Of a stretch of 64,000 nucleotides of DNA, positions 1-64,000 are shown piece by piece. The DNA comes from Clostridiaceae bacterium (GTDB taxonomy: Bacteria > Bacillota > Clostridia > Lachnospirales > Lachnospiraceae). The DNA lies in contig CAJSZV010000010.1 of assembly GCA_910574345.1 (NCBI GenBank), forward strand, positions 124,001 through 188,000, read 5' to 3'. How positions within the stretch are numbered: the stretch's first letter is position 1; the number at the start of each line of letters is the position of its first letter. Made by a program: the position numbers and the translations under genes. The notes under the pieces were generated by a model that worked only from the letters and a program-made list of their open reading frames with translations, had not been told where the DNA came from and did not search any database.

Positions 1-1650
1 ATTATGGTTATGGTGGTGGCGAAGGAGATCACGGATATTGTCAGGAAGCAGAAGGAGCAGACCCAGGCTCTTCAGGACGCTCTTTTGCAGGCTCAGCATG
101 CCAACCGGGCCAAGACCACATTCCTTTCCAACATGTCCCATGACATTCGTACGCCTATGAATGCCATTATAGGATTTACTACCATCGCCGTCAGCCATAT
201 TGACAATAAGGATCAGGTAAGAGACTGTCTGCAGAAAGTTCTTTCTTCCAGCAACCATCTGCTGAGCCTGATCAATGACATTCTCGATATGAGCAGAATC
301 GAGAGCGGGAAGGTTCAGATCAAGGAACAGGAGTGCAATATTCCTGAGCTGATGCACAATCTGGTTAATATTATTCAGCCTCAGGTGAAGGCAAAGCAGC
401 TGGAGCTGTTTATTGATACCTTTGAGGTGGTCAATGAGGATGTGATTGCAGATGCTTTGAAGCTGAATCAGGTGTTTATCAATTTGATGAGCAATGCGGT
501 GAAATACACACCGGCCGGAGGTACCATTTCTTTCCGGATTCAACAGAAAACTACTTTCCGCCATGGATATGGGGATTATACCTTCATCGTTAAGGACACA
601 GGCATCGGTATGTCCGAGGAATTTGTGAAGCATATTTTCGAGCCTTTTGAGCGGGAGGCAACGGCGACCCAGTCCGGCATCCAGGGAACAGGTCTTGGAA
701 TGGCTATTACCAAAAATATTGTGGAGATGATGAACGGAACCATCTCTGTGGAAAGCGAGCTGGGCAAAGGGAGTACATTTTTTGTGGAGTTCACTTTAAA
801 GCTGCAGGATACGAAAAAGAATGCGGAGCAGCTGAAAGAACTGGAAGGCCTGCGCTCTCTGGTGGTGGATGATGATTTCAACGTATGCGACAGCGTGAGC
901 AAGATGCTAAAGCAGCTGGGGCTGCGGGCGGACTGGACCACATCCGGAAGGGAAGCGGTCTACAGGGCAAAACTGGCCTGCGAGGAAGGGGATTCCTACC
1001 ATACTTATATCATTGACTGGCAGATGCCGGAGCTTAACGGTCTGGAGACAGCCAGAAGAATCCGCAGTACTGTGGGAGAATCCGCGCCGATTATTATATT
1101 GACTGCATATGACTGGTCGGATATTGAGGATGAGGCCAGGGCGGCAGGAGTGACTGCTTTCTGTGCAAAGCCGCTTTTCATGTCTGATCTGAAATCGGCG
1201 CTGCTGGCAGCCAATAATCTGAGTGAGAAGGAAGAGAATGCAGCCCTCTGGACCATGGCTGATTTTCAGGGCAGGAGAGTCCTTCTTGTGGAAGATATCG
1301 AACTGAATCGGGAGATCGCGGAAGTGATCCTGACTGAGGCAGGATTCCTTGTGGAGTCCGTACCGGATGGTACGGATGCGGTGGCAAGGATGGAGAAGGT
1401 GGAGGAACATTATTATGACATTATTCTTATGGATGTGCAGATGCCTATAATGAACGGATATGAGGCAACCAGAGCCATAAGAAACCTGCGCCGTAAGGAT
1501 GTGAAGGATCTGCCCATTATTGCCATGACGGCCAACGCCCTGGACGAGGATAAAGAGATGGCTCTGAAGAACGGAATGAGTGCCCATATATCGAAACCGC
1601 TGGATATGGACTTGTTTATCGGGGTGTTGAAGAGGTTTGTGAATGGATAG
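1..1650 (+). CDS. Hybrid sensor histidine kinase with two receiver domains (5' truncated by window)
   Basis: Three-prime part of a hybrid histidine kinase; the reading frame is open to base 1, so the sensor domain lies outside the window. Visible order: short coiled coil, HisKA with H-box SNMSHDIRTPMNAI (phospho-accepting His about residue 46, counting from the Met at base 4), HATPase_c with N-box (NQVFINLMSNAVKYT) and G-boxes (VKDTGIGMS, GTGLGMAIT), then two receiver domains. Both receivers keep the phospho-Asp, in IIDWQMPELNG (about D338) and ILMDVQMPIMNG (about D477). It should autophosphorylate and relay phosphate internally, usually to a separate Hpt protein, which is not seen here. The first receiver has WQM instead of the usual V/L-Q-M. 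A terminator follows directly, so the gene ends its own transcript and is not co-transcribed with the TnpB-like gene. Confidence 0.93.
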   Translation: MMVMVVAKEITDIVRKQKEQTQALQDALLQAQHANRAKTTFLSNMSHDIRTPMNAIIGFTTIAVSHIDNKDQVRDCLQKVLSSSNHLLSLINDILDMSRIESGKVQIKEQECNIPELMHNLVNIIQPQVKAKQLELFIDTFEVVNEDVIADALKLNQVFINLMSNAVKYTPAGGTISFRIQQKTTFRHGYGDYTFIVKDTGIGMSEEFVKHIFEPFEREATATQSGIQGTGLGMAITKNIVEMMNGTISVESELGKGSTFFVEFTLKLQDTKKNAEQLKELEGLRSLVVDDDFNVCDSVSKMLKQLGLRADWTTSGREAVYRAKLACEEGDSYHTYIIDWQMPELNGLETARRIRSTVGESAPIIILTAYDWSDIEDEARAAGVTAFCAKPLFMSDLKSALLAANNLSEKEENAALWTMADFQGRRVLLVEDIELNREIAEVILTEAGFLVESVPDGTDAVARMEKVEEHYYDIILMDVQMPIMNGYEATRAIRNLRRKDVKDLPIIAMTANALDEDKEMALKNGMSAHISKPLDMDLFIGVLKRFVNG

Positions 1651-1680
1651 AGGATTATGACAGAATTGAAAAGGTTTTAA

Positions 1681-1716
1681 ACAAAAAGTCAGTTCCCAAG
1701 GGGGCTGGCTTTTTGT
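1681..1716 (+). terminator. Rho-independent terminator of the histidine kinase gene
   Basis: A 16-bp stem (1681-1696 pairing with 1701-1716, several G-U pairs) closes on the loop CAAG. The 3' arm contains the run CTTTTT, so the U-tract is part of the stem. It lies 31 bp after the kinase stop codon. Confidence 0.8.
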
Positions 1717-1745
1717 GATAGAGTCTTTGGCTTATGGAGTGGGTG

Positions 1746-1765
1746 TCAAAAAGTGTACCTTTTGA
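1746..1765. repeat. 20-bp near-palindrome, copy 1
   Basis: TCAAAA-N8-TTTTGA, with GTAC near its centre. Its exact reverse complement occurs at 1873-1892. Both copies are followed by TACTT. It lies in the otherwise empty, AT-rich stretch between the kinase terminator and the TnpB-like gene. It could be an operator half of a pair or a leftover transposon end. Confidence 0.7.
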
Positions 1766-1872
1766 TACTTCCATAATAAATACAAAATCTACTATATTCT
1801 ATTACATTATCGTCAAAAAATCAAGAAAGTTAATTTATTTTTCTGTCCAATTTGTTCCATAAAAATATCTTC

Positions 1873-1892
1873 TCAAAAGGTACACTTTTTGA
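1873..1892. promoter_or_regulatory. 20-bp near-palindrome, copy 2, overlapping the putative -35 of the TnpB-like gene
   Basis: Exact reverse complement of the copy at 1746-1765; the two start positions are 127 bp apart. Its last four bases are the start of the TTGATA that I read as the -35 box of the downstream gene, so a protein or RNP bound here would block transcription. That it is an operator is inference from position and symmetry. Confidence 0.6.
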
Positions 1893-1916
1893 TACTTATC
1901 CCTGTAATTATAGAAT
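1889..1916 (+). promoter_or_regulatory. Putative sigma-A promoter of the TnpB-like gene
   Basis: TTGATA (1889-1894), a 16-bp spacer and TAGAAT (1911-1916). Transcription would begin about 10 bp before the start codon, just ahead of the ribosome binding site GTGAGGT. The -35 overlaps the palindrome at 1873-1892. Confidence 0.5.
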
Positions 1917-1932
1917 TGCCAAGTGAGGTAAG

Positions 1933-3246
1933 ATGTCTGAAGACAAGATATATAAGACCGTCCGCCAATATAATAAAACCCCGATTACAGTGGAAAATAT
2001 GGAAAAACTGCTGGAGATTGCAAGTGATTACTGTAAGGTAAAAAACTATGTTTATGATCGTTTCGGAGGGGTGGGGAGTCTGTCGAAGCTGTATCCGGGA
2101 TACACGGTACAGAATGAGATGACCGCCTGCGGGCTGAGGAATGACCTGGGACTGCCCAGCGTCTATTTTTATCTTGCCGTCTTTGATGCTTTAAAGGATA
2201 TCAAGACTCAGTGGGCCAGGACAAAATCGAAGGTTCTGCAGCTTGTGGGAGCCAATCCGAATTTTACACCGGAGGAAAAGCATTATCTCAGGTTTGTCCT
2301 GAAAATCAATAATGCTTTTACCGCCATCCTGAATCAGGAACCGATGAAGCTTCCTGCAGAGATAGAAAAGAAATATAAACAGGTAGCAGAAGAGGTGGAC
2401 AGAGAAAGGATGCACCGCTATGTGTGCCGCCAGGTTAGAAAATATCACGTAAAGCAGCACACAGATACCGCAGATGGATTTTCCATCTCAGCAAAGGCAT
2501 ACCGCTATCAGGATCATGGGATTTGTATCGCTACCAAGCAGAACCGGAAACGTATTTTCGTGCCGTTGACAGACAATAACCGATATGCAAGCCAGCTTTA
2601 TGTAAAGTTATATCCCGAAAAAAGGGGGCTGGAAATCATGGTGCCGGTTTACATGACCCCACGCTGCCATGACGACTATACCAATCAGGTAGGGATCTCC
2701 ATAGGAATGTTTACTATGGTGACAACCAGCGGCGGTCATTATTATGGGGAAAAATTCGGGGATTATCAGGGCGGATATGCAGAGTGGATACAAGTTCAGG
2801 CCAAAAGCTACAGTATTAACCGCCAGGATAATCCGGGAAGGAAAAAATACAATACGAAAAAGAAGCGGTTGGAAGAACAGCTTCACGCATATATCAATCA
2901 GGAGTTGAATCGGTTTCTTGAAAATGAAAAACCCGGAACTATCTATATGGTAAAATTGCCAAAGCCCCAAACCGGCGGAATCAATTCTAAGATCAACCAC
3001 CAGGTAAGCATGTGGCAGCGGGGGTATATCCGTGACCGCCTGATGCAGAAGTGCAGGGAGCAGTCTATAGAATATATAGAGGTTCTGGGAAAAGATATCA
3101 GCCGGCAGTGCAGTAACTGCGGGAACACGGGAGAACAGAAGGAAACTATCTTTGTATGCAGAAACTGCGGCTATAGGGCGGACAAGAAGATTAACACAGC
3201 CAGAAATACCCTGCAGCGGGGAATGGAAGGAAGAGTCCTTCACTAA
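1933..3246 (+). CDS. Nuclease-dead TnpB-like protein (candidate TldR-type RNA-guided repressor)
   Basis: A 437-aa protein with the C-terminal layout of IS200/IS605 TnpB. The zinc ribbon is intact (CSNC at C393/C396 and CRNC at C409/C412) and is followed by the usual N-x-A-R-N segment. The RuvC acidic residues are missing. The GIDxG motif is GISIG (Asp to Ser256). The IxxEDL motif is IYMVKL (Glu to Val340). The D-x-D-x-N-A-A motif is DKKINTA (catalytic Asp to Lys419). The protein therefore should not cut DNA but could still bind a guide RNA and DNA, as described for TldR repressors. No tnpA is adjacent, and the gene has its own promoter and good RBS (GTGAGGTAAG). A simple decayed transposon gene is the alternative, but the frame is full length and uninterrupted. 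Confidence 0.8.
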   Translation: MSEDKIYKTVRQYNKTPITVENMEKLLEIASDYCKVKNYVYDRFGGVGSLSKLYPGYTVQNEMTACGLRNDLGLPSVYFYLAVFDALKDIKTQWARTKSKVLQLVGANPNFTPEEKHYLRFVLKINNAFTAILNQEPMKLPAEIEKKYKQVAEEVDRERMHRYVCRQVRKYHVKQHTDTADGFSISAKAYRYQDHGICIATKQNRKRIFVPLTDNNRYASQLYVKLYPEKRGLEIMVPVYMTPRCHDDYTNQVGISIGMFTMVTTSGGHYYGEKFGDYQGGYAEWIQVQAKSYSINRQDNPGRKKYNTKKKRLEEQLHAYINQELNRFLENEKPGTIYMVKLPKPQTGGINSKINHQVSMWQRGYIRDRLMQKCREQSIEYIEVLGKDISRQCSNCGNTGEQKETIFVCRNCGYRADKKINTARNTLQRGMEGRVLH

Positions 3247-3594
3247 ACAGATCATAAGAACAGCTATTCGGATAAATTCCGGCCATGAGCCGGGGTTTTA
3301 CCTCAAAGGACCGAACAGTGTGTTCATGATATAAAAATCATACGGCATTAGAAGGCAGGGGAACCTGCGCATTGGGTATGCCAAGACCTTGCGAACATGG
3401 AATATTTGCAGATGCAGATACAAAGGCCATAAAAGCCGAACATGACGTAGCAGGGAGCGAAGCGGATTGCCGCATCATCTCAAAAAAGCAAGGGATGACC
3501 AATATGCCTTATTTTACGAAAGCAATGAGCTGTACGCCCTGGAAGCAACATCCAAAGGGCCGGCCTACACTTAATAAAAAGGACCATAAAAACC
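3247..3594 (+). ncRNA. Non-coding stretch with hairpins; candidate guide RNA locus of the TnpB-like protein
   Basis: This 348-bp stretch holds no convincing gene; its two short open frames lack RBSs and family features. It contains a 5-bp GC hairpin (CCGGC/GCCGG, 3279-3293) and a two-part stem (GGCAT 3344-3348 with ATGCC 3378-3382, enclosing GCAGG 3355-3359 with CCTGC 3364-3368, loop GGAA). TnpB and TldR guide RNAs are encoded at and just past the 3' end of the protein gene, so the position fits. I cannot locate the scaffold/guide junction. CCATAAAA occurs at 3427 and 3587 and again just inside the next gene. Confidence 0.35.
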
Positions 3595-6138
3595 ATGAGA
3601 AAAGCCCATAAAAAGCAAGCTGAAGACTTTATAAAACTCTTAGAACAAGCTCATCTGGAGATAAAAAAATACATAGAATCAAAAGACTATCCCATTGCCA
3701 TGGACCTTTTGTCCCAATGTCAGGAAGGCGCCATAGGCCTGGGTAATCTTATCGAACATGACGAAGGGGAGGGCTTTATTACCATCCCCCTTTTAGAATC
3801 TTACTGTGAACTGATCTATGAGATTTACGAAAAACTGGGGACTTCTGAGACAGAACCCGCTTCCGTGAATCCGGGGAAAATACATAAAGACCTGAAAAGA
3901 ACCTTAATCCAAGTGGAAAACAGTATAAAAAACGACATTAAAGTACGATTGGAGATTGCCTTCCTTCCCTACAAAGCATCCATGTGGGACAGTTTGGAGA
4001 GTGTATGGATGGCAGCCGATAGAGATCCGGACTGTGATGCTTATGTAGTTCCTATTCCATACTATGAGCGCAATGCGGACCGAAGTTTCGGGACCCGCCA
4101 TTATGAAGGCGCTGATTTTCCAAACTATGTTCCCATAACCAATTATGAAGAATACTGCCTGGCAGAGAGAAAACCGGATGTAATCTATATCCATAATCCA
4201 TACGATCAGGGAAATTATGTGACAAGCGTTGACCCAAGATACTATTCCGGAGAATTAAAGAAACATACGGACTGTCTAGTATATATACCCTATTATGCTA
4301 CAGCTGGAGGGATGAGCGAAGGTCAGTCCCTGTGTCTGTCTTATTTCAACGTAGACTACATTGTAGTACAGTGCGAGAAAATGATTGAATTCTTCGACCC
4401 AAGAGTGCCAAGGGAAAAGTTCCTTCCATTAGGCTCTCCCAAATTCGACAAGATTATCCGTCGGTGTCAGAATCCGCCTGAACCTCCCGAAGAGTGGAAA
4501 GAGAAGATGAAGGGCAGAAAGGTGTATTTCTACAACACAAGTCTTAATGGAATGCTGTCAGATACCAAGACATTTTTAAAGAAGATGGAATATGTCTTTG
4601 CCTGCTTCAGGGGCAGAGAAGATGCCTGCCTTTTGTGGCGGCCCCATCCCTTGCTGGAGACTACCTTTGATTCTATGAGGAATCATCATTATGCCAGATT
4701 CAAGGAATTGAAGCAGCAGTTTATAGATGAGGATCTGGGAATCTATGATGATACGCCGGATATTACGGATACCATTGCATTGAGCGACGTGTATATCGGG
4801 GATTCGGGGACGTCGGTTACTTCTTTGTTTGGGATTGCGGGGAAGCCTTTGTTTATTTTGGACAATAGTTTTTATAGTGAACCCGGGCCGGATGACTGGC
4901 GTGGTCAGTATATAAGCGGCTTTCGGGGCGATGAGCGCAATAGATGGAAGATTGTCCAAGGGAATAAGTTGTATTACTCTCCAGATGATGATTATCATTA
5001 CGAGTATTATTGTGATTTGTCAGAGTATTCATATGGAGGATACTATCGCGCAGCCTTAGAGATCAATGGCAGACTCTATATATGTCCAGCAAACGCCCAA
5101 GATATTCTTGTGGTTGAAAATCGAAAAATCATCAAAAGAATTTTGTTAGAACATTATATAAAACGCTGGGGAGCATTTTCAGGAGCAGGTGATATAGGAA
5201 ATTATCTGTTTCTGATTCCCAAGGATTATCCGGCTATTGTCAGATATGATACAAAGCAGGACAAGATCGACTATATCACAGGATATAATGATGCATTTAT
5301 ATCTTATGTAGAAGGGGAACAGAGAGTAGGCGGAGTGGGTAAGTGGAAAGACTATTTGATGCTCGCTTCTCCAGTAGATAGCCACATTATCGCTGTCAAT
5401 AGTGAGACAAAAGAAGTACAGATTTTAACCACAGGAGCAAAAAATTCCTGCGGGTGTATGGGAATTGTGTCCGATGATCAGGATTTGTGGTTGTTTCCAT
5501 ATTCAGGCACTACCATTACCCGGTGGAACCCAGATACAGGAGAAGTGCAGGAATATTGTGAGATGCCAGAAGGATTCGTCTGTAAAAGCAGACCACATGG
5601 GCATCGGTGCCTGGAACGTCCCTTTAGTATGGCGGCATTTTATGAAAATAAGGTGTTTTTCTCTCCTTGTTGGGGAAATATGTTTCTTTGTCTTGATAAG
5701 AATACAGGAAAGATGGCAGAGTGGAAACCGCCGTTTGAAGTATTGGAAGAGCAAAAAAACGGGTACTATAGTTCCTGGTCTCCCGGATATTTTGTACATC
5801 CTACCGATACATTGGGAGACGGGACATACAGGTTTTTCTCCATTCCTAATGGGATGCTCTATGATGTGAATCTTATAACCAATGAATACAGGGAAATTGA
5901 AGTTGAATTTAACTTAGACCATTTAAGGGAGCATGAGCCGGGATTTTGTGAGATCTCTGATTGGCTTCAGTATGGCTGCCATAATAGTTATTTTAACAGT
6001 CTGGGACGGTTTCTGTCTGGAAGCGTGATTGGAAGTCCTTTTAACAGAGAGAGACAACTGGTAGCATACAGAAAGATTGCAGCGAATAATGACGGAACGT
6101 GTGGCGAGAAAATTCACCAGACAGTGTGTAAGGTGTAA
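3595..6138 (+). CDS. Glycerophosphotransferase-like GT-B protein with C-terminal beta-propeller-like region
   Basis: An 847-aa protein. Residues about 1-100 are helical. Residues about 115-440 resemble the CDP-glycerol:glycerophosphotransferase (TagB/TagF) fold: IAFLPYKASMWDSLESVW, VDYIVVQCEKM, LWRPHPLL, and SDVYIGDSGTSVTSLFGIAGKP near 395, the place of the conserved DYSS segment of that family. Residues about 460-830 are rich in repeated aromatic/Gly beta segments (LYICPANAQD, YLFLIPKDYP, LWLFPYSGTTI, VFFSPCWGN), suggesting a propeller that might bind glycan. It has no signal peptide or membrane span and probably acts on the inner membrane face. It is the first gene of the glycan locus, with a weak RBS (AAAGGA). 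The exact acceptor and donor are unknown. Confidence 0.65.
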   Translation: MRKAHKKQAEDFIKLLEQAHLEIKKYIESKDYPIAMDLLSQCQEGAIGLGNLIEHDEGEGFITIPLLESYCELIYEIYEKLGTSETEPASVNPGKIHKDLKRTLIQVENSIKNDIKVRLEIAFLPYKASMWDSLESVWMAADRDPDCDAYVVPIPYYERNADRSFGTRHYEGADFPNYVPITNYEEYCLAERKPDVIYIHNPYDQGNYVTSVDPRYYSGELKKHTDCLVYIPYYATAGGMSEGQSLCLSYFNVDYIVVQCEKMIEFFDPRVPREKFLPLGSPKFDKIIRRCQNPPEPPEEWKEKMKGRKVYFYNTSLNGMLSDTKTFLKKMEYVFACFRGREDACLLWRPHPLLETTFDSMRNHHYARFKELKQQFIDEDLGIYDDTPDITDTIALSDVYIGDSGTSVTSLFGIAGKPLFILDNSFYSEPGPDDWRGQYISGFRGDERNRWKIVQGNKLYYSPDDDYHYEYYCDLSEYSYGGYYRAALEINGRLYICPANAQDILVVENRKIIKRILLEHYIKRWGAFSGAGDIGNYLFLIPKDYPAIVRYDTKQDKIDYITGYNDAFISYVEGEQRVGGVGKWKDYLMLASPVDSHIIAVNSETKEVQILTTGAKNSCGCMGIVSDDQDLWLFPYSGTTITRWNPDTGEVQEYCEMPEGFVCKSRPHGHRCLERPFSMAAFYENKVFFSPCWGNMFLCLDKNTGKMAEWKPPFEVLEEQKNGYYSSWSPGYFVHPTDTLGDGTYRFFSIPNGMLYDVNLITNEYREIEVEFNLDHLREHEPGFCEISDWLQYGCHNSYFNSLGRFLSGSVIGSPFNRERQLVAYRKIAANNDGTCGEKIHQTVCKV

Positions 6139-6170
6139 GTACAAAAAGAACAGAACTGGAGGAAATCAGT

Positions 6171-7538
6171 GTGATCAAGGTAATTACATACGGCACCTTT
6201 GATCTTTTCCATGAAGGACATTACCGGCTTCTTCAGAGGGCAAAGGCTCTTGGAGATTATCTGATTGTAGGTGTTACTACAGAAGCCTATGATAAGACAA
6301 GAGGCAAATTGAATGTGGTGGACTCACTCACAACCCGGATTGAAAATATAAAGAAAACAGGCTTTGCAGATGAGGTTATCATAGAGGAAGCGGCAGGCCA
6401 GAAGTTTAACGATATTAAAAAATATCATATTGATGTGTTTACTGTAGGTTCAGATTGGGTAGGGTGTTTTGATTATCTGAGAGATTACTGCAAAGTGGTT
6501 TATCTAGAGCGGACCAAGAATATCTCCAGTACTATGCTGCGGGAGCAGAACAGCCGAATTCAGAGAATCGGCATTATAGGAACAGGAAGAATCGCACAAC
6601 GGTTTATTCCAGAGGCAAAGCTGGTCAGCGGCATCAGTACCCAGGGGGTGTATAATCCCCATGAAGAAAGTGTCAGGGAGTTTGCTGGTAAGTGGGAGAT
6701 CAATGGATATACGGATTTGGATGAATTTTACGAGACTATCGATTCCGTCTATATCGCTTCGCCTCATGAGACTCATTACGGATACATAAAGTCTGCATTG
6801 GAGCATGGAAAACATGTTCTGTGTGAGAAACCTATGGTACTTCAGAAAGCGCAGGCAGAAGAGCTGTTTGAATATGCCGAAATGAGAGGACGGATCCTTT
6901 TTGAAGGAATAAAAACAGCTTACTGTCCGGGTTTTACCAGGCTTCTTGGAATAGCTTGCAGCGGAACCATTGGTAATATCCGCAATGTGGAGGCATGTTT
7001 TACTAAGCTTGAAAAGCCAGACAGCAGAGAATTGACAGATCTTTCCTTTGGAGGAAGCTTTACAGAACTTGGCAGTTATGTAATGTTTCCGGTATTGAAG
7101 CTTTTGGGAGAGAATATCGAAGATATTCGTTTTGACAGCATTCGGGATGAAAGAGGACTTGATCTGTTTACAAGAGCAGTAATGACATATCCCGGCAATA
7201 TGGGTATGGCTACGGTAACCTGTGGGCTTGGCGTGAAATCGGAGGGCAGGCTGCTGATTGCGGGAACAAAGGGATATATTGTGGTGGAGGCGCCATGGTG
7301 GAAGACCAGTTATTTTGAAGTCCACTATGAAAATCAGGATGAGGTGGAAAAATATTCGGAGCGGTTCTTGGGAGATGGGCTTCGGTATGAGATCAGTGAT
7401 TTTCTTACTATGATAAATGGGGTAGGAAAGAGCGGATTCAAACTGACACGCAGTGAATCCATTACGCTTGCAGGGGTTATGGAAGAGTTTATGAGATGTG
7501 CCCGAAAGAGTATGGATTTTGATATAAGATTGAAATGA
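6171..7538 (+). CDS. Fusion of glycerol-3-phosphate-cytidylyltransferase-like and Gfo/Idh/MocA oxidoreductase domains
   Basis: A 455-aa bifunctional protein. Residues 1-125 are a TagD-type nucleotidyltransferase: TYGTFDLFHEGH with HxGH at 14-17, and ISSTMLR near 118. This would join CTP to a polyol phosphate. From about residue 130 an NAD(P)-binding Gfo/Idh/MocA domain begins (IGIIGTGRIAQRFIP), with the family signature CEKPM near 219. It would reduce or oxidise a sugar-derived carbonyl. The GTG start is supported by GGAGG 8 bp upstream. The fusion suggests that one protein both forms and activates the same small polyol. Genes 7564-11920 follow closely and probably supply its substrate. Confidence 0.85.
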   Translation: MIKVITYGTFDLFHEGHYRLLQRAKALGDYLIVGVTTEAYDKTRGKLNVVDSLTTRIENIKKTGFADEVIIEEAAGQKFNDIKKYHIDVFTVGSDWVGCFDYLRDYCKVVYLERTKNISSTMLREQNSRIQRIGIIGTGRIAQRFIPEAKLVSGISTQGVYNPHEESVREFAGKWEINGYTDLDEFYETIDSVYIASPHETHYGYIKSALEHGKHVLCEKPMVLQKAQAEELFEYAEMRGRILFEGIKTAYCPGFTRLLGIACSGTIGNIRNVEACFTKLEKPDSRELTDLSFGGSFTELGSYVMFPVLKLLGENIEDIRFDSIRDERGLDLFTRAVMTYPGNMGMATVTCGLGVKSEGRLLIAGTKGYIVVEAPWWKTSYFEVHYENQDEVEKYSERFLGDGLRYEISDFLTMINGVGKSGFKLTRSESITLAGVMEEFMRCARKSMDFDIRLK

Positions 7539-7563
7539 TCAGGAAAGGGAATATAGAGATAGT

Positions 7564-8415
7564 ATGGTGAACTGTAAGGATGTATCAGAACATTACATAA
7601 CTCCAAAGTCACCCCCCTACTTTGCTTTCAATATATGGAGTATGGAATCAGCAAAAGCGGTGATTGACGGCTCAGCAAAGACAGGTCAGGATGTGATTCT
7701 GCAGATCTCCATGAAAGCATTTCAAAGACTGGACAAAGAAGAACTCCGCAGGTTTGTTACCAGCTATATGGAGAAAAGGAAGGTTCATGCATATCTGCAT
7801 TTAGATCACTGCAGAGATTTGGAGCAGATAAAAGAAGCCATAAGTTATGGCTGGGATTCTGTTATGATCGATGCTTCTGACAAACCATTGGAAGAGAACA
7901 TTGCAATGACTAATCTTGTATGTGGGATAGCAGAAGAAACCGGGACATTAGTGGAAGCGGAGATAGGACAAATTTTTAAGACCGGAGATAAGGGCCACAA
8001 TGCGGAATCGGGAATTGCAAGAATAGAAGATATTAAAACTTTTGTGAAAAACAGCAAAGCTCATATCCTCGCGGCAGCTGTAGGCACATCCCATGGTTTA
8101 TATAAAGGGCTGCCAAAGATTCACTATGATTTGATAGAAGGAATATCAGAATTTACGGATATCCCTTTGGCAATCCATGGAGGGACAGGCCTTACAGATG
8201 AGATGTTCTTAAAACTGCTGTCCTATGGGAATGTAAAGAAAATTAATATTTCAACTGATGTAAAGATGGCTTATCGGTGGGGGATTATGGAAAGTGTTCA
8301 AAAAGGATATACCGATGAAAGTGGCTTTGATCCTCTCAAGGTGGAGAATGTGATCCACGATTCTTTGGAAGAAATGGCTGTAAATAAATTAAGATTATTA
8401 AGGAAAGACAGATAA
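7564..8415 (+). CDS. Class II fructose-bisphosphate-aldolase family protein
   Basis: A 283-aa zinc-dependent class II aldolase-like enzyme. Recognisable parts are the zinc/substrate region HLDHCRDLEQIKEAISYGWDSVMIDASD, the acidic VEAEIGQI, the AVGTSHGLYKG loop with a zinc-binding His, and IHGGTGL near 212 followed by the phosphate-binding NISTD. Such enzymes split or form ketose phosphates using dihydroxyacetone phosphate or a related donor. It is placed between a cytidylyltransferase/oxidoreductase fusion and a sugar kinase, so it probably serves a dedicated sugar or polyol phosphate pathway, not glycolysis. It ends 2 bp before the kinase start. The RBS is weak. Confidence 0.85.
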   Translation: MVNCKDVSEHYITPKSPPYFAFNIWSMESAKAVIDGSAKTGQDVILQISMKAFQRLDKEELRRFVTSYMEKRKVHAYLHLDHCRDLEQIKEAISYGWDSVMIDASDKPLEENIAMTNLVCGIAEETGTLVEAEIGQIFKTGDKGHNAESGIARIEDIKTFVKNSKAHILAAAVGTSHGLYKGLPKIHYDLIEGISEFTDIPLAIHGGTGLTDEMFLKLLSYGNVKKINISTDVKMAYRWGIMESVQKGYTDESGFDPLKVENVIHDSLEEMAVNKLRLLRKDR

Positions 8416-8417
8416 TC

Positions 8418-9950
8418 ATGAAGACAATTCTTGTTCTGAATATGGGTATGAAAAGTATCCGGAGCATTATCTTTGACAGCGAAGGCAATAAACTGGCCTC
8501 ATATGCTGTGCCCATAGAAACCTCCCTTACCGGCGATACAGTCACCCAAGCTCCCTCAGAGTGGTGGGAAAAGGCATGTAGAGTGATACAAGAGGTTCTG
8601 GCAGATGTAGGGGCTATTCTCATTGACTATCTGACTGTGACTACATCCTCGTCCTGTCTGGTTTGTGTGGATAAGGAAGGAGAGGCTCTCCTTCCCTGTA
8701 TGATGGTATCGGATAAGAGAGCCGTGAAAGAAAGCGCTCTACTAAAAGATGCAGAAGCCTTTGAGAAAGTAAAGAAAAGGACAGGGCTGGGTTCTGACCC
8801 CTCCCTGATGATTCCAAAAGCTTTATGGGTGAAGAGAAATAAGCCGGAAAAGTTTAATCAGGTACATAAATTATTATCACCCAATGACTTTCTTATTGCA
8901 AAATTTACCGGACAGTACGTAACCGATTATATGAATGCTCAGAAATGGCATTATGATCTGGAACATGGTGAATATCCCTTGGAATTTCTGCAGGAAGTGG
9001 GAATTCATAAACAGCTTCTTCCAGAAGTAGTGGTTCCCGGCACTTATGTGGGGAATGTGCTGCCTGGGGCGGCGAGGGAAACGGGACTTTCCACAAAAAC
9101 ACAGGTAATCGCAACTACTTATGATGCCATATGTTCTTTTATCGGCAGCGGTGCCTTAAATGAAGGGGAGGCAAGCGATGTTTCGGGAACCGTTACTGTA
9201 TTTCGTGCAGCATCCCAGAGGAAGATAGAAAAGCCGTTGGAGAAGATCCAGCAGCTTCCTTATTATGAGGGCGGTATTCATATCGTAGGCGGTTCCAACA
9301 ATCTGGGAGGCGGTTTGATCGAATGGGTAAAGCAGTGCTATTACCAGAACGAGTTCCTTCCCTATGAACTTATGGAAAAAGATGCAGGAGAGGCTTCCTT
9401 AGGAGCAGGCGGTATCATTTTTCTTCCCTATCTTCTGGGAGAGAGGGCGCCTGTCTGGGACAACTGCGCCAGAGGTGTGTTTTTTGGTCTGGAACGAATG
9501 CATACCAGAAAGGAAATGACAAGAGCCGTATTTGAAAGTGCAGGATTCATAGACCTGGATATGATCGGAGCTATTGAAGAGGCGGGGCTGCCGGTTCATA
9601 CCATCCGGCTTTCAGGAGGACTGGCCCGGCTGAATTTGATTTCTCAGATAAAAGCGGATATTACAGGGCGACAGGTCTGGGTGCTCTCGGAATTTGAGAC
9701 TACAGCCACAGGGGCAGCTATGATCGCACTTTATGGACAGGGAGTTTATAAGTCTTTGCAGGAGGCAGTAGAACAATTCGTGCAGGTTCGTATGATTATC
9801 AGGCCAAATCAGAGAAATCATGAAAAATACAGAGAGCTGTATCAATTATATAAGGAGACCTACCACACTTTAAAACCCTTGTTCCCAAAGAGAATGGAAC
9901 TGACAGAACGTTTATACGGAGGGAAAAGGATTAAGATAGAGAATCTTTGA
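8418..9950 (+). CDS. FGGY-family carbohydrate kinase (xylulokinase-like)
   Basis: A 510-aa FGGY kinase. The N-terminal ATPase motif (ILVLNMGMKSIRSIIFDSEG) departs from the usual D-x-G-T because Asp is replaced by Asn. The second domain has DVSGTVTVFRAAS, the loop LGAGGIIFLPYLLGERAPVWD, and RLSGGLARLNLISQIKADITGRQV, which matches the FGGY signature including GG-A-R-S/N. The substrate is probably a ketose or polyol made or used by the aldolase next door, but cannot be named. The Asn in the first motif raises the possibility of reduced or altered activity. It is translationally close to both neighbours. Confidence 0.85.
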   Translation: MKTILVLNMGMKSIRSIIFDSEGNKLASYAVPIETSLTGDTVTQAPSEWWEKACRVIQEVLADVGAILIDYLTVTTSSSCLVCVDKEGEALLPCMMVSDKRAVKESALLKDAEAFEKVKKRTGLGSDPSLMIPKALWVKRNKPEKFNQVHKLLSPNDFLIAKFTGQYVTDYMNAQKWHYDLEHGEYPLEFLQEVGIHKQLLPEVVVPGTYVGNVLPGAARETGLSTKTQVIATTYDAICSFIGSGALNEGEASDVSGTVTVFRAASQRKIEKPLEKIQQLPYYEGGIHIVGGSNNLGGGLIEWVKQCYYQNEFLPYELMEKDAGEASLGAGGIIFLPYLLGERAPVWDNCARGVFFGLERMHTRKEMTRAVFESAGFIDLDMIGAIEEAGLPVHTIRLSGGLARLNLISQIKADITGRQVWVLSEFETTATGAAMIALYGQGVYKSLQEAVEQFVQVRMIIRPNQRNHEKYRELYQLYKETYHTLKPLFPKRMELTERLYGGKRIKIENL

Positions 9951-9963
9951 TAAAGGGGAGCTT

Positions 9964-11115
9964 ATGGAACCATACCAGTTAAATATTCCGACAAAAGTTT
10001 ATTTTGGAAGAGATATATGGAGAGAAGCGGTGAAAGCTTTGGAATCCTTCCTTAAGGGAAATATTATGCTTGTGACTACTGGGCGCTCTCTGACCCGCCT
10101 TGGTTACGTTGAAGAACTGGCAGAAACTATAAGAAAATGTTCTTCGGCAGAGCATGTAATAATTTTTGATGGGGTCAGTGCCAATCCTAAACTTTCAGAG
10201 GTGAGAAAAGGGATTCAGTGGGGAAAAGAAAACGGAATAGATATGATCCTGGGCTTTGGCGGAGGGAGCGCTATGGACGCGGCAAAAGCCATAGCAGCCG
10301 GTGTGGGTATTGAAGAGGATATTGGAGAGCTTTTCTATGGCGGGAAAGAGCCAGGAAAGAACACCTTGCCCGTAATCGCTATCCCCACAACAGCCGGAAC
10401 AGGAAGCGAGCTGAGCAAGGCTGCTATTATCACAGATGAACAGACCAGGAAAAAGGGAGGGATCCGGGGAACAGCTCTTTATCCCAAGGCTGCTATTGTG
10501 GATTCCTTATTTACAGATTCCGTACCTTTTCGGGTGACTATGGAAACGGGTTTTGACGTGTTTGCCCATGGGATGGAAAGCTATTTGTCTCTGGCGGGCT
10601 CCCCGTATACCAGAATGCAGTCCGAGTGTGGAATTCAGATTGTCGGAAAATATCTTCCGCGCCTAGCCCTTGATCTGGAGGATAAGGAGGCAAGAGACAA
10701 GTTAAGCTTTGCCAGTATGATTATGGGGATCAACTTGGGAAATGCCAGTACCTGCCTCCCTCACAGACTTCAGTACCCTTTAGGAGCTCATACAGATACC
10801 AGCCACGGAGCGGGGTTAGCCGTTCTTTTTACGGCGTGGATAAACTGGGAATATGAATATGCTCCGGCTATGGTGGAGAGAGGAATCAGCCTGCTGATGG
10901 GGCAGGAAATCTGTGGGAAACAGGCATGCAGGGAAAAAATCCGTTGTTTTATAGAAAAGCTGGGTCTTCCCTTGTCTTTGAAAGAGTTAGGGGTAGAAAA
11001 AGAGCTTTTGCCAGTTATGGCGTCTGAGGTGACAGGAAATGTGAAAAATGATCTGGCGGCACAGGAAGAAGAGATCATTACGAAATTATATGCCATGTCT
11101 TTTGACCGAGAGTAA
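9964..11115 (+). CDS. Iron-containing alcohol dehydrogenase
   Basis: A 383-aa group III metal-dependent dehydrogenase. It shows the NAD(P)-binding GFGGGSAMDAAKAIA near 95-110, the PTTAGTGSELSKAAIITD signature, and metal ligands in FDVFAHGMESYLS and in PHRLQYPLGAHTDTSHGAGLAVL. It would interconvert a carbonyl and an alcohol, here most likely the reduction of a sugar or triose phosphate to a polyol. It has a good RBS (AAGGGGAG) and sits between the sugar kinase and the nucleotidyltransferase. Enzymes of this family also reduce phosphonoacetaldehyde in phosphonate pathways, but no PEP mutase is seen in this window. Confidence 0.9.
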   Translation: MEPYQLNIPTKVYFGRDIWREAVKALESFLKGNIMLVTTGRSLTRLGYVEELAETIRKCSSAEHVIIFDGVSANPKLSEVRKGIQWGKENGIDMILGFGGGSAMDAAKAIAAGVGIEEDIGELFYGGKEPGKNTLPVIAIPTTAGTGSELSKAAIITDEQTRKKGGIRGTALYPKAAIVDSLFTDSVPFRVTMETGFDVFAHGMESYLSLAGSPYTRMQSECGIQIVGKYLPRLALDLEDKEARDKLSFASMIMGINLGNASTCLPHRLQYPLGAHTDTSHGAGLAVLFTAWINWEYEYAPAMVERGISLLMGQEICGKQACREKIRCFIEKLGLPLSLKELGVEKELLPVMASEVTGNVKNDLAAQEEEIITKLYAMSFDRE

Positions 11116-11182
11116 AAATGAAATGGAATGAGAAGAACCAGACAAAAACTCTCTGAGTAGCTATACAGGAGGAAGGGAATCT

Positions 11183-11920
11183 ATGCAGGCGATCATCATG
11201 GCTGCCGGAAAGGGCAGCAGGCTGGGAAAAATCACCGAAGGAAAGCCAAAATCTTTCGCAGAGATAAAGGGAAAGAAATTGATTGAGTATAATCTGCAGC
11301 TTTTAAAAAAGTATGGGATTGAAGAGATCTTTATTGTGACTGGGTATTGCTGTGAAGCATTTGAGAAGCTGACAGAGAATATGGAGGGAGTACATCTGAT
11401 CTACAATCCTTTTTATGAGATGATGAATGTACTGGGATCTTTTTACATAGGAATGGAGGCTTTGAAAGATGATTTTATCTACCTCCATGCAGATACTCTG
11501 TGTGAGCCGGCTATATTTGAAAAGCTGGTTTATATAGCTTCAGACGCGGACGCAGTTCTCCCCGTGGATTACGGTCCCTGTAATGAGGAGGCAATGAAGG
11601 TGAAAACCACAGAGGAGAATATTGTACAAATCACCAAGGAAATGCCGGTGGAGGAGGCTGAGGGAGAGTTTATTGGCATGGCCGCCTTTCGCCGGGAGCT
11701 GATACCAGATCTCAAGGCTAAGACAAAAAGCCTTCTACGAGAAAAGAAGTTCAGCGAATATTTTGAAAGTGCCGTTCAAAGGCTCATTGACGAAGAAGAT
11801 TACCGGGTTAAAGCAGTTCCCACAGCAGGCGCTTTCTGGACAGAGATTGATTTTATGGAGGATTATGAAAAAGCGGCGGCCTGTATACCGGAGAGTCTGA
11901 CAGAGATTTTTGCAGAATAG
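11183..11920 (+). CDS. Sugar/choline-phosphate-type nucleotidyltransferase (LicC-like)
   Basis: A 245-aa NTP transferase. MAAGKGSRLGKITEGKPKSF is the nucleotide-binding G-x-G-x-R...KP signature. It is followed by YNPFYEMMNVLGSFY, a segment characteristic of LicC-type CTP:phosphocholine and related cytidylyltransferases, and by the metal-binding DFIYLHADTL. It would make a CDP-linked alcohol or sugar. It has a very strong RBS (AGGAGGAAGG). Directly downstream is a glycerophosphotransferase-like gene that could use the CDP product. A UDP-sugar or phosphonate substrate cannot be excluded from sequence. Confidence 0.85.
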   Translation: MQAIIMAAGKGSRLGKITEGKPKSFAEIKGKKLIEYNLQLLKKYGIEEIFIVTGYCCEAFEKLTENMEGVHLIYNPFYEMMNVLGSFYIGMEALKDDFIYLHADTLCEPAIFEKLVYIASDADAVLPVDYGPCNEEAMKVKTTEENIVQITKEMPVEEAEGEFIGMAAFRRELIPDLKAKTKSLLREKKFSEYFESAVQRLIDEEDYRVKAVPTAGAFWTEIDFMEDYEKAAACIPESLTEIFAE

Positions 11921-12019
11921 CATCCCTATTGGCGTAAAGCAAAAGGCGGCGAAGGGAATGGCATAAGGAAGAATTATGGTATTTTTGGCAGATAAATTCA
12001 CACAAGGAAATGGTAGAAA

Positions 12020-13246
12020 ATGGGATATAACGAGAAAAGCGATTTATCAGAAAGAATTTATATTGGTAAGCGGAGAGGGAAGGCATTTCTCCACGGCCTG
12101 GCGTTTGATCTGTGCCGGATATTCCCTGTGAATCCAAAGAAGGTTGTCATGTGGACTTTTGAGTGTGGAGGCGGGTATGGTTGCAGCCCTAAATACGTGG
12201 CGGAAGAAATACTAAGGCAGAACAGAGAAGGAAAGGCACATTATAAGATTGTCTGGCTCATGAATGATACGGACAAGGAGTTTCCTAGGGAGATAAAAAA
12301 AGTAAAGAATACTCTTTGGCGAAGGGCCTATCATCTGTCCACTGCCGGAACCTGGGTCAGCAACACCAGAACCTTCTACGGCACCAAAAAGAGAAAGAAT
12401 CAGTGTTATATTCAGACTTGGCATGCAACCATGTGTATTAAGCCTATCGGAAAATACAGGGGAAGCCTTCTGCCTAAGATGGCATACATTGTCAGTAAAT
12501 ATGATTCCAGTCTTATTGACTATGTGCTGTCTGGTTCAAAATGGTGTGATCACATGTACCGGAAGGGGCTGATCTATAAGGGAAAGATTGTGAGGACGGG
12601 AACCCCCAGATGCGATGTACTCATAAACCAAAAGGAGGAGAAGCACAGGCAGATGAGGGAGGAATACGAGATTCCTCAGGAAGCAAAAATCCTGTTGTAT
12701 GCGCCTACTTTCCGGGGTGGAAGTCAAAAGGGAAAGCGGTCAGTGAATGTGGAGGAGACAACTGTTGATTTTAAACGTCTCACAGAAAGTCTGGAGAAAA
12801 GGTTTGGTGGTCAGTGGTACATATTCTTGCGGCTTCATCCCCAGCTGGCAGCAAAGATGGAGGCGCTTCACACCGGACAGACATCTGACCGACTCATTGA
12901 CGTGAGCCAGAGACCGGACATGAATGAGATCATCGCCGGAACTGATGCATTTCTGACTGACTATTCCAGTGCTGTTTTCGAGGCGGCTATGGCTGGAGTC
13001 CCCGGATTCATCTATGCAGATGATTTGGAAGAGTATGTAAAAGACCGGGGAGATCTGATGTTTGATATGAAGAAACTGCCTTTCCCCGTGGCTTTGGATA
13101 ATGACAGCCTGATGAGAAATATCGCAGAGTTTGACAGCGAGAAGTATGAGCGGGATGTAAAGGTATTTATGAAGAAGGTGGGGAACGAGGAAGACGGAAA
13201 GGCCAGCGGGAGAGTTGTGGAGTTGATAAGAAGGGGGAAAGTTTGA
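12020..13246 (+). CDS. CDP-glycerol glycerophosphotransferase family protein (TagB/TagF type)
   Basis: A 408-aa protein matching the CDP-glycerol:poly(glycerophosphate) glycerophosphotransferase family: VVMWTFECGGGYGCSPKYVAEEIL, IVWLMND, AGTWVSNTRTF, CYIQTWHATMCIK with the conserved W-H segment, GTPRCDVL, ILLYAPTFRG, WYIFLRLHPQL, and DAFLTDYSSAVFEAAMAGVPGFIY. It transfers an alditol phosphate from its CDP donor to an acceptor, giving a teichoic-acid-like phosphodiester. It is placed right after the CDP-forming enzyme. An upstream ATG at 12012 is closed after a few codons by TAA, so 12020 is the start. It is probably a membrane-associated cytoplasmic enzyme. Confidence 0.9.
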   Translation: MGYNEKSDLSERIYIGKRRGKAFLHGLAFDLCRIFPVNPKKVVMWTFECGGGYGCSPKYVAEEILRQNREGKAHYKIVWLMNDTDKEFPREIKKVKNTLWRRAYHLSTAGTWVSNTRTFYGTKKRKNQCYIQTWHATMCIKPIGKYRGSLLPKMAYIVSKYDSSLIDYVLSGSKWCDHMYRKGLIYKGKIVRTGTPRCDVLINQKEEKHRQMREEYEIPQEAKILLYAPTFRGGSQKGKRSVNVEETTVDFKRLTESLEKRFGGQWYIFLRLHPQLAAKMEALHTGQTSDRLIDVSQRPDMNEIIAGTDAFLTDYSSAVFEAAMAGVPGFIYADDLEEYVKDRGDLMFDMKKLPFPVALDNDSLMRNIAEFDSEKYERDVKVFMKKVGNEEDGKASGRVVELIRRGKV

Positions 13247-13312
13247 AACAAATAAGTAGAAGTAGTCAATTTTATCAGAAAATAATATGAGAGAAAGGTA
13301 ATATGAAAACGA

Positions 13313-14215
13313 ATGGTTACAGATTATCAAAAAATCAAAAGGGCGATTGAACACATACTGGATTCCGGTAAGAAAAATTTTATTATCTATCCATATGGTG
13401 AGTATGGTGTGATTACAAAACAGATCCTGAATCACAGTTTTGGTATTATGGAAAAATATGTGGTTGATAATAAGCTTTCCCAATACAATTCTGAAATACA
13501 ATGTCTGGATTATTTTCAATATCTGAATACTGTAGAATTTACTGTTTTATTTACCTGTGCAAATCCTGATGTTTATGAAGAAGTTCGTCACAATATAGCA
13601 AAATATTTTCCAGAGAGCAGTATTGTAGATTTATGTGAGGATATAAGGCCTGGGGGGGGGCAAAACGAAAAACATACAATATGTGGGAAATACAGTTATG
13701 GACCATTATGTAATCACTGGCTGGTAGAGTCTGTTGGCGCTTTTTGCAGTTTTGCTCCTGGTTCGGATGTTACTGAAAATCATCCAATACAATATATATC
13801 AACTCATCTCTTTTTGTATTACGGGGGAGATAAAGATATGATACATAAAAGATGGGAGGAATTAAACGGAAAACCGGGATATTTTCCAGGAGTAACTCCC
13901 CGGGGAGATAACCATAAGTTTAAGAAAATACAAATTGGAAATGATGTCTGGCTGGGGAAAAATGTGATTATTACAAACAGTTCCAATATAGGAAACGGCG
14001 TTATTGCAGGGGCGGGAGCAGTGATCACAAAGGATGTGCCGGATTACGCGGTTGTGGCGGGGATTCCAGCAAGAATTATAAGATATCGATATACAGAGGA
14101 ACAGATAAAGGCTTTGAATAAGATTGCATGGTGGAACTGGACGGATGAAAAGATACGAGAATGTTATGATGATTTTTATTTGGATATAGAGGACTTTATT
14201 CGAAAGTTTTTATAG
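13313..14215 (+). CDS. Hexapeptide-repeat acyltransferase with N-terminal Rossmann-like domain, containing a G9 tract
   Basis: A 300-aa protein. Residues about 18-100 are a Rossmann-like module (NFIIYPYGEYGVITKQIL, KYVVDNK). From about residue 125 comes a left-handed beta-helix acetyltransferase of the CatB/LbH type (GSDVTENHPIQYIS, IQIGNDVWLGKNVIITNSSNIGNGVIAGAGAVITKDVPDYAVVAGIPA). It likely O- or N-acetylates a glycan precursor. A run of nine G residues (13652-13660) lies between the domains, coding for Pro-Gly-Gly-Gly; slippage would remove the catalytic part. The start is uncertain: the best-placed RBS (GAGAAAGG) serves ATG 13302, a different frame that ends after 15 codons. Confidence 0.8.
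   Translation: MVTDYQKIKRAIEHILDSGKKNFIIYPYGEYGVITKQILNHSFGIMEKYVVDNKLSQYNSEIQCLDYFQYLNTVEFTVLFTCANPDVYEEVRHNIAKYFPESSIVDLCEDIRPGGGQNEKHTICGKYSYGPLCNHWLVESVGAFCSFAPGSDVTENHPIQYISTHLFLYYGGDKDMIHKRWEELNGKPGYFPGVTPRGDNHKFKKIQIGNDVWLGKNVIITNSSNIGNGVIAGAGAVITKDVPDYAVVAGIPARIIRYRYTEEQIKALNKIAWWNWTDEKIRECYDDFYLDIEDFIRKFL
13652..13660 (+). repeat. Homopolymeric G9 tract inside the acyltransferase gene
   Basis: Nine consecutive G residues after GGCCT. In AT-rich surroundings this is unexpected by chance. It lies at the linker between the Rossmann-like module and the acyltransferase domain, where a one-base change shifts the frame before the catalytic region. Confidence 0.85.
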
Positions 14216-14251
14216 TTTTATGATGAATGATACAGGATTAGGTGAATATGT

Positions 14252-15220
14252 ATGATGAAAAACAAGACAGGCACTCCCCTTATATCAGTAATAGTGCCGG
14301 TTTATAATCTTGAAAAGTATTTAGTTAGATGCATAGAAAGTATAATAGGACAGACATATAAAAACCTGGAAATCATATTGATAGATGATGGCTCAACGGA
14401 TACTTCCGGACAGATAATAGATGAATTTAAGAAAAAGGATAACCGGATTAAGGTAATTCATAAAGAAAACGGAGGAGAGAGTAATGCCAGGAATACAGGT
14501 CTGAGAATGGCCACTGGAGAGTATATTGCATTCTGTGATTGTGACGACTGGATGGATCTGGATATGTATGAGACACTGGCATGGGAGTTAAATCAAGAGA
14601 ATATTGATATGGCAGCATCTGGCTGGTATAAAGAAACGGATTCGTCAAGTCAGGAAATAAGAAATGCTTTGCCTGTAAATAGCCAAGTGTTTGGGAGAGA
14701 GGAATTATTAAAGTATTTATATATGAGGGATTCTTACCGTGGATTTGCTTATATGTGGGACAAGCTTTATAAGCGGGAGATTTTAAAGGATAAAGACGGA
14801 AACTGGATTCTGTTTCGTGAAGATCTGCGATTAGGTGGAGATGTACTTTATCTTGCAGAAGTGGCTTTGAATGTGAAAAGGGCTAAATATGTAGACCGGG
14901 CGTTTTACCATTATTATCAGCGGGATGAATCAGGATGCCATACAAAAGATGTAACAAAGCTCCGTGAATGGTTAAAAGCATATGAATTGATTCTTCAAAG
15001 ATTTGAGGAAGAACAAATTGATTATAAAACCAAGGATTATGTAAAGCGGTTTTTAGCATATCACAGCAGTAATGCGACAGAAATAGCGGCAGTTCAGGGG
15101 CAGAAAGAGGCCCAAAAAGAATTTCAGAGATTCATGGAGATGTATAAGCAAGAGTATATATCACTGAATGCACAATATCCGGAACGTATCAAAAGATATT
15201 GTGATTTGCTGGAAATATAA
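14252..15220 (+). CDS. Family 2 glycosyltransferase
   Basis: A 322-aa GT-A enzyme. The start PLISVIVPVYNLEKYLVRCIESIIGQTYKNLEIILIDDGSTD is a canonical GT2 N-terminus, followed by KENGGESNARNTGL and the DxD-like region FCDCDDWMD near 95. It moves a sugar from a nucleotide donor to a lipid-linked or growing glycan at the cytoplasmic membrane face. It is one of only two proteins in 13313-36450 without the shared Rossmann-like module. The donor sugar cannot be predicted. ATGATG offers two adjacent starts; the upstream AGGTG fits either. Confidence 0.9.
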   Translation: MMKNKTGTPLISVIVPVYNLEKYLVRCIESIIGQTYKNLEIILIDDGSTDTSGQIIDEFKKKDNRIKVIHKENGGESNARNTGLRMATGEYIAFCDCDDWMDLDMYETLAWELNQENIDMAASGWYKETDSSSQEIRNALPVNSQVFGREELLKYLYMRDSYRGFAYMWDKLYKREILKDKDGNWILFREDLRLGGDVLYLAEVALNVKRAKYVDRAFYHYYQRDESGCHTKDVTKLREWLKAYELILQRFEEEQIDYKTKDYVKRFLAYHSSNATEIAAVQGQKEAQKEFQRFMEMYKQEYISLNAQYPERIKRYCDLLEI

Positions 15221-15299
15221 ACTATTGTTCTGTTTCTTATTTACTTGAAGCAGAGTCTCGATTTTTCTGAAAGAAAAATGATATCTGAGGTGTTGGATT

Positions 15300-16469
15300 A
15301 TGAAATGGAAAAACAGAGGATATGAGTATGATCACATGTATGATCAAATCCGTGAGAAGAAAAGCTTTTATTTATTTGGAGCTGGCGATTATGGCCGGCA
15401 GTTTTTGAATGTGTTAGATAAAGAGATAGAGATCAAAGGATTTATTGACAATGATTTCTTAAAGCAGGGGAGTATGATTCAGGGAAAGAAATGCTATTCT
15501 TTGGAACAGATCACTCTTTCAGCAGATGAGGGAATCGTGGTTACCATGTCTCAGATCGCAAGAGTTGAGCCAATAGAGCAGTTAAAGAAATATGGATATA
15601 CAAAGAATGTCGATTTTTTTATCATTGAAGAGTTCCTTTCTGTGTACCATGTTTATAAAAATAACCAGGTTTACTTTTCAAGTATTTCTTTTTTGCCCAG
15701 CACAGCATGCAATCTAAACTGTAGAAATTGTCTGAATTTTAATCCTTTTGCAAAACAATTTTATGTACGGGAGTGGGAAGATTTGGTAAAGGACGTGGAT
15801 TTGTTTTTCTCCTGTGTGGATCGGATTATGCTGTTTCATATCAGTGGAGGAGAGCCTATGATCTATAAGCATACGGCTGATTTGGTTACATATATAGATA
15901 AGAATTATGGTGATCGGATTGATACATTACGTATGGTGACTAATGGAACGATTGTGCCAAGAGATGAGATGTTACAGAAGCTTGCAAAGTGCCGTCTTGA
16001 GATTACGGTGGATGATTATCGGGAGGCGGTGCCCCAATTTGCAGATCGGTTTGACCAGCTGACCAGGAAATTGGATGAGTATCATATAAAATACTATATT
16101 AACAAAGCAGATAGCTGGATTGACTTAGCACCAGAGAGAACGGATTATTCCCATTGGTCGGAGGAGCAGTTGGAGAAACACAGGGAAAGCTGCAGCCAGT
16201 CTTGGCAGGAATTGCGAGATGGAAAGCTTTATAGCTGTAACTATGCAGCGTATGCAACTGTGGCTGGTATTGCGGGGGAGCAGGATTTGGAAGAGGTTTA
16301 TGACCTGACAGACTTTGTGGTGGAAAAGAAAAAGGAACTAGTGGAGTTTCGATTAGGGTATACAACGAAGGGATATACAAATTTTTGTAAGAAATGCAGG
16401 GGATTTACACCGAAGAATTCGGAAAAGATGGAGCCAGCGGCGCAAGCAGGAGTACAGAATTCTGAATAA
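15300..16469 (+). CDS. Radical SAM protein with N-terminal Rossmann-like domain
   Basis: A 389-aa protein. Residues about 20-105 are the shared Rossmann-like module (SFYLFGAGDYGRQFLNVL, IKGFIDND). Residues about 125-350 are a radical SAM core with the cluster motif C137-x3-C141-x2-C144 (CNLNCRNC) and the SAM-binding SGGEPMIY. Further cysteines at about 298, 314, 368 and 371 (FCKKC) could hold a SPASM- or twitch-like auxiliary cluster. It probably carries out a radical modification of a sugar, lipid carrier or peptide for the glycan. The module at the N-terminus ties it to the neighbouring glycosyltransferases. The substrate is unknown. Confidence 0.85.
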   Translation: MKWKNRGYEYDHMYDQIREKKSFYLFGAGDYGRQFLNVLDKEIEIKGFIDNDFLKQGSMIQGKKCYSLEQITLSADEGIVVTMSQIARVEPIEQLKKYGYTKNVDFFIIEEFLSVYHVYKNNQVYFSSISFLPSTACNLNCRNCLNFNPFAKQFYVREWEDLVKDVDLFFSCVDRIMLFHISGGEPMIYKHTADLVTYIDKNYGDRIDTLRMVTNGTIVPRDEMLQKLAKCRLEITVDDYREAVPQFADRFDQLTRKLDEYHIKYYINKADSWIDLAPERTDYSHWSEEQLEKHRESCSQSWQELRDGKLYSCNYAAYATVAGIAGEQDLEEVYDLTDFVVEKKKELVEFRLGYTTKGYTNFCKKCRGFTPKNSEKMEPAAQAGVQNSE

Positions 16470-16486
16470 CAGAAAGGATTATAGCA

Positions 16487-17782
16487 ATGTATCAGTTTGT
16501 ATTATGGGGATATGGAAGAAGAGGAAAACGATTTTTTGATTTTTGCAAAAAAGAACATATTAAGGCTATTATTGATACAAATATAAATTTACAAGGAGGG
16601 GTGGTAGAAAATATACCTATTATTTCTTACGAAAAATATAAAAGTCAGTATTCAAAATATGATATTCTTGTGACAGTAGGGGTTTATGAAGATATTGTTA
16701 AAAGGATGGAGGAAGATCATATCAATCATTATTTCCTGCTGAAAGAGTGTCCGCATGAATTTCGGGGGTATGAAAAAGAGCTTTGGTTTGAGCAGCTGCC
16801 TATAAGAATTGATTTTGGACACAAATATATTATATATGGACTTAATATCTATTCAATATTGTTGCGAGAGTATATTTGTAAGAAGATCGGAACAAATGAT
16901 GTGGGTATTGTTTCAGAGACAAAAAGAAAAGAAGGCATTTTTTTGCCAAAATATGATTTCGTAATTTCTTCTCAAATGTTAGATAAAAAGGATGAATTTG
17001 AGCTGTTAATTGCATGTAAGAGCTATCCGGACAACAGAGAGTATAAGATACAAAATGTATTTTGGTTTGCCCATCAATTTAAGAAGAATTATTCTCCGGA
17101 AATTGATATGCTGAGAGATAAACATAAAGGTCAAAAGTGTTTTATTGTAGCTACAGGACCAAGTATTCGTACAGAAGACTTGGAAAGATTAGGTGCAAGT
17201 GATTATGTTTGTTTTGGAGTAAATAAAATTTATTTATCCTTTGATAAGACAAGCTGGAGGCCTGAATATTTGGTGGCAGCAGATGAAAAGTTTATTGCAT
17301 ATTATGATGAAATGCTGCATTTTGGTGTGAAAAATGTAATCATTTCCGATCTGTTGCCGGAAGTGGCGCAAAAGGCGCGGCAAGAAGGTGTGATCGTATT
17401 CCACTCTGTTATAGATGAGGATGGTTTGCCAGAATTTTCGCAGGACCCAATGTGGAAATTGTATGCCGCTGGAAGTGTGGTATATGAATGTCTCCAATTA
17501 GCGATTTACATGGGATTTAGGGAAATCTATTTACTTGGAACGGACCATAATTATAGTGAAAATCAGTCAGAAAAAGTAAATCATTTTCATAAAAATTATT
17601 ATACTGGAATTGGTAAGCCGAATCAATACGTGAAAGAATATGTGGAAAGAGCCTTCCAGTCCGCAAAATTGTATGCAGAAAATCATGATGTTAAAATTTA
17701 TAACGCCACAAGAGGCGGAAAATTGGAGATTTATGAAAGAGCTGATTTTGACTCATTGATGAAGGAAGGAGAGATTAAATGA
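16487..17782 (+). CDS. DUF115/GT42-like putative sialyltransferase-type protein with N-terminal Rossmann-like domain
   Basis: A 431-aa protein. Residues 1-85 are the shared Rossmann-like module (FVLWGYGRRGKRFF, IKAIIDTN). From about residue 215 it shows CFIVATGPSIRTEDLERLG, VCFGVNKIYLSF and a C-terminal GSVVYECLQLAIYMGFREIYLLGTDHNY. This pattern (G-P-S, N-x-Y, then A-x-x-x-G-x-x-I-Y-L-x-G-x-D) is common to DUF115/MAF proteins and GT42 sialyltransferases, which use CMP-activated nonulosonic acids. Its stop overlaps the start of a CMP-sugar synthetase by 4 bp, supporting use of a CMP-activated acid sugar. The exact activity is inference. Confidence 0.7.
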   Translation: MYQFVLWGYGRRGKRFFDFCKKEHIKAIIDTNINLQGGVVENIPIISYEKYKSQYSKYDILVTVGVYEDIVKRMEEDHINHYFLLKECPHEFRGYEKELWFEQLPIRIDFGHKYIIYGLNIYSILLREYICKKIGTNDVGIVSETKRKEGIFLPKYDFVISSQMLDKKDEFELLIACKSYPDNREYKIQNVFWFAHQFKKNYSPEIDMLRDKHKGQKCFIVATGPSIRTEDLERLGASDYVCFGVNKIYLSFDKTSWRPEYLVAADEKFIAYYDEMLHFGVKNVIISDLLPEVAQKARQEGVIVFHSVIDEDGLPEFSQDPMWKLYAAGSVVYECLQLAIYMGFREIYLLGTDHNYSENQSEKVNHFHKNYYTGIGKPNQYVKEYVERAFQSAKLYAENHDVKIYNATRGGKLEIYERADFDSLMKEGEIK

Positions 17783-18435
17783 AGATAAAAGCATTAGTTG
17801 CAGTGCGTTCAGGATCCGTGAGAGTTGAAAATAAAAATATCAGGCCATTTGCTGGAAGTAATTTGTTAGAGATAAAGTTAGCCCAGCTGAAAAGAATCTC
17901 GAATCTGGATGGAATTGTAGTAAACTCCAATGATTTAGAAATGTTGGATATTGCACGTTCCTATGGCTGTGAAGCTGTGAAAAGAGATAGTTACTACGCT
18001 TCTAATGATGTTTCTATGAGTGAAGTATATAAAAATATGGCAGAAAATTTTAATGCAGATATTGTTGCGTATATCAATGTAACAAATCCCTTATTAAAGG
18101 ATAAAACAATTTTCCAGGCCATTGAAACATATAAAAAAAATTTGGGTAAGTATGATTCTTTAAATTCAGCGCATTTGATAAAAGAATTTATGTTTCAGAA
18201 TAATCTTCCTATTAATTATGATTTGCGTCATCAGCCAAGAAGCCAGGATTTGCCGGATATTTATGCTTTAAATTTTGCCATTAGTATTATAGAAAGAAAA
18301 AATATGATAGAAGGAAAAAATGTTGTTGGGTATAAACCATATATTTATGGAATTGATGAAGTCGAAGCCACAGATATAGATAATCAAATTGATTTTGATT
18401 TTGCAGAATATATGTACGTACATACTAAGCAGTAG
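17779..18435 (+). CDS. Acylneuraminate cytidylyltransferase family protein (NeuA-like)
   Basis: A 218-aa CMP-sugar synthetase-like enzyme. The N-terminus ALVAVRSGSVRVENKNIRPF matches the CTP-binding pattern of NeuA/LegF/PseF, with the Lys-Gly pair altered. Further matches are VVNSNDLEMLDIARSYG, SNDVSMSEVYKNM and NVTNPLLKDKTIFQAIETY. It would activate a nonulosonic acid or Kdo-like sugar with CTP. It overlaps the upstream DUF115/GT42-like gene (ATGA), implying coupled translation. No synthase gene such as neuB or its partners is in the window, so the acid sugar must come from elsewhere. It lacks the Rossmann-like module. Confidence 0.8.
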   Translation: MKIKALVAVRSGSVRVENKNIRPFAGSNLLEIKLAQLKRISNLDGIVVNSNDLEMLDIARSYGCEAVKRDSYYASNDVSMSEVYKNMAENFNADIVAYINVTNPLLKDKTIFQAIETYKKNLGKYDSLNSAHLIKEFMFQNNLPINYDLRHQPRSQDLPDIYALNFAISIIERKNMIEGKNVVGYKPYIYGIDEVEATDIDNQIDFDFAEYMYVHTKQ

Positions 18436-18466
18436 ACATATAATTAAAATAAGGGAATAAGAAAGA

Positions 18467-19546
18467 ATGAAATTTAGCGTTATAACAGTAGTATATAACG
18501 GCGAAAAGACAATAGAGCGTACAATTCAAAGTGTAATTGAACAGAAAAATGCTGATATAGAATATATTATTATAGATGGCAGTTCAACAGATAGAACAAT
18601 GGAATATGTCAGAAAATATACTTCTCATATTGCGAGGATAGTAAGTGAACCAGACAGAGGCATTTATGATGCGATGAATAAGGGAAGCAGACTGGCGACA
18701 GGAGATATTATTGCTTTTTTAAACAGTGACGACTGGTACGAAAAAGATGTCTTGCAGAATGTGATAGCTAGATTTGAAAACAGTGAAATTGATATTTTAT
18801 GTGCAGATGCCAGAGTCATCAGCGAGTATGGAAATAGAATCCGAAGGGCAGAGTTGGATAAAAGAACTGTGTTCAGACGGCTCCCTACATCACATCAGGC
18901 AATTTTCACGACACGAAAATGGTTTGAAAAAATTGGTGAATTTGACACAAATTATATAGTATCAGCAGATTTTGAATGGATGACACGCTCAATTATGAAC
19001 AACTGCAAGACAGAATTGCTTCATCAGGTTGTGGTGAATTTCTTGTCAGGTGGATTTTCAGCAAAATATTCAGAACTCTGTTATCAAGAGATTAAGAGGA
19101 TTGCTTTTCAGTATTATTCGGGGACTTTCGTGGAATCTGAAATGAAAAAATACTATATGTATGAGGATTTTATACGCACGAATGAAGAATGTATGTGGCT
19201 GGGAATGGAAAGCTTTGAGAGAAAGATAAAAGAGAGAGTCCCGCTAACAAAGAGTGTTTACATTTTTGGAATAGGAAAAGTAGGAGTAGAATGCTTTAAA
19301 ATGTTAAGAAAATTAGGATACTCCATTGCTGGATTTGTGGATAATCATCCATCTAAAGCACAAAAAGAATTTATGGGGAAAATAATTCAATCAATTGAGA
19401 ATTTAGAGCCCGGAAGCGATTATATTATTATAGCTTCAACAAAATATGAAAATGACATAATGTTGCAAGTTGAAGGATACGGTTTTCAGAAGAAAAGAGA
19501 CTTTGATTTATATACAGAACTTAAAGATTGTTTGTTTGATGAGTAG
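18467..19546 (+). CDS. Family 2 glycosyltransferase with C-terminal Rossmann-like domain
   Basis: A 359-aa protein. The GT2 domain (SVITVVYNGEKTIERTIQSVIEQKNADIEYIIIDGSSTDRT) has the N-S-D-D-W segment (AFLNSDDWYE) and SEPDRGIYDAMNKG, typical of WcaA/Wbb-type transferases. From about residue 262 the shared module appears (SVYIFGIGKVGVECFKML, IAGFVDNHPSK). The transferase acts at the cytoplasmic face on a lipid-linked glycan. Its 3' end runs up to the next gene's RBS. Confidence 0.9.
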   Translation: MKFSVITVVYNGEKTIERTIQSVIEQKNADIEYIIIDGSSTDRTMEYVRKYTSHIARIVSEPDRGIYDAMNKGSRLATGDIIAFLNSDDWYEKDVLQNVIARFENSEIDILCADARVISEYGNRIRRAELDKRTVFRRLPTSHQAIFTTRKWFEKIGEFDTNYIVSADFEWMTRSIMNNCKTELLHQVVVNFLSGGFSAKYSELCYQEIKRIAFQYYSGTFVESEMKKYYMYEDFIRTNEECMWLGMESFERKIKERVPLTKSVYIFGIGKVGVECFKMLRKLGYSIAGFVDNHPSKAQKEFMGKIIQSIENLEPGSDYIIIASTKYENDIMLQVEGYGFQKKRDFDLYTELKDCLFDE

Positions 19547-19553
19547 GAGGAAA

Positions 19554-21110
19554 ATGTATACAATATTATATTTTTTGGATTATGGTGAAAGATTGGGAGG
19601 AGCTGCAAATACACTTCTTCAGCAGGCTTCCTTGATGAAAAGAGCAGGAAATAATATAATGGTCTTTGTTTCGGATCTTTTTGGCAGACATACAGCAAAA
19701 GAATATGTGGATATTTATGCTCGGAATGATATAGAGATAACGTATACTACATATCGTTTTTCCTCACAGCCGGAAGATATCGATATCATTTGTATAGATG
19801 AAAATTATGAACAATTAAAAGAAATCATAGAAGAAGCAAAACCAGATCTATTACATTCAGTCCAAATTAATCCACTGGTGGAATTAATTGGAAGAGAATT
19901 GCAAATTCCTCATATCATGAATGTTTATCCTCTTTTACCGGAATTTTTTTGTTTAGACTATATCGATGTGTTTCCCCATTACCATATTTGTGATTCCTGG
20001 TTTTGGGCAAAAGAATGGAATAAGTATTGGGGAACAGATTCTACTTGCATCAGGACAGTGGTTCATTTAAAGAGCAATGCTGAAAATGAGATTAAAAGAA
20101 CAGACGAAAAAACAAGATATATTTGCGCAGGGGTTTTGTCCCCGGGAAAAAATCAGCTGGAAGTAATCAAAGCGTTTCACAATGCATTGAAAAAAGGTAT
20201 ATCTGGTTCACTGTCATTTTATGGTTATGATAATAATGATTATGCTGAAAAATGCAAATCTTATATTGAAAGAAATAATCTGTCTGAATTAGTGCAAATA
20301 AAGGGATTTTGTGCAGATATGGAAAAGGTATATCAAAACAGCGATGTACTGATTTGCGGAAGCACAAGAGAATCTTACCCGAATGTGGTTTCAGAGGCTA
20401 TGGCGTATGGGCTGGTTGTTATATCCACCCCAGTAGCAGGGGTTCCTGAATTATTGAAAGACGGAATAAATGGCTATCTCACAGATGATTTCACATCCCA
20501 GTCGATCAGCAGGAAAATATTAGAATTTCATGGTGATATTGGGAAAGAGCGTTTGGAAAAAATCAGAAGAAACAGTTATAAAACCTATGAACAGTATCAT
20601 TCCCCCTCTTTGGTGACAAAACAGCTATTAAAATATTATGATCACGTTATCCGGGATAACAAAAAAAGCTCAGAAGTGGGTGTCGCAGATATCAGAAATA
20701 CATTTGCAGAGTATATAAATATATATCATGAAAACTGTTCCTGTTTTACTGACCCCAAAAGAGTATCTTTAAAATTGTGGTATCTTTATTATATGAAAGA
20801 AAGTATCGAGACGGCAGTGAAAAAGGACACAAGTGTTTATATTTGGGGAACCGGGATATATGGTACTGCAGTGAAGGAGCTGGCAGAGATTTTTCTCCCT
20901 GCTATTCCAATACATGGTTTTTTGGATTCAAAAAAGGAGGGAACTTTTAAGGGTTATACCATATATAATCCCGATGAAATTCTTCCAAAAGAGAACATTG
21001 TGATATTGATTGGTGTGGTAAATGGACAAAATGAAATAATAGAAAAATTGAAAATGTGGGGAAAGGGTTTTAATAAGGAGTATTTTATTTTGTCAGCCAG
21101 GGCCTGGTAA
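19554..21110 (+). CDS. Family 4 glycosyltransferase with C-terminal Rossmann-like domain
   Basis: A 518-aa GT-B glycosyltransferase. I place the start at the ATG preceded by TAGGAGG; longer in-frame starts lie inside the upstream gene. Matches include YFLDYGERLGGAANTLLQQASLM, YICAGVLSPGKNQLEVIKAF, IKGFCADMEKVYQNSDVLICGSTRESYPNVVSEAMAYGLVVISTPVAGVPELL, the last being the donor-binding E-x7-E region of GT4. From about residue 425 comes the shared module (SVYIWGTGIYGTAVKEL, IHGFLDSKKEG). It adds a sugar to the growing glycan. Confidence 0.9.
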   Translation: MYTILYFLDYGERLGGAANTLLQQASLMKRAGNNIMVFVSDLFGRHTAKEYVDIYARNDIEITYTTYRFSSQPEDIDIICIDENYEQLKEIIEEAKPDLLHSVQINPLVELIGRELQIPHIMNVYPLLPEFFCLDYIDVFPHYHICDSWFWAKEWNKYWGTDSTCIRTVVHLKSNAENEIKRTDEKTRYICAGVLSPGKNQLEVIKAFHNALKKGISGSLSFYGYDNNDYAEKCKSYIERNNLSELVQIKGFCADMEKVYQNSDVLICGSTRESYPNVVSEAMAYGLVVISTPVAGVPELLKDGINGYLTDDFTSQSISRKILEFHGDIGKERLEKIRRNSYKTYEQYHSPSLVTKQLLKYYDHVIRDNKKSSEVGVADIRNTFAEYINIYHENCSCFTDPKRVSLKLWYLYYMKESIETAVKKDTSVYIWGTGIYGTAVKELAEIFLPAIPIHGFLDSKKEGTFKGYTIYNPDEILPKENIVILIGVVNGQNEIIEKLKMWGKGFNKEYFILSARAW

Positions 21111-21139
21111 AAATGATAAGAAAAAAGAGGAAGACTTAC

Positions 21140-22369
21140 ATGGACATAGCCACAATATTATTTACATACAACAGAAGCAGACATACGAAAGCTGTATTGG
21201 ATGCCCTTGCACAGAATAATCGATTGCCTCAGAAGCTGTTTATCTTTCAAGATGGAATGAAAGAATCAACAGATAGAAATGAATGGGAAAAGGTAAGAAA
21301 TGAGATTACAGCTGTTTCCTGGTGCGATACAGAGGTTATCATACATGAGAAGAACAAAGGACTGGCAAGTTCCATAAAATTTGGGGTAAGCAAAGTTTTT
21401 CAAGCATATGATGCAGTCATTGTGTTAGAGGACGACTGCGTCCCTCATCCACAGTTTATGGAATATATGGTAAAGGCGTTAGAAAAATATGAGAAATATA
21501 AAAATGTATTTCATATAGGAGCTTGTTCAGAGCCAGTTGATGTTGACGGAGATGGAACTGATGCTTACTTTTTAGGGCGGATCAATTCATGGGGCTGGGG
21601 AACCTGGAGGGACAGGTGGAAACAGTTTGACAATGATTATACAATGATTGGGAAAATCAAGTCAGATGTTGAATTGAATGAGTGGTTTACTCTCTGGGGG
21701 CAGGATCTGGAGTCACATGTACTAGGCAATGTCGTGGGTAAATCAGATTCATGGGCTGCCTTTTGGGCACTTACGGTTATTATGAAACAGGGATATTGTA
21801 TGTCACCATATGAGTCAATGGTCACGAATATAGGTCTTGATGGGACAGGTGTCCATTGCGGAATAAGAGAAAGTGGATTAAAAGTTCGGCCAAAAGAAAA
21901 GCTGACCGAAATTATTTTGCCAGACCAGGTGGAATTGATCAGAGATTATAAAAGAATATTTGCAAATTATCATACATGGACTAGCCCAGAAGTCAGAAAT
22001 GAGTATTATAAAAATGTTGCTTTGGATTTGCTGGAGCTTCAAAAGAACAAGAAAACCATAGGAAAGTATTTAAGTGATTTCGATATTCACAATATTATGA
22101 TATGGGGAACAGGAAGACTATGTGATTATCTGATATCTGAATTGAACCATGAAATCACAATCGATGCAATTGTGGAAACTTATCCTAAAAAAGGAGATTA
22201 TAAGGGGATGAAAGTTATCAGCTGGAAGGAGATACAATCAAATAAGTCATTGATAATCCTTATACCAGGATACGATATTAAACGAATAGAGAATATGATA
22301 AGAAGTGCAGGACTAAAAAATAACATAATCCCAATTGACAGACTGATAAGCAGGATTCTTACTCTTTAG
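21140..22369 (+). CDS. GT-A glycosyltransferase with C-terminal Rossmann-like domain
   Basis: The chosen start (MDIATILFTYNRSRHT) has GAGGAAG upstream at suitable spacing; another in-frame ATG lies at 21113. Length is 409 aa. The N-terminal GT-A fold shows LPQKLFIFQDGMKES, EKNKGLASSIKFGV, the DxD-like VLEDDCVPHPQFMEY, and NSWGWGTWRDRW, a tryptophan-rich signature of a group of GT2-like transferases. From about residue 318 comes the shared module (IMIWGTGRLCDYLISEL), whose third glycine is replaced and whose second strand ends in VETYPKKGDYKG instead of the usual D-N. Confidence 0.82.
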   Translation: MDIATILFTYNRSRHTKAVLDALAQNNRLPQKLFIFQDGMKESTDRNEWEKVRNEITAVSWCDTEVIIHEKNKGLASSIKFGVSKVFQAYDAVIVLEDDCVPHPQFMEYMVKALEKYEKYKNVFHIGACSEPVDVDGDGTDAYFLGRINSWGWGTWRDRWKQFDNDYTMIGKIKSDVELNEWFTLWGQDLESHVLGNVVGKSDSWAAFWALTVIMKQGYCMSPYESMVTNIGLDGTGVHCGIRESGLKVRPKEKLTEIILPDQVELIRDYKRIFANYHTWTSPEVRNEYYKNVALDLLELQKNKKTIGKYLSDFDIHNIMIWGTGRLCDYLISELNHEITIDAIVETYPKKGDYKGMKVISWKEIQSNKSLIILIPGYDIKRIENMIRSAGLKNNIIPIDRLISRILTL

Positions 22370-22384
22370 GAGCGTTTAAAGTAT

Positions 22385-23557
22385 ATGAAAAAAGTTATTA
22401 TTTCTTTTACGTCCTATCCGGCCAGAATAGAAAACGTACATAAAGTAGTGAAAAGCTTATTGGAACAAACAGAAAAGCCGGATGAAATCGTGTTATGGTT
22501 ATCTTTGGCAGAGTTTCCAAAACAGTACGGAGATTTGCCGGAAAGCCTAAACTGCTTAATTGGAGAGAATGGATTTCGGATAGAGTGGGTAAAAGAAAAT
22601 TTAAAATCTCATAAAAAATATTTTTATGTTTTGCAGAATAATGAGAATATAGTAATTACAGTTGATGATGATGTGTATTATCATAAAACAATGGTTCATA
22701 CTTTAATGGAGTCTTATAAGAAACATCCTTGCGCTGTATCAGCACGAAATGTTCATATGATTTTTTCTGAAAGTCATTATTTAGCGCCATATATTCATTG
22801 GGAAAGCTATGTTTCAGAATATGAGGGATGCGAACGTATGGATTTGTGTGCTATAGGGGTAGGAGGCGTATTGTATCCCCCAGGATGTGCAGCAGATTAC
22901 TGGTTTGACAGAAAAATGATACAAGATTATGCACAAAATCAAGATGACTTATGGCTAAAGTATAATCAGATTATAGCCGGAATACCTGTGGTCTATACCA
23001 GGAGTCAGGGAGAAGATGTTTTAATAAAAGGTACACAGGATTGTGCGCTGCATTTGCAAAATGCTTCTGGAGGAGGAAATGATATTTGCATCAAAAAGTT
23101 GACAGAAAAACTGACAACAGATGTTCCTTTAATTTATCATAACTGGTTCAGAAATTTAATGAATAGAAGTGAGTTCCTATTTTACAAAAGGAAGTATTAT
23201 AGAGATAAAATAGAGAATATTGTTTTGCATTGCGGAGAAAAAGATATTTATATATGTGGTGCGGGAAAATATGCTAGGATTTTATGGAGTTTTATAAATA
23301 AATGCGGCTATGGAGAGATGATACAAGGTTTTTTAGTATCGCAAAAGATTGATGACGGGGATATGAAGAATATTCCGGAAGTGAAACAAATTTGTGAGCT
23401 GGACAAGATGGATTCTTTTGCTGTTATTTGTGGGGTAAGTGAAAAGTATAGAAAAGAGATGATACAGAGTTTAGAACTATATAAAAAGTGTGTATGGATA
23501 GATATCGATTTGTTGGACGTGGTGAGAGTAGAGCGATTGGGAGAGCTTATACCATGA
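22385..23557 (+). CDS. Putative GT-A glycosyltransferase with C-terminal Rossmann-like domain
   Basis: A 390-aa protein. The N-terminal domain (IISFTSYPARIENVHKVVKSLLEQTEKPDEIVLWLS) and the VITVDDDVYYHKTMV metal-binding segment indicate a GT-A transferase of the group often annotated as a glycosyltransferase without family. From about residue 279 the shared module follows (DIYICGAGKYARILWSF, IQGFLVSQK, with no Asp at the end of the second strand). It lies in the run of adjacent glycosyltransferase genes. The RBS (TAGGAG) is somewhat far from the ATG. Confidence 0.75.
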   Translation: MKKVIISFTSYPARIENVHKVVKSLLEQTEKPDEIVLWLSLAEFPKQYGDLPESLNCLIGENGFRIEWVKENLKSHKKYFYVLQNNENIVITVDDDVYYHKTMVHTLMESYKKHPCAVSARNVHMIFSESHYLAPYIHWESYVSEYEGCERMDLCAIGVGGVLYPPGCAADYWFDRKMIQDYAQNQDDLWLKYNQIIAGIPVVYTRSQGEDVLIKGTQDCALHLQNASGGGNDICIKKLTEKLTTDVPLIYHNWFRNLMNRSEFLFYKRKYYRDKIENIVLHCGEKDIYICGAGKYARILWSFINKCGYGEMIQGFLVSQKIDDGDMKNIPEVKQICELDKMDSFAVICGVSEKYRKEMIQSLELYKKCVWIDIDLLDVVRVERLGELIP

Positions 23558-23600
23558 AGGCTGACAGAAAATAAAAAGATGGCGAAGAGGAACTATATGA

Positions 23601-25649
23601 ATGAATAAATTTCAGCAATTTAAAGAAAAAAAGATATTGATTTATGGAACAGGGAAAGTTGCTGCCAGACTGATTGAATCGTTATCTGGCTTTCATATTA
23701 TCGGAGTAATAGATCGGGTTTATGCAGAAGGAGATTTTGCGGGAATTCCAATCCTGACATGGGATGATATAAAAAGAAATATGGCAGACGTCATTATACT
23801 TGGGGCATTGAAAGCAAATTATCAGAGCATATTTGATCGAATCCAGTATCGATGTATTGCCTTGGGGATTGATATATACGGAGAGAATGGAAGGAATCTG
23901 ATGAAGGATTATCAGATGAAATATATGGAAAGCTCTCATATGAGATATTTTCAAAAAAACGGGGATGAGTTGAAAGGAATCATTGATTCATATGATGCTG
24001 TAAGTTTCGACTTGTTTGATACCCTCATTATGCGGAAAGTCCTAGAACCAACAGATATATTTGCTATAGTGGAAGAAAAGTTAAAATGTAAAAAAATACA
24101 AGTCGCAGATTTTAAGAAAAAAAGACGTACAGCAGAAATACAATTCCATAATCCAAAGATTAGCCAGATATATGACCGATTAAAAGAGCTTACAAAAATG
24201 AATGAAGAAGAAAAAATGATTGCTATGGAGATGGAAATACAATGTGAGAAACAATGTTTAGTACCAAGAGTTGCAATGGTAGAGATTATGAATTACGCGA
24301 TTGAGAACGGAAAAAAGGTAAACATTATTTCTGATATGTATCTTCCAGCCTCAGTTTTAGAACCTTTTCTTAAAAAGATGGGGATAGAAGGCTATCAAAA
24401 GTTATATGTTTCCTGTGATTATGGGGTAGGAAAAGGAAGCGGAATTTTTAAAATTTACCGGCGGGATGTGGGAGATGTAAAGTGTCTTCATATAGGAGAT
24501 AACATAAATTCAGATGTAATGATTCCACAAAAGTACGGAATTGATACTTATGAAATAAAAAGTGCGATAGATATGCTGAAAATGTCAAGTCTGCGGAGAC
24601 TTTTATTTTGCTCTGGAAAAATCAATAATCATGTTGCATTGGGATTGGTATTGGCAGAGTTACTGAATGATCCATTTGCATTATATAAAACAGCAGGGTT
24701 TGTGCCAATAAAACAGCAGCAAGTGTTGGCAAAGCTTTTTATAGCTCCATCAGTACTGATTTATATGCAAACCTTGGCTCAAATTATAAATGCGAAAAAA
24801 TATGAAGCTATCTTATTTACTGCAAGAGACGGGTATCTGTTAAAGAAAATTTATGAAACACAGCTCGCAGATAAGTACCATACCCCCGCGGTATATTTTT
24901 TGGCTTCCAGAAAGCTGAGTCTGGCGTCAACCATAGTCTCTGTTCAAGCTGTACTAGGTCTCTGCAAGTGGTTTCAGACGAAAGAAAAACTTAGCAGGTT
25001 TTTAAAAGAAATGTTTACAGAATCAGAGTTTTTCTTATATGAAGCGGAAGGAAATCTGGAAGAAACCCTTATCTCTGTTAGTGACAAGCTAATATATTAT
25101 TCAGATGCTATACGAAAAAATTATAAAAAATATGCTGATAACCTACATATAGACTGGAGTAAAAAGTATTTACTTTGTGATTTGAATTCAAGCGGGACAG
25201 TACAGAATGCTTTGAATGAAATATTCTCTACAGATCTGGATGGTTTATATTTGTGCAGAAAAGGGAGTTCCAGAAAGATAAATGTAGTGTCTGTGTATGA
25301 TGAAAGGGATGGAGTGGATTTTACCCATGCGGTGGATTTATTAGAAACTATTTTAACATCTAATGATCCATCAGTTAAAACAATGGATGAAGAAGGAAAT
25401 CCTATATATACAGAGGAAAAAAGAACAAAGTCAGAATTGATTATGGTGCAAACTGCGCAAAATGCAATCATGGAATATGTACAGCAATATGATGAGATAA
25501 TTGGTATAGAAAAGAATATTGATTCGTATTTTCCAGAAATAGTGTTAGGACTTATAGATAGTGTCAAATATGAGGGTGAAACTGAATTTTTGGAAAGGCT
25601 GCAGCACATGGATGATTTGAACCAAATTTCCACAGCAGTATTAAAATAA
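23601..25649 (+). CDS. HAD-superfamily protein (COG5610-like) with N-terminal Rossmann-like domain, copy A
   Basis: A 682-aa protein. Residues about 10-100 are the shared module (KILIYGTGKVAARLIESL, IIGVIDRVYAEGDF). Residues about 130-330 form a HAD hydrolase domain: the nucleophile motif VSFDLFDTLIMRK, then NIISDMYLPA and CLHIGDNINSD. The C-terminal 340 residues form a further domain (ILFTARDGYLLKKIYE, LLCDLNSSGTVQNALNEIF) that again looks HAD- or transferase-like. Proteins of this type occur in capsule loci, but their reaction is not established. The next gene is a full-length paralogue, so the two arose by tandem duplication. Confidence 0.72.
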   Translation: MNKFQQFKEKKILIYGTGKVAARLIESLSGFHIIGVIDRVYAEGDFAGIPILTWDDIKRNMADVIILGALKANYQSIFDRIQYRCIALGIDIYGENGRNLMKDYQMKYMESSHMRYFQKNGDELKGIIDSYDAVSFDLFDTLIMRKVLEPTDIFAIVEEKLKCKKIQVADFKKKRRTAEIQFHNPKISQIYDRLKELTKMNEEEKMIAMEMEIQCEKQCLVPRVAMVEIMNYAIENGKKVNIISDMYLPASVLEPFLKKMGIEGYQKLYVSCDYGVGKGSGIFKIYRRDVGDVKCLHIGDNINSDVMIPQKYGIDTYEIKSAIDMLKMSSLRRLLFCSGKINNHVALGLVLAELLNDPFALYKTAGFVPIKQQQVLAKLFIAPSVLIYMQTLAQIINAKKYEAILFTARDGYLLKKIYETQLADKYHTPAVYFLASRKLSLASTIVSVQAVLGLCKWFQTKEKLSRFLKEMFTESEFFLYEAEGNLEETLISVSDKLIYYSDAIRKNYKKYADNLHIDWSKKYLLCDLNSSGTVQNALNEIFSTDLDGLYLCRKGSSRKINVVSVYDERDGVDFTHAVDLLETILTSNDPSVKTMDEEGNPIYTEEKRTKSELIMVQTAQNAIMEYVQQYDEIIGIEKNIDSYFPEIVLGLIDSVKYEGETEFLERLQHMDDLNQISTAVLK

Positions 25650-25668
25650 TCTGAGTCGGGAATCAAGG

Positions 25669-27774
25669 ATGGGGTGGACATTGGAAAGAAAATTGGAATC
25701 CATAAAAAGGCGATTTAGTGGATTAAAAGAAAAACGAATTTTAATTTACGGAACAGGAAGAATAGCGGAAAGGTTATTAGATGCCTTAGCAGGATTTAAA
25801 GTTGTTGGGATAATTGACAGAATCTGCTTTGAGGGAGAATTTAACCTGATTCCAGTTTTGACATGGGATGATCTCCATAGAAATTATGCAGATGTAATCA
25901 TCATTGCAGCATTGAAGAAAAACTATAACATAATATTTGACAGAATTCAATATTATTGCAGTGCTTTGAATATTATTATATATGGGGAAAACGGGCAGAA
26001 TTTAACAGAAGAATATCAATTAAAGTATATAAATCCATCACATGCAAAATATTTTGAAAAGAATGTTTCTGATCTGAAGATGCTTATTGATCAATATGAT
26101 GCCGTAAGCTTTGATTTGTTTGATACACTGGTAATGCGCAGGACGCTGGAAAGGGAAGATGTATTTGGTATTGTAGAGGAAAGAATTAGAAATAAAGGAA
26201 TAGCGATTCCGAATTTTAAGAAAAAGAGATGTGCGGCGCAACATGGAGATGGATGTAACAATATCAATGTGATTTATGAGAATTTAAAAATGAAAGAAGG
26301 AATCAGCGACAGCGAAATCATGATGATTCTTCAGGAAGAAATTGAGTGTGAAGAAAAGTGTATGATTTCAAGAAGAGTTATGGTTGACCTTATGAAGTAT
26401 GCTGTGAGAAGGGGAAAGAAAGTAAGTATTATCGAGGATACATATTTTCCAAAATCAATTATCGAGAGGATTTTGACCAATCTGAATATAACTGGTTATG
26501 AGAAACTATATTTGTCTTCTGAATATAACATGAAAAAGGTGAATTGTATTTTTGACTTATATCAGAAAGATATGGGAAAAAGAAAATGCCTTCATATAGG
26601 TAATGAAAAGCTCACAGATATAATCACATCTCAATATAATAGTATGGATTTATATGGAATTAAGAGTGCATATGAATTACTAAGGATATCAAGTTTAAGA
26701 AAACTTCTTCTTTGCTCTTGCGGAATTGAAAACAGAGTTGTTTTGGGAGGGATGATAGCAGAGATATTTAACAATCCGTTTGCATTGTATCATACATCAG
26801 GAGTTGTAAAAATAACAACGTTTGAGGAATTTTCCATACTGTTTGTTACCCCTATCGTTCTGATCTATTTGCAAAATTTGATTAGGACAATAGAGAAGGA
26901 CAATATAGATGTTATTTTATTTACAGCTAGAGATGGATATTTATTTAAGAAAATTTATGATGCTATTTTTCTAAAAGCAATGAACATTCCGTCTGTTTAT
27001 TTTTTGACATCAAGAAAATTATGTTTGAAGTCAACAATTAGTCTTGAAAAAAATATTTTAGATCTATGCAAGAATTTTTCAACAGAATATGAATCAAAAC
27101 TCTTTTTGGAAGAACTTTTTGAAAAAGATTTGTCCATAGTGATAGATAAACAGAATATAGATGCGGGAAAGATTCTTTCTGTATACAGGAACATTCTGGA
27201 ACAATATTCTAAAAAAATGAGAGAGAATTATTTGATTTATATTAATAAAATTGGTATTAATCAAGGAGAAAAGTATTTGTTTTGTGAATTGAACTCCACA
27301 GGAACAGTGCATGAAGCTTTAAATAAAATATTGAAAATGGAATTGGAAGGATTTTATTTGTATAGGAGAACGGGAGTGAAACCCCGAAATCTTAGTATAG
27401 TCTCTGTTTATGATGACATACATGGCGGAAATATTGACCGATTAAGAGATTTGTTGGAAATTGTGTTTACTTCAGATTTCCCCTCTATTTCTGGGATGAA
27501 TGAAAAAGGGGAGCCTGTTTATTCCTTTGAAAGTAGATCAGAACGGCAACTAAATATGGTCGACAAGATCCATAAATTGATTTTAAGAAATGTACAGGTT
27601 TATGTGAATCTCATAGGAATCGATATAAATATTGGTAAAGAACTGCCGGATATAGTATTAGGGCTTTGTGATAATGTGGAGTTTGAAGCGGAAGCAAAAG
27701 ATTTTGTTAGTCAAACGAATTTGGATGATATGACACAAAAGCGTATTAGTATATTAGATAAAATAGGTGGATGA
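25669..27774 (+). CDS. HAD-superfamily protein (COG5610-like) with N-terminal Rossmann-like domain, copy B
   Basis: A 701-aa paralogue of the upstream gene with the same three-part layout: module (RILIYGTGRIAERLLDAL, VVGIIDRICFEGEF), HAD nucleophile motif VSFDLFDTLVMRR, and the C-terminal domain (VILFTARDGYLFKKIY, LFCELNSTGTVHEALNKIL). Differences from copy A at HAD sites stand out. Copy A has NIISDMYLPA where copy B has SIIEDTYFPK, and copy A has CLHIGDNINSD where copy B has CLHIGNEKLTD, losing the conserved second Asp of HAD motif IV. Copy B may therefore be catalytically impaired in that domain. The start is uncertain: ATG 25669 has only AAGG directly before it. Confidence 0.7.
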   Translation: MGWTLERKLESIKRRFSGLKEKRILIYGTGRIAERLLDALAGFKVVGIIDRICFEGEFNLIPVLTWDDLHRNYADVIIIAALKKNYNIIFDRIQYYCSALNIIIYGENGQNLTEEYQLKYINPSHAKYFEKNVSDLKMLIDQYDAVSFDLFDTLVMRRTLEREDVFGIVEERIRNKGIAIPNFKKKRCAAQHGDGCNNINVIYENLKMKEGISDSEIMMILQEEIECEEKCMISRRVMVDLMKYAVRRGKKVSIIEDTYFPKSIIERILTNLNITGYEKLYLSSEYNMKKVNCIFDLYQKDMGKRKCLHIGNEKLTDIITSQYNSMDLYGIKSAYELLRISSLRKLLLCSCGIENRVVLGGMIAEIFNNPFALYHTSGVVKITTFEEFSILFVTPIVLIYLQNLIRTIEKDNIDVILFTARDGYLFKKIYDAIFLKAMNIPSVYFLTSRKLCLKSTISLEKNILDLCKNFSTEYESKLFLEELFEKDLSIVIDKQNIDAGKILSVYRNILEQYSKKMRENYLIYINKIGINQGEKYLFCELNSTGTVHEALNKILKMELEGFYLYRRTGVKPRNLSIVSVYDDIHGGNIDRLRDLLEIVFTSDFPSISGMNEKGEPVYSFESRSERQLNMVDKIHKLILRNVQVYVNLIGIDINIGKELPDIVLGLCDNVEFEAEAKDFVSQTNLDDMTQKRISILDKIGG

Positions 27775-29216
27775 TAAAAGTGAATATAAGGATTTTGTTT
27801 TTTGGAGCGGGAAAATTAGGGAAGCATTGGATCACATGTTTTAGAGATTGGGGGATGGTGCCTCAGGGAATCCTGGATAATAATAAAGATTTATGGGGAA
27901 GCCTGTGGGAGGGTGTATTAGTTTATGATCCGTCTATGCTTGAAACTTTTAATTTTGATTATATTTTTATTACATGTAAGAGAGAAGCAGAAATATACAG
28001 GCAATTATTAGAATTGGGGGTTGCCAAAAATAAAATTATAGTGGGAAATCATAATATATTAAATCATTTGCTATTTTATGCTGTAAAAGAGATGGCACCT
28101 TCAGTTGGTTTGACAAAAGGAAGAGATGATATTGGTAAAAGAAAAGTTTTATTCGATCTTTATAATGGAATGATTTTGGGCGGTGTGGAGTCGTGGAGCT
28201 ATGCATTAGCAAAGAGTTTATGTGAGAAAGGATATGAAGGCTTGTATTTGACCAGGGATGTCACAACTTCAATGGTTATAGATGAAACATATCCCGTTTT
28301 TATGTTGGAGAATCATAAAATACATTGCGATAAAGATAAGATTGATACATATGTAATGAAAATTATAAATAATCTTCCCTGTACAGTGATATGCAATTTC
28401 CCGCAATATATTTTTTGGTCCGCTTGTATTGTAAAACGGTTATATACTGATCAGATAAGAATCATAGCAGTCCAGCATAGTGATGAGTCATTGTATTATA
28501 GTACATATAATCTTTGGGAAGAATATGTTGATTGTTTTCTTGTAATTAGTTCTCGAATGGAGCAAAGGATCTTGTCTGAGAAAATAGATAGGAATAAAAT
28601 TAACCGTTTGGAATGGGAGATACCATGTGATAGAAATTTGGACAGAGAGTGGGGCGAAAAAAAAATATATTTGCAGATTGGGTATGCAGGAAGAGTAACA
28701 ATCAGCCAGAAGCGAGTGGATTTGTTTTTAGAATTGGCCTTGAAGTTGAAAGAAAAGGGTATAAGGTTTCTGTTAAACATAGCAGGAACAGGAAATTATT
28801 ATGAAAAATTGTGTGAGAGGGTACAGGAAGAAGGATTGCAGGATTGTATAGTCTGTGTAGGGTGTATAGATAGAAAAAATATCCCCAACTTCTGGAAGAA
28901 ACAAGATATTATGATAAGCTGCTCCGAATATGAGGGCCACAGTATTTCCCAATCCGAGGCTATGGCAGAGGGGGCAGTCCCTGTTATCACAGACGTATCC
29001 GGTGCACGTGATGATGTGACAGACGGGTACAATGGATATGTGGTGGATGTAGGTGATATTGATGCTCTTGCGGACAGGATTCAGAAGTTGTATCTTGACC
29101 GGACTAAATTAAAACAGATGAGCATCCGAGCTCATGATACAATCTGTAAACGGCAAAAAGATATGGATCAGACGGTTTTTTGGGATGATTTGATCGGAAA
29201 GGTGTGGCAGGCATGA
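27771..29216 (+). CDS. Family 4 glycosyltransferase with N-terminal Rossmann-like domain
   Basis: A 481-aa protein that overlaps the upstream stop by 4 bp. Residues 5-90 are the shared module (ILFFGAGKLGKHWITCF, PQGILDNNKDLWG). The rest is a GT-B fold of family 4: YNGMILGGVESWSYALAKSL, IGYAGRVTISQKRVDLFLELALKL, FLLNIAGTGNYYEKL, and DIMISCSEYEGHSISQSEAMAEGAVPVITDVSGARDDV, the donor-sugar region. It is the only GT4 here with the module at the front instead of the back. It adds a sugar to the lipid-linked glycan. Confidence 0.9.
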   Translation: MIKVNIRILFFGAGKLGKHWITCFRDWGMVPQGILDNNKDLWGSLWEGVLVYDPSMLETFNFDYIFITCKREAEIYRQLLELGVAKNKIIVGNHNILNHLLFYAVKEMAPSVGLTKGRDDIGKRKVLFDLYNGMILGGVESWSYALAKSLCEKGYEGLYLTRDVTTSMVIDETYPVFMLENHKIHCDKDKIDTYVMKIINNLPCTVICNFPQYIFWSACIVKRLYTDQIRIIAVQHSDESLYYSTYNLWEEYVDCFLVISSRMEQRILSEKIDRNKINRLEWEIPCDRNLDREWGEKKIYLQIGYAGRVTISQKRVDLFLELALKLKEKGIRFLLNIAGTGNYYEKLCERVQEEGLQDCIVCVGCIDRKNIPNFWKKQDIMISCSEYEGHSISQSEAMAEGAVPVITDVSGARDDVTDGYNGYVVDVGDIDALADRIQKLYLDRTKLKQMSIRAHDTICKRQKDMDQTVFWDDLIGKVWQA

Positions 29217-30580
29217 ATAAACATGGGCCAAAGGTGTCGGTTATATTGCCGTCCTTAAATGTGGCGGAATACATAGAAGAGTGTATGGACAGTGTAGTTT
29301 GCCAGACTTTGAAAGAACTGGAGATTATCTGTGTGGATGCAGGTTCCACAGACGGAACAAGAGAAATTTTAGACAGATACGCCAGGGAAGATTCCAGAAT
29401 TACTATTCTTCACAGTGCCAGGAGAAGCTACGGTTACCAGATAAATATGGGATTAAATTATGCCTCAGGTAAATACACGGCTGTCTTGGAGACAGATGAC
29501 TGGATTGAGCAGGATATGTATCAATGCCTGTATGAATGTGCAGAGGTCAGAGAACTTGATTATGCAGCTGCGGATTTTGATATGTTTTGGCAGCTGCAAA
29601 CCGGGGAATGTTATTTTGTCAGACAATATTTGTTCAGAAAAGAAGGACAGGATTGGTACGGCAAAGTATTGAATTCTGATCAGCTTGCCACATTGAGGGC
29701 CTCGGATTATGTGTTATGGAAAGGAATTTATAACAGAAAGTTTCTGGATGATAACCAGATTAGGTTTCATGAATCGCCGGGAGCGGCATTTCAGGATATG
29801 GGATTTTTACAGCAGGTGAAAACGTATGCAAGAAAAGCCATATATCTTGACCGAAGTTTTTACAGATACAGACAGAACAGGCAAAACGCTTCTTCGGGTG
29901 CGCTGGAAGGCCTGGGATACTATGAGAATGAATTTCGTTGGATTAGCGAAGATTTGAAACTGCCTTGTATTTTAAAAGGGTTTCATAAAAAATATTATTA
30001 TTTTACCATGAGTATTTCACTGATTACCAAATATGAGCAGATTTTGGAAAGCCTGAACGGTGACTGGCAGGATGAGAGGCTTCAGGTTCCCTACGAATGG
30101 TTCCGCATTCAGGTGTTGGATGCCATGGAATGTAAATTTTTAGAAGAGTCCATGTATGGAGAAGAGCAGTGGAAATGTCTGAATCTTTTGATTGAATCTC
30201 AGGAACTTCATGCCCAGTATATACAGGATAAAGAAGAAAAAAGCAAATGTCAGGTACGAGAGTTTATCAATACCATAAATAACCGATCCATAGTGATCTT
30301 TGGATGCGGAATATGGGGAATACGATTGATGAATTTTTGTGATCGCAGTCAGATGAATATCCTTGCCTTTTGTGATAACAATCCATCACTTCACGGAGAA
30401 AGGAAGTTTGGCTTTCCAATTATTTCCCCTGATGAATTGAAGAAGAAGGTCAATGATAAAAATCAGGCTGTAATATTGGCAATGAAAAACGGACGTGAGG
30501 AAGTATTTGAGCAATTGATTGAAATGGGAATTGAAGCAAGCGCAATAATAGACTGTATACCAGAAAAAATACTAAAATAG
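29213..30580 (+). CDS. Family 2 glycosyltransferase with C-terminal Rossmann-like domain, paralogue 1
   Basis: A 455-aa protein. The ATG at 29213 overlaps the previous stop (ATGA) and has GGAAAGGTG upstream; a GTG lies 9 bp earlier. The GT2 domain (VSVILPSLNVAEYIEECMDSVVCQTLKELEIICVDAGSTDGT) has VLETDDWIEQDMY as the DxD segment and HESPGAAFQDMGF, a segment repeated in the next gene. From about residue 360 comes the shared module (SIVIFGCGIWGIRLMNFC, ILAFCDNNPSLHG). It shares sequence along its whole length with the following gene. Confidence 0.9.
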   Translation: MNKHGPKVSVILPSLNVAEYIEECMDSVVCQTLKELEIICVDAGSTDGTREILDRYAREDSRITILHSARRSYGYQINMGLNYASGKYTAVLETDDWIEQDMYQCLYECAEVRELDYAAADFDMFWQLQTGECYFVRQYLFRKEGQDWYGKVLNSDQLATLRASDYVLWKGIYNRKFLDDNQIRFHESPGAAFQDMGFLQQVKTYARKAIYLDRSFYRYRQNRQNASSGALEGLGYYENEFRWISEDLKLPCILKGFHKKYYYFTMSISLITKYEQILESLNGDWQDERLQVPYEWFRIQVLDAMECKFLEESMYGEEQWKCLNLLIESQELHAQYIQDKEEKSKCQVREFINTINNRSIVIFGCGIWGIRLMNFCDRSQMNILAFCDNNPSLHGERKFGFPIISPDELKKKVNDKNQAVILAMKNGREEVFEQLIEMGIEASAIIDCIPEKILK

Positions 30581-30597
30581 ATAACCGGAGGTACACC

Positions 30598-31971
30598 ATG
30601 CCCAAGATTTCCATCATTATGCCATCCTTAAACGTGGCAGCATATATTCGTGAATGTATAGAAAGTGTCATAAACCAAACCATAACCGATATTGAAATTT
30701 TATGTATAGATGCTGGTTCCACAGACGGAACTCTTGAGATTTTGGAGGAATATGCAATCAAAGATTCCCGTATTCGTCTGATCAAGTCTGATAAAAAAAG
30801 TTACGGATATCAAATTAACACAGGCATAGACATGGCTATGGGGGAATACTTAGGGATTGTGGAGACAGACGACTGTATAGAACCTGATATGTACGAGGTA
30901 TTATACAGGACAGCCATAGAACACGATCTTGACTATGCGAAAGCAGGTTTTTATACCATGGTCACGCCATGTGAAGGAGAGCAGTATCTTCTTGAAAGCC
31001 CTATAGCTGATACAGGCCGTATCATTTCTTTTCAGTATTTTCTTGAAAAAGAGCTGTCCCCTGACATCTACATATGGAACGGTATTTACCGCTTATCCTT
31101 TTTGAGAGAATTTCATATCAGACTCAATGAAAGTCCGGGTGCGGCATTCCAGGACTGCGGTTTTCGATATCTTGTGGATATGAATCTGAGAAGGGGAATG
31201 TTCATCGACAGGCTGTTTTATAAATACCGGAGAGATAATGCGGCTTCATCTACCTACAATCCGAAATTCGCTGATTTTAACCTGGCGGAATGCAGGTATA
31301 TTCGAAAACGAATGGAGGATCAGGGGATAACAGACAGAGCCAGGCGAGCTTTTATGGCCAGAGAGACTGTTATGATGGCTCTGTCACCATACACTACCTT
31401 CAGGGAACACAGCCAGCCGGATGAAAGAATCCTGGCAGCACTCAATGCTTTTCGGGAGATCATTACATGTGATAGGGAACAGGGGCTATTAAGACAAAGT
31501 GAGATGCAGATAGAGCAATGGATCGAGATGCGTTTATTTACAGAGAATCCGGAGGCTTATGAAGATTATATTGGTGTTAAGGCAAAGGCTCACTATGATA
31601 TCTATGGGGACTTTGTCCGGGACATGGCTGAAAAAGAACAGATCGTAGTGTTTGGAACGGGAAAAGTAGCAAGATTTGCCTTGTGTCTTCTGAAAATGAA
31701 CCGGCTTGATAATATTGTGGCAGTCTGTGACAATAATATGGAAAAATGGGGCAGTACTTATAAAGGATATCAGGTTCTGCCGCCTTTAGAGGCCATAACC
31801 AGGTATCCACAGGCTTATTATCTGATTGCAAACAGGACATGCCCGGAGGTGATTACACAGCAGCTGAAAGGCAGCAGAATAGAGAGCGCACGTATGTCCG
31901 TATACAGACTGCCGTTAAACGCATTTGGAAGCACAAATTTATTTATGAGACAAGGGCCGACAGGGGAATAA
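30598..31971 (+). CDS. Family 2 glycosyltransferase with C-terminal Rossmann-like domain, paralogue 2
   Basis: A 457-aa paralogue of the previous gene: ISIIMPSLNVAAYIRECIESVINQTITDIEILCIDAGSTDGT, IVETDDCIEPDMYEVLY, NESPGAAFQDCGF. The module begins near residue 348 (IVVFGTGKVARFALCLL, IVAVCDNNMEKWG). The RBS GGAGG is well placed. The ETDD segment probably binds the metal and nucleotide sugar. Directly after its stop a 160-bp stretch in the +1 frame still looks protein-like (see 32003-32137). Confidence 0.9.
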   Translation: MPKISIIMPSLNVAAYIRECIESVINQTITDIEILCIDAGSTDGTLEILEEYAIKDSRIRLIKSDKKSYGYQINTGIDMAMGEYLGIVETDDCIEPDMYEVLYRTAIEHDLDYAKAGFYTMVTPCEGEQYLLESPIADTGRIISFQYFLEKELSPDIYIWNGIYRLSFLREFHIRLNESPGAAFQDCGFRYLVDMNLRRGMFIDRLFYKYRRDNAASSTYNPKFADFNLAECRYIRKRMEDQGITDRARRAFMARETVMMALSPYTTFREHSQPDERILAALNAFREIITCDREQGLLRQSEMQIEQWIEMRLFTENPEAYEDYIGVKAKAHYDIYGDFVRDMAEKEQIVVFGTGKVARFALCLLKMNRLDNIVAVCDNNMEKWGSTYKGYQVLPPLEAITRYPQAYYLIANRTCPEVITQQLKGSRIESARMSVYRLPLNAFGSTNLFMRQGPTGE

Positions 31972-32002
31972 AACAAGAATTAATTTTTTAGACGGATACA
32001 AG

Positions 32003-32137
32003 GTGGCTGTATATTCTGATGGAACTGCTGAATTGCTTTTAAAGGAAACGGATGAAGCAATAGAGGAGCCGCAGATAAGAAAGGTGCTTTTAAATAGGAT
32101 AAGAGATAAAGTGACTGTTTGCAATAATGAAATATAA
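32003..32137 (+). CDS. Possible small ORF or frameshifted tail without a clear start
   Basis: Between the GT2 gene and the methyltransferase gene the +1 frame is open from 31949 to a TAA at 32135 and reads as a plausible soluble peptide (DGYKVAVYSDGTAELLLKE, IRKVLLNRIRDKV). There is no ATG and no RBS; GTG 32003 is the first usable start, giving 44 aa. It may be a remnant, or an extension of the upstream protein lost by a frameshift near its last codons, where there is a GGGG run. It may also be chance. Confidence 0.3.
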   Translation: MAVYSDGTAELLLKETDEAIEEPQIRKVLLNRIRDKVTVCNNEI

Positions 32138-32158
32138 GATTTTGTGGAGTAAAGTTAA

Positions 32159-34054
32159 ATGGTAGAAGAACAATATTTGAAGCAGCTGCCAAAAGCAATT
32201 GTACAGTGGTATGAAGTAAAGAAAGGGAGCAGGGCCGCATGTCTTACAGCTGGTTGTGGAAACAGCGTGCTGATAGCAGAAGCGCTTGAAGAAAGAGGGA
32301 TATATGTAGACAGAATTCCTCTTGATAAAATAGAATGTCTGAGAGAATATAAGGGAGAAAGAAAACATGATTATATAGATGATAGGGAATCGGAAAAGAA
32401 AATTTATGATTATGTCCTTGCCATAGATGTAATTGAGTATACCCAGGATGCAGGGGAAGTTTTAAGATATATCAGAGGGTTATTAAAGTCAGACGGAAAA
32501 CTTCTCCTGGCGGCAGATAATCGTCTGGGGATCCGCTATTTCTGCGGTGATCGGGATTCTTTTACCTGCAAGAACTATGACGGTATTGAAAATTACAAAC
32601 ATTTACTTTCCTGGGAACGGGAGACCATGAACGGGAGGGCATATTCCAAGGCGGAGCTGACACGTTTTCTTGAGAAAGCGGGATTTTATGGACATCGCTT
32701 TTTTTCCGTATTCCCAAGGATAGAGAATCCCCAGATTCTTCTGGCAGAGGATTACGAGCCTAATGAAGCCCTTGATATTCGGGTGTTTCCTGAGTATAAC
32801 AATCCTGATACGGTATTTCTTTTTGAGGAAGAGCTGTATCCGGATCTGATTGAGAATAAACTTCTTCATCCCATGGCGAACGGTTTTTTTGTAGAATGTC
32901 CCCTTAATTCAGACTATGTACCGGTAAACCAGGTTACTCTTTCCGGTGAACGGGGAGAAGAAAATGCTATGGCTACGGTGATACGCAGCGACGGTGTGGT
33001 GGAAAAGCGTGCGCTGTATCCTGCCGGCAGGAAAAGGCTGAGGCAGCTTTTGGAGAACCATGAATATCTGTCCGCTCATGGAGTCAAACTGATTGACACA
33101 AAACAGAAAGAGGATTCCATAGTCATGCCTTATGTGTCGGGAATCCCGGCAACAGACTATTTTCGTGAGTTGCTAAAACAGGATAAGGAGACTTTTTTGC
33201 AGCAGCTTGATGCTTTTTGGGATATCGTAATGCACTCTGGAACACCTGTGGATTATGATGGGACAGACCGGGATTTGGCTGAATCAGGAAAGGAAATGTA
33301 CTGTAAGGATAAAGCTTCCGGAGATAAACAGAAAAGAACTGCGCCGGACATCAAGGGAGAAAAGGAAGCCCTTGGCGTTATTCTGAAAAGGGGATATCCG
33401 GATTTGGTATCTCTGAATTGTTTTTATATTGATGGAGAATTTGTGTTTTACGACCAGGAGATGTATCTGGAAAATGTGCCGGCCAAAGCAATCATGTATC
33501 GGACCATAGAATTTATTTACAAATTTCATGATCAGCTTGATGCAGTCCTTCCCAGGGATGAGCTTTTTGAGCGGTATGGGATGATTAAGTACAAGGCTTT
33601 GTATGATAAAGTTATCACCAGCTTTTTGAATATGCTGCGCCGGGATGATGAGCTTTCTGATTATTTCCGGGAAGGAAGAAGAGAATATGGAACTGTTTTG
33701 GAAAACCGCAGGAGGATGAATTATTCTGAGAAAGAGTATTCTTTGATTTTTAAAGATATTTTTCATGACATAGAAGGGCGCAGGCTGTATCTTTTCGGTT
33801 CCGGGAAATATGCACAGCGTTTTCGTGAAAAATATGGGACGGTTTATTCTATAACCGGATATTTGGATAATGATGAAGAGCGCTGGGGGACAGAGATGGA
33901 CGGGATTTTGATATCAGCTCCTGCCATATTAAAGGAGATAAAACCGGAAGAGTACAAAGTGATGATTTGTATAAAAAACTACCTGCCTGTGGTGAGACAG
34001 CTTCAAAAAGAGGGAATTCGTAATTTCAGTGTATACGATCCTGATGCGGATTAG
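32159..34054 (+). CDS. SAM-dependent methyltransferase with kinase-like middle region and C-terminal Rossmann-like domain
   Basis: A 631-aa protein. Residues about 1-200 are a class I methyltransferase: ACLTAGCGNSVLIAEAL, YDYVLAIDVIEYTQDAGEVLRYIRGLLKSDGKLLLAADNRLGIRYF. The middle (about 245-465) has a pattern like a small-molecule kinase catalytic loop: PDLVSLNCFYIDGEFVFYDQEM, i.e. D-x4-N then D-x-E. Residues about 540-630 are the shared module (LYLFGSGKYAQRFRE, ITGYLDNDEERWG). The layout recalls the methyltransferase-kinase WbdD that caps O-antigen chains, but this is analogy only. The next gene is a paralogue. Confidence 0.75.
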   Translation: MVEEQYLKQLPKAIVQWYEVKKGSRAACLTAGCGNSVLIAEALEERGIYVDRIPLDKIECLREYKGERKHDYIDDRESEKKIYDYVLAIDVIEYTQDAGEVLRYIRGLLKSDGKLLLAADNRLGIRYFCGDRDSFTCKNYDGIENYKHLLSWERETMNGRAYSKAELTRFLEKAGFYGHRFFSVFPRIENPQILLAEDYEPNEALDIRVFPEYNNPDTVFLFEEELYPDLIENKLLHPMANGFFVECPLNSDYVPVNQVTLSGERGEENAMATVIRSDGVVEKRALYPAGRKRLRQLLENHEYLSAHGVKLIDTKQKEDSIVMPYVSGIPATDYFRELLKQDKETFLQQLDAFWDIVMHSGTPVDYDGTDRDLAESGKEMYCKDKASGDKQKRTAPDIKGEKEALGVILKRGYPDLVSLNCFYIDGEFVFYDQEMYLENVPAKAIMYRTIEFIYKFHDQLDAVLPRDELFERYGMIKYKALYDKVITSFLNMLRRDDELSDYFREGRREYGTVLENRRRMNYSEKEYSLIFKDIFHDIEGRRLYLFGSGKYAQRFREKYGTVYSITGYLDNDEERWGTEMDGILISAPAILKEIKPEEYKVMICIKNYLPVVRQLQKEGIRNFSVYDPDAD

Positions 34055-34068
34055 GAGGGATTGATAAG

Positions 34069-36450
34069 ATGATCGAAAAAAGCTCATTGGTATCGGAACT
34101 GCCCAAAAGTCTGATTCAGTGGTATCAGTTTCGTGAAGAAACTCAGGCTTTATTCATATCCGGCGGACAGGATTGCTTTGAAGTGCTGCCAAAAGCTATG
34201 ATGGAATGGGGGGTGAATGTTAACTGTAAAAATCTTTCGGACTTTGAAATGGCAGGCCCACAGGGATACGGTGAATCTACAACTGCCGGCCTTATGGAAG
34301 ACAGCCGGAAAGAATATGATTATATTGTCTTTGCCGGAGCTTTGGAGAGAAGTAAAAATCCAAAAGCCTTTCTTCAAATGCTTTATGAGCTTTTAACACC
34401 TAACGGCACTTTGCTTATAGGTGCCGATAACCGCTTGGGGATTCGCTTCTTTTGCGGGGATAGGGATTCATTTACAGAAAAGAATTTTGACGGTATCGAA
34501 AATTACCGGCGGATTGGAACGCTGGAGTGGAATGGGCTGAATGGACGGGCTTATGCGAAGGCAGAGCTGATTCAGATGTTAGAGAAAGCCGGCTTCAAAC
34601 ATCATAGATTTTATTCTGTATTGCCGGAGTGGACCAGACCACAGATACTGTGTGCAGAGGACAGCATTCCTCAGGAAAAATTAAATGAAATGGTGATTCC
34701 TCAATATCACAGCCCGGATTCAGTCTTTTTGGAGGAAGAATATCTTTATGATACATTAATCGAGAACGGCCTTTTTCATATTATGTCCAATGGCTATCTG
34801 ATCGAATGTCCTTTAGACGGCAGTTTTGCTGATGCCAATCAGGTAATCACTTCCATAGAAAGCGGAAAAGAAGAGGCTCTGGCTTCTATATTAAGAAAAG
34901 ACGGAACTGTTGAAATACGCGCCCTCTACAGAGATGGTCAAAAAAAAATAGACCAGTTGCCAGACTATATGACAGATCTTCAAAAACACGGAATAAAGAT
35001 GATGGAACTCAAGAGGAAGGATGGCTCTCTTGTAATGCCCTGCAAAAGGGGGGAGGAAGCAATCGATTACTTTAGAAGGCTTCTATATAAAGATAAGGAC
35101 TGTTTTTTAAAAGAACTGGATCGTTTTCTGGATCTGATCAGGAATTCTTCAGAAATTATTCCCTATGAGGATGTGGATTGGGAACACTTTGACCCGGATT
35201 GGAACCGGAGAAAGAAAGATGACCCAGGAAAGGATAAGTGGAGAAGAATTGCTTATGGTGATGGGGGAGAGCCAGAAGATTTGGGTGTGGTATTGAAAAA
35301 GGGTTATATAGACCTGATTCCCCAAAAGTGTCTTTATATTGATGGGGAATTTGTGTTCTATGATCAGGAATATTGTCTGGAGCAGCTGCCGGTTTATGTG
35401 ATTTTTAAGCGGGCGATTGATGGAATCTACAGGAGAATTGCACGGGAAAAGGCGTTGATTTCGAAAGATGAGCTGCAAAAGAGATATCATTTGAAAGAAT
35501 ATGAGAGATTATGGGGAGCCTATATTGGACGATTTATAGAGCGCATTCAGGGAGAAAAGGAACTTTTAGAATATCACCAGCGTTGCCGGCGTGACTGGAC
35601 CATTGTGAATGCCAACCGCTACCGGATAAATTATTCTGAAAAGGAATATGAAAGAGTATTTAAGGATATTTTTAAAGGGACGCAGGGAAGAAAACTTTAT
35701 CTGTTTGGGTCGGGAATTTTTGCAGAAAAATTTTTGGAGCAGTTCGGCTCTGACTATGAGATTGCGGGAATTTTAGATAACAACCCTGATAAGTGGGGAA
35801 AGGAATTGTCAGGAATCAGAATTTCTTCGCCAAAGGTTCTTAAGTCCCTTCCGGATGACTCTTATAAAGTGATGATCTGTATTAAAAACTGTGTTCCTAT
35901 TATGCAGCAGCTGAAACTTGGACTCGGAGTTTCTAATTACAGCGTCTATGACTGGCATCAGGAATATCCCAGAAAATTGCCTGTACAGACAGGGGTGATT
36001 CAACACGAAAAGGGAGGAGCGAAAAAATATCATATTGGGTATATTGCCGGAGTCTTTGACCTGTTTCATATGGGACATTTGAATATGTTTAGAAGGGCCA
36101 AGGAACAGTGCGACTACCTGATCGTGGGTGTGGTCAGCGATGAAAGTGTCATGGTCAATAAAAAGACTATGCCTTATATGCCTCTTGATGAGAGAATGGA
36201 ACTGGTTCGTTCCTGTCGATATGTAGATGAGGTGGTGGCGCTTCCAACTTATAACGGAGATACGGATGAGGCTTACCGCAGATATCAGTTTGATGTGCAG
36301 TTTTCCGGCAGTGACTATGCGGATGATCCGATGTGGCTGGCCAAAAAGGCTTATCTGGAGAAGAGGGGGGCAAATATGGTGTTTTTTCCATATACTCAGT
36401 CTACCAGCTCTACAAAGCTTAAGGAATTAATTGAAAAGAGACTTTTGTAA
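34069..36450 (+). CDS. Methyltransferase, kinase-like region, Rossmann-like domain and cytidylyltransferase fusion
   Basis: A 793-aa paralogue of the upstream gene with an extra C-terminal domain. Methyltransferase: YDYIVFAGALERSKNPKAFLQML, LLIGADNRLGIRFFCGDRDSF. Middle region: IDLIPQKCLYIDGEFVFYDQEY, where the Asn of the kinase-like loop is replaced by Lys. Module: LYLFGSGIFAEKFLEQF, IAGILDNNPDKWG. Residues about 650-793 are a TagD-like cytidylyltransferase: GYIAGVFDLFHMGHLNMF with HMGH at 667-670, and TQSTSSTKLKELI near the end. It could form a CDP-alcohol while acting on the same glycan. A strong RBS (TAGGAGG) precedes it. It is the last gene of the glycan locus. Confidence 0.8.
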   Translation: MIEKSSLVSELPKSLIQWYQFREETQALFISGGQDCFEVLPKAMMEWGVNVNCKNLSDFEMAGPQGYGESTTAGLMEDSRKEYDYIVFAGALERSKNPKAFLQMLYELLTPNGTLLIGADNRLGIRFFCGDRDSFTEKNFDGIENYRRIGTLEWNGLNGRAYAKAELIQMLEKAGFKHHRFYSVLPEWTRPQILCAEDSIPQEKLNEMVIPQYHSPDSVFLEEEYLYDTLIENGLFHIMSNGYLIECPLDGSFADANQVITSIESGKEEALASILRKDGTVEIRALYRDGQKKIDQLPDYMTDLQKHGIKMMELKRKDGSLVMPCKRGEEAIDYFRRLLYKDKDCFLKELDRFLDLIRNSSEIIPYEDVDWEHFDPDWNRRKKDDPGKDKWRRIAYGDGGEPEDLGVVLKKGYIDLIPQKCLYIDGEFVFYDQEYCLEQLPVYVIFKRAIDGIYRRIAREKALISKDELQKRYHLKEYERLWGAYIGRFIERIQGEKELLEYHQRCRRDWTIVNANRYRINYSEKEYERVFKDIFKGTQGRKLYLFGSGIFAEKFLEQFGSDYEIAGILDNNPDKWGKELSGIRISSPKVLKSLPDDSYKVMICIKNCVPIMQQLKLGLGVSNYSVYDWHQEYPRKLPVQTGVIQHEKGGAKKYHIGYIAGVFDLFHMGHLNMFRRAKEQCDYLIVGVVSDESVMVNKKTMPYMPLDERMELVRSCRYVDEVVALPTYNGDTDEAYRRYQFDVQFSGSDYADDPMWLAKKAYLEKRGANMVFFPYTQSTSSTKLKELIEKRLL

Positions 36451-36507
36451 TCAGCTGTATCTAAATTGTTGAACGAAAGATATGTTATGGGAATGAATAT
36501 AATGAAT

Positions 36508-36550
36508 ATGGCAGGCACCCCGGCCCCAAAACCGCCGGCGTGCCTGCCAT
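36508..36550. terminator. Bidirectional terminator between convergent genes
   Basis: An 11-bp perfect stem (ATGGCAGGCAC with GTGCCTGCCAT) enclosing further GC pairing. It lies between the end of the glycan locus (+) and the end of the FMN-binding lipoprotein gene (-). Confidence 0.8.
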
Positions 36551-36569
36551 TAAAATTCCTTTGATTTAA

Positions 36570-38315
36570 TTATTCTCCGATAGTAATACTGGTATCCTTA
36601 GCAACGCTCCATGCCTTCTCAACAGCGCCCAGGAGATCGCCATGGGGATCCCGAAGGCTCATAGTAGCGCCGGAGATGCTGTCCAGCTCCTGTTTCTGTT
36701 CATCACTTAAGGCTTCCAGCTTTTTCACATCCTCTTCTTTATCAGAAGCGCCGTGGAGAGGCCTGCCGTTCAGATCAGAGCAGCTGGCTGCAAACCATGC
36801 ACTGACCTCGTCAGTGGTCATACCTGCAAAGAACTCTTCAAAGAGATCCATCTCCTGTGCCCAGGTGCCGGAATTTAACTTGTAGGTGTCGCCTCTCTCC
36901 CTCTTGGTAGCCCAGGAGTCAATTTGGGCAAGGAAAGTGTCCTCAGTCTGTTCCAGAACCGTATCAACCTTCTCGTCATGATCTTCGTCAGCGTTGTAGG
37001 TATGTCCCGGGAAACCGGTAAGTTTCGGCATATGCTCGCCGTCATAGTTGGGTGTGGCCACTTCCATCACATCGGTGTAGAGGGCGATGATCTTGCCGCC
37101 TGCGTCAAAGCAGGCGCCTGCTGCCTGGGTGTTGAAGCTGTAGACTCCCACATCCTTATCGTCCTTGCCTGGGCCTAAGCGGCCGGTGTTGGTGATGCCA
37201 AGACCGATCTTGGCCACACTGTCAGCCTCTACAGGACGTCTGTTCTCATAAGCTTTCTCGATAGCGGCGATAAGATTGCCGTGGGCATCGTTTAAGGACA
37301 TGGTGGCGGATGAGATAGCGTCAAGGGCAGCTTTCTCTTCTTCTGATAACGCGTTATATTTGGCTACATCTTCCTCTTTCTCGGAGGTCCCGTGAAGAGG
37401 TCTTCCGTTGAGATCAGAACAGTAGGACGTATACCATTCTTTTACCTCAGCCACAGTCATGCCACGGAATGTCTCTTCGAAGAGATCCATCTCTTCTTCC
37501 CAGGTGCCGGAATTCAGCTTGTAGGTATTGCCCCGCTCTCTTTTGGTAACCCAGGAATCAATCTGTGCCAGATAAGTGTCGTCGGTCTGCTCCAGAACCG
37601 TGTCCACTTTTTCATCGTGGTCTTCATCGGCATTGTAGCTTTGTCCAGGGAAACCTGTAAGCTTGGGCATGTGTTCGCCGTCGTAGTTGGGAGTGGCAAC
37701 TTCCAGCTGGTCCACTTCCAGATCAAGAATCTTGCCGCTGTCATCAAAGAGCACATAGGCGATGACTTCGTTGATGCTGTAGACGCCGGTATCCTTGTCG
37801 TCCTTGCCGGGGCCTAAGCGGCCGCTTGAGAAGAAGCCTATGCCGTGGGACAGTCCGGTTGCCGATACCTCTTTCTGTTCTTTGCCGTCATTGCCTTCGG
37901 TTTCTATGCCGAGAGCACGGCGGACGGCGTCAAATGCACCGTTGGAAGTCCATGTGGCGCCGGATACGGCATCCACACCGTCGATGGCGCCTTTTTCTAT
38001 AATAGCTGCCTGCAGGGATTCAAGGGCGGCGCCGCCGATGGCAGGGGTCTCGCCGTCCCCTGTAAGTTTGAGATCGACGATCTTGTCTCCGTCAAGAGTT
38101 ACCTCCGCCGTAATGGTTCCGCCGTATCCTTCGGCCTCGCCTGTTACGACTGTGGTTTCTTTTGCTGGTTCTGTGGCTGCCTGTGTCTGAGCAGCCGTGG
38201 TAGTTTCCGGTGCAGCCGTAGTGTTGTCAGCCTGCTGTCCGGAGCCGCTCTGCCCGCATGCCGCAAGACCTGTGCTCACGGCGAGAAGAGCTCCCGCTAA
38301 TAATGTTTTTTTCAT
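36570..38315 (-). CDS. FMN-binding domain lipoprotein with two tandem 190-residue repeats
   Basis: A 581-aa exported protein. The start at MKKTLLAGALLAV has GGGAGA upstream; an in-frame ATG 21 codons earlier lacks an RBS. The signal peptide ends in a lipobox (GLAACGQ) and is followed by a Thr/Ala-rich linker. Residues about 60-140 are an FMN_bind domain with DAVSGATWTSNG, where Thr can be covalently flavinylated as in NqrC/RnfG. Then come two homologous modules of about 190 residues (each with GRLGPGKDDKD, VATPNYDGEHMPKLTGFPG, CSDLNGRPLHG). These end in AISSATMSL and SISGATMSL, suggesting degenerate or further flavin sites. It probably takes part in extracytoplasmic electron transfer. Confidence 0.88.
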   Translation of the reverse strand: MKKTLLAGALLAVSTGLAACGQSGSGQQADNTTAAPETTTAAQTQAATEPAKETTVVTGEAEGYGGTITAEVTLDGDKIVDLKLTGDGETPAIGGAALESLQAAIIEKGAIDGVDAVSGATWTSNGAFDAVRRALGIETEGNDGKEQKEVSATGLSHGIGFFSSGRLGPGKDDKDTGVYSINEVIAYVLFDDSGKILDLEVDQLEVATPNYDGEHMPKLTGFPGQSYNADEDHDEKVDTVLEQTDDTYLAQIDSWVTKRERGNTYKLNSGTWEEEMDLFEETFRGMTVAEVKEWYTSYCSDLNGRPLHGTSEKEEDVAKYNALSEEEKAALDAISSATMSLNDAHGNLIAAIEKAYENRRPVEADSVAKIGLGITNTGRLGPGKDDKDVGVYSFNTQAAGACFDAGGKIIALYTDVMEVATPNYDGEHMPKLTGFPGHTYNADEDHDEKVDTVLEQTEDTFLAQIDSWATKRERGDTYKLNSGTWAQEMDLFEEFFAGMTTDEVSAWFAASCSDLNGRPLHGASDKEEDVKKLEALSDEQKQELDSISGATMSLRDPHGDLLGAVEKAWSVAKDTSITIGE

Positions 38316-38349
38316 ATAGATGTTCTCCCTTTTGTTTTTAGGTGACAGT

Positions 38350-38378
38350 AGTATATCATTTACGCAAAAAATTGTCAA
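38350..38378 (-). promoter_or_regulatory. Sigma-A promoter of the FMN-binding lipoprotein gene
   Basis: On the minus strand TTGACA (38373-38378), a 17-bp spacer and TATACT (38350-38355), a near-consensus promoter. It lies 35 bp upstream of the start codon. Confidence 0.8.
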
Positions 38379-38547
38379 TTATTCTAACAAAAAATGGGAA
38401 ATGGGGAATAAAAAATGGGAATTTTGTACAATGAAAGGTCTGTATTTACTTCCTTATTCCCAAATTCAAAAAAATGTGGTAGAATAGGAGCGACAGCATT
38501 GAGCAGTCCGAGAAAATTATGAAATACCAATGACAGAGGGAGACGTT

Positions 38548-39936
38548 ATGAAAGCGAAGTTAAGCCTGTTTTTAGTTTGCGTCGTGCTGGCAGGCGGATG
38601 CAAGCGATATGAACGGATTGACGAACCGGTTACCGCACCGGCACCTGTGGTGGTGACCAGAGGTCAGGAAGAGACAGAAGAGGTTGAACAGGAGACATCA
38701 GAGGTTCAGATTCAGGTGACAACAGAGCCCTGGAGGCCGAAACGTACTCCGGTGAAAGTAAAGGGAATCTATATTTCCGCCTATGTGGCAGGAACAGGAA
38801 GTATGATGGATGAGATCATCCGCCATATTGACGAGACTGAGATCAATGCAGTGGTCATCGATGTGAAAGACGACAACGGAAGGATCACTTTTTCCATGGA
38901 TACTCCCATGGTTAACGAGATCGGAGCCGTTAAAAAGTTTATTCCCGATATTGAAGGGTTAATGAAGAAGCTAAAGGAGCATAATATCTATACCATTGCC
39001 AGGGTGGTGGCGTTCAGGGATCCCTATCTGCCGGAGCAAAAACCGGAACTGGCTTTAAAGCTGGCGGACGGAAGCATCTACCGGGACAACAAAGGGATGG
39101 CCTGGGTTAATCCATACAAAAAAGAGCTGTGGGATTACCTGGTAGAGGTGGGCATCGGGGCCCACGAGGCAGGATTTGACGAGGTACAGTTTGACTATAT
39201 TCGCTTTTCTACGGAGAAGGGAGTCAATAACGTAGTCTATGACGAGGCGGATACAGGCGGACGGAGCAAGACGGATATTATCACGGAGTTTGTTGGTTAT
39301 GCATATGAGCGGCTGGCGGCTGAGGACATCTATGTGGCGGCGGATGTGTTTGGCGCCATCATCGGCGGCGGAGTGGATTCCGACGCTGTAGGACAGTCCT
39401 ACGGGGATATGGCAGAACATTTGGACTATATCTGTCCCATGATCTATCCATCCCACTATGGAGACGGGAATTTTGGAATCGAACATCCGGATACACAGCC
39501 CTATGATACCATTTTGGCGGCTCTTCAGGGTTCAAAAGAAGATTTAGGCGGACATACCAAAGAAAGCGGGGAGCAGATCGTGGTTCGTCCCTGGCTTCAG
39601 GATTTCACAGCGTCCTATCTGGCCAACTACATCGAATATGGCCCGACTCAGGTGCGCCAGCAGATTCAGGCGGTCTATGATGCGGGATATGATGAATGGA
39701 TGCTGTGGAGCGCAGCCTGCAGATACCACTGGGACGGGTTAAAGACTCCAGAGGAAGCAGAGACGGAACAGAAACAGATTATGGAATCCAGGGCGGCCGC
39801 CCAGCAGGAGACTTCTCCTGCCCTTCAGACAGAGACTTCCGGCCCGCAGCTTCCCGACGGCTCTGCAGAGGCACAAAGGATCGAGGCTCCCAAGACCGTG
39901 GGACTGGTTCGGAGAATAAGCAGAAAAGCGGCGTAG
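38548..39936 (+). CDS. Putative glycoside hydrolase-like lipoprotein (DUF4015 family)
   Basis: A 462-aa protein. The start at MKAKLSLFLVCVVLAGGCKR has GAGGGAGA upstream; the longer ATG start six codons earlier does not. The N-terminus is a signal peptide with a lipobox-like LAGGC. The catalytic-like barrel begins near residue 75: VKGIYISAYVAG, INAVVIDVKDDNGRITF, YTIARVVAFRDPYL, FDEVQFDYIRFST, VAADVFGAIIGGG and DYICPMIYPSHYGDGNFG. This matches DUF4015, a family predicted to be TIM-barrel glycoside hydrolases. The C-terminal 60 residues are polar and low-complexity. It is divergent from the FMN lipoprotein. The substrate is unknown, perhaps cell wall glycan. Confidence 0.85.
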   Translation: MKAKLSLFLVCVVLAGGCKRYERIDEPVTAPAPVVVTRGQEETEEVEQETSEVQIQVTTEPWRPKRTPVKVKGIYISAYVAGTGSMMDEIIRHIDETEINAVVIDVKDDNGRITFSMDTPMVNEIGAVKKFIPDIEGLMKKLKEHNIYTIARVVAFRDPYLPEQKPELALKLADGSIYRDNKGMAWVNPYKKELWDYLVEVGIGAHEAGFDEVQFDYIRFSTEKGVNNVVYDEADTGGRSKTDIITEFVGYAYERLAAEDIYVAADVFGAIIGGGVDSDAVGQSYGDMAEHLDYICPMIYPSHYGDGNFGIEHPDTQPYDTILAALQGSKEDLGGHTKESGEQIVVRPWLQDFTASYLANYIEYGPTQVRQQIQAVYDAGYDEWMLWSAACRYHWDGLKTPEEAETEQKQIMESRAAAQQETSPALQTETSGPQLPDGSAEAQRIEAPKTVGLVRRISRKAA

Positions 39937-39982
39937 TGAAAAGAGAGTTTATATAAGCCGCAGACGGAAAAGAGGAATCCAT

Positions 39983-40504
39983 ATGGACAGAACCCCAAAG
40001 CCAGGGGAGATATATAAACATTTTAAGAATAAGCGGTATCAGATCGTAGCTGTGGCAGAACATACGGAGACCGGAGAAGAGCTGGTGATCTATCAGGCTC
40101 TTTACGGCACATATGGGATTTATGCCAGGCCTCTTGCCATGTTTATGGGAGAGGTGGATAGAGAAAAATATCCGGATGTCCGGCAGCGGTACCGCTTTGA
40201 AAAGATGGAGAAGGAAAGCCTTGCGTGTGAAGAGAAAGAGACACCGGCATTACAGTCACAAGAACAAGAACAGTCCCAGTCACCCTTAAGTCCTCTGTTG
40301 CTGCCTTTCGTGGAAGCAGAGGATTTCGACGTAAAACTGGAGATTTTATCGGTCATGGCTGACAAGGTCACCCAGGAAGAACTGGACATTCTTCATGAGG
40401 CTCTTGACCTTCCCAAAGGAACTGGAAGTCCAGAGGAACAGATGCGTTCCTTAAAACAATACCTGGAGATGCGCAGGAAATTTGAAGGGGCAAGACTTCG
40501 CTGA
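39983..40504 (+). CDS. DUF1653 domain protein
   Basis: A 173-aa cytoplasmic protein. The first 65 residues ([50 protein letters not shown]) match DUF1653, a small domain with no established function. The linker is Gln/Ser-rich, and the C-terminal 60 residues ([24 protein letters not shown]) are predicted helical. It lies 20 bp ahead of uvrC and is probably co-transcribed with it. Confidence 0.85.
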
Positions 40505-40524
40505 AAGGAAAGGAAACGCTGGCC

Positions 40525-42399
40525 ATGGACCAGGAACCGATATTCAACATCGAAGAGGAACTAAAAAAGCTCCCGGCGCAGCCGGGAGTCTATATTATGC
40601 ATGATGCCAAAGATGAGATCATCTATGTGGGCAAGGCCATCAGCCTGAAAAACCGGGTGCGGCAGTATTTCCAGAGCAGCCGTAATAAGACTGCCAAGAT
40701 TGAGCAGATGGTGTCCAGGATAGTCAGATTTGAATATATCATCACGGATTCGGAGCTGGAGGCTCTGGTGCTGGAATGCAATCTGATCAAAGAACACCGG
40801 CCCCGTTACAACACCATGTTAAAAGACGATAAGGCTTATCCCTATATCAAAGTGACCGTAGAGGAGGATTTCCCCAGGGTCATGTTCTCCAGGACCATGA
40901 AGAAAGATAAGAACAAGTACTTTGGCCCCTATACCAGCGCGGGAGCGGTGAACGATACCGTGGATTTGATCCATAAGCTCTATCGTCTGCGGACCTGCAG
41001 CCGGAACCTGCCTAAGGATACGGGAAAGGACAGACCCTGCCTGAATTACCATATTAAGCAGTGCGATGCTCCGTGCCAGGGATATATAAGCAAAGAAGAG
41101 TATGGAAAATCCGTGGAGGAGGCATTGGATTTTCTCAACGGGCGTTATAAAAAACTTTTGGATATCCTGGAACAGAGGATGACGCAAGCATCCCAGCGAA
41201 TGGATTTTGAGAAGGCCATTGAGTACCGGGAACTTTTAAACAGTGTGAAGAAAGTGGCCCAGAAGCAGAAGATCACAAGCAGCACCATGGAAGACAGGGA
41301 TATTATTGCCATGGCAAAGGATGATACGGATGCGGTGGTACAGGTGTTTTTTGTGAGAGAGGGCAAGATCATCGGCCGGGATCATTTTCATGTGACTGTG
41401 GGGGCGGCAGAGGAGGACAGACAGGTCCTCACCAGTTTTGTGAAGCAGTTCTATTCGGGAACGCCTTTTGTGCCTAAGGAATTGTGGATGCAGACGGAGC
41501 CGGAGGACAGCGAGATCATCATAAAGTGGCTCAGTGCCAAAAGAGGGCAGAAGGTGAAGATCACAGTGCCTCAGAAGGGCCAGAAAGAACGGCTTGTGGA
41601 ATTGGCGGAGAAAAATGCGGCTCTGGTGCTGTCTCAGGATAAGGAGAAGATTAAGAGGGAAGAACTCAGAACCATCGGGGCCATGAATCAGATCGGCAGT
41701 ATCATCGGCCTGGATCATGTAAGGCGCATCGAAGCCTATGATATCTCCAATACCAGTGGTTTGGAATCCGTAGGTTCCATGGTGGTATATGAGGACGGAA
41801 AGCCGAGGCGCAGCGATTATCGGAAGTTTAAGATACAGACCGTGAAGGGACCCAATGATTACGCTTCCATGAAAGAGGTTCTTACCAGGCGGTTTACCCA
41901 TGGGATGGAGGAGGCCGAGGCACTGATAAGAGACGGGATTGATAAAAAGCTGGGAAGTTTTACCAGATTTCCCGATCTTATCATGATGGACGGAGGCCGG
42001 GGACAAGTGAATATTGCACTGGAGGTCCTTGATGAACTGGGACTTGCCATTCCGGTGTGCGGCATGGTAAAAGATGACAGTCATCGCACCAGGGGCCTGT
42101 ATTATAATAATGTGGAGCTGCCTATTGACAGGCACTCTGAGGGGTTTAAGCTGATTACAAGGATACAGGATGAGGCCCATCGGTTTGCCATCGAATACCA
42201 TCGGAGTCTTAGAGGAAAGGGCCAGGTAAAGTCGGTTTTAGATGATATTCCCCATATCGGCCCTGCCAGAAGGAAGGCTCTTATGCGGAAGTTTAAGTCC
42301 TTGGAGGCAGTGAAGGAGGCTGCTTTGGAGGAACTCATGGAGACTCCCGGAATGAACCGGAAGTCCGCCCAGAGCGTGTACGATTTTTTCAGGCAATAA
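40525..42399 (+). CDS. uvrC: Excinuclease ABC subunit C (UvrC)
   Basis: A 624-aa UvrC of normal length. It makes the dual incisions in nucleotide excision repair with UvrA and UvrB. Domains in order: GIY-YIG nuclease ([30 protein letters not shown]), the Cys-containing segment ([18 protein letters not shown]), UVR motif ([12 protein letters not shown]...[17 protein letters not shown], near 205-240), the RNase H-like 5' nuclease ([39 protein letters not shown]), and a C-terminal helix-hairpin-helix ([36 protein letters not shown]). It begins the core block that continues with hprK. Confidence 0.98.
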
Positions 42400-42426
42400 A
42401 ACGAATGGAAGAAGGAGAACCGGAAT

Positions 42427-43356
42427 ATGTATGGAGTAACGGTCGCAGAACTGATTGAAAAGATGAAGCTGAAAAATGTGACTCCGGAGATTGATGTGGA
42501 GAAGGCGGTGCTGACCCATCCGGATGTGAACCGCCCTGCATTGCAGCTGGCAGGTTTTTTTGACCATTTTGATAAGGACAGAGTGCAGATCATCGGATTT
42601 GTGGAGCAGGAATATATCCGGCAGATGGATCCGGAGAGAAAGATGAAGGTTTATGACCAGCTGCTGGCGGAGAGGATTCCCTGTCTGATCTTCAGCCGGG
42701 GATTTATGCCGGAGGAGGATCTGCTGGCGCTGTGCAATCACTATGATGTGCCCTGTATGGTATCGGAGCAGAGTACGTCGGACTTAATGGCGGAGATCAT
42801 CCGCTGGCTGAAAGTGAAGCTGGCTCCCTGCATCAGCATCCACGGAGTGCTGGTGGATGTATTCGGCGAGGGCGTGCTGATCATGGGCGAAAGCGGTATC
42901 GGCAAAAGCGAGGCGGCTCTGGAACTGGTGAAAAGAGGACATCGTCTGGTTACGGATGACGTGGTACAGATTAAGAAAGTCAGTGACGAGACGCTGGTAG
43001 GTTCGGCGCCGGATATTACCAGGCATTTCATTGAACTGCGCGGTATCGGGATTATTGATGTGAAGAGTCTTTATGGTGTGGAGAGCATTAAGGACACCCA
43101 GGCTATTGATATGGTGATCAAACTGGAAGAATGGGACAGGGATAAGGAATATGACCGTCTGGGTCTGGAAGACCAGTATATTGAGTTTTTAGGCAATCAG
43201 GTGGTATCTCATGCCATTCCCATCCGTCCGGGGCGGAATCTGGCGATCATCGTGGAGACGGCAGCCATTAATTACAGGCAGAAGAAGATGGGGTATAATG
43301 CGGCAAAGGAACTGTACAACCGGGTACAGGCTAATCTGACAAGGGCAAAACAATAA
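42427..43356 (+). CDS. hprK: HPr kinase/phosphorylase
   Basis: A 309-aa bifunctional enzyme that phosphorylates and dephosphorylates Ser46 of HPr or Crh, the central switch of carbon catabolite repression in Firmicutes. The N-terminal domain (residues 1-130) precedes the Walker A motif GESGIGKSEAALELVKRGHRLVTDDVV near 155. The family signature GIGIIDVKSLYGVESIKD and the C-terminal phosphorylase segment (IPIRPGRNLAIIVETAAINYRQKKMGYNAA) are present. Its target, a Crh-like protein, is encoded 2.9 kb downstream in the same block. Confidence 0.97.
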   Translation: MYGVTVAELIEKMKLKNVTPEIDVEKAVLTHPDVNRPALQLAGFFDHFDKDRVQIIGFVEQEYIRQMDPERKMKVYDQLLAERIPCLIFSRGFMPEEDLLALCNHYDVPCMVSEQSTSDLMAEIIRWLKVKLAPCISIHGVLVDVFGEGVLIMGESGIGKSEAALELVKRGHRLVTDDVVQIKKVSDETLVGSAPDITRHFIELRGIGIIDVKSLYGVESIKDTQAIDMVIKLEEWDRDKEYDRLGLEDQYIEFLGNQVVSHAIPIRPGRNLAIIVETAAINYRQKKMGYNAAKELYNRVQANLTRAKQ

Positions 43357-43380
43357 TTATAAAAAGTCAGGGGAATGAAG

Positions 43381-44280
43381 ATGAAAGCTCTTTATCATGA
43401 ACTGCGGGAACTTTTGGGGGAGGCTGATGCGGTATATGAGGAACCCATGAAAAGGCATACCACGTTTCGGATCGGAGGTCCGGCCCGGATTTTTGTGACG
43501 CCGCGAACAGAGGAAGCATTCATCCGCGGGTTGGAGCTGTGCAGAAGGAGAAAGATCCCATGGTATGTGATCGGCAACGGCAGCAATCTCCTGGTGAATG
43601 ACCGGGGCTATGAGGGTGTGGTTCTGTCTACGGAGAAACTTGATTGTTTCTGTGCAGAAGGAGGCACTGTCCGTGCTTTGGCGGGAGTGCGTCTTTCCAG
43701 GCTGGCTAAGGCGGCTGCTGAGAATTCCCTGACGGGTTTGGAATTTGCCGCGGGGATTCCCGGTACGCTGGGAGGCGCGGTGGTCATGAATGCAGGGGCC
43801 TACGGCTCGGAGATGAAGGACGTGCTTCTGTGGGCCAGGGTCTTGGATCAATATGGCCAGGTGCGCAGACTGGATGCGGAGGAATTGAATCTGGGGTATC
43901 GCACCAGTATTATTGAGAGAGAAGGATATGTGGTACTGGAAGCAGGGATCAGGCTTTCGCAAGGGGAACAATCACAAATCTATGGCAGGATGGAAGAACT
44001 GGCGAAAAAGAGACAGGAAAAACAGCCCTTGGAGTATCCAAGCGCCGGAAGTACGTTTAAACGTCCGAAAGGGTATTTTGCAGGAAAGCTTATTGATGAT
44101 GCAGGACTCAGAGGCTTTCGCGTGGGAGATGCCCAGGTGTCGAAAAAGCATTGCGGTTTTGTGGTAAACAGAGGCGACGCCACATGCGCTCAGGTAATGG
44201 CTCTCTGTGAGGAGGTGACGCGCCGGGTCAGGGAGCAGTTCGGGGTGGAGCTGGAGATGGAAGTAAGGAGGCTTCCGTAA
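43381..44280 (+). CDS. murB: UDP-N-acetylmuramate dehydrogenase (MurB)
   Basis: A 299-aa FAD enzyme that reduces UDP-GlcNAc-enolpyruvate to UDP-MurNAc in peptidoglycan synthesis. FAD-binding parts are HTTFRIGGPARIFVTPRTEE, WYVIGNGSNLLVNDRGYEGVVL, and GLEFAAGIPGTLGGAVVMNAGAYG. The catalytic Ser lies in YPSAGSTFKRPKGYFAGKLIDDAGLRG, typical of type IIb MurB. The ATG at 43381 is preferred to 43375 because AGGGGA sits at the right distance from it. It follows hprK closely. Confidence 0.97.
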   Translation: MKALYHELRELLGEADAVYEEPMKRHTTFRIGGPARIFVTPRTEEAFIRGLELCRRRKIPWYVIGNGSNLLVNDRGYEGVVLSTEKLDCFCAEGGTVRALAGVRLSRLAKAAAENSLTGLEFAAGIPGTLGGAVVMNAGAYGSEMKDVLLWARVLDQYGQVRRLDAEELNLGYRTSIIEREGYVVLEAGIRLSQGEQSQIYGRMEELAKKRQEKQPLEYPSAGSTFKRPKGYFAGKLIDDAGLRGFRVGDAQVSKKHCGFVVNRGDATCAQVMALCEEVTRRVREQFGVELEMEVRRLP

Positions 44281-44379
44281 CCGCCGAAGGCGCATATTAT
44301 GGCCGGCTGCTTCCTCTGGCTTTAAGGCGGAAGGAAACAGAGGCGGACAGTACATAAAGAGACGGAGGTTCATAAGGAT

Positions 44380-45255
44380 ATGAAGCTGGTGGTGGTGACA
44401 GGCATGTCGGGGGCTGGCAAGACAGTGGCTCTGAAGATGATGGAGGATATGGGATATTATTGTGTGGACAATCTGCCCATTCCTTTGGTGGAAAAATTTG
44501 CACAGCTGATTTTGGACAGTCACGGACAGCATGACCATGTGGCTTTAGGGATTGATATCCGAAGCGGAGAGGATCTGTCTCTCGTGGGCCGGATCTTTGA
44601 TTCCTGGCAGCAGCTGTCCATTGCTTATGAGGTTCTGTTTCTGGAAGCCAGTGATCAGGTTTTGGTCAAGAGATACAAAGAGACAAGGCGCAGCCATCCC
44701 CTCTCCGGCGCCGGGAGGGTGGATCAGGGCATTGCAAAAGAGAGGGAAAAACTGGCTTTTTTAAAGAGAAAGGCTGATTTTATCATTGATACCAGCAAAC
44801 TTTTGACAAAAGAGCTGCGCCAGGAGTTGGAGAAGATATTTAAAGAAGATGGTGATTTTGACAATCTGTTCGTCACAGTTTTGTCCTTTGGATTCAAGTA
44901 CGGGATTCCCTCAGACGCAGATCTGGTATTTGATGTCAGGTTCCTTCCCAACCCTTATTATGTGGAGGAGCTGCGTGCCGGGACGGGAGAAGAGAGGGAA
45001 GTTCAGGAATATGTGATGCAGGGCTCTACAGCTGAGATATTTTTGAAAAAACTGACGGATATGCTGGACTTTTTGATTCCCAATTATGTGCTTGAAGGAA
45101 AGAACCAGCTGGTCATCGGAATCGGCTGTACCGGAGGAAAGCATCGGTCTGTGACCATAGCCGGCGCCCTGTATGAGCATTTGAAGGACAGGGAAGGCCT
45201 GGGAGTTAAGATTGAGCACCGGGATATTGACAATGATAACAAGAGGAAAAAGTAG
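44380..45255 (+). CDS. rapZ: RNase adapter RapZ / YvcJ family nucleotide-binding protein
   Basis: A 291-aa P-loop protein. The N-terminus MKLVVVTGMSGAGKTVALKMMEDMGYYCVDNLP has the Walker A motif. Further family marks are LGIDIRSG, FLEASDQVLVKRYKETRRSHPL, FKYGIPSDADLVFDVRFLPNPYY and the C-terminal IGIGCTGGKHRSVTIA. In Gram-positive bacteria the homologue (YvcJ) binds and hydrolyses nucleotides; in E. coli RapZ controls amino-sugar synthesis via a small RNA. It keeps the common linkage to whiA, although yvcK, usually between them, is absent. Confidence 0.95.
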   Translation: MKLVVVTGMSGAGKTVALKMMEDMGYYCVDNLPIPLVEKFAQLILDSHGQHDHVALGIDIRSGEDLSLVGRIFDSWQQLSIAYEVLFLEASDQVLVKRYKETRRSHPLSGAGRVDQGIAKEREKLAFLKRKADFIIDTSKLLTKELRQELEKIFKEDGDFDNLFVTVLSFGFKYGIPSDADLVFDVRFLPNPYYVEELRAGTGEEREVQEYVMQGSTAEIFLKKLTDMLDFLIPNYVLEGKNQLVIGIGCTGGKHRSVTIAGALYEHLKDREGLGVKIEHRDIDNDNKRKK

Positions 45256-45264
45256 GGGTGGATT

Positions 45265-46251
45265 ATGACATTTTCTTCCAGGGTAAAAGAAGAATTATCC
45301 AGGCAGATGAGTCCGGCCAGACATTGTCAGATTGCGGAAATGGCGGCCATATTAAGCCTTTGCGGAAAGGTTCAGATCGACGAAGAGGACCGTTTCAGTA
45401 TTAAAATAAACACAGAAAATGTAGCAGTTGCGAGAAAGTACTTTACATTATTGAAAAAAACCTTTAATATAAGTACTGATGTGATAATTCGCCGTAATGC
45501 TTATCTGAAAAAAAACCGCTCTTTTGGAGTGGCGGTTTCTGAGGATGGCGATGCGAGAAAAGTACTTCTTGCCACAAAGCTTTTGGATGAGCATGGGGAA
45601 ATTGGTGAAAATCTGTCTGTAGTAGGAAATCTGGTGATTCAGAATCCGTGCTGCAGACGGGCATTTTTAAGAGGCGCCTTTCTGGCAGCCGGATCCATAA
45701 GCGATCCGGAGAAGTTCTACCACTATGAGATTGCGTGCAGCACGGAAGCGAAAGCAAAGCAGCTTCAGGGCATTATGGCAACCTTTGATGTGGATGCCAG
45801 AATTGTACAGCGGAAGAAGTATTTCGTGGTTTATGTGAAGGAGGGCAGCCAGATTGTTCATCTTCTCAATGTCATGGAGGCTCCAAAGGCTCTTATGGAG
45901 CTTGAGAACATCCGGATTCTTAAGGAGATGAGAGGCAGTGTGAACCGTCAGGTAAACTGCGAGACCGCCAACATTAACAAGACTGTATCTGCATCGGTAA
46001 AGCAGATAGAGGATATCACCTGTATCAGAGATGCCATTGGTCTGGAGCAGCTTCCGGAGGGTCTCTGCGATATAGCAAGGCTGAGATTGGAGCGGCCAGA
46101 GGCTACTTTGAAGGAATTGGGAGAGGCACTGGATCCACCTGTGGGCAAATCCGGAGTCAACCACCGTCTTAGGAAACTGAGTGTTATGGCGGAGGATTTG
46201 CGGGAGAAGAGTGCGGTATCAGAATGGTCATCGGACCGTTCGGCGGAATGA
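45265..46251 (+). CDS. whiA: DNA-binding protein WhiA
   Basis: A 328-aa protein. The N-terminal LAGLIDADG-like part (FSSRVKEELSRQMSPARHCQIAEMAAILSLCG, RRAFLRGAFLAAGSISDPEKFYHYEI) lacks homing-endonuclease activity in this family. The C-terminal helix-turn-helix (LERPEATLKELGEALDPPVGKSGVNHRLRKL) is the WhiA DNA-binding domain. WhiA affects cell division and chromosome segregation in Bacillus and sporulation in Streptomyces. It is followed 11 bp later by the Crh-like gene. Confidence 0.97.
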   Translation: MTFSSRVKEELSRQMSPARHCQIAEMAAILSLCGKVQIDEEDRFSIKINTENVAVARKYFTLLKKTFNISTDVIIRRNAYLKKNRSFGVAVSEDGDARKVLLATKLLDEHGEIGENLSVVGNLVIQNPCCRRAFLRGAFLAAGSISDPEKFYHYEIACSTEAKAKQLQGIMATFDVDARIVQRKKYFVVYVKEGSQIVHLLNVMEAPKALMELENIRILKEMRGSVNRQVNCETANINKTVSASVKQIEDITCIRDAIGLEQLPEGLCDIARLRLERPEATLKELGEALDPPVGKSGVNHRLRKLSVMAEDLREKSAVSEWSSDRSAE

Positions 46252-46262
46252 GGAGGAGAATT

Positions 46263-46517
46263 ATGGTAAGAAGAACAATTACGATTGAACTGGAATCCGG
46301 ACTGGAGGCCAGGCCAGTGGCTATGCTGGTGCAGGTAGCCAGTCAGTATGACAGCAGCATCTATGTTGAATGTGATTCCAGGAGAGTGAATGCCAAAAGT
46401 ATTATGGGAATGATGACCTTAGGTCTCACAGCCGGAGAACAGGTAGTGGTGACCGCCAACGGTGCTGACGAGGAGAAGGCTGTGGATGGAATCGCAAGAT
46501 ATCTGACTGAGGGTTGA
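46263..46517 (+). CDS. Crh-like HPr-family protein (active-site His replaced by Glu)
   Basis: An 84-aa HPr-fold protein. The chosen ATG is preceded by AGGAGGAG. HPr normally has GLHARP with phosphorylatable His15; this protein reads GLEARP, with Glu15, so it cannot carry PTS phosphate. The regulatory Ser46 is kept (NAKSIMGMMTLGL). The same combination, with Gln15, defines Crh of Bacillus. It is therefore expected to be phosphorylated at Ser46 by HprK and to act as a corepressor with CcpA, not as a sugar phosphocarrier. Its position after rapZ and whiA matches crh of Bacillus. Confidence 0.93.
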   Translation: MVRRTITIELESGLEARPVAMLVQVASQYDSSIYVECDSRRVNAKSIMGMMTLGLTAGEQVVVTANGADEEKAVDGIARYLTEG

Positions 46518-46610
46518 GGCGGGGCCGTTCTGAATATGAATATGAGACAGAGGCTGCCAGGAAGGCAGCCTCTGCTTTTACCATAAAGGGAAATATTATG
46601 GAGGACAACT

Positions 46611-49600
46611 ATGGCATTTACACATCTGCATGTCCATACGGAATACAGCCTGCTGGACGGCTCCAGCAAGATCAAGGAACTGGCAGCCAGGGCTAAGGAA
46701 CTGGGAATGGACAGTATGGCCATTACAGACCATGGAGCCATGTACGGGGTCATTGATTTTTACCGGGCAGCCAGGGAGGCAGGAGTGAAACCCATCATCG
46801 GCTGTGAGGTCTATGTGGCTCCAGGTTCCCGGTTTGACAGGGAGACAGTCAGCGGTGAGGACCGGTATTACCACCTGGTGCTTCTGGCGGAAAACAATAA
46901 GGGGTATGAGAACCTGATGAAGATCGTGTCCAAAGGCTATGTGGACGGATTCTACTATAAACCGAGGGTGGATTACGAGGTTCTTAGGACCTTTCATGAG
47001 GGAATTATCTGTCTTTCTGCCTGTCTGGCAGGGGAGGTCCAGAAATATTTGGAGAGGGGACAGTATCAGCAGGGGAAGGAAGCGGCCTTGAGATACGAAG
47101 AAATCTTCGGCAAGGGAAACTTTTTTCTGGAACTGCAGGATCATGGGATACCGGCTCAGAAGACAGTGAATCAGGCTCTTCTCAGGCTTTCAAAGGAACT
47201 GGATATTGATCTGGTGGCCACCAATGACATTCACTATACTTATGCTGAGGATGCCACGCCCCACGATATCCTTCTGTGTATCCAGACAGGAAAAAAGGTC
47301 ACCGATGAAAATCGGATGCGCTACGAAGGCGGCCAGTATTACTGTAAATCCGAGGATGAGATGCGGGCTTTGTTTCCCTATGCCCAGGAAGCCCTTGACA
47401 ATACCCACAAGATTGCGGAAAGGTGCAATGTGGAGATTGAGTTCGGGGTTACCAAGCTTCCCAAGTTTGAAGTCCCTGAAGGTTACGATTCCTGGGGATA
47501 CCTGAATAAACTCTGTGATGAGGGGATGGAGCGGCGTTATCCGGATGATGACGGAACCCTGCGCAGGCGTCTGGAGTATGAACTGAATGTTATCCATACC
47601 ATGGGGTATGTGGATTATTTCCTGATCGTGTGGGACTTTATCCATTTTGCCAGGTCTCATGACATTATGGTGGGGCCGGGAAGAGGGTCGGCGGCGGGAA
47701 GCATCGCGGCCTACTGTCTGGAGATCACCAACATTGATCCCATCCGTTACAATCTGCTGTTTGAACGGTTCCTGAATCCGGAGCGTGTGTCCATGCCGGA
47801 TATTGATATTGATTTCTGTTACGAGAGGCGGCAGGAAGTCATCGATTATGTGGTGGAGAAGTACGGCAAGGATCAGGTGGTTCAGATCGTTACCTTCGGT
47901 ACTCTGGCAGCCAAGGGTGTGGTGAGGGATGTGGGAAGGGTACTTGATATGCCTTATGCCAGGTGCGACGCCATCGCCAAGATGATTCCGGGAGATCTGG
48001 GCATGACCCTTGAAAAAGCCTTAAAGACCAGCCCTGACCTTAGAAAGGCTTACAGTGAGGATTCCCAGGTAAAGTATCTGATTGATATGTCCATGCGTCT
48101 GGAGGGGCTTCCACGCCATACCTCCATGCATGCGGCAGGAGTGGTCATCAGCCGGACGGCGGTGGACAACTATGTGCCGCTTTCAAAGGCCCAGGACGGA
48201 ACCATTACCACCCAGTTTACCATGACCACTTTGGAGGAACTGGGGCTTTTGAAAATGGATTTTCTGGGGCTTCGGACGCTGACGGTTATTCAGAATGCAG
48301 TCAGGCAGATTGAGAAAAACCAGGGAATCAGGATTGATATTGACGCCATTGATTTTAATGACAGACAGGTGCTGGAATCCATCGGAACGGGAAAGGATGA
48401 CGGAGTGTTCCAGCTGGAAAGCAGCGGCATGAAGTCCTTTATGAAGGAGCTAAAGCCGCAGAATTTGGAGGATATTATCGCCGGTATCTCCCTTTACCGG
48501 CCGGGTCCCATGGATTTTATTCCCAAATACCTGAAAGGGAAAAATGACCAGTCAGCCGTGACCTACGACTGCCCCCAGCTGGAGCCGATTCTGGAACCCA
48601 CCTATGGGTGCATCGTGTACCAGGAGCAGGTTATGCAGATCGTGCGGGAACTGGCAGGATATACCCTGGGCCGAAGCGATCTGGTGCGCAGGGCCATGTC
48701 CAAAAAGAAAGCCTCAGTCATGGCAAAAGAGCGTCAGAATTTTGTCTACGGCAATGACGCGGAAGGGGTACAAGGGTGCATCCGCAATGGGATTGATGAA
48801 AAAGTGGCCAATAAGATCTTTGATGAGATGACGGATTTTGCCAGCTACGCATTTAACAAGTCCCATGCCGCCTGCTATGCGGTGGTGGCTTACCAGACTG
48901 CCTACCTGAAATACTATTATCCCAAAGAATTTATGGCAGCTCTCATGACCTCTGTTATGGATAACAGCACAAAGACTTCCGAGTATATCCTTACCTGCCG
49001 GCAGATGGGCATCCGGATTCTGCCTCCGGATATCAATGAAGGGGAGAGCGGTTTTTCCGTGTCAGGAGACGCCATCCGCTATGGTCTGTCAGCCATTAAA
49101 AGCGTGGGGCGCAGCGTGGTGGATGCCATTGTTGCCGAAAGGAAAGCCGGCGGTTTGTTTCGAACCATGGATGAGTTTGTGGAGCGCATGACCAATAAGG
49201 AGGTCAACAGACGGACTCTGGAGAATTTTATTAAATCAGGAGCACTGGACAGCCTTCCCGGAAACCGCCGCCAGAAGATGATGGTGGCGCCGGATATGCT
49301 GGAACAGAAAAATAAAGAGAAGAAACATGCCATGGAAGGCCAGATGTCCCTATTCGATTTTGTGGGGGAGGAAGAGAAAAAGCATTTCCAGATTACCTTT
49401 CCTCAGGTAGAGGAATATGGGAAGGAGGAACTTCTGGCCTTTGAAAAGGAGATCTTAGGGATCTATATCAGCGGCCATCCCATGGAAGAGTATGAGGAAA
49501 TCTGGCGTTCCAATGTGACGGCGGTCACTACGGATTTTATGGTGGACGAGGAGACGGAGACAGCGCGGGTTCAGGACAACCAGAGAGTAACCATCGGAGG

Positions 49601-50078
49601 AATGATCACAGGCAAGGTAACCAAGATCACCAAGACCAGCCAGATGATGGCGTTTATTACGGTGGAGGATCTGGTAGGTTCGGTGGAAGTCCTGGTATTT
49701 CCCAAGGACTATGAGAAAAACAGGGATATCCTGATAGAAGAGTCCAAGGTGTTTGTGTCGGGCAGAGTGTCTGTGGGAGACGATCCGGTAGGCAAGCTGA
49801 TATGCGAGAGAATCATCCCTTTTGATATGCTGCCGAAGCAGCTGTGGCTGCAGTTTGCGGATAAAGCCGCTTATGACCAGATGATAGGGGCTGTGACAGA
49901 ATGTCTGAAAGTTTCCGAAGGTTCTGACCAGGTAATTATATGGCTTTCCAAGGAGCGGGCCAAAAAGGTTCTGCCTGCCAGCTGGAATGTAACCTGCGGC
50001 GGTATGATTTTGGAAGAGCTTACAAAAATTCTTGGTGAAAAAAATGTCAGAGTCGTGCAAAAAGGGTTGAAAGTCTAA
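46611..50078 (+). CDS. dnaE: DNA polymerase III alpha subunit DnaE
   Basis: A 1155-aa C-family replicative polymerase. Domains in order: PHP (FTHLHVHTEYSLLDGSSKI; ITDHGAMYG), catalytic palm (GPGRGSAAGSIAAYCL; MPDIDIDFCYERRQEVIDYV with the catalytic Asp pair), fingers (GIIVYQEQVM-like segment CIVYQEQVMQIVREL; RRAMSKKK), HhH (LPPDINEGESGF; GLSAIKSVG) and an OB fold near 985 (VTIGGMITGKVTKITKTSQMMAFITVEDLVGSVEVLVFP). It is the DnaE type, without the integral exonuclease of PolC. It has a strong RBS (GGAGGACA). Confidence 0.97.
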   Translation: MAFTHLHVHTEYSLLDGSSKIKELAARAKELGMDSMAITDHGAMYGVIDFYRAAREAGVKPIIGCEVYVAPGSRFDRETVSGEDRYYHLVLLAENNKGYENLMKIVSKGYVDGFYYKPRVDYEVLRTFHEGIICLSACLAGEVQKYLERGQYQQGKEAALRYEEIFGKGNFFLELQDHGIPAQKTVNQALLRLSKELDIDLVATNDIHYTYAEDATPHDILLCIQTGKKVTDENRMRYEGGQYYCKSEDEMRALFPYAQEALDNTHKIAERCNVEIEFGVTKLPKFEVPEGYDSWGYLNKLCDEGMERRYPDDDGTLRRRLEYELNVIHTMGYVDYFLIVWDFIHFARSHDIMVGPGRGSAAGSIAAYCLEITNIDPIRYNLLFERFLNPERVSMPDIDIDFCYERRQEVIDYVVEKYGKDQVVQIVTFGTLAAKGVVRDVGRVLDMPYARCDAIAKMIPGDLGMTLEKALKTSPDLRKAYSEDSQVKYLIDMSMRLEGLPRHTSMHAAGVVISRTAVDNYVPLSKAQDGTITTQFTMTTLEELGLLKMDFLGLRTLTVIQNAVRQIEKNQGIRIDIDAIDFNDRQVLESIGTGKDDGVFQLESSGMKSFMKELKPQNLEDIIAGISLYRPGPMDFIPKYLKGKNDQSAVTYDCPQLEPILEPTYGCIVYQEQVMQIVRELAGYTLGRSDLVRRAMSKKKASVMAKERQNFVYGNDAEGVQGCIRNGIDEKVANKIFDEMTDFASYAFNKSHAACYAVVAYQTAYLKYYYPKEFMAALMTSVMDNSTKTSEYILTCRQMGIRILPPDINEGESGFSVSGDAIRYGLSAIKSVGRSVVDAIVAERKAGGLFRTMDEFVERMTNKEVNRRTLENFIKSGALDSLPGNRRQKMMVAPDMLEQKNKEKKHAMEGQMSLFDFVGEEEKKHFQITFPQVEEYGKEELLAFEKEILGIYISGHPMEEYEEIWRSNVTAVTTDFMVDEETETARVQDNQRVTIGGMITGKVTKITKTSQMMAFITVEDLVGSVEVLVFPKDYEKNRDILIEESKVFVSGRVSVGDDPVGKLICERIIPFDMLPKQLWLQFADKAAYDQMIGAVTECLKVSEGSDQVIIWLSKERAKKVLPASWNVTCGGMILEELTKILGEKNVRVVQKGLKV

Positions 50079-50095
50079 GCAAAATGAATTAGAAT
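50067..50095 (+). promoter_or_regulatory. Putative sigma-A promoter of pfkA
   Basis: TTGAAA (50067-50072), a 17-bp spacer and TAGAAT (50090-50095). The -35 lies within the last codons of dnaE. Transcripts would carry a leader of about 135 nt before the pfkA start at 50238, in which I see no clear riboswitch. Confidence 0.6.
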
Positions 50096-50237
50096 AGGCC
50101 TAGTACGAAGGGGAACGTATAACCGCTGATTTTTACGAATCGGCATTGTATCTTTACAGGATGCAAAAGTTTTGAAATTCGTAACTGTGAAGGCAATGGG
50201 CAGTTGCAGAAACTCTTACAATTCAGGAGGTAAGAAG

Positions 50238-51212
50238 ATGGCAAAGACAGTTAAGACAATAGGTGTATTGACCAGTGGCGGTGATGCACCAGGGATGAAT
50301 GCCGCAATCCGTGGCGTGGTTCGTGCAGCTATTGCAAAGGGAATGAATGTAAAAGGAATCATGAGAGGATATGCAGGACTTTTACAGGAAGAGATCGTAG
50401 ATATGAAGAGCACTTCCGTATCCGACATTGTTAACCGCGGCGGCACCATTCTCTATACTGCAAGGTGTACGGAATTCACTACAGCCGAGGGGCAGCAGAT
50501 GGGGGCGGATATCTGCAAGAAGCATGGAATTGACGGTATGGTGGTGATCGGAGGAGACGGTTCTTTCAGAGGCGCAGGCAAGTTATCGGCTCTGGGAGTA
50601 AACACCATAGGAATTCCCGGAACTATTGATCTTGATATTGCATGTACAGAGTATACCATTGGTTTTGATACGGCGGTGAATACGGCCATGGAAGCCATTG
50701 ACAAAGTTCGCGATACATCAACCTCCCATGAAAGGTGCAGTATTATCGAGGTAATGGGAAGACATGCGGGATATATTGCACTGTGGTGCGGTATCGCCAA
50801 CGGCGCTGAGGATATTCTCCTTCCGGAACGCTATGACGGGGATGAGCAGGTATTGATCAACCGGATTATAGAGAACAGAAAACGGGGCAAGAAACATTAT
50901 ATTATTATCAATGCAGAGGGAATCGGTCATTCTGCATCCATGGCCCGCAGGATTGAGGCAGCCACAGGCATTGAGACAAGAGCTACCATTCTTGGACACA
51001 TGCAGAGAGGCGGAACACCTACCTGTAAAGACAGAGTGTATGCAACCATTATGGGTGCCAAGGCAGTGGAACTTCTGGATGAAGGAAAGAGCAACCGTGT
51101 AGTGGCTTACAAGAACGGAGCCTATGTGGATTTTGATATTCAGGAAGCGCTGTCCATGACAAAAGACATTCCGGAAGACCAGTTCGATATTAGCAAGCTG
51201 ATGAGCAGATAA
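50238..51212 (+). CDS. pfkA: ATP-dependent 6-phosphofructokinase
   Basis: A 324-aa PfkA that phosphorylates fructose 6-phosphate in glycolysis. The ATG at 50238 is chosen because AGGAGG precedes it; an in-frame ATG 22 codons earlier lacks one. Motifs: GVLTSGGDAPGMNAAIRGVV, IGGDGSFRGA (GGDGS as in ATP-dependent forms), IPGTIDLDIACTEYTIGFDTAVNT and EVMGRHAGYIALW. The catalytic segment reads TIDLDI where most enzymes have TIDNDI. It is followed by a terminator. Confidence 0.96.
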   Translation: MAKTVKTIGVLTSGGDAPGMNAAIRGVVRAAIAKGMNVKGIMRGYAGLLQEEIVDMKSTSVSDIVNRGGTILYTARCTEFTTAEGQQMGADICKKHGIDGMVVIGGDGSFRGAGKLSALGVNTIGIPGTIDLDIACTEYTIGFDTAVNTAMEAIDKVRDTSTSHERCSIIEVMGRHAGYIALWCGIANGAEDILLPERYDGDEQVLINRIIENRKRGKKHYIIINAEGIGHSASMARRIEAATGIETRATILGHMQRGGTPTCKDRVYATIMGAKAVELLDEGKSNRVVAYKNGAYVDFDIQEALSMTKDIPEDQFDISKLMSR

Positions 51213-51235
51213 GGATTTTGATTTCTATAAAGAAG

Positions 51236-51262
51236 AGAACGCGCCGGTGACGCGTTCTTTTT
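51236..51262 (+). terminator. Rho-independent terminator of pfkA
   Basis: An 8-bp perfect stem (AGAACGCG with CGCGTTCT), a 7-nt loop and a T run, 23 bp after the pfkA stop. Confidence 0.88.
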
Positions 51263-51301
51263 ACGAAATATCCGGCAACATATGATCCGGGAGGGGCCCA
51301 A

Positions 51302-51664
51302 ATGGAAGAACATGTCGTGCTCTGCGGAGCCAGTTCTTATGAACAGAAATATTATTTTAACCGGCAGTTTTCCGCTTTGCCGGAGAGTATCAGGCAGGAG
51401 CTTAAGATCATGTGTGTCCTCTACACGGAGGATGTGGGGGGAGTCCTCACTATGGAATTCGATGAAAAGGGGAACCTGGAATTTCGGGTAAGTGCAGATG
51501 ATCATGATTATCTCTTTGATGAAATAGGAAGCGCATTAAAGATTAAACAGTATCAGCTGGAAAAGCGGGAGCTTTTGGAATCCCTGGAACTTTTTTACCG
51601 TGTATTTTTTCTGGGGGAGACCGTGCCGTCTGGTGCAGATGAGGATGCATCAGCTATCAGCTGA
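51302..51664 (+). CDS. Conserved hypothetical protein ahead of dusB
   Basis: A 120-aa acidic cytoplasmic protein that I do not recognise with certainty; it may be one of the small uncharacterised Lachnospiraceae families. The ATG has GGGAGGGG upstream. It has beta-rich parts (GGVLTMEFDEKGNLEFRVSADDHDYLF) and a C-terminal helix (KIKQYQLEKRELLESLELFYRVFF). It ends 22 bp before dusB, so the two are probably co-transcribed. Confidence 0.75.
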   Translation: MEEHVVLCGASSYEQKYYFNRQFSALPESIRQELKIMCVLYTEDVGGVLTMEFDEKGNLEFRVSADDHDYLFDEIGSALKIKQYQLEKRELLESLELFYRVFFLGETVPSGADEDASAIS

Positions 51665-51686
51665 TTGAAAAGAGGAGAAAGCAGGA

Positions 51687-52646
51687 ATGGTAAAGATCGG
51701 AAACACGGAGCTTGTGAACCCGTTTATTCTGGCGCCTATGGCCGGAGTGACAGATCTGCCTTTTCGTCTTCTGTGTCAGGAACAGGGCTGTGCTCTTGCC
51801 TATACGGAGATGGTCAGCGCCAAGGCGATTCTCTATAAAAACAGAAATACAAAACCTCTCATGGAAGTGGGAGAGAAGGAAGGGCCCGTGGCCCTTCAGC
51901 TTTTTGGATGTGATCCGGAGATTTTAAGCTGTATGGCCGCACAGGTGGAGGATGGTCCTTATGCCTGGATTGACATCAACATGGGATGTCCTGTGCCGAA
52001 GGTAGTGAACAATGGGGAAGGCTCCGCCCTGATGAAGAATCCAAAGCTGGTGGAACAGATACTTACCGCTATGGTAAAAAGAATGAAAAAACCGGTTACC
52101 ATCAAGATCCGCAAGGGTTTTGACGACACATCCGTCAACGCAGTGGAGATTGCAAAGATTGCGGAATTCTGCGGTGTATCTGCCGTGGCTGTTCATGGCA
52201 GGACAAGGGAACAATTCTATTCCGGCAAGGCTGATTGGGACATGATCCGCCAGGTGAAAGAGGCCGTAAGGATTCCGGTCATCGGCAACGGAGACATCTT
52301 CCGCCCTGAAGACGGGGCAAGAATGATGAAAGAGACCGGCTGCGACGCAGTTATGATCGCCCGGGGCGCCAGAGGTAATCCCTGGCTCTTCTCAAGGAGT
52401 CTTCATTACTTAAGGACAGGGGAAATACTTCCTCATCCGGGGGCAGATGAAATCCGTAAGGAAATGCTGCGTCACACAAAGCTTCATATAGAATATAAGG
52501 GGGAATCCCTGGGCCTTCGCGAGATGCGCAAACATGTCTCCTGGTATACGGCAGGTCTTCCCCGTTCTTCTGTCCTCCGCAGCAGGATCAATCAGGCGGA
52601 GACTTACGAGGAATTTTATGAATTAATCATGGAAGCGGGATCCTGA
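51687..52646 (+). CDS. dusB: tRNA-dihydrouridine synthase
   Basis: A 319-aa FMN-dependent TIM-barrel enzyme that reduces uridines in the tRNA D-loop. Signatures: NPFILAPMAGVTDLPFRLLCQEQG, YTEMVSAKAI, VALQLFGCDPE, WIDINMGCPVPKVVNNGEGSALMKNP with the catalytic Cys, VHGRTREQFYSGKADW, VIGNGDIF and MIARGARGNPWLF for FMN and phosphate. It is of the DusB type common in Firmicutes. The unusual 287-bp gap to greA follows. Confidence 0.95.
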   Translation: MVKIGNTELVNPFILAPMAGVTDLPFRLLCQEQGCALAYTEMVSAKAILYKNRNTKPLMEVGEKEGPVALQLFGCDPEILSCMAAQVEDGPYAWIDINMGCPVPKVVNNGEGSALMKNPKLVEQILTAMVKRMKKPVTIKIRKGFDDTSVNAVEIAKIAEFCGVSAVAVHGRTREQFYSGKADWDMIRQVKEAVRIPVIGNGDIFRPEDGARMMKETGCDAVMIARGARGNPWLFSRSLHYLRTGEILPHPGADEIRKEMLRHTKLHIEYKGESLGLREMRKHVSWYTAGLPRSSVLRSRINQAETYEEFYELIMEAGS

Positions 52647-52667
52647 TCTCTTTTGGAGAGGAAAGGA

Positions 52668-52768
52668 ATGTGCCGGCCTGTGCATAGCGGCGGAGTGAGA
52701 CACATAGAATGTTGGTGAGCATCCGGACGGCAGGTGAGGATGTATCCGTCTGAACGATTACGGCACAT
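52668..52768 (+). ncRNA. Possible structured RNA between dusB and greA
   Basis: ATGTGCCG (52668-52675) pairs perfectly with CGGCACAT (52761-52768), enclosing about 85 nt. Inside, CGGACGG can pair with CCGTCTG through one wobble, with GGAT/ATCC nested in it. GTGAG recurs three times. The element ends 32 bp before the greA -35 box, so it is not part of the greA leader from that promoter. I could not match it to a riboswitch class that I know. It could be a dusB 3'-UTR structure or a separate RNA. Confidence 0.35.
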
Positions 52769-52800
52769 GGGCAAACTTAAGAGTTGGATTTAGCCGGTTC

Positions 52801-52829
52801 TTGACAAGGTGTAAGGTTTAGGATATAAT
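52801..52829 (+). promoter_or_regulatory. Consensus sigma-A promoter of greA
   Basis: Perfect TTGACA (52801-52806), a 17-bp spacer and perfect TATAAT (52824-52829). It gives a leader of roughly 100 nt before greA. It is the strongest promoter seen in the window. Confidence 0.9.
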
Positions 52830-52933
52830 ACCTTGAATATGATGCCAGGACCACACAGTGCGGAGTAATCCGTAAGCATCAGATGCAATGAGAGAAATAA
52901 AGTAAGGAATGTAATGGGAGGTAGTGCAAAACT

Positions 52934-53416
52934 ATGGCAGAGAAGAAAAACATCTTAACCTATGCGGGGCTGAAGCAATATGAGGACGAGCTCCAGAATC
53001 TGAAAGTGGTAAAGAGAAAAGAAGTTGCCCAGAAGATTAAGGAAGCCAGGGAGCAGGGAGACTTATCCGAGAACGCAGAGTATGATGCTGCCAAAGACGA
53101 GCAGAGAGATATTGAGCTGCGTATTGAAGAGCTGGAAAAGCTTTTAAAGAACGCAGAGGTAGTGGTAGAAGAGGAGATTGATTTAGAGAAGATCAATATC
53201 GGCTGCAAAGTAAAGGTATATGAGATTGATGAAGACGAAGAGATGGAATTTAAGATTGTAGGCTCCACAGAAGCCAACAGTCTTCAGAATAAGATATCTA
53301 ATGAGTCTCCTGTAGGTCAGGCTCTCCTCGGCAAAAAAGTGGGAGACGTTGTGGATGTGGAGACTCAGGTCGGGGTGATCCAGTATAAGGTTCTGGAGAT
53401 TCAGAGAGTGTCATAA
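52934..53416 (+). CDS. greA: Transcription elongation factor GreA
   Basis: A 160-aa factor that rescues backtracked RNA polymerase by stimulating transcript cleavage. The N-terminal coiled coil carries the acidic tip ([18 protein letters not shown]), and the C-terminal FKBP-like domain ([42 protein letters not shown]) is normal. The gene has a perfect promoter and a strong RBS (GGGAGGT). A GC-rich hairpin (GGCGGC 53433-53438 with GCCGCC 53458-53463) without a T run separates it from lysS. Confidence 0.97.
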
Positions 53417-53489
53417 TTTGATTTTTAAGCAGGGCGGCAGCTGAAGTTTTTCAGGCAGCCGCCGAATAACAGACAAAGGAGTGGAGAAC

Positions 53490-55001
53490 GTGGCAGAGCA
53501 GCAAAGTCAGGGCCAGGCCCAGACACAGGAAGATTTAAACCAGCTCCTTAAGGTGCGCCGGGAGAAGCTGGCGCAGCTTAAGGAGGCAGGAAGAGATCCA
53601 TTTCAGATTACGAAATACCAGGTGACAGCCCACAGCACAGACGTAAAGGAGGACTATGACCGGTGGGAGGGAAAAGAAGTTTCCATAGCGGGGCGTATGA
53701 TGTCCAAACGTGTTATGGGGAAGGCCTCTTTCTGTAATATTCAGGATCTGAAAGGCAATATCCAGTCCTACGTGGCCAGAGACAGTATAGGAGAGGAAGA
53801 ATATAAGGACTTTAAGAAATTGGATATCGGCGATATCATCGGCATTCAGGGCACTGTATTTACTACAAAGACCGGCGAGATATCGATCCACGCCACTTCC
53901 GTGACCCTGCTGTCCAAGAGCCTTCAGATTCTTCCTGAGAAATATCACGGGCTGACCAATACGGATATGCGGTATCGTCAGAGATATACGGATCTTATCA
54001 TGAATGAGGATGTGAAGAAGACCTTTGTCATGCGCTCCAAGATCATCAGCTGTATCAGACGGTATCTGGACGATCTGGGATTTCTGGAGGTGGAGACCCC
54101 TATGCTGGTGAGCAACGCAGGAGGCGCCGCTGCCAGGCCCTTTGAGACCCATTACAATGCCCTGGACGAGGATGTAAAGCTTCGTATCTCCCTGGAACTT
54201 TACTTAAAGAGACTGATCGTAGGCGGCATGGAGAGAGTCTATGAGATCGGTCGGGTATTCCGCAACGAAGGGCTGGACACCAGACACAATCCGGAGTTTA
54301 CTCTTATGGAGCTTTATCAGGCTTATACGGATTATTACGGCATGATGGACCTGACGGAGAACATGTTCCGCCATGTGGCAAAGGAAGTGTGCGGCACCAC
54401 CCTGATTCCTTATGCAGAAGTGGAGATTGATCTTGGAAAGCCCTTTGAACGCCTGACCATGATTGACGCCATTAAGAAATATACGGGAATTGATTTTGAG
54501 GAGATTAAGACTACAGAGGAAGCTAAGAAGCTGGCGGATGAGAAGGGCGTTCACTATGAGGCCCGCCACCTTCGCGGTGATATTATCAATCTGTTCTTTG
54601 AGGAGTTCGTGGAGGAACATCTGATTCAGCCTACTTTTATTATGGATCATCCGGTTGAAGTGTCGCCGCTGACCAAGAGAAAGCCGGATAAGCCGGATCT
54701 GGTGGAGCGGTTTGAACTCTTTATCTATGCCAGGGAGATGTGCAATGCTTACTCGGAGCTTAACGATCCCATCGACCAAAGGGAGCGGTTTAAGGCCCAG
54801 GAGGCTGCCCTTGCGGCCGGAGATGAGGAGGCCAATACCACGGACGAGGACTTCATGAACGCTTTGGAGATAGGTATGCCGCCTACGGGAGGTATTGGGT
54901 ACGGGATTGACAGGCTGGTGATGCTTTTGACGAATTCACCGGCTATTCGCGATGTGCTGCTGTTCCCGACAATGAAAACGCTTGGCGGAAAAGACCAGTA
55001 A
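53490..55001 (+). CDS. lysS: Lysyl-tRNA synthetase (class II)
   Basis: A class II LysRS of 503 aa from the GTG at 53490, chosen because AAGGAG sits 8 bp upstream; another GTG three codons earlier is too close. It has the N-terminal OB-fold anticodon-binding domain ([32 protein letters not shown]) and the class II core: motif 1 ([21 protein letters not shown]), motif 2 ([29 protein letters not shown]) and motif 3 ([13 protein letters not shown]). The right-hand mobile element begins just past its stop codon. Confidence 0.97.
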
Positions 55002-55034
55002 AATCAAGGGTTTGCGGTACTTGAACTTGTAAAC

Positions 55035-55062
55035 TACAACAAATTTACAACAATTTTACAAC
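55035..55062. repeat. Three TACAAC repeats at 11-bp spacing, next to lysS 3' end
   Basis: TACAAC starts at 55035, 55046 and 55057, exactly one helical turn apart, in AT-rich DNA 34 bp after the lysS stop. Phased short direct repeats near an element end are typical of arm-type binding sites for tyrosine integrase or its accessory protein. The core attachment site itself cannot be fixed without the other end of the element. Confidence 0.5.
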
Positions 55063-55131
55063 GCATATTGAAGAATAATGAGCGTTAATGAATAGTTGTA
55101 CTCATAAATCCAATTCAATATTTTGTACGAT

Positions 55132-55176
55132 AAGGACATTTTTCTAAAAGAAAATTTTAGGGAAGTGTCCTTTTGT
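55132..55176 (+). terminator. Terminator-like hairpin at the left end of the mobile element
   Basis: AAGGACA (55132-55138) pairs with TGTCCTT (55166-55172) and CTAAAA with TTTTAG inside it, followed by TTTTG. It probably insulates element genes from lysS transcription. Confidence 0.65.
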
Positions 55177-55213
55177 TATGGTCAAAACAAAATAAGAAAT
55201 GGAGGAAATGAAC

Positions 55214-55675
55214 ATGAGTAGTACAGCGTTAGGAGCAGAGAAAGCGATTATTTTTATCAGCGATGCACATGAAAAATTCTACTACGAGAAATTGAAAGAG
55301 GTCAGGTATCAGGACGTGTACCATAAAGCACTTGTATATTGTCTTGGTATCAGCGATGACACGAGAAGGAACATTTACAGTATCTATGATTTTAAGACAG
55401 GCTGCGTGAAAACGGAGTGCCTGCATGAAGGATGGCAGACCAGCGGGAGCTTAAAAGTAGTCAGGATGGCGTTTAACCTTTACTGCAATGGTACGCCAAG
55501 TGTCTTTGATTACGATGATGCGGAGGAACAGGTGGACGAGTGCAGACGGTACACAGTGGAAGAACTGTTCTGCTGTGCCTATGCGCCTTATTTTTGGCAG
55601 GCGGTACAAATTCGTTATCCGGAATATGTAACATATAACCACAACTTGTACGCCATGCTTGGAGGACGGGATTGA
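55214..55675 (+). CDS. Conserved mobile-element protein (DUF6075-like)
   Basis: A 153-aa cytoplasmic protein. GGAGG at 55201-55205 favours the ATG at 55214 over two upstream in-frame ATGs. Segments IFISDAHEKFYYEKL, YHKALVYCLGISDDTRRNIYSIYDF and LKVVRMAFNLYCNG recall a small family found near the start of integrative conjugative elements; I assign it with modest confidence. Function unknown. Its stop overlaps the next start (TGATG). Confidence 0.7.
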   Translation: MSSTALGAEKAIIFISDAHEKFYYEKLKEVRYQDVYHKALVYCLGISDDTRRNIYSIYDFKTGCVKTECLHEGWQTSGSLKVVRMAFNLYCNGTPSVFDYDDAEEQVDECRRYTVEELFCCAYAPYFWQAVQIRYPEYVTYNHNLYAMLGGRD

Positions 55676-55851
55676 TGTTAAAAGTCAGGCTTATGGGAAC
55701 GAAGAACGATATTAAGTGGTTCGGGAAGATTTTACAGCGTAACCCGAAAATCGAGGTGACGGAGTTTTCCGATATGTTCCCAAACAAAGGGACAAAGAAA
55801 TATTACAGGACTTATGTGGAAGTCAGGAAAAGCAACGTAAAAGAAAATTAG
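55675..55851 (+). CDS. Small conserved mobile-element protein (DUF3970-like)
   Basis: A 58-aa basic protein starting MLKVRLMGTKNDIKWFGKIL and ending VRKSNVKEN. The start overlaps the upstream stop (TGATG) and GGAGG lies 9 bp upstream, so the two genes are translationally coupled. It resembles the small DUF3970 proteins found in mobile elements. Function unknown. Confidence 0.78.
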   Translation: MLKVRLMGTKNDIKWFGKILQRNPKIEVTEFSDMFPNKGTKKYYRTYVEVRKSNVKEN

Positions 55852-55872
55852 TAGAAGCAAAGGAGAATTATC

Positions 55873-56688
55873 ATGTGTAAAATAATCGCAATCGCAAACC
55901 AGAAAGGCGGTGTGGGCAAGACCACCACCACAAGCAATTTAGGAATCGGGCTGGCAAAACAGGGAAAGAAAGTGCTTTTGATTGATGCGGACGCACAGGG
56001 CAGTCTGACCGCAAGTTTAGGCTTTACAGAGCCGGACAGTCTGGAAATCACGCTTGCAACCATTATGGGGAACTTAATCAATGACGGGGAAGTAGAGCCG
56101 GGGGAAGGTATCCTCCACCATGAGGAAGGGATAGACTTAATGCCGGGGAACATTGAGCTTTCCGGTCTGGAGGTTTCCCTTGTGAATGTGATGAGCCGGG
56201 AAACGGTGTTGAGGTCATACATAGAGATTGTCAGGGAGAATTACGATTACATTTTAATTGATTGTATGCCTTCCCTCGGTATGATTACCATAAATGCCTT
56301 TGCCAGCGCCGACAGCATCTTGATACCCGTACAGGCGGCATATCTGCCCGTCAAAGGCTTACAGCAGCTTATCAAGACGGTCGGCAAGGTAAAGCGGCAG
56401 ATTAACCCGAAACTGGAAATTGAGGGGATTCTGCTTACAATGGTGGACAGCCGGACGAACTACGCAAAGGACATCAGCTCCATGCTGAAGGAAGCCTATG
56501 GGAGCCGGGTAAGGATATTTGCCAATGTCATTCCCATTTCCGTCCGGGCGGCGGAGATTTCAGCGGAGGGTGTCAGCATCTACAAGCATGATCCAAAGGG
56601 GAAAGTAGCGTCAGCCTATGATTCTCTGACAAAGGAGGTAATCACCTCTGCTCCGCAAAGCAAGGAGGTGAGCGCAGATGGGCAGTAA
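55873..56688 (+). CDS. ParA-family partition ATPase
   Basis: A 271-aa ParA/Soj ATPase. The deviant Walker A (ANQKGGVGKTTTTSNLGIGLA), Walker A' (VLLIDADAQGS) and Walker B (YDYILIDCMPSLGMITINAF) are all intact. It partitions the excised, replicating form of the element with the ParB that follows. It has AAAGGAG upstream, and its end overlaps parB by 11 bp. Confidence 0.93.
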   Translation: MCKIIAIANQKGGVGKTTTTSNLGIGLAKQGKKVLLIDADAQGSLTASLGFTEPDSLEITLATIMGNLINDGEVEPGEGILHHEEGIDLMPGNIELSGLEVSLVNVMSRETVLRSYIEIVRENYDYILIDCMPSLGMITINAFASADSILIPVQAAYLPVKGLQQLIKTVGKVKRQINPKLEIEGILLTMVDSRTNYAKDISSMLKEAYGSRVRIFANVIPISVRAAEISAEGVSIYKHDPKGKVASAYDSLTKEVITSAPQSKEVSADGQ

Positions 56689-57568
56689 CGCAAAACCAAG
56701 AAGCGCATCAAAGGTTGCTCTGGAAAGTTTTGATGATTTGTTCGGCGGGAGTGCTGCACAGGAAAGCGGCGTTGAACAGATTATCAATGCGCCGCTGGCA
56801 GAGCTTTATACGTTCAAAGACCACCCTTTCCGGGTGGAGGACGATGAGAAGATGGAGGAAACAACGGAGAGTATCCGGCAGTACGGGGTGCTTGTGCCGG
56901 GGATTGCAAGACCGAGGGCGGGCGGCGGCTATGAAATCATAGCCGGACACCGCCGCAAGCGTGGCTCGGAGCTTGCCGGAAAGACGGAGATGCCTGTGGT
57001 TGTCCGCAACTACACCGATGATGAAGCTACGATAATCATGGTGGATTCCAATATCCAGAGGGAAGATATTTTACCGAGTGAGAAGGCGAGAGCCTACAAG
57101 ATGAAATATGAAGCCATGAAGCATCAGGGGAAGAAGTCAGGAAGAAACACACTGGATGAGATCGGGGAAGCTGCCGGGGAGAACGCTAAAAAAGTACAGC
57201 GGTATATCTGGCTTTCCCGGCTGTCTGATGAACTTCTTACTATGGTGGACGGTAAAAAACTCGGTTTCTCACAGGGCGTTGACATTTCCTTTCTGGCGGA
57301 GGAAGCGCAGCAGTGGGTGCAGGCAGTCATAGAGGAAAAAGGCTGTAACGTCAGCATGGCGCAGTCGGCAAAAATCAAGGAATATGGCAAGACCGGGGAG
57401 CTTACCCTTGCAATGGTGCGCCTGATACTGACGGAGGAAAAGCCGAAGGAACGGAAGGTAACACTGAAAGCGGACAAAATCAGCGAATATTTTGCGGAGG
57501 ACTGCAGCAGTGAGGAAATAGAGGGCATCATCATTCAACTATTGGATGAATGGAAGAAAAGACAATAG
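56678..57568 (+). CDS. ParB-family partition protein
   Basis: A 296-aa ParB/Spo0J-like protein. The ParB N-terminal CTPase-like domain contains FRVEDDEKMEETTESIRQYGVLVPGIARPRAGGGYEIIAGHRRKRGSELAG, with the GHRR motif. The segment EILPSEKARAYKMKYEAM and a helix-turn-helix follow. The RBS AAGGAGGTG lies within the end of the ParA gene. It would bind centromere-like sites of the element; none was recognised here. Confidence 0.92.
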   Translation: MGSNAKPRSASKVALESFDDLFGGSAAQESGVEQIINAPLAELYTFKDHPFRVEDDEKMEETTESIRQYGVLVPGIARPRAGGGYEIIAGHRRKRGSELAGKTEMPVVVRNYTDDEATIIMVDSNIQREDILPSEKARAYKMKYEAMKHQGKKSGRNTLDEIGEAAGENAKKVQRYIWLSRLSDELLTMVDGKKLGFSQGVDISFLAEEAQQWVQAVIEEKGCNVSMAQSAKIKEYGKTGELTLAMVRLILTEEKPKERKVTLKADKISEYFAEDCSSEEIEGIIIQLLDEWKKRQ

Positions 57569-57585
57569 AGGGGAGGTGCATCAGC

Positions 57586-58701
57586 GTGGATGGCACAATA
57601 AAATTTGACTATTATTATGGCATCGAAGCGGAACAGTTTTCTTTTTACCGGGTTCCGAGGCTGCTGATAAAAGACGCAAGGTTTAAAGAGTTGTCCAGCG
57701 ATGCAAAGCTCCTTTATGGTCTGATGCTTGACAGGCTGGCATTGTCAATCAAGAATGGCTGGCTTGACGAGGAAAACAGGGTGTATATCCATTACACCCT
57801 GGATAACATAATGGAGGATTTGGGATGCGCAAGGGAGAAATGCGCCAAAGTGATTGCGGAGCTTGACAGCAAAAAGGGAATCGGTCTGATTGAGAAGAAA
57901 AGGAGGGGACTGGGCAAGCCGGACATCATCTATGTGAAGAATTTTGCGACACTGGATACCGGGAAAGAACCGGGCGGAGAGCTGGAAAACCCTGATAATG
58001 CTGACAATTCCGCAGAAGTTCGGAAACCGAACTTCAAGAGGTTCGATAATCAAACTTCAAGAAGTTCGGAAATCGAACTTCAAGAGATTCGGAAACCGAA
58101 CTTGCAGGAGTTCGGAAATCAAACTTCAAGAGGTTCGGAAACCGAACTTGCGGAAGTTCGGTTTCCGAACCCTAATTATAACAATACTAATTATACTGAT
58201 CTGAGTTATACCAATCCTATCAATCAATCAAATAGAGAAACAGAAAAACAGGAACCGGGCAAGCTGGATAATGGTATGATTGATGTGATGGATAATGCCA
58301 CTGCCTACATGGAAATTATTCGTGACAATATTGAATACGAGCATCACATGAAATATGGGGACTGGCAGGATAAGGGGCTGTATGAGGAACTGTATGAGGT
58401 TATCTGCGAGATTGTGTGCGTGAAGCGTAAGGCGGTAAAGGTCAACGGGGAAGATTACCCTTATGAGCTTGTAAAATCAAAGTTTTTAAAGCTGAACAGC
58501 TCCCATTTGGAGTATGTTATCGGGTGCATGAGGGAAACCACAACCAAGATAGCCAACATCAGGGCGTACATGGTGACTGCCCTCTACAATGCGCCTAACA
58601 CCATGAACCACTATTACCAGCAGTTGGTGCAGCATGATATGTATGGCGGCGGTTGGGAAGAAAAAGGGATGTTCCAGCCCAAAGCGGAAGGAGATGGATA
58701 A
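57586..58701 (+). CDS. RepA_N-type replication initiator with embedded repeats
   Basis: A 371-aa protein from the GTG at 57586 (GGGGAGG upstream); an ATG start inside parB is also in frame. The N-terminal domain (FSFYRVPRLLIKDARFKELSSDAKLLYGLMLDRLALSIKNGW, YTLDNIMEDLGCAREKCAKVIAELD) is the winged-helix RepA_N domain of plasmid and element initiators. The C-terminal domain (about 230-360, VICEIVCVKRKAVKVNGEDYPYELVKSKFLKL) matches DUF6017-like partners. The middle is coded by 23-bp iterons, as expected for initiators whose origin lies inside their own gene. It probably starts replication of the excised element. Confidence 0.88.
   Translation: MDGTIKFDYYYGIEAEQFSFYRVPRLLIKDARFKELSSDAKLLYGLMLDRLALSIKNGWLDEENRVYIHYTLDNIMEDLGCAREKCAKVIAELDSKKGIGLIEKKRRGLGKPDIIYVKNFATLDTGKEPGGELENPDNADNSAEVRKPNFKRFDNQTSRSSEIELQEIRKPNLQEFGNQTSRGSETELAEVRFPNPNYNNTNYTDLSYTNPINQSNRETEKQEPGKLDNGMIDVMDNATAYMEIIRDNIEYEHHMKYGDWQDKGLYEELYEVICEIVCVKRKAVKVNGEDYPYELVKSKFLKLNSSHLEYVIGCMRETTTKIANIRAYMVTALYNAPNTMNHYYQQLVQHDMYGGGWEEKGMFQPKAEGDG
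58018..58170 (+). repeat. Six 23-bp iterons plus a partial one inside the rep gene (candidate origin)
   Basis: Units begin at 58018, 58041, 58064, 58087, 58110, 58133 and 58156 with an exact 23-bp period. Each carries an inverted repeat of the form GTTCGG-AAA-CCGAAC followed by TTCAAGAG or a variant. Because 23 is not a multiple of 3, the protein repeats only every 23 residues, showing the selection is on DNA. Likely initiator binding sites. Confidence 0.85.
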
Positions 58702-59355
58702 ATGGAATCCATGAGGGATATTGACCGGGTAATGGAACGGGAGATTGCAAAGGGGAGCTGCCCGTTAAGGTTTGTGAGGATAGAATTTGGCAGTTCCCCT
58801 TATCAGGAGATTGCGTCAAGGGAAAAGCTGCTGGAGGTGCTGTCCTATCTGCTGCGGATTGGCGATTATGGCAGGTTTGCCGGGAAGGGGACAGGGAATA
58901 ATGTTTACATGGACATCAAAGGCAGGAAACCGGCTTTTAAGCGTACCCGTTCCTTTATTGACCGGAATACCCTCTTTTCCACAATCCGCAGGTACGGAAA
59001 GAAAATAAAGCCGGATTTTGACGGGCATACTTATCTGGAAACAGTGCAGTGCTTCTTTGAACTGCCGGAAGGGGAACAGGATAAATACAGGGTGACATAT
59101 GACGGGCAGGAAACATTCGCTTTCCCTATGTCGGATAAATATATCCTCGGACTTTACACGCACTGCATCTCGGCAAGGCGGGCGGCATCGGCGGAGATGG
59201 ATATTCCCGGCACAGGCTTTTCAGAAAAAGAACAGGGAATTGCAAGCCTTGAGAGTGTGCGTGACGTGCTGTTCCAGTGCCTTTTGTTTGACACGATAAA
59301 ATGCGGGGAAGGCGTGTTATATGCTGACCTCTGCACGATTTACTGTTTAAAATAG
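58702..59355 (+). CDS. Conserved hypothetical protein of integrative conjugative element
   Basis: A 217-aa cytoplasmic protein following the initiator gene directly, with AAGGAG upstream. Parts: VRIEFGSSPYQEIASREKLLEVLSYLLRIGDYGRF, a basic stretch GRKPAFKRTRSFIDRNTLF, and YLETVQCFFELPEGEQDKY. I do not recognise a domain of known function. Its position suggests a role in replication or maintenance of the element. Confidence 0.75.
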   Translation: MESMRDIDRVMEREIAKGSCPLRFVRIEFGSSPYQEIASREKLLEVLSYLLRIGDYGRFAGKGTGNNVYMDIKGRKPAFKRTRSFIDRNTLFSTIRRYGKKIKPDFDGHTYLETVQCFFELPEGEQDKYRVTYDGQETFAFPMSDKYILGLYTHCISARRAASAEMDIPGTGFSEKEQGIASLESVRDVLFQCLLFDTIKCGEGVLYADLCTIYCLK

Positions 59356-59364
59356 AATCAATAG

Positions 59365-59387
59365 CTTTTGGACTTTTTGTCCAGAAG
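59365..59387 (+). repeat. GGAC-N5-GTCC hairpin, copy 1
   Basis: CTTTTGGAC-TTTTT-GTCCAGAAG, lying just before the RBS of the next gene. The same 9-base arms occur at 60458-60480 with the loop changed from T5 to A5. The stem is CTTTTGGAC with GTCCAGAAG, with one mismatch. Confidence 0.7.
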
Positions 59388-59405
59388 TGAGTTAGGAGGT
59401 GCGCT

Positions 59406-59774
59406 ATGGCGGAAAAATATATTACGGAAGAACAGCGGGCAAAATGCCGGAAAGTGGCGGATGCGTTTGCGGAACTGTATGAGCTGGCAGATGTAATGGT
59501 GGCGGATGCCGGGAGGTTCGGCTTTGTCCGTCTGCAATGGTTCAGTGAGGGAGAAGGCTTTGATTCGGCAATGGCATTTTCGGACAGCATGGAACTGTTT
59601 GAGGAACTCTGGCGGATATGGTATGAACATGAGGTCTTAACGCCTGTTTTGGGTACGCCGCTTGCGGAGCTTGACTATGACGAGATATTCCAGACGCTTT
59701 CCAAAGACAGGCAGGAGGAAATCTTGGAAAAGAAGAAATATTTTATTTCCCGGTGTGAAGATGCTTTCGCTTAG
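59406..59774 (+). CDS. Conserved hypothetical protein of integrative conjugative element
   Basis: A 122-aa acidic protein (MAEKYITEEQRAKCRKVADAF, YEHEVLTPVLGTPLAELDYDEIFQTL) with a good RBS (TTAGGAGG). It is all-helical in appearance, with no membrane span. Function not recognised. The hairpin at 59365-59387 lies in its leader. Confidence 0.72.
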   Translation: MAEKYITEEQRAKCRKVADAFAELYELADVMVADAGRFGFVRLQWFSEGEGFDSAMAFSDSMELFEELWRIWYEHEVLTPVLGTPLAELDYDEIFQTLSKDRQEEILEKKKYFISRCEDAFA

Positions 59775-59848
59775 GTGGCAGATATTTTTTACAATTTCGG
59801 GGCGTTTTCTGTTAAAATAGACCGTATCAGGGTAAAGGAGTGGTGTGT

Positions 59849-60379
59849 TTGGGAAACAGGAAGCGCCTGAAAAGGGCAGACAGGACATATAAAGACTTAA
59901 AGCAGAAGCAGAAAGCAGGAATAGCAGACGGTATGTTTGAAAAGACCTGTGATTATTACAGGGAGCATGGCAGGATGCCGGAAGGAGAGGACTGTGAAAA
60001 AATTGTGGGGCAGATTTACCAGAGGGTAAAGGGGATAGCGGAAAAGGCTTCTTTTGATGAAATATACAGCCTGTACCTTTACCGTCTGCCACGTTATGAA
60101 ACGAGAATAGCGGAGAACGGGCTTCCGGAAAAGAAAGAGAAAAAGAAAGAAGATGCCGACAAGCCGAAAGTAAAGCAGATAGGCAGGAGCAAAAAAGTAT
60201 GCCCGAACTGCGGAAGGAAGATGAAACAGCAGTTTATCGGGTTACAGCACTGCAAATGCGGCATAAGTTGGAAAAAAGACATCGGATATTTTGAGCGTAC
60301 CGGGGATATGGTTTTCGCTCTGGAACGGAGGAAAGCAGGGAAAAAGACAAAGCAGTGTCCGGTAATCCGGTACAGATAA
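59849..60379 (+). CDS. Zinc-ribbon-containing hypothetical protein of the element
   Basis: A 176-aa basic protein if it begins at TTG 59849, which has AAAGGAG 8 bp upstream; GTG 59840 and 59843 are in frame but overlap that RBS. The C-terminal half has a zinc-ribbon pattern CPNCGRKMKQQFIGLQHCKCG. The N-terminal half is helical and Lys-rich. It may bind nucleic acid. A terminator follows. Confidence 0.7.
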   Translation: MGNRKRLKRADRTYKDLKQKQKAGIADGMFEKTCDYYREHGRMPEGEDCEKIVGQIYQRVKGIAEKASFDEIYSLYLYRLPRYETRIAENGLPEKKEKKKEDADKPKVKQIGRSKKVCPNCGRKMKQQFIGLQHCKCGISWKKDIGYFERTGDMVFALERRKAGKKTKQCPVIRYR

Positions 60380-60400
60380 TTAAATATCAGAAACAGCGTG

Positions 60401-60446
60401 AGGGCAGTTATAGACCGTAAACAGCGGTTTGTAGCTGCCCTTTTTG
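60401..60446 (+). terminator. Rho-independent terminator after the zinc-ribbon gene
   Basis: AGGGCAG (60401-60407) pairs with CTGCCCT (60435-60441), with inner pairing CCG/CGG, followed by TTTTTG. Confidence 0.75.
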
Positions 60447-60457
60447 CGTTTATAAAA

Positions 60458-60480
60458 CTTTTGGACAAAAAGTCCAGAAG
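60458..60480 (+). repeat. GGAC-N5-GTCC hairpin, copy 2
   Basis: CTTTTGGAC-AAAAA-GTCCAGAAG, with arms identical to the copy at 59365-59387 and the reverse-complementary loop. It lies just ahead of the RBS of the next gene. Confidence 0.7.
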
Positions 60481-60501
60481 CGGAAAGGAGAAAGAAGGAA
60501 A

Positions 60502-61149
60502 ATGAAACACAAAAAAGTAGCAGCCGCCCTTTCAGCGGCGGTGGCAGGCGCATCGGTATTAGCCGGAATCCTTTATGCGGCGGGGAAAAGAAAACCGAAA
60601 AAGGGGCGGGAGCCGGACTTACAGGAAGAAGGTCTGACGGAAGGGAAGCTGCGGGAGTGCCTTCTCCGTCTGTTCCGGCTGTATGAGGACAGTGAGTTTG
60701 GTGATTCTGCGGAGTTTTTGGGCAATGGGAGTGATCCGAGGGAATATGAGGCGGAGAACTATTCCAGCCAGTTATTCCCTTATATCAAAAGGAACATGAA
60801 GGACGTGATGATGATGGAGGGGGATGACGGTACGGGGAAAGAACCCTTCGCCATGACGGACGTGCTTTTCTGTTATCCAGCCTGCAAGATAGGCTGTGAG
60901 ATAAGGGAACTGTTTTCAGACAACTTTGTCCTGTGCCTTCAAAGCGAGATGTGGATACTGGAAAACGGGGAGTTTGCGTCTGTCTACTGTGTCAGTATTG
61001 GAAAGGACGGAGGGCGGCTCAGTTACCGCTTTGTGGATACCTGTATCAAAAATCCGGGGGATATTCCTATCTGCTTTGAAGATTTGGAAAGCGGTTTTGC
61101 AGAAATAATTGAAGCTGAAAAAGAAGGGAGAGAACCTTATCTGCCATAA
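60502..61149 (+). CDS. Membrane-anchored hypothetical protein of the element
   Basis: A 215-aa protein. The N-terminus (VAAALSAAVAGASVLAGILYAAG) is a membrane anchor or signal sequence followed by basic residues. The rest is acidic (LRECLLRLFRLYEDSEFGDSAEFLG, TDVLFCYPACKIGCEIRELF). No known domain recognised. It has AAAGGAG upstream. It probably belongs to the conjugation module that follows. Confidence 0.7.
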   Translation: MKHKKVAAALSAAVAGASVLAGILYAAGKRKPKKGREPDLQEEGLTEGKLRECLLRLFRLYEDSEFGDSAEFLGNGSDPREYEAENYSSQLFPYIKRNMKDVMMMEGDDGTGKEPFAMTDVLFCYPACKIGCEIRELFSDNFVLCLQSEMWILENGEFASVYCVSIGKDGGRLSYRFVDTCIKNPGDIPICFEDLESGFAEIIEAEKEGREPYLP

Positions 61150-61170
61150 CCCGGTCAGGAAGGAGAGCTT

Positions 61171-61209
61171 ATGAAATATTTAATCCACAGGCTGTACGTC
61201 CCACCCTGA
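61171..61209 (+). CDS. Possible 12-codon leader peptide ahead of the PcfB-family gene
   Basis: MKYLIHRLYVPP followed by TGA, with a strong RBS (AGGAAGGAGAG). GCTGTAC (61191-61197) within its coding part pairs with GTACAGC (61215-61221), so ribosome position would decide whether the hairpin forms. This layout fits translational attenuation of the downstream conjugation genes, but no inducing signal is evident. Confidence 0.5.
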   Translation: MKYLIHRLYVPP

Positions 61210-61245
61210 CGGGGGTACAGCAATAAAAAAAGAAGGAGGGAAACC

Positions 61246-61722
61246 ATGCAGGAGGAAGTGACACAGAAAACCATTGCCCTTGTGTTCAAATCTTCCCGAT
61301 TGACTGCCGACGTGCTGAAAAAGGCTATGAAAATGTATCTGGAACACCATAAACAGGGAAAGCAGATGCCGCATGGGAAAATATCAGTGAAAGAGCTGGT
61401 CGGTCAGGGTATGGGCGCTTCGAGCATTGAGGTGACGGATAACAACATTAAGTCCTTTGAGAGAGTGGCAAAGAAATACAACGTACAGTTTGCTGTAAAA
61501 AAGGATAAGACGGAAAAACCGCCGAAGCACATTGTATTATTCAAGAGCAAGGATGCCGACGTGATAACGCAGGCATTTAAGGAGTTTGTAAAAGTTAATG
61601 AGAAAAAGCATAACCGCATCTCTGTAAAGGAGAAGCTGGCGGAGTTCCGGGAGCAGTTAGGCAAGGGCAAGAACCGGGAGAGGGCAAGGGAACACTTAAA
61701 GGACAGGGGGCAGTCATTATGA
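61246..61722 (+). CDS. PcfB-family protein (DUF3801)
   Basis: A 158-aa protein with the DUF3801/PcfB pattern (KTIALVFKSSRLTADVLKKAMKMYLEH, HGKISVKELVGQGMGASSIEV, KHIVLFKSKDADVITQAFKEF). Members are encoded directly before VirD4-type coupling proteins in Gram-positive conjugative elements and are thought to act with them at the transfer machinery. Its stop overlaps the coupling protein start (ATGA). Confidence 0.88.
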   Translation: MQEEVTQKTIALVFKSSRLTADVLKKAMKMYLEHHKQGKQMPHGKISVKELVGQGMGASSIEVTDNNIKSFERVAKKYNVQFAVKKDKTEKPPKHIVLFKSKDADVITQAFKEFVKVNEKKHNRISVKEKLAEFREQLGKGKNRERAREHLKDRGQSL

Positions 61723-62409
61723 GTAAAATCGTAGAGGGCATTGCCAAAGACTTAAAATCAATCCCCGAAAAGTTAAAGGCAAAGACGGGGAATGTTGACA
61801 AAAAGAAACTTTTCCTTATGAATCTCCCCTATGTGCTTGCCGGGTATTTCTGCGACAAAATAGCGTGGCTGTGGCGGGTATCGCCGGGGCAGGACGTTTC
61901 TGAAAAGATGATGGCGGTCATGGCGGGGATGGAGGATTTATTTTCCAACCCGTTACCAAGTTTCCACCCAAAAGATTTGCTGATAGGGATAGGGTGCGGC
62001 ATCATGCTCCGCCTTGTGGTGTATTTCAAAGCCAAGAACGCCAAGAAGTTCCGGCATGGCATGGAGTACGGTTCTGCGAGGTGGGGGACAGCGAAAGATA
62101 TTGAGCCTTATGTCGATCCGGTATTTGAGAACAACGTGTTACTCACAGAAACGGAAAGACTGATGATGTCCGGCAGACCAAAACAGCCGAAGTATGCGAG
62201 GAATAAAAATATTCTTGTTATCGGCGGTTCTGGTTCGGGCAAGACGAGGTTTTTCGTAAAACCGAACCTTATGCAGATGCACTCATCATATGTTGTCACT
62301 GATCCGAAAGGTACAGTATTAGTAGAGTGCGGAAAAATGCTCTTAAAGAACAGCTACCGGGTGAAAGTACTGAATACCATTAACTTTAAAAAGTCCATGC
62401 ACTACAACC
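61719..62409 (+). CDS. VirD4/TraG-type coupling protein, 5' exon interrupted by a group II intron
   Basis: The first 230 codons of a type IV coupling ATPase that brings relaxed DNA to the conjugation channel. Two membrane spans near 34-54 and 86-106 (DLLIGIGCGIMLRLVVYF) are followed by YGSARWGTAKDIEPY and Walker A IGGSGSGKTRFFVKPN at about residue 169. It stops matching right after KKSMHYN, within the conserved H-x-Y-N-P segment of the family. The Pro codon is split after its first base by the intron. The apparent continuation to 62474 is intron sequence. The second exon lies outside the window. Confidence 0.88.
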
Positions 62410-64000
62410 GTGCGACTTGTTCGCCGCTGAAAAGGCGGCGCACAGCGCTGTTCTTAATCAGTTCTGTGAACTGATAATTCGAGAGGTGGAATGATAGGGT
62501 AACGCCTTGAAACGCCTCCCCTGATACTCCGGCATGCGTCATCATTCTGTGATGAGGTGTGAAGCCCGGTAAAGTCGGCAGAAAGGTGCCGTAACAGATA
62601 ACGCTGACGAAACCTGTCCAGAGGTGGACAGCGCACCCCATATGCCGGGGGTCTATAAAATACCTATGGTGAGAATGGCAGCAATGCCTGACGAAACTCC
62701 CGAATGTAAAGGTCTAAAAGTGCCACATACAGAAATGTATGTGTGGGTTCATGCCCAGACAGTGCGGTTCAGTAGGAATGGTTGTTACGAACCACCGTGA
62801 TGTGTTACAGGCACATGCAAGCTGTCAGGCTTAGAGGGAACACCTAAGGGTATATATGCACAGATAGAATTATCGGAACAAGGAAAGGCAGAGAATCCTA
62901 CGGATAATCCGGCGAAGAACAATAAGCGGATGAATCTCTGCTGAAAGGTCGTGGTCGAACTGTCGATGTTGCCTGCGAAAAAGAGGGCGACGGAGGAATG
63001 GCCACAAGTCAGGCAGAAAATCAGCAGTACACACTCTCTAATCATGCAGTCGAGTAAGAATAAGAAATTGTCACTCGAATCAAGGAAACGGGGTGATGTA
63101 CATGACACGGAAAGCTAAAAAAAGAAGTAAACTGCGCCATGCGGAATACTATGACATGCAGAACATCTTTGATGAACTGTATGCAAAAAGCAGAGATGGA
63201 GAGATATTTAATAATCTCGTAGAAATCATTGTGGCACCAAATAACATCATGCTTGCTTTCAGAAATATTAAGAGCAATGATGGGAGCCATACCGCCGGCA
63301 CAGACGGGAGAACGATAGAATCCCTGGCAGATATGCCGGAAGAAGATTTTGTCTCCCTTATTCAAAAACAGTTTACAAGGTATGTGCCAAAAACAGTAAG
63401 GAGGGTAGAGATTCCCAAACCGAATGGGAAATTAAGACCGTTAGGCATACCGTGTATCATAGACCGGATTGTACAGCAATGCATATTACAGGTCATGGAG
63501 CCAATCTGTGAAGCAAAGTTCTATGAACATTCATACGGCTTCAGACCTTGCAGGAGCGCTGAAAACGCTGTCTCCTACGCTTATGGGCTGGCTCAAAGGA
63601 ATAAACTCCACTATGTGGTGGACGTGGATATAAAGGGTTTCTTTGACAACGTAAATCATAGAAAGCTGTTACAGCAGATATGGACGCTGGGTATACGGGA
63701 TACCAAACTGATTCAGATAATCAAAGCAATGCTGAAAGCGCCAATTCAAATGCCAGATGGAGAAATCCTATATCCAGACAGGGGAACCCCTCAGGGCGGC
63801 ATACTTTCCCCGCTGTTAGCCAACATTGTCCTGAACGAACTGGACTGGTGGATAGCGTCACAGTGGGAGGGGATGGCAGACCATATGAAGTCTCCTTGTA
63901 AGGTCACATATTATCCGAACGGGGCAGAGAAAAAGTGCAACAGCTACACGGCGCTCAAAAAGAGCAACCTCAAGGAAATGCGTATAGTCCGGTATGCAGA
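62410..64000 (+). mobile_element. Group II intron (3' end beyond window)
   Basis: Begins with GTGCG, the group II 5' consensus, exactly where the coupling protein stops matching. About 690 bp of structured, non-coding RNA sequence (domains I-III and part of IV) precede the reverse transcriptase. The open frame to 62474 and opposite-strand frames are chance. The intron is inserted in the same direction as the host gene, as needed for splicing. Confidence 0.9.
63102..64000 (+). CDS. ltrA: Group II intron reverse transcriptase/maturase (partial)
   Basis: Open frame running off the window end; 299 codons visible. Start at ATG 63102 (GGGGTG upstream) or in-frame ATG 63096. Reverse transcriptase parts: IPKPNGKLRPLGIPCIIDRIVQQCILQV, FYEHSYGFRPCRSAENAV, YVVDVDIKGFFDNVNH (catalytic Asp pair region), and DRGTPQGGILSPLLANIVLNELD. 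The window ends at IVRYA, just before the expected D-D of the YADD motif. It acts as maturase and mobility enzyme for the intron. Confidence 0.93.
   Translation, partial: MTRKAKKRSKLRHAEYYDMQNIFDELYAKSRDGEIFNNLVEIIVAPNNIMLAFRNIKSNDGSHTAGTDGRTIESLADMPEEDFVSLIQKQFTRYVPKTVRRVEIPKPNGKLRPLGIPCIIDRIVQQCILQVMEPICEAKFYEHSYGFRPCRSAENAVSYAYGLAQRNKLHYVVDVDIKGFFDNVNHRKLLQQIWTLGIRDTKLIQIIKAMLKAPIQMPDGEILYPDRGTPQGGILSPLLANIVLNELDWWIASQWEGMADHMKSPCKVTYYPNGAEKKCNSYTALKKSNLKEMRIVRYA

Follow-up and report, generated by a model that had tools for sequence, protein, structure and literature searches.

A disarmed TnpB and its guide-like RNA appear to head phase-variable surface-glycan loci in Lachnospiraceae and probably silence competing loci

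In gut bacteria of the family Lachnospiraceae, a transposon nuclease without its catalytic residues seems to have been co-opted, together with its guide RNA, as a switch heading flip-flopping clusters of surface-sugar genes, and this switch probably shuts down the competing clusters. The window analyzed here comprises 64,000 nucleotides of a Clostridiaceae bacterium (assembly GCA_910574345.1, contig CAJSZV010000010.1, positions 124,001 to 188,000). Read as features of the sequence, the dead TnpB, the structured RNA, the invertible segment, and the linkage to glycan genes are near certain. Our assignment of guide and target is likely, and we consider cross-silencing with self-immunity probable on balance.

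The window gene, tldR, occupies 1933–3246 on the plus strand and runs for 437 codons (437 aa) from an ATG start to a TAA end with no internal stop. Its product matched the Pfam family Cas12f1-like_TNB at 1.3e-9, exceeding the family cut-off, and the NCBIfam family guided_TnpB at 1.8e-12 (47 bits, below the cut-off of 100); the best PDB matches were Cas12f and TnpB-like chains. By these matches, the protein is a remote relative of TnpB and Cas12f. Alignment with the TnpBs of a Thermus phage, a Thermus plasmid, and Calothrix placed Ser256 opposite the first catalytic Asp of RuvC, Val340 opposite the Glu, and Lys419 opposite the third Asp. This confirmed the claim of an earlier note on this DNA that an intact, full-length TnpB homologue carries these three residues at the RuvC positions, with acidic residues absent from all three. 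The third Asp is Gln in both Thermus relatives, so loss at Lys419 is not diagnostic by itself; it is at Ser256 and Val340 that the window protein departs from every one of the three compared TnpBs. None of 76 aligned family members has an acidic residue at 256 (A/S/N), 340 (V/A/P/I/M/T), or 419 (K/R), and the intact D-E-D of an active TnpB from an IS200-IS605 or IS607 element is accordingly missing from the family. The four cysteines of the zinc ribbon noted earlier (C393, C396, C409, and C412) are present in 76 of 76. Among the neighbors of the window gene, we recognized no tnpA, no other transposase, and no transposon ends; 7 of 82 loci have an upstream serine recombinase. The best matches in phage and plasmid collections, IS607-type TnpBs from Thermus phage TMA and a Thermus plasmid (about 25% identity over 56–65% of the query), differ in adjoining a resolvase-like or IS607 transposase gene and in retaining the first Asp and the Glu by alignment.

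In its own genome and 60 relatives, we found 14 full-length copies in 6 of the 61 genomes, two of them (64% identical) in the own genome; a seventh genome gave only a weak 65-residue match. A scan of bacterial genomes matched 231 relatives. We retained the 80 best and added one from viral contigs. All 81 of these best-scoring loci have an open frame (424–501 residues including the stop), a selection that carries little information on decayed copies. Members occur in Schaedlerella, Sporofaciens musculi, Acetatifactor muris, Dorea sp. 5-2, and many other Lachnospiraceae. In nine of nine pairs of family members, dN/dS was 0.06–0.16, by which measure the dead-TnpB family is under purifying selection. 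The loci read did not show the random scatter without synteny that the earlier note had set against its own reading. A single copy was broken, at G009:C62, where fragments containing stops lie in a genome that also has full-length genes. Two divergent paralogues, L012 and L015 (G010:C124 and G009:C24), share 34–36% identity with the window protein and have a divergent RNA (model E about 2e-4) with no recognized guide of the same type; they are perhaps a second targeting class. Another member, L128, lies on an IMG/VR contig filed as viral, between an upstream serine recombinase and a downstream GlyT.

GlyT is the first gene of the glycan locus in the window (3595–6138, plus strand; 847 aa, with an LPYKASMWDS motif). 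It has no significant Pfam match. A gene for a cytidylyltransferase-like and GFO/IDH/MocA oxidoreductase protein, recognized by Pfam scan, follows in the same locus (6171–7538, plus strand). One relative of GlyT matched CDP-glycerol glycerophosphotransferase weakly (0.018); this is below the cut-off, and we therefore do not use that name. A GlyT homologue was matched in 49 of 95 loci. For 18 loci without an adjacent GlyT, Pfam scans of 67 of the 108 listed downstream proteins matched DegT, Polysacc_synt_2, NKWYS, NTP_transferase, glycosyltransferase, and NeuB, each family in at most 5 of the 67. GlyT was present in 36 of 37 tldR genomes and, within the set of relatives, in 10 of 61 genomes, namely 6/6 with full-length tldR and 4/55 others; this co-occurrence is partly trivial because the genes are often adjacent. 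The gene had been described as lying between a hybrid histidine kinase and glycan genes, which is true of the window, but only the glycan side recurs, as the upstream kinase matched just 4 of 95 loci. Inspection by eye of the starts of upstream ORFs revealed no antiterminator of LoaP/UpxY type beside the gene.

Upstream of tldR, inverted repeats flank a presumed invertible segment of 107 bp (1766–1872). The left arm, TCAAAAAGTGTACCTTTTGA (1746–1765), is near-palindromic, resembles a recombinase crossover site, and is identical at 20/20 positions to the inverted right arm (1873–1892), found in the same search. By eye, the segment contains a minus-strand, promoter-like TTGATT-N17-TAGAAT (about 1824 to 1796) directed away from tldR, and a simple promoter pattern scored it as OFF in this assembly. 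The "own promoter" previously assigned to the gene thus faces away from it in this assembly, its hexamers lying within the invertible segment. An inverted repeat with an 85–140 bp spacer, defining a segment of ~110 bp, precedes the gene in 60 of 89 distinct loci with sufficient upstream sequence, versus 0 of 363 control windows. Between other genomes, matching segments occur in opposite orientation: L066 and L072 agree at 97.8% over 89 nt, and L087 and L096 at 96.8% over 94 nt. The promoter pattern called 25 of the 60 segments (19 OFF, 6 ON), leaving 35 undecided. By motif, a recombinase lies within 3 kb upstream at 18 of 82 loci, seven serine and 11 tyrosine; one of each was checked and matched Pfam Resolvase and Phage_integrase, respectively. 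We take them for invertases, although the serine type may alternatively derive from IS607. Because they are near only 18 of 82 loci, the remainder would need a recombinase from elsewhere. Very long inverted repeats lie upstream of the gene in L066, L087, L116, and L119 and suggest larger rearrangements; that of L066 takes in an incomplete, diverging dead-TnpB copy.

The conserved region between the tldR stop codon and the next gene folds as a structured RNA. In the window, the guide-RNA-like scaffold and its 3′ tail span 3342–3515 on the plus strand (covariance-model match G000:C10:127342-127515). A hand-drawn structure of seven helices was evaluated on 46 sequences with 500 shuffles: 95.8% of cells were paired (86.7% when shuffled), 24 pairs had changed on both sides (12.3 when shuffled), and none of the 500 shuffles reached the observed value on any of five measures. 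A slid-partner control is biased in favor of the structure, which was drawn from the same sequences. The covariance model found 12 RNAs in 31 genomes, all beside the 12 full-length proteins, and none in the remaining 26 genomes. The RNA is also present in 37 of 37 genomes picked for carrying the protein, with up to nine matches per genome. No Rfam family reached threshold in window positions 1–12000.

The RNA ends in CCAAT followed by RTRYYTTATTW. The near-invariant CCAAT (3499–3503, plus strand) can pair with ATTGG in the scaffold as a possible pseudoknot (helix 3, 99.1% of cells paired), a helix that hardly varies and is therefore no proof of one. A second pseudoknot (YUU with AAG) was considered by eye and is broken in several loci. 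The 11 nt after CCAAT, ATGCCTTATTT (3504–3514, plus strand), are the presumed guide. In the window, an apparent dispersed repeat starts directly after the tail. Given the position of that repeat, we expect a functional tail some 11 nt long, with little functional RNA beyond. The repeat, which contains GCAATGAGC(C/T)G, lies at 3516–3536 and at G000:C5:128361-128381, and by eye also in L002, L005, and L055. It appears to be REP-like and dispersed: several loci carry it just past the RNA, and it also occurs behind a clpC-like gene. Two other choices of guide were discarded. A conserved 16-mer, CCAATATGCCTTATTT, taken as a single long guide gave 81 matches in the own genome against 76 for the control, and 53 around the loci against 43–112 for 12 permuted matrices; being at chance level, it was dropped for the 11 nt after CCAAT. 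For sequence past the guide, the sole other near match in the own genome looks like the dispersed repeat. Two oddities of the RNA deserve mention. In L063, L071, and L079, one arm shows a strange expansion into tandem hairpin units (GGTCATCAnCC...GGTTGGTGACAA...). In L316 (S. musculi 929330) and L007 (G016), CAAAAT or CGAAAT replaces CCAAT before the guide, possibly marking a subclass with a different pseudoknot.

The first target-like match, noticed when single matches were read, lay in a third GlyT gene of the own genome (G000:C7), on a contig without tldR; sites in the leaders of the loci were found next. The sites share the flank AGTNTAT, a pattern that we set after viewing the data. Around 85 distinct loci, the flanked pattern matched 19 times, at 16 loci, in a total of 24.65 kb of leader, 37 times in GlyT genes, and 12 times in 2.17 Mb elsewhere, one of the 12 (L048) being the GlyT position; the density was 0.77 per kb in leaders versus 0.0055 elsewhere. 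Neither a leader nor a GlyT site was found at 34 of the 85 loci. In 105 leaders, there were 22 sense sites and no antisense site, and 200 dinucleotide shuffles of these leaders gave a mean of 0.015 sites and a maximum of 1. Genome-wide, 16 genomes yielded 24 matches versus 1 for the reversed pattern. Twenty-three of the 24 lie at glycan loci: 10 in GlyT genes (L353 by its place), nine in leaders of tldR loci, and four ahead of glycan genes on contigs without an RNA match (LicD, two cytidylyltransferase-like, and one nucleotidyltransferase-like). The other (L351, G065:C2:4237739) precedes a 343-aa ORF without a Pfam match. The best guide from the same genome fits eight of these sites at 11/11, spread over four genomes (G009, G065, G083, and G084), nine at 10/11, and seven less well. 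Without the flank, guide matches taken together were at chance level, both in the own genome (10 against 9 in the control) and around the loci (88 against 104 reversed and 54 complemented); one unflanked scan masked the leader and so missed the sites there.

In the window, the target-like site lies within GlyT at 4278–4295 on the plus strand (AGTATAT followed by ATACCCTATTA, codons LVYIPYY). The AT-rich window guide differs from it at 3 of 11 positions; for the GlyT site at the genome's other tldR locus, the number is 2. The guide differs at a single position, a wobble-compatible G over A, from the orphan GlyT gene at G000:C7, which is its best site in the own genome and its predicted best target.

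Only the leader sites may be real. The GlyT codon sites could coincide with the pattern because the motif VYIPYF is conserved, an explanation compatible with cross-silencing through the leaders and one to which we give somewhat less than an even chance. Guides fit GlyT sites of their own genome no better than those of other genomes (14 tests, p 0.12 to 0.83), and these sites exhibit no significant self-avoidance. Against coincidence stand the share of GlyT genes among the genome-wide matches (10 of 24) and the deviant guide of L011, which fits one GlyT site in its own genome at 14/17. The permutations do not support GlyT as the sole target.

The leader sites, in contrast, avoid their own guides. 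For 17 leader sites in eight genomes, none lies within one mismatch of the guide of its own locus (mean 3.29 of 11), versus 26% of 70 non-self pairs within genomes. Permuting guides within genomes gave p 0.0033 for the mean and 0.0026 for the count, with two by-eye L116 sites included; without them, the mean test gave p 0.014, or 0.016–0.041 when any one of four genomes was dropped. In a larger set (25 sites, with guides from all loci), the effect was weaker (p 0.16 for the mean and 0.025 for the count). Individual genomes illustrate the pattern. In Sporofaciens musculi, L079 and L110 have guides that match the L104 and L111 sites at 11/11. The latter two loci in turn have guides that match the L083 site at 11/11, with 2–3 mismatches to self. 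In G083, the guide of L264 fits L101, and those of L261 and L265 fit the GlyT site of L264; as a counter-case, that GlyT site is one mismatch from its own guide. Guides starting in GTGCC come from loci with a leader site in 0 of 22 cases, against 21 of 84 other guides (p 0.006), as if GTGCC loci were top-ranked; some of them have short downstream sequence.

These data bear on autoregulation in cis, in which the complex would bind its own leader or GlyT site through an imperfect match and damp its own operon. Many sites do lie downstream of the RNA within the same locus, leader sites are on the sense strand only, and several self pairs differ at just 2 of 11 positions, some of them wobble-compatible. 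The scarcity of near matches to self and the four sites ahead of glycan genes on contigs without an RNA match argue the other way, and we regard autoregulation as unlikely. Less likely still is that the 3′ tail is scaffold rather than guide, with the ribonucleoprotein acting in cis either on the inversion or, by attenuation or UpxY-like antitermination, on the leader transcript. The tail is conserved across loci, its CCAAT can pair with ATTGG, and the cassette precedes glycan genes; yet tail-like sequence with a different conserved flank recurs at glycan loci genome-wide, including the four sites on contigs without an RNA match, whereas outside the RNAs copies flanked by CCAAT are no commoner than chance predicts. 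That the family is a transposon remnant, decaying or selfish, which hitch-hikes with glycan loci and lacks any regulatory role is very improbable: the family is multi-copy and patchy, has the broken fragments at G009:C62, and at some loci has an upstream serine recombinase, the enzyme type of IS607 transposases, but the frames of the best-scoring loci are open, dN/dS is low, the RNA structure is maintained, and the usual position is ahead of glycan genes.

We return to guide-directed cross-silencing. The TldRs of fliC and oppF, reportedly described by Wiegand in 2024, are said to have lost the RuvC acids, to have an adjacent gRNA, and to be associated with non-transposon genes. The present family shows the same lost catalytic residues (76 of 76 members), a putative guide RNA encoded downstream of the gene and co-occurring with the protein, a linkage to non-transposon genes with maintenance by selection, and guides complementary to TAM-flanked genomic targets, for the window only with one mismatch. 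From the TldRs of fliC and oppF, it differs in its neighbors and in being phase-variable and multi-copy. The earlier suggestion that the gene was retained as a guide-directed DNA-binding repressor gains support from a uniformly dead family under purifying selection, from a covarying RNA located beside the full-length proteins, and from flanked, guide-like sites at glycan loci, and the repressor remains putative.

Closer parallels exist. A published clade of csrA/fliC-associated TldRs has hin, an inverton of ~120 bp, and predicted cross-targeting (PMC13418256). The features in common are a dead TnpB, a guide RNA with an expanded stem-loop, an upstream invertase with the ~120-bp inverton, several loci per genome, predicted cross-targeting, and target sites within an ORF. 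The two systems, compared by their described features, differ in neighbors and targets (flagellin and csrA there, surface-glycan genes here) and in that leader targets here mismatch their own guide (PMC13418256). In Bacteroides, UpxZ represses non-adjacent capsule loci (PMC7315117). UpxY and UpxZ likewise head capsule operons, and some capsule promoters invert, but UpxZ, itself a protein, acts on the antiterminator UpxY, whereas the specificity here would reside in an RNA guide (PMC7315117). Flagellin TldRs with invertons are thus already known. A full-text literature search showed no glycan-linked TldR among the matches listed, with preprints and most subscription papers beyond its reach, and one may be described outside the literature searched.

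Taken together, we think it somewhat more probable than not that this family forms a branch of TldR type whose members cross-silence other phase-variable glycan loci and spare their own. Against this weigh the shortness and AT-richness of the guide, the 34 of 85 loci with neither kind of site, the seven genome-wide sites that no guide of the same genome fits within one mismatch, and the one mismatch at the best site in the window's own genome. Window positions 1933–3515 would be a TldR-type cassette, first in a glycan operon behind a phase-variable, invertible promoter. With that promoter facing inwards, protein, RNA, and glycan genes would be coproduced; the 11 guide nucleotides would direct the protein to sites flanked by AGTNTAT, in the leader or in one stretch of GlyT codons at other glycan loci, and the complex would block RNA polymerase there. 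Mismatches between its own site and its own guide, clearest for leader sites, would spare the producing locus. The outcome would be exclusion, perhaps ranked, among the many glycan loci of one genome. The stronger form, an RNA-coded hierarchy of surface coats in which 11-nt guides silence lower-ranked loci and a mismatch between guide and target confers self-immunity, we hold at a shade below even, a little lower than before on account of the weaker permutation result obtained without the by-eye sites. In Sporofaciens musculi, such a hierarchy would have GTGCC guides (two loci, with no site found) silence the GTATC-guide loci, and these would silence the ATATT-guide locus.

If this reading is true, gut bacteria would possess a natural, CRISPRi-like control of surface identity, in which both specificity and the discrimination of self from non-self are encoded in an 11-nt guide. 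RNA-guided repressors would extend beyond flagellin to glycan repertoires, and the loci would offer a compact set of guides and targets for measuring mismatch tolerance. It would also suggest how the coexpression of many phase-variable loci is avoided in one Gram-positive cell.
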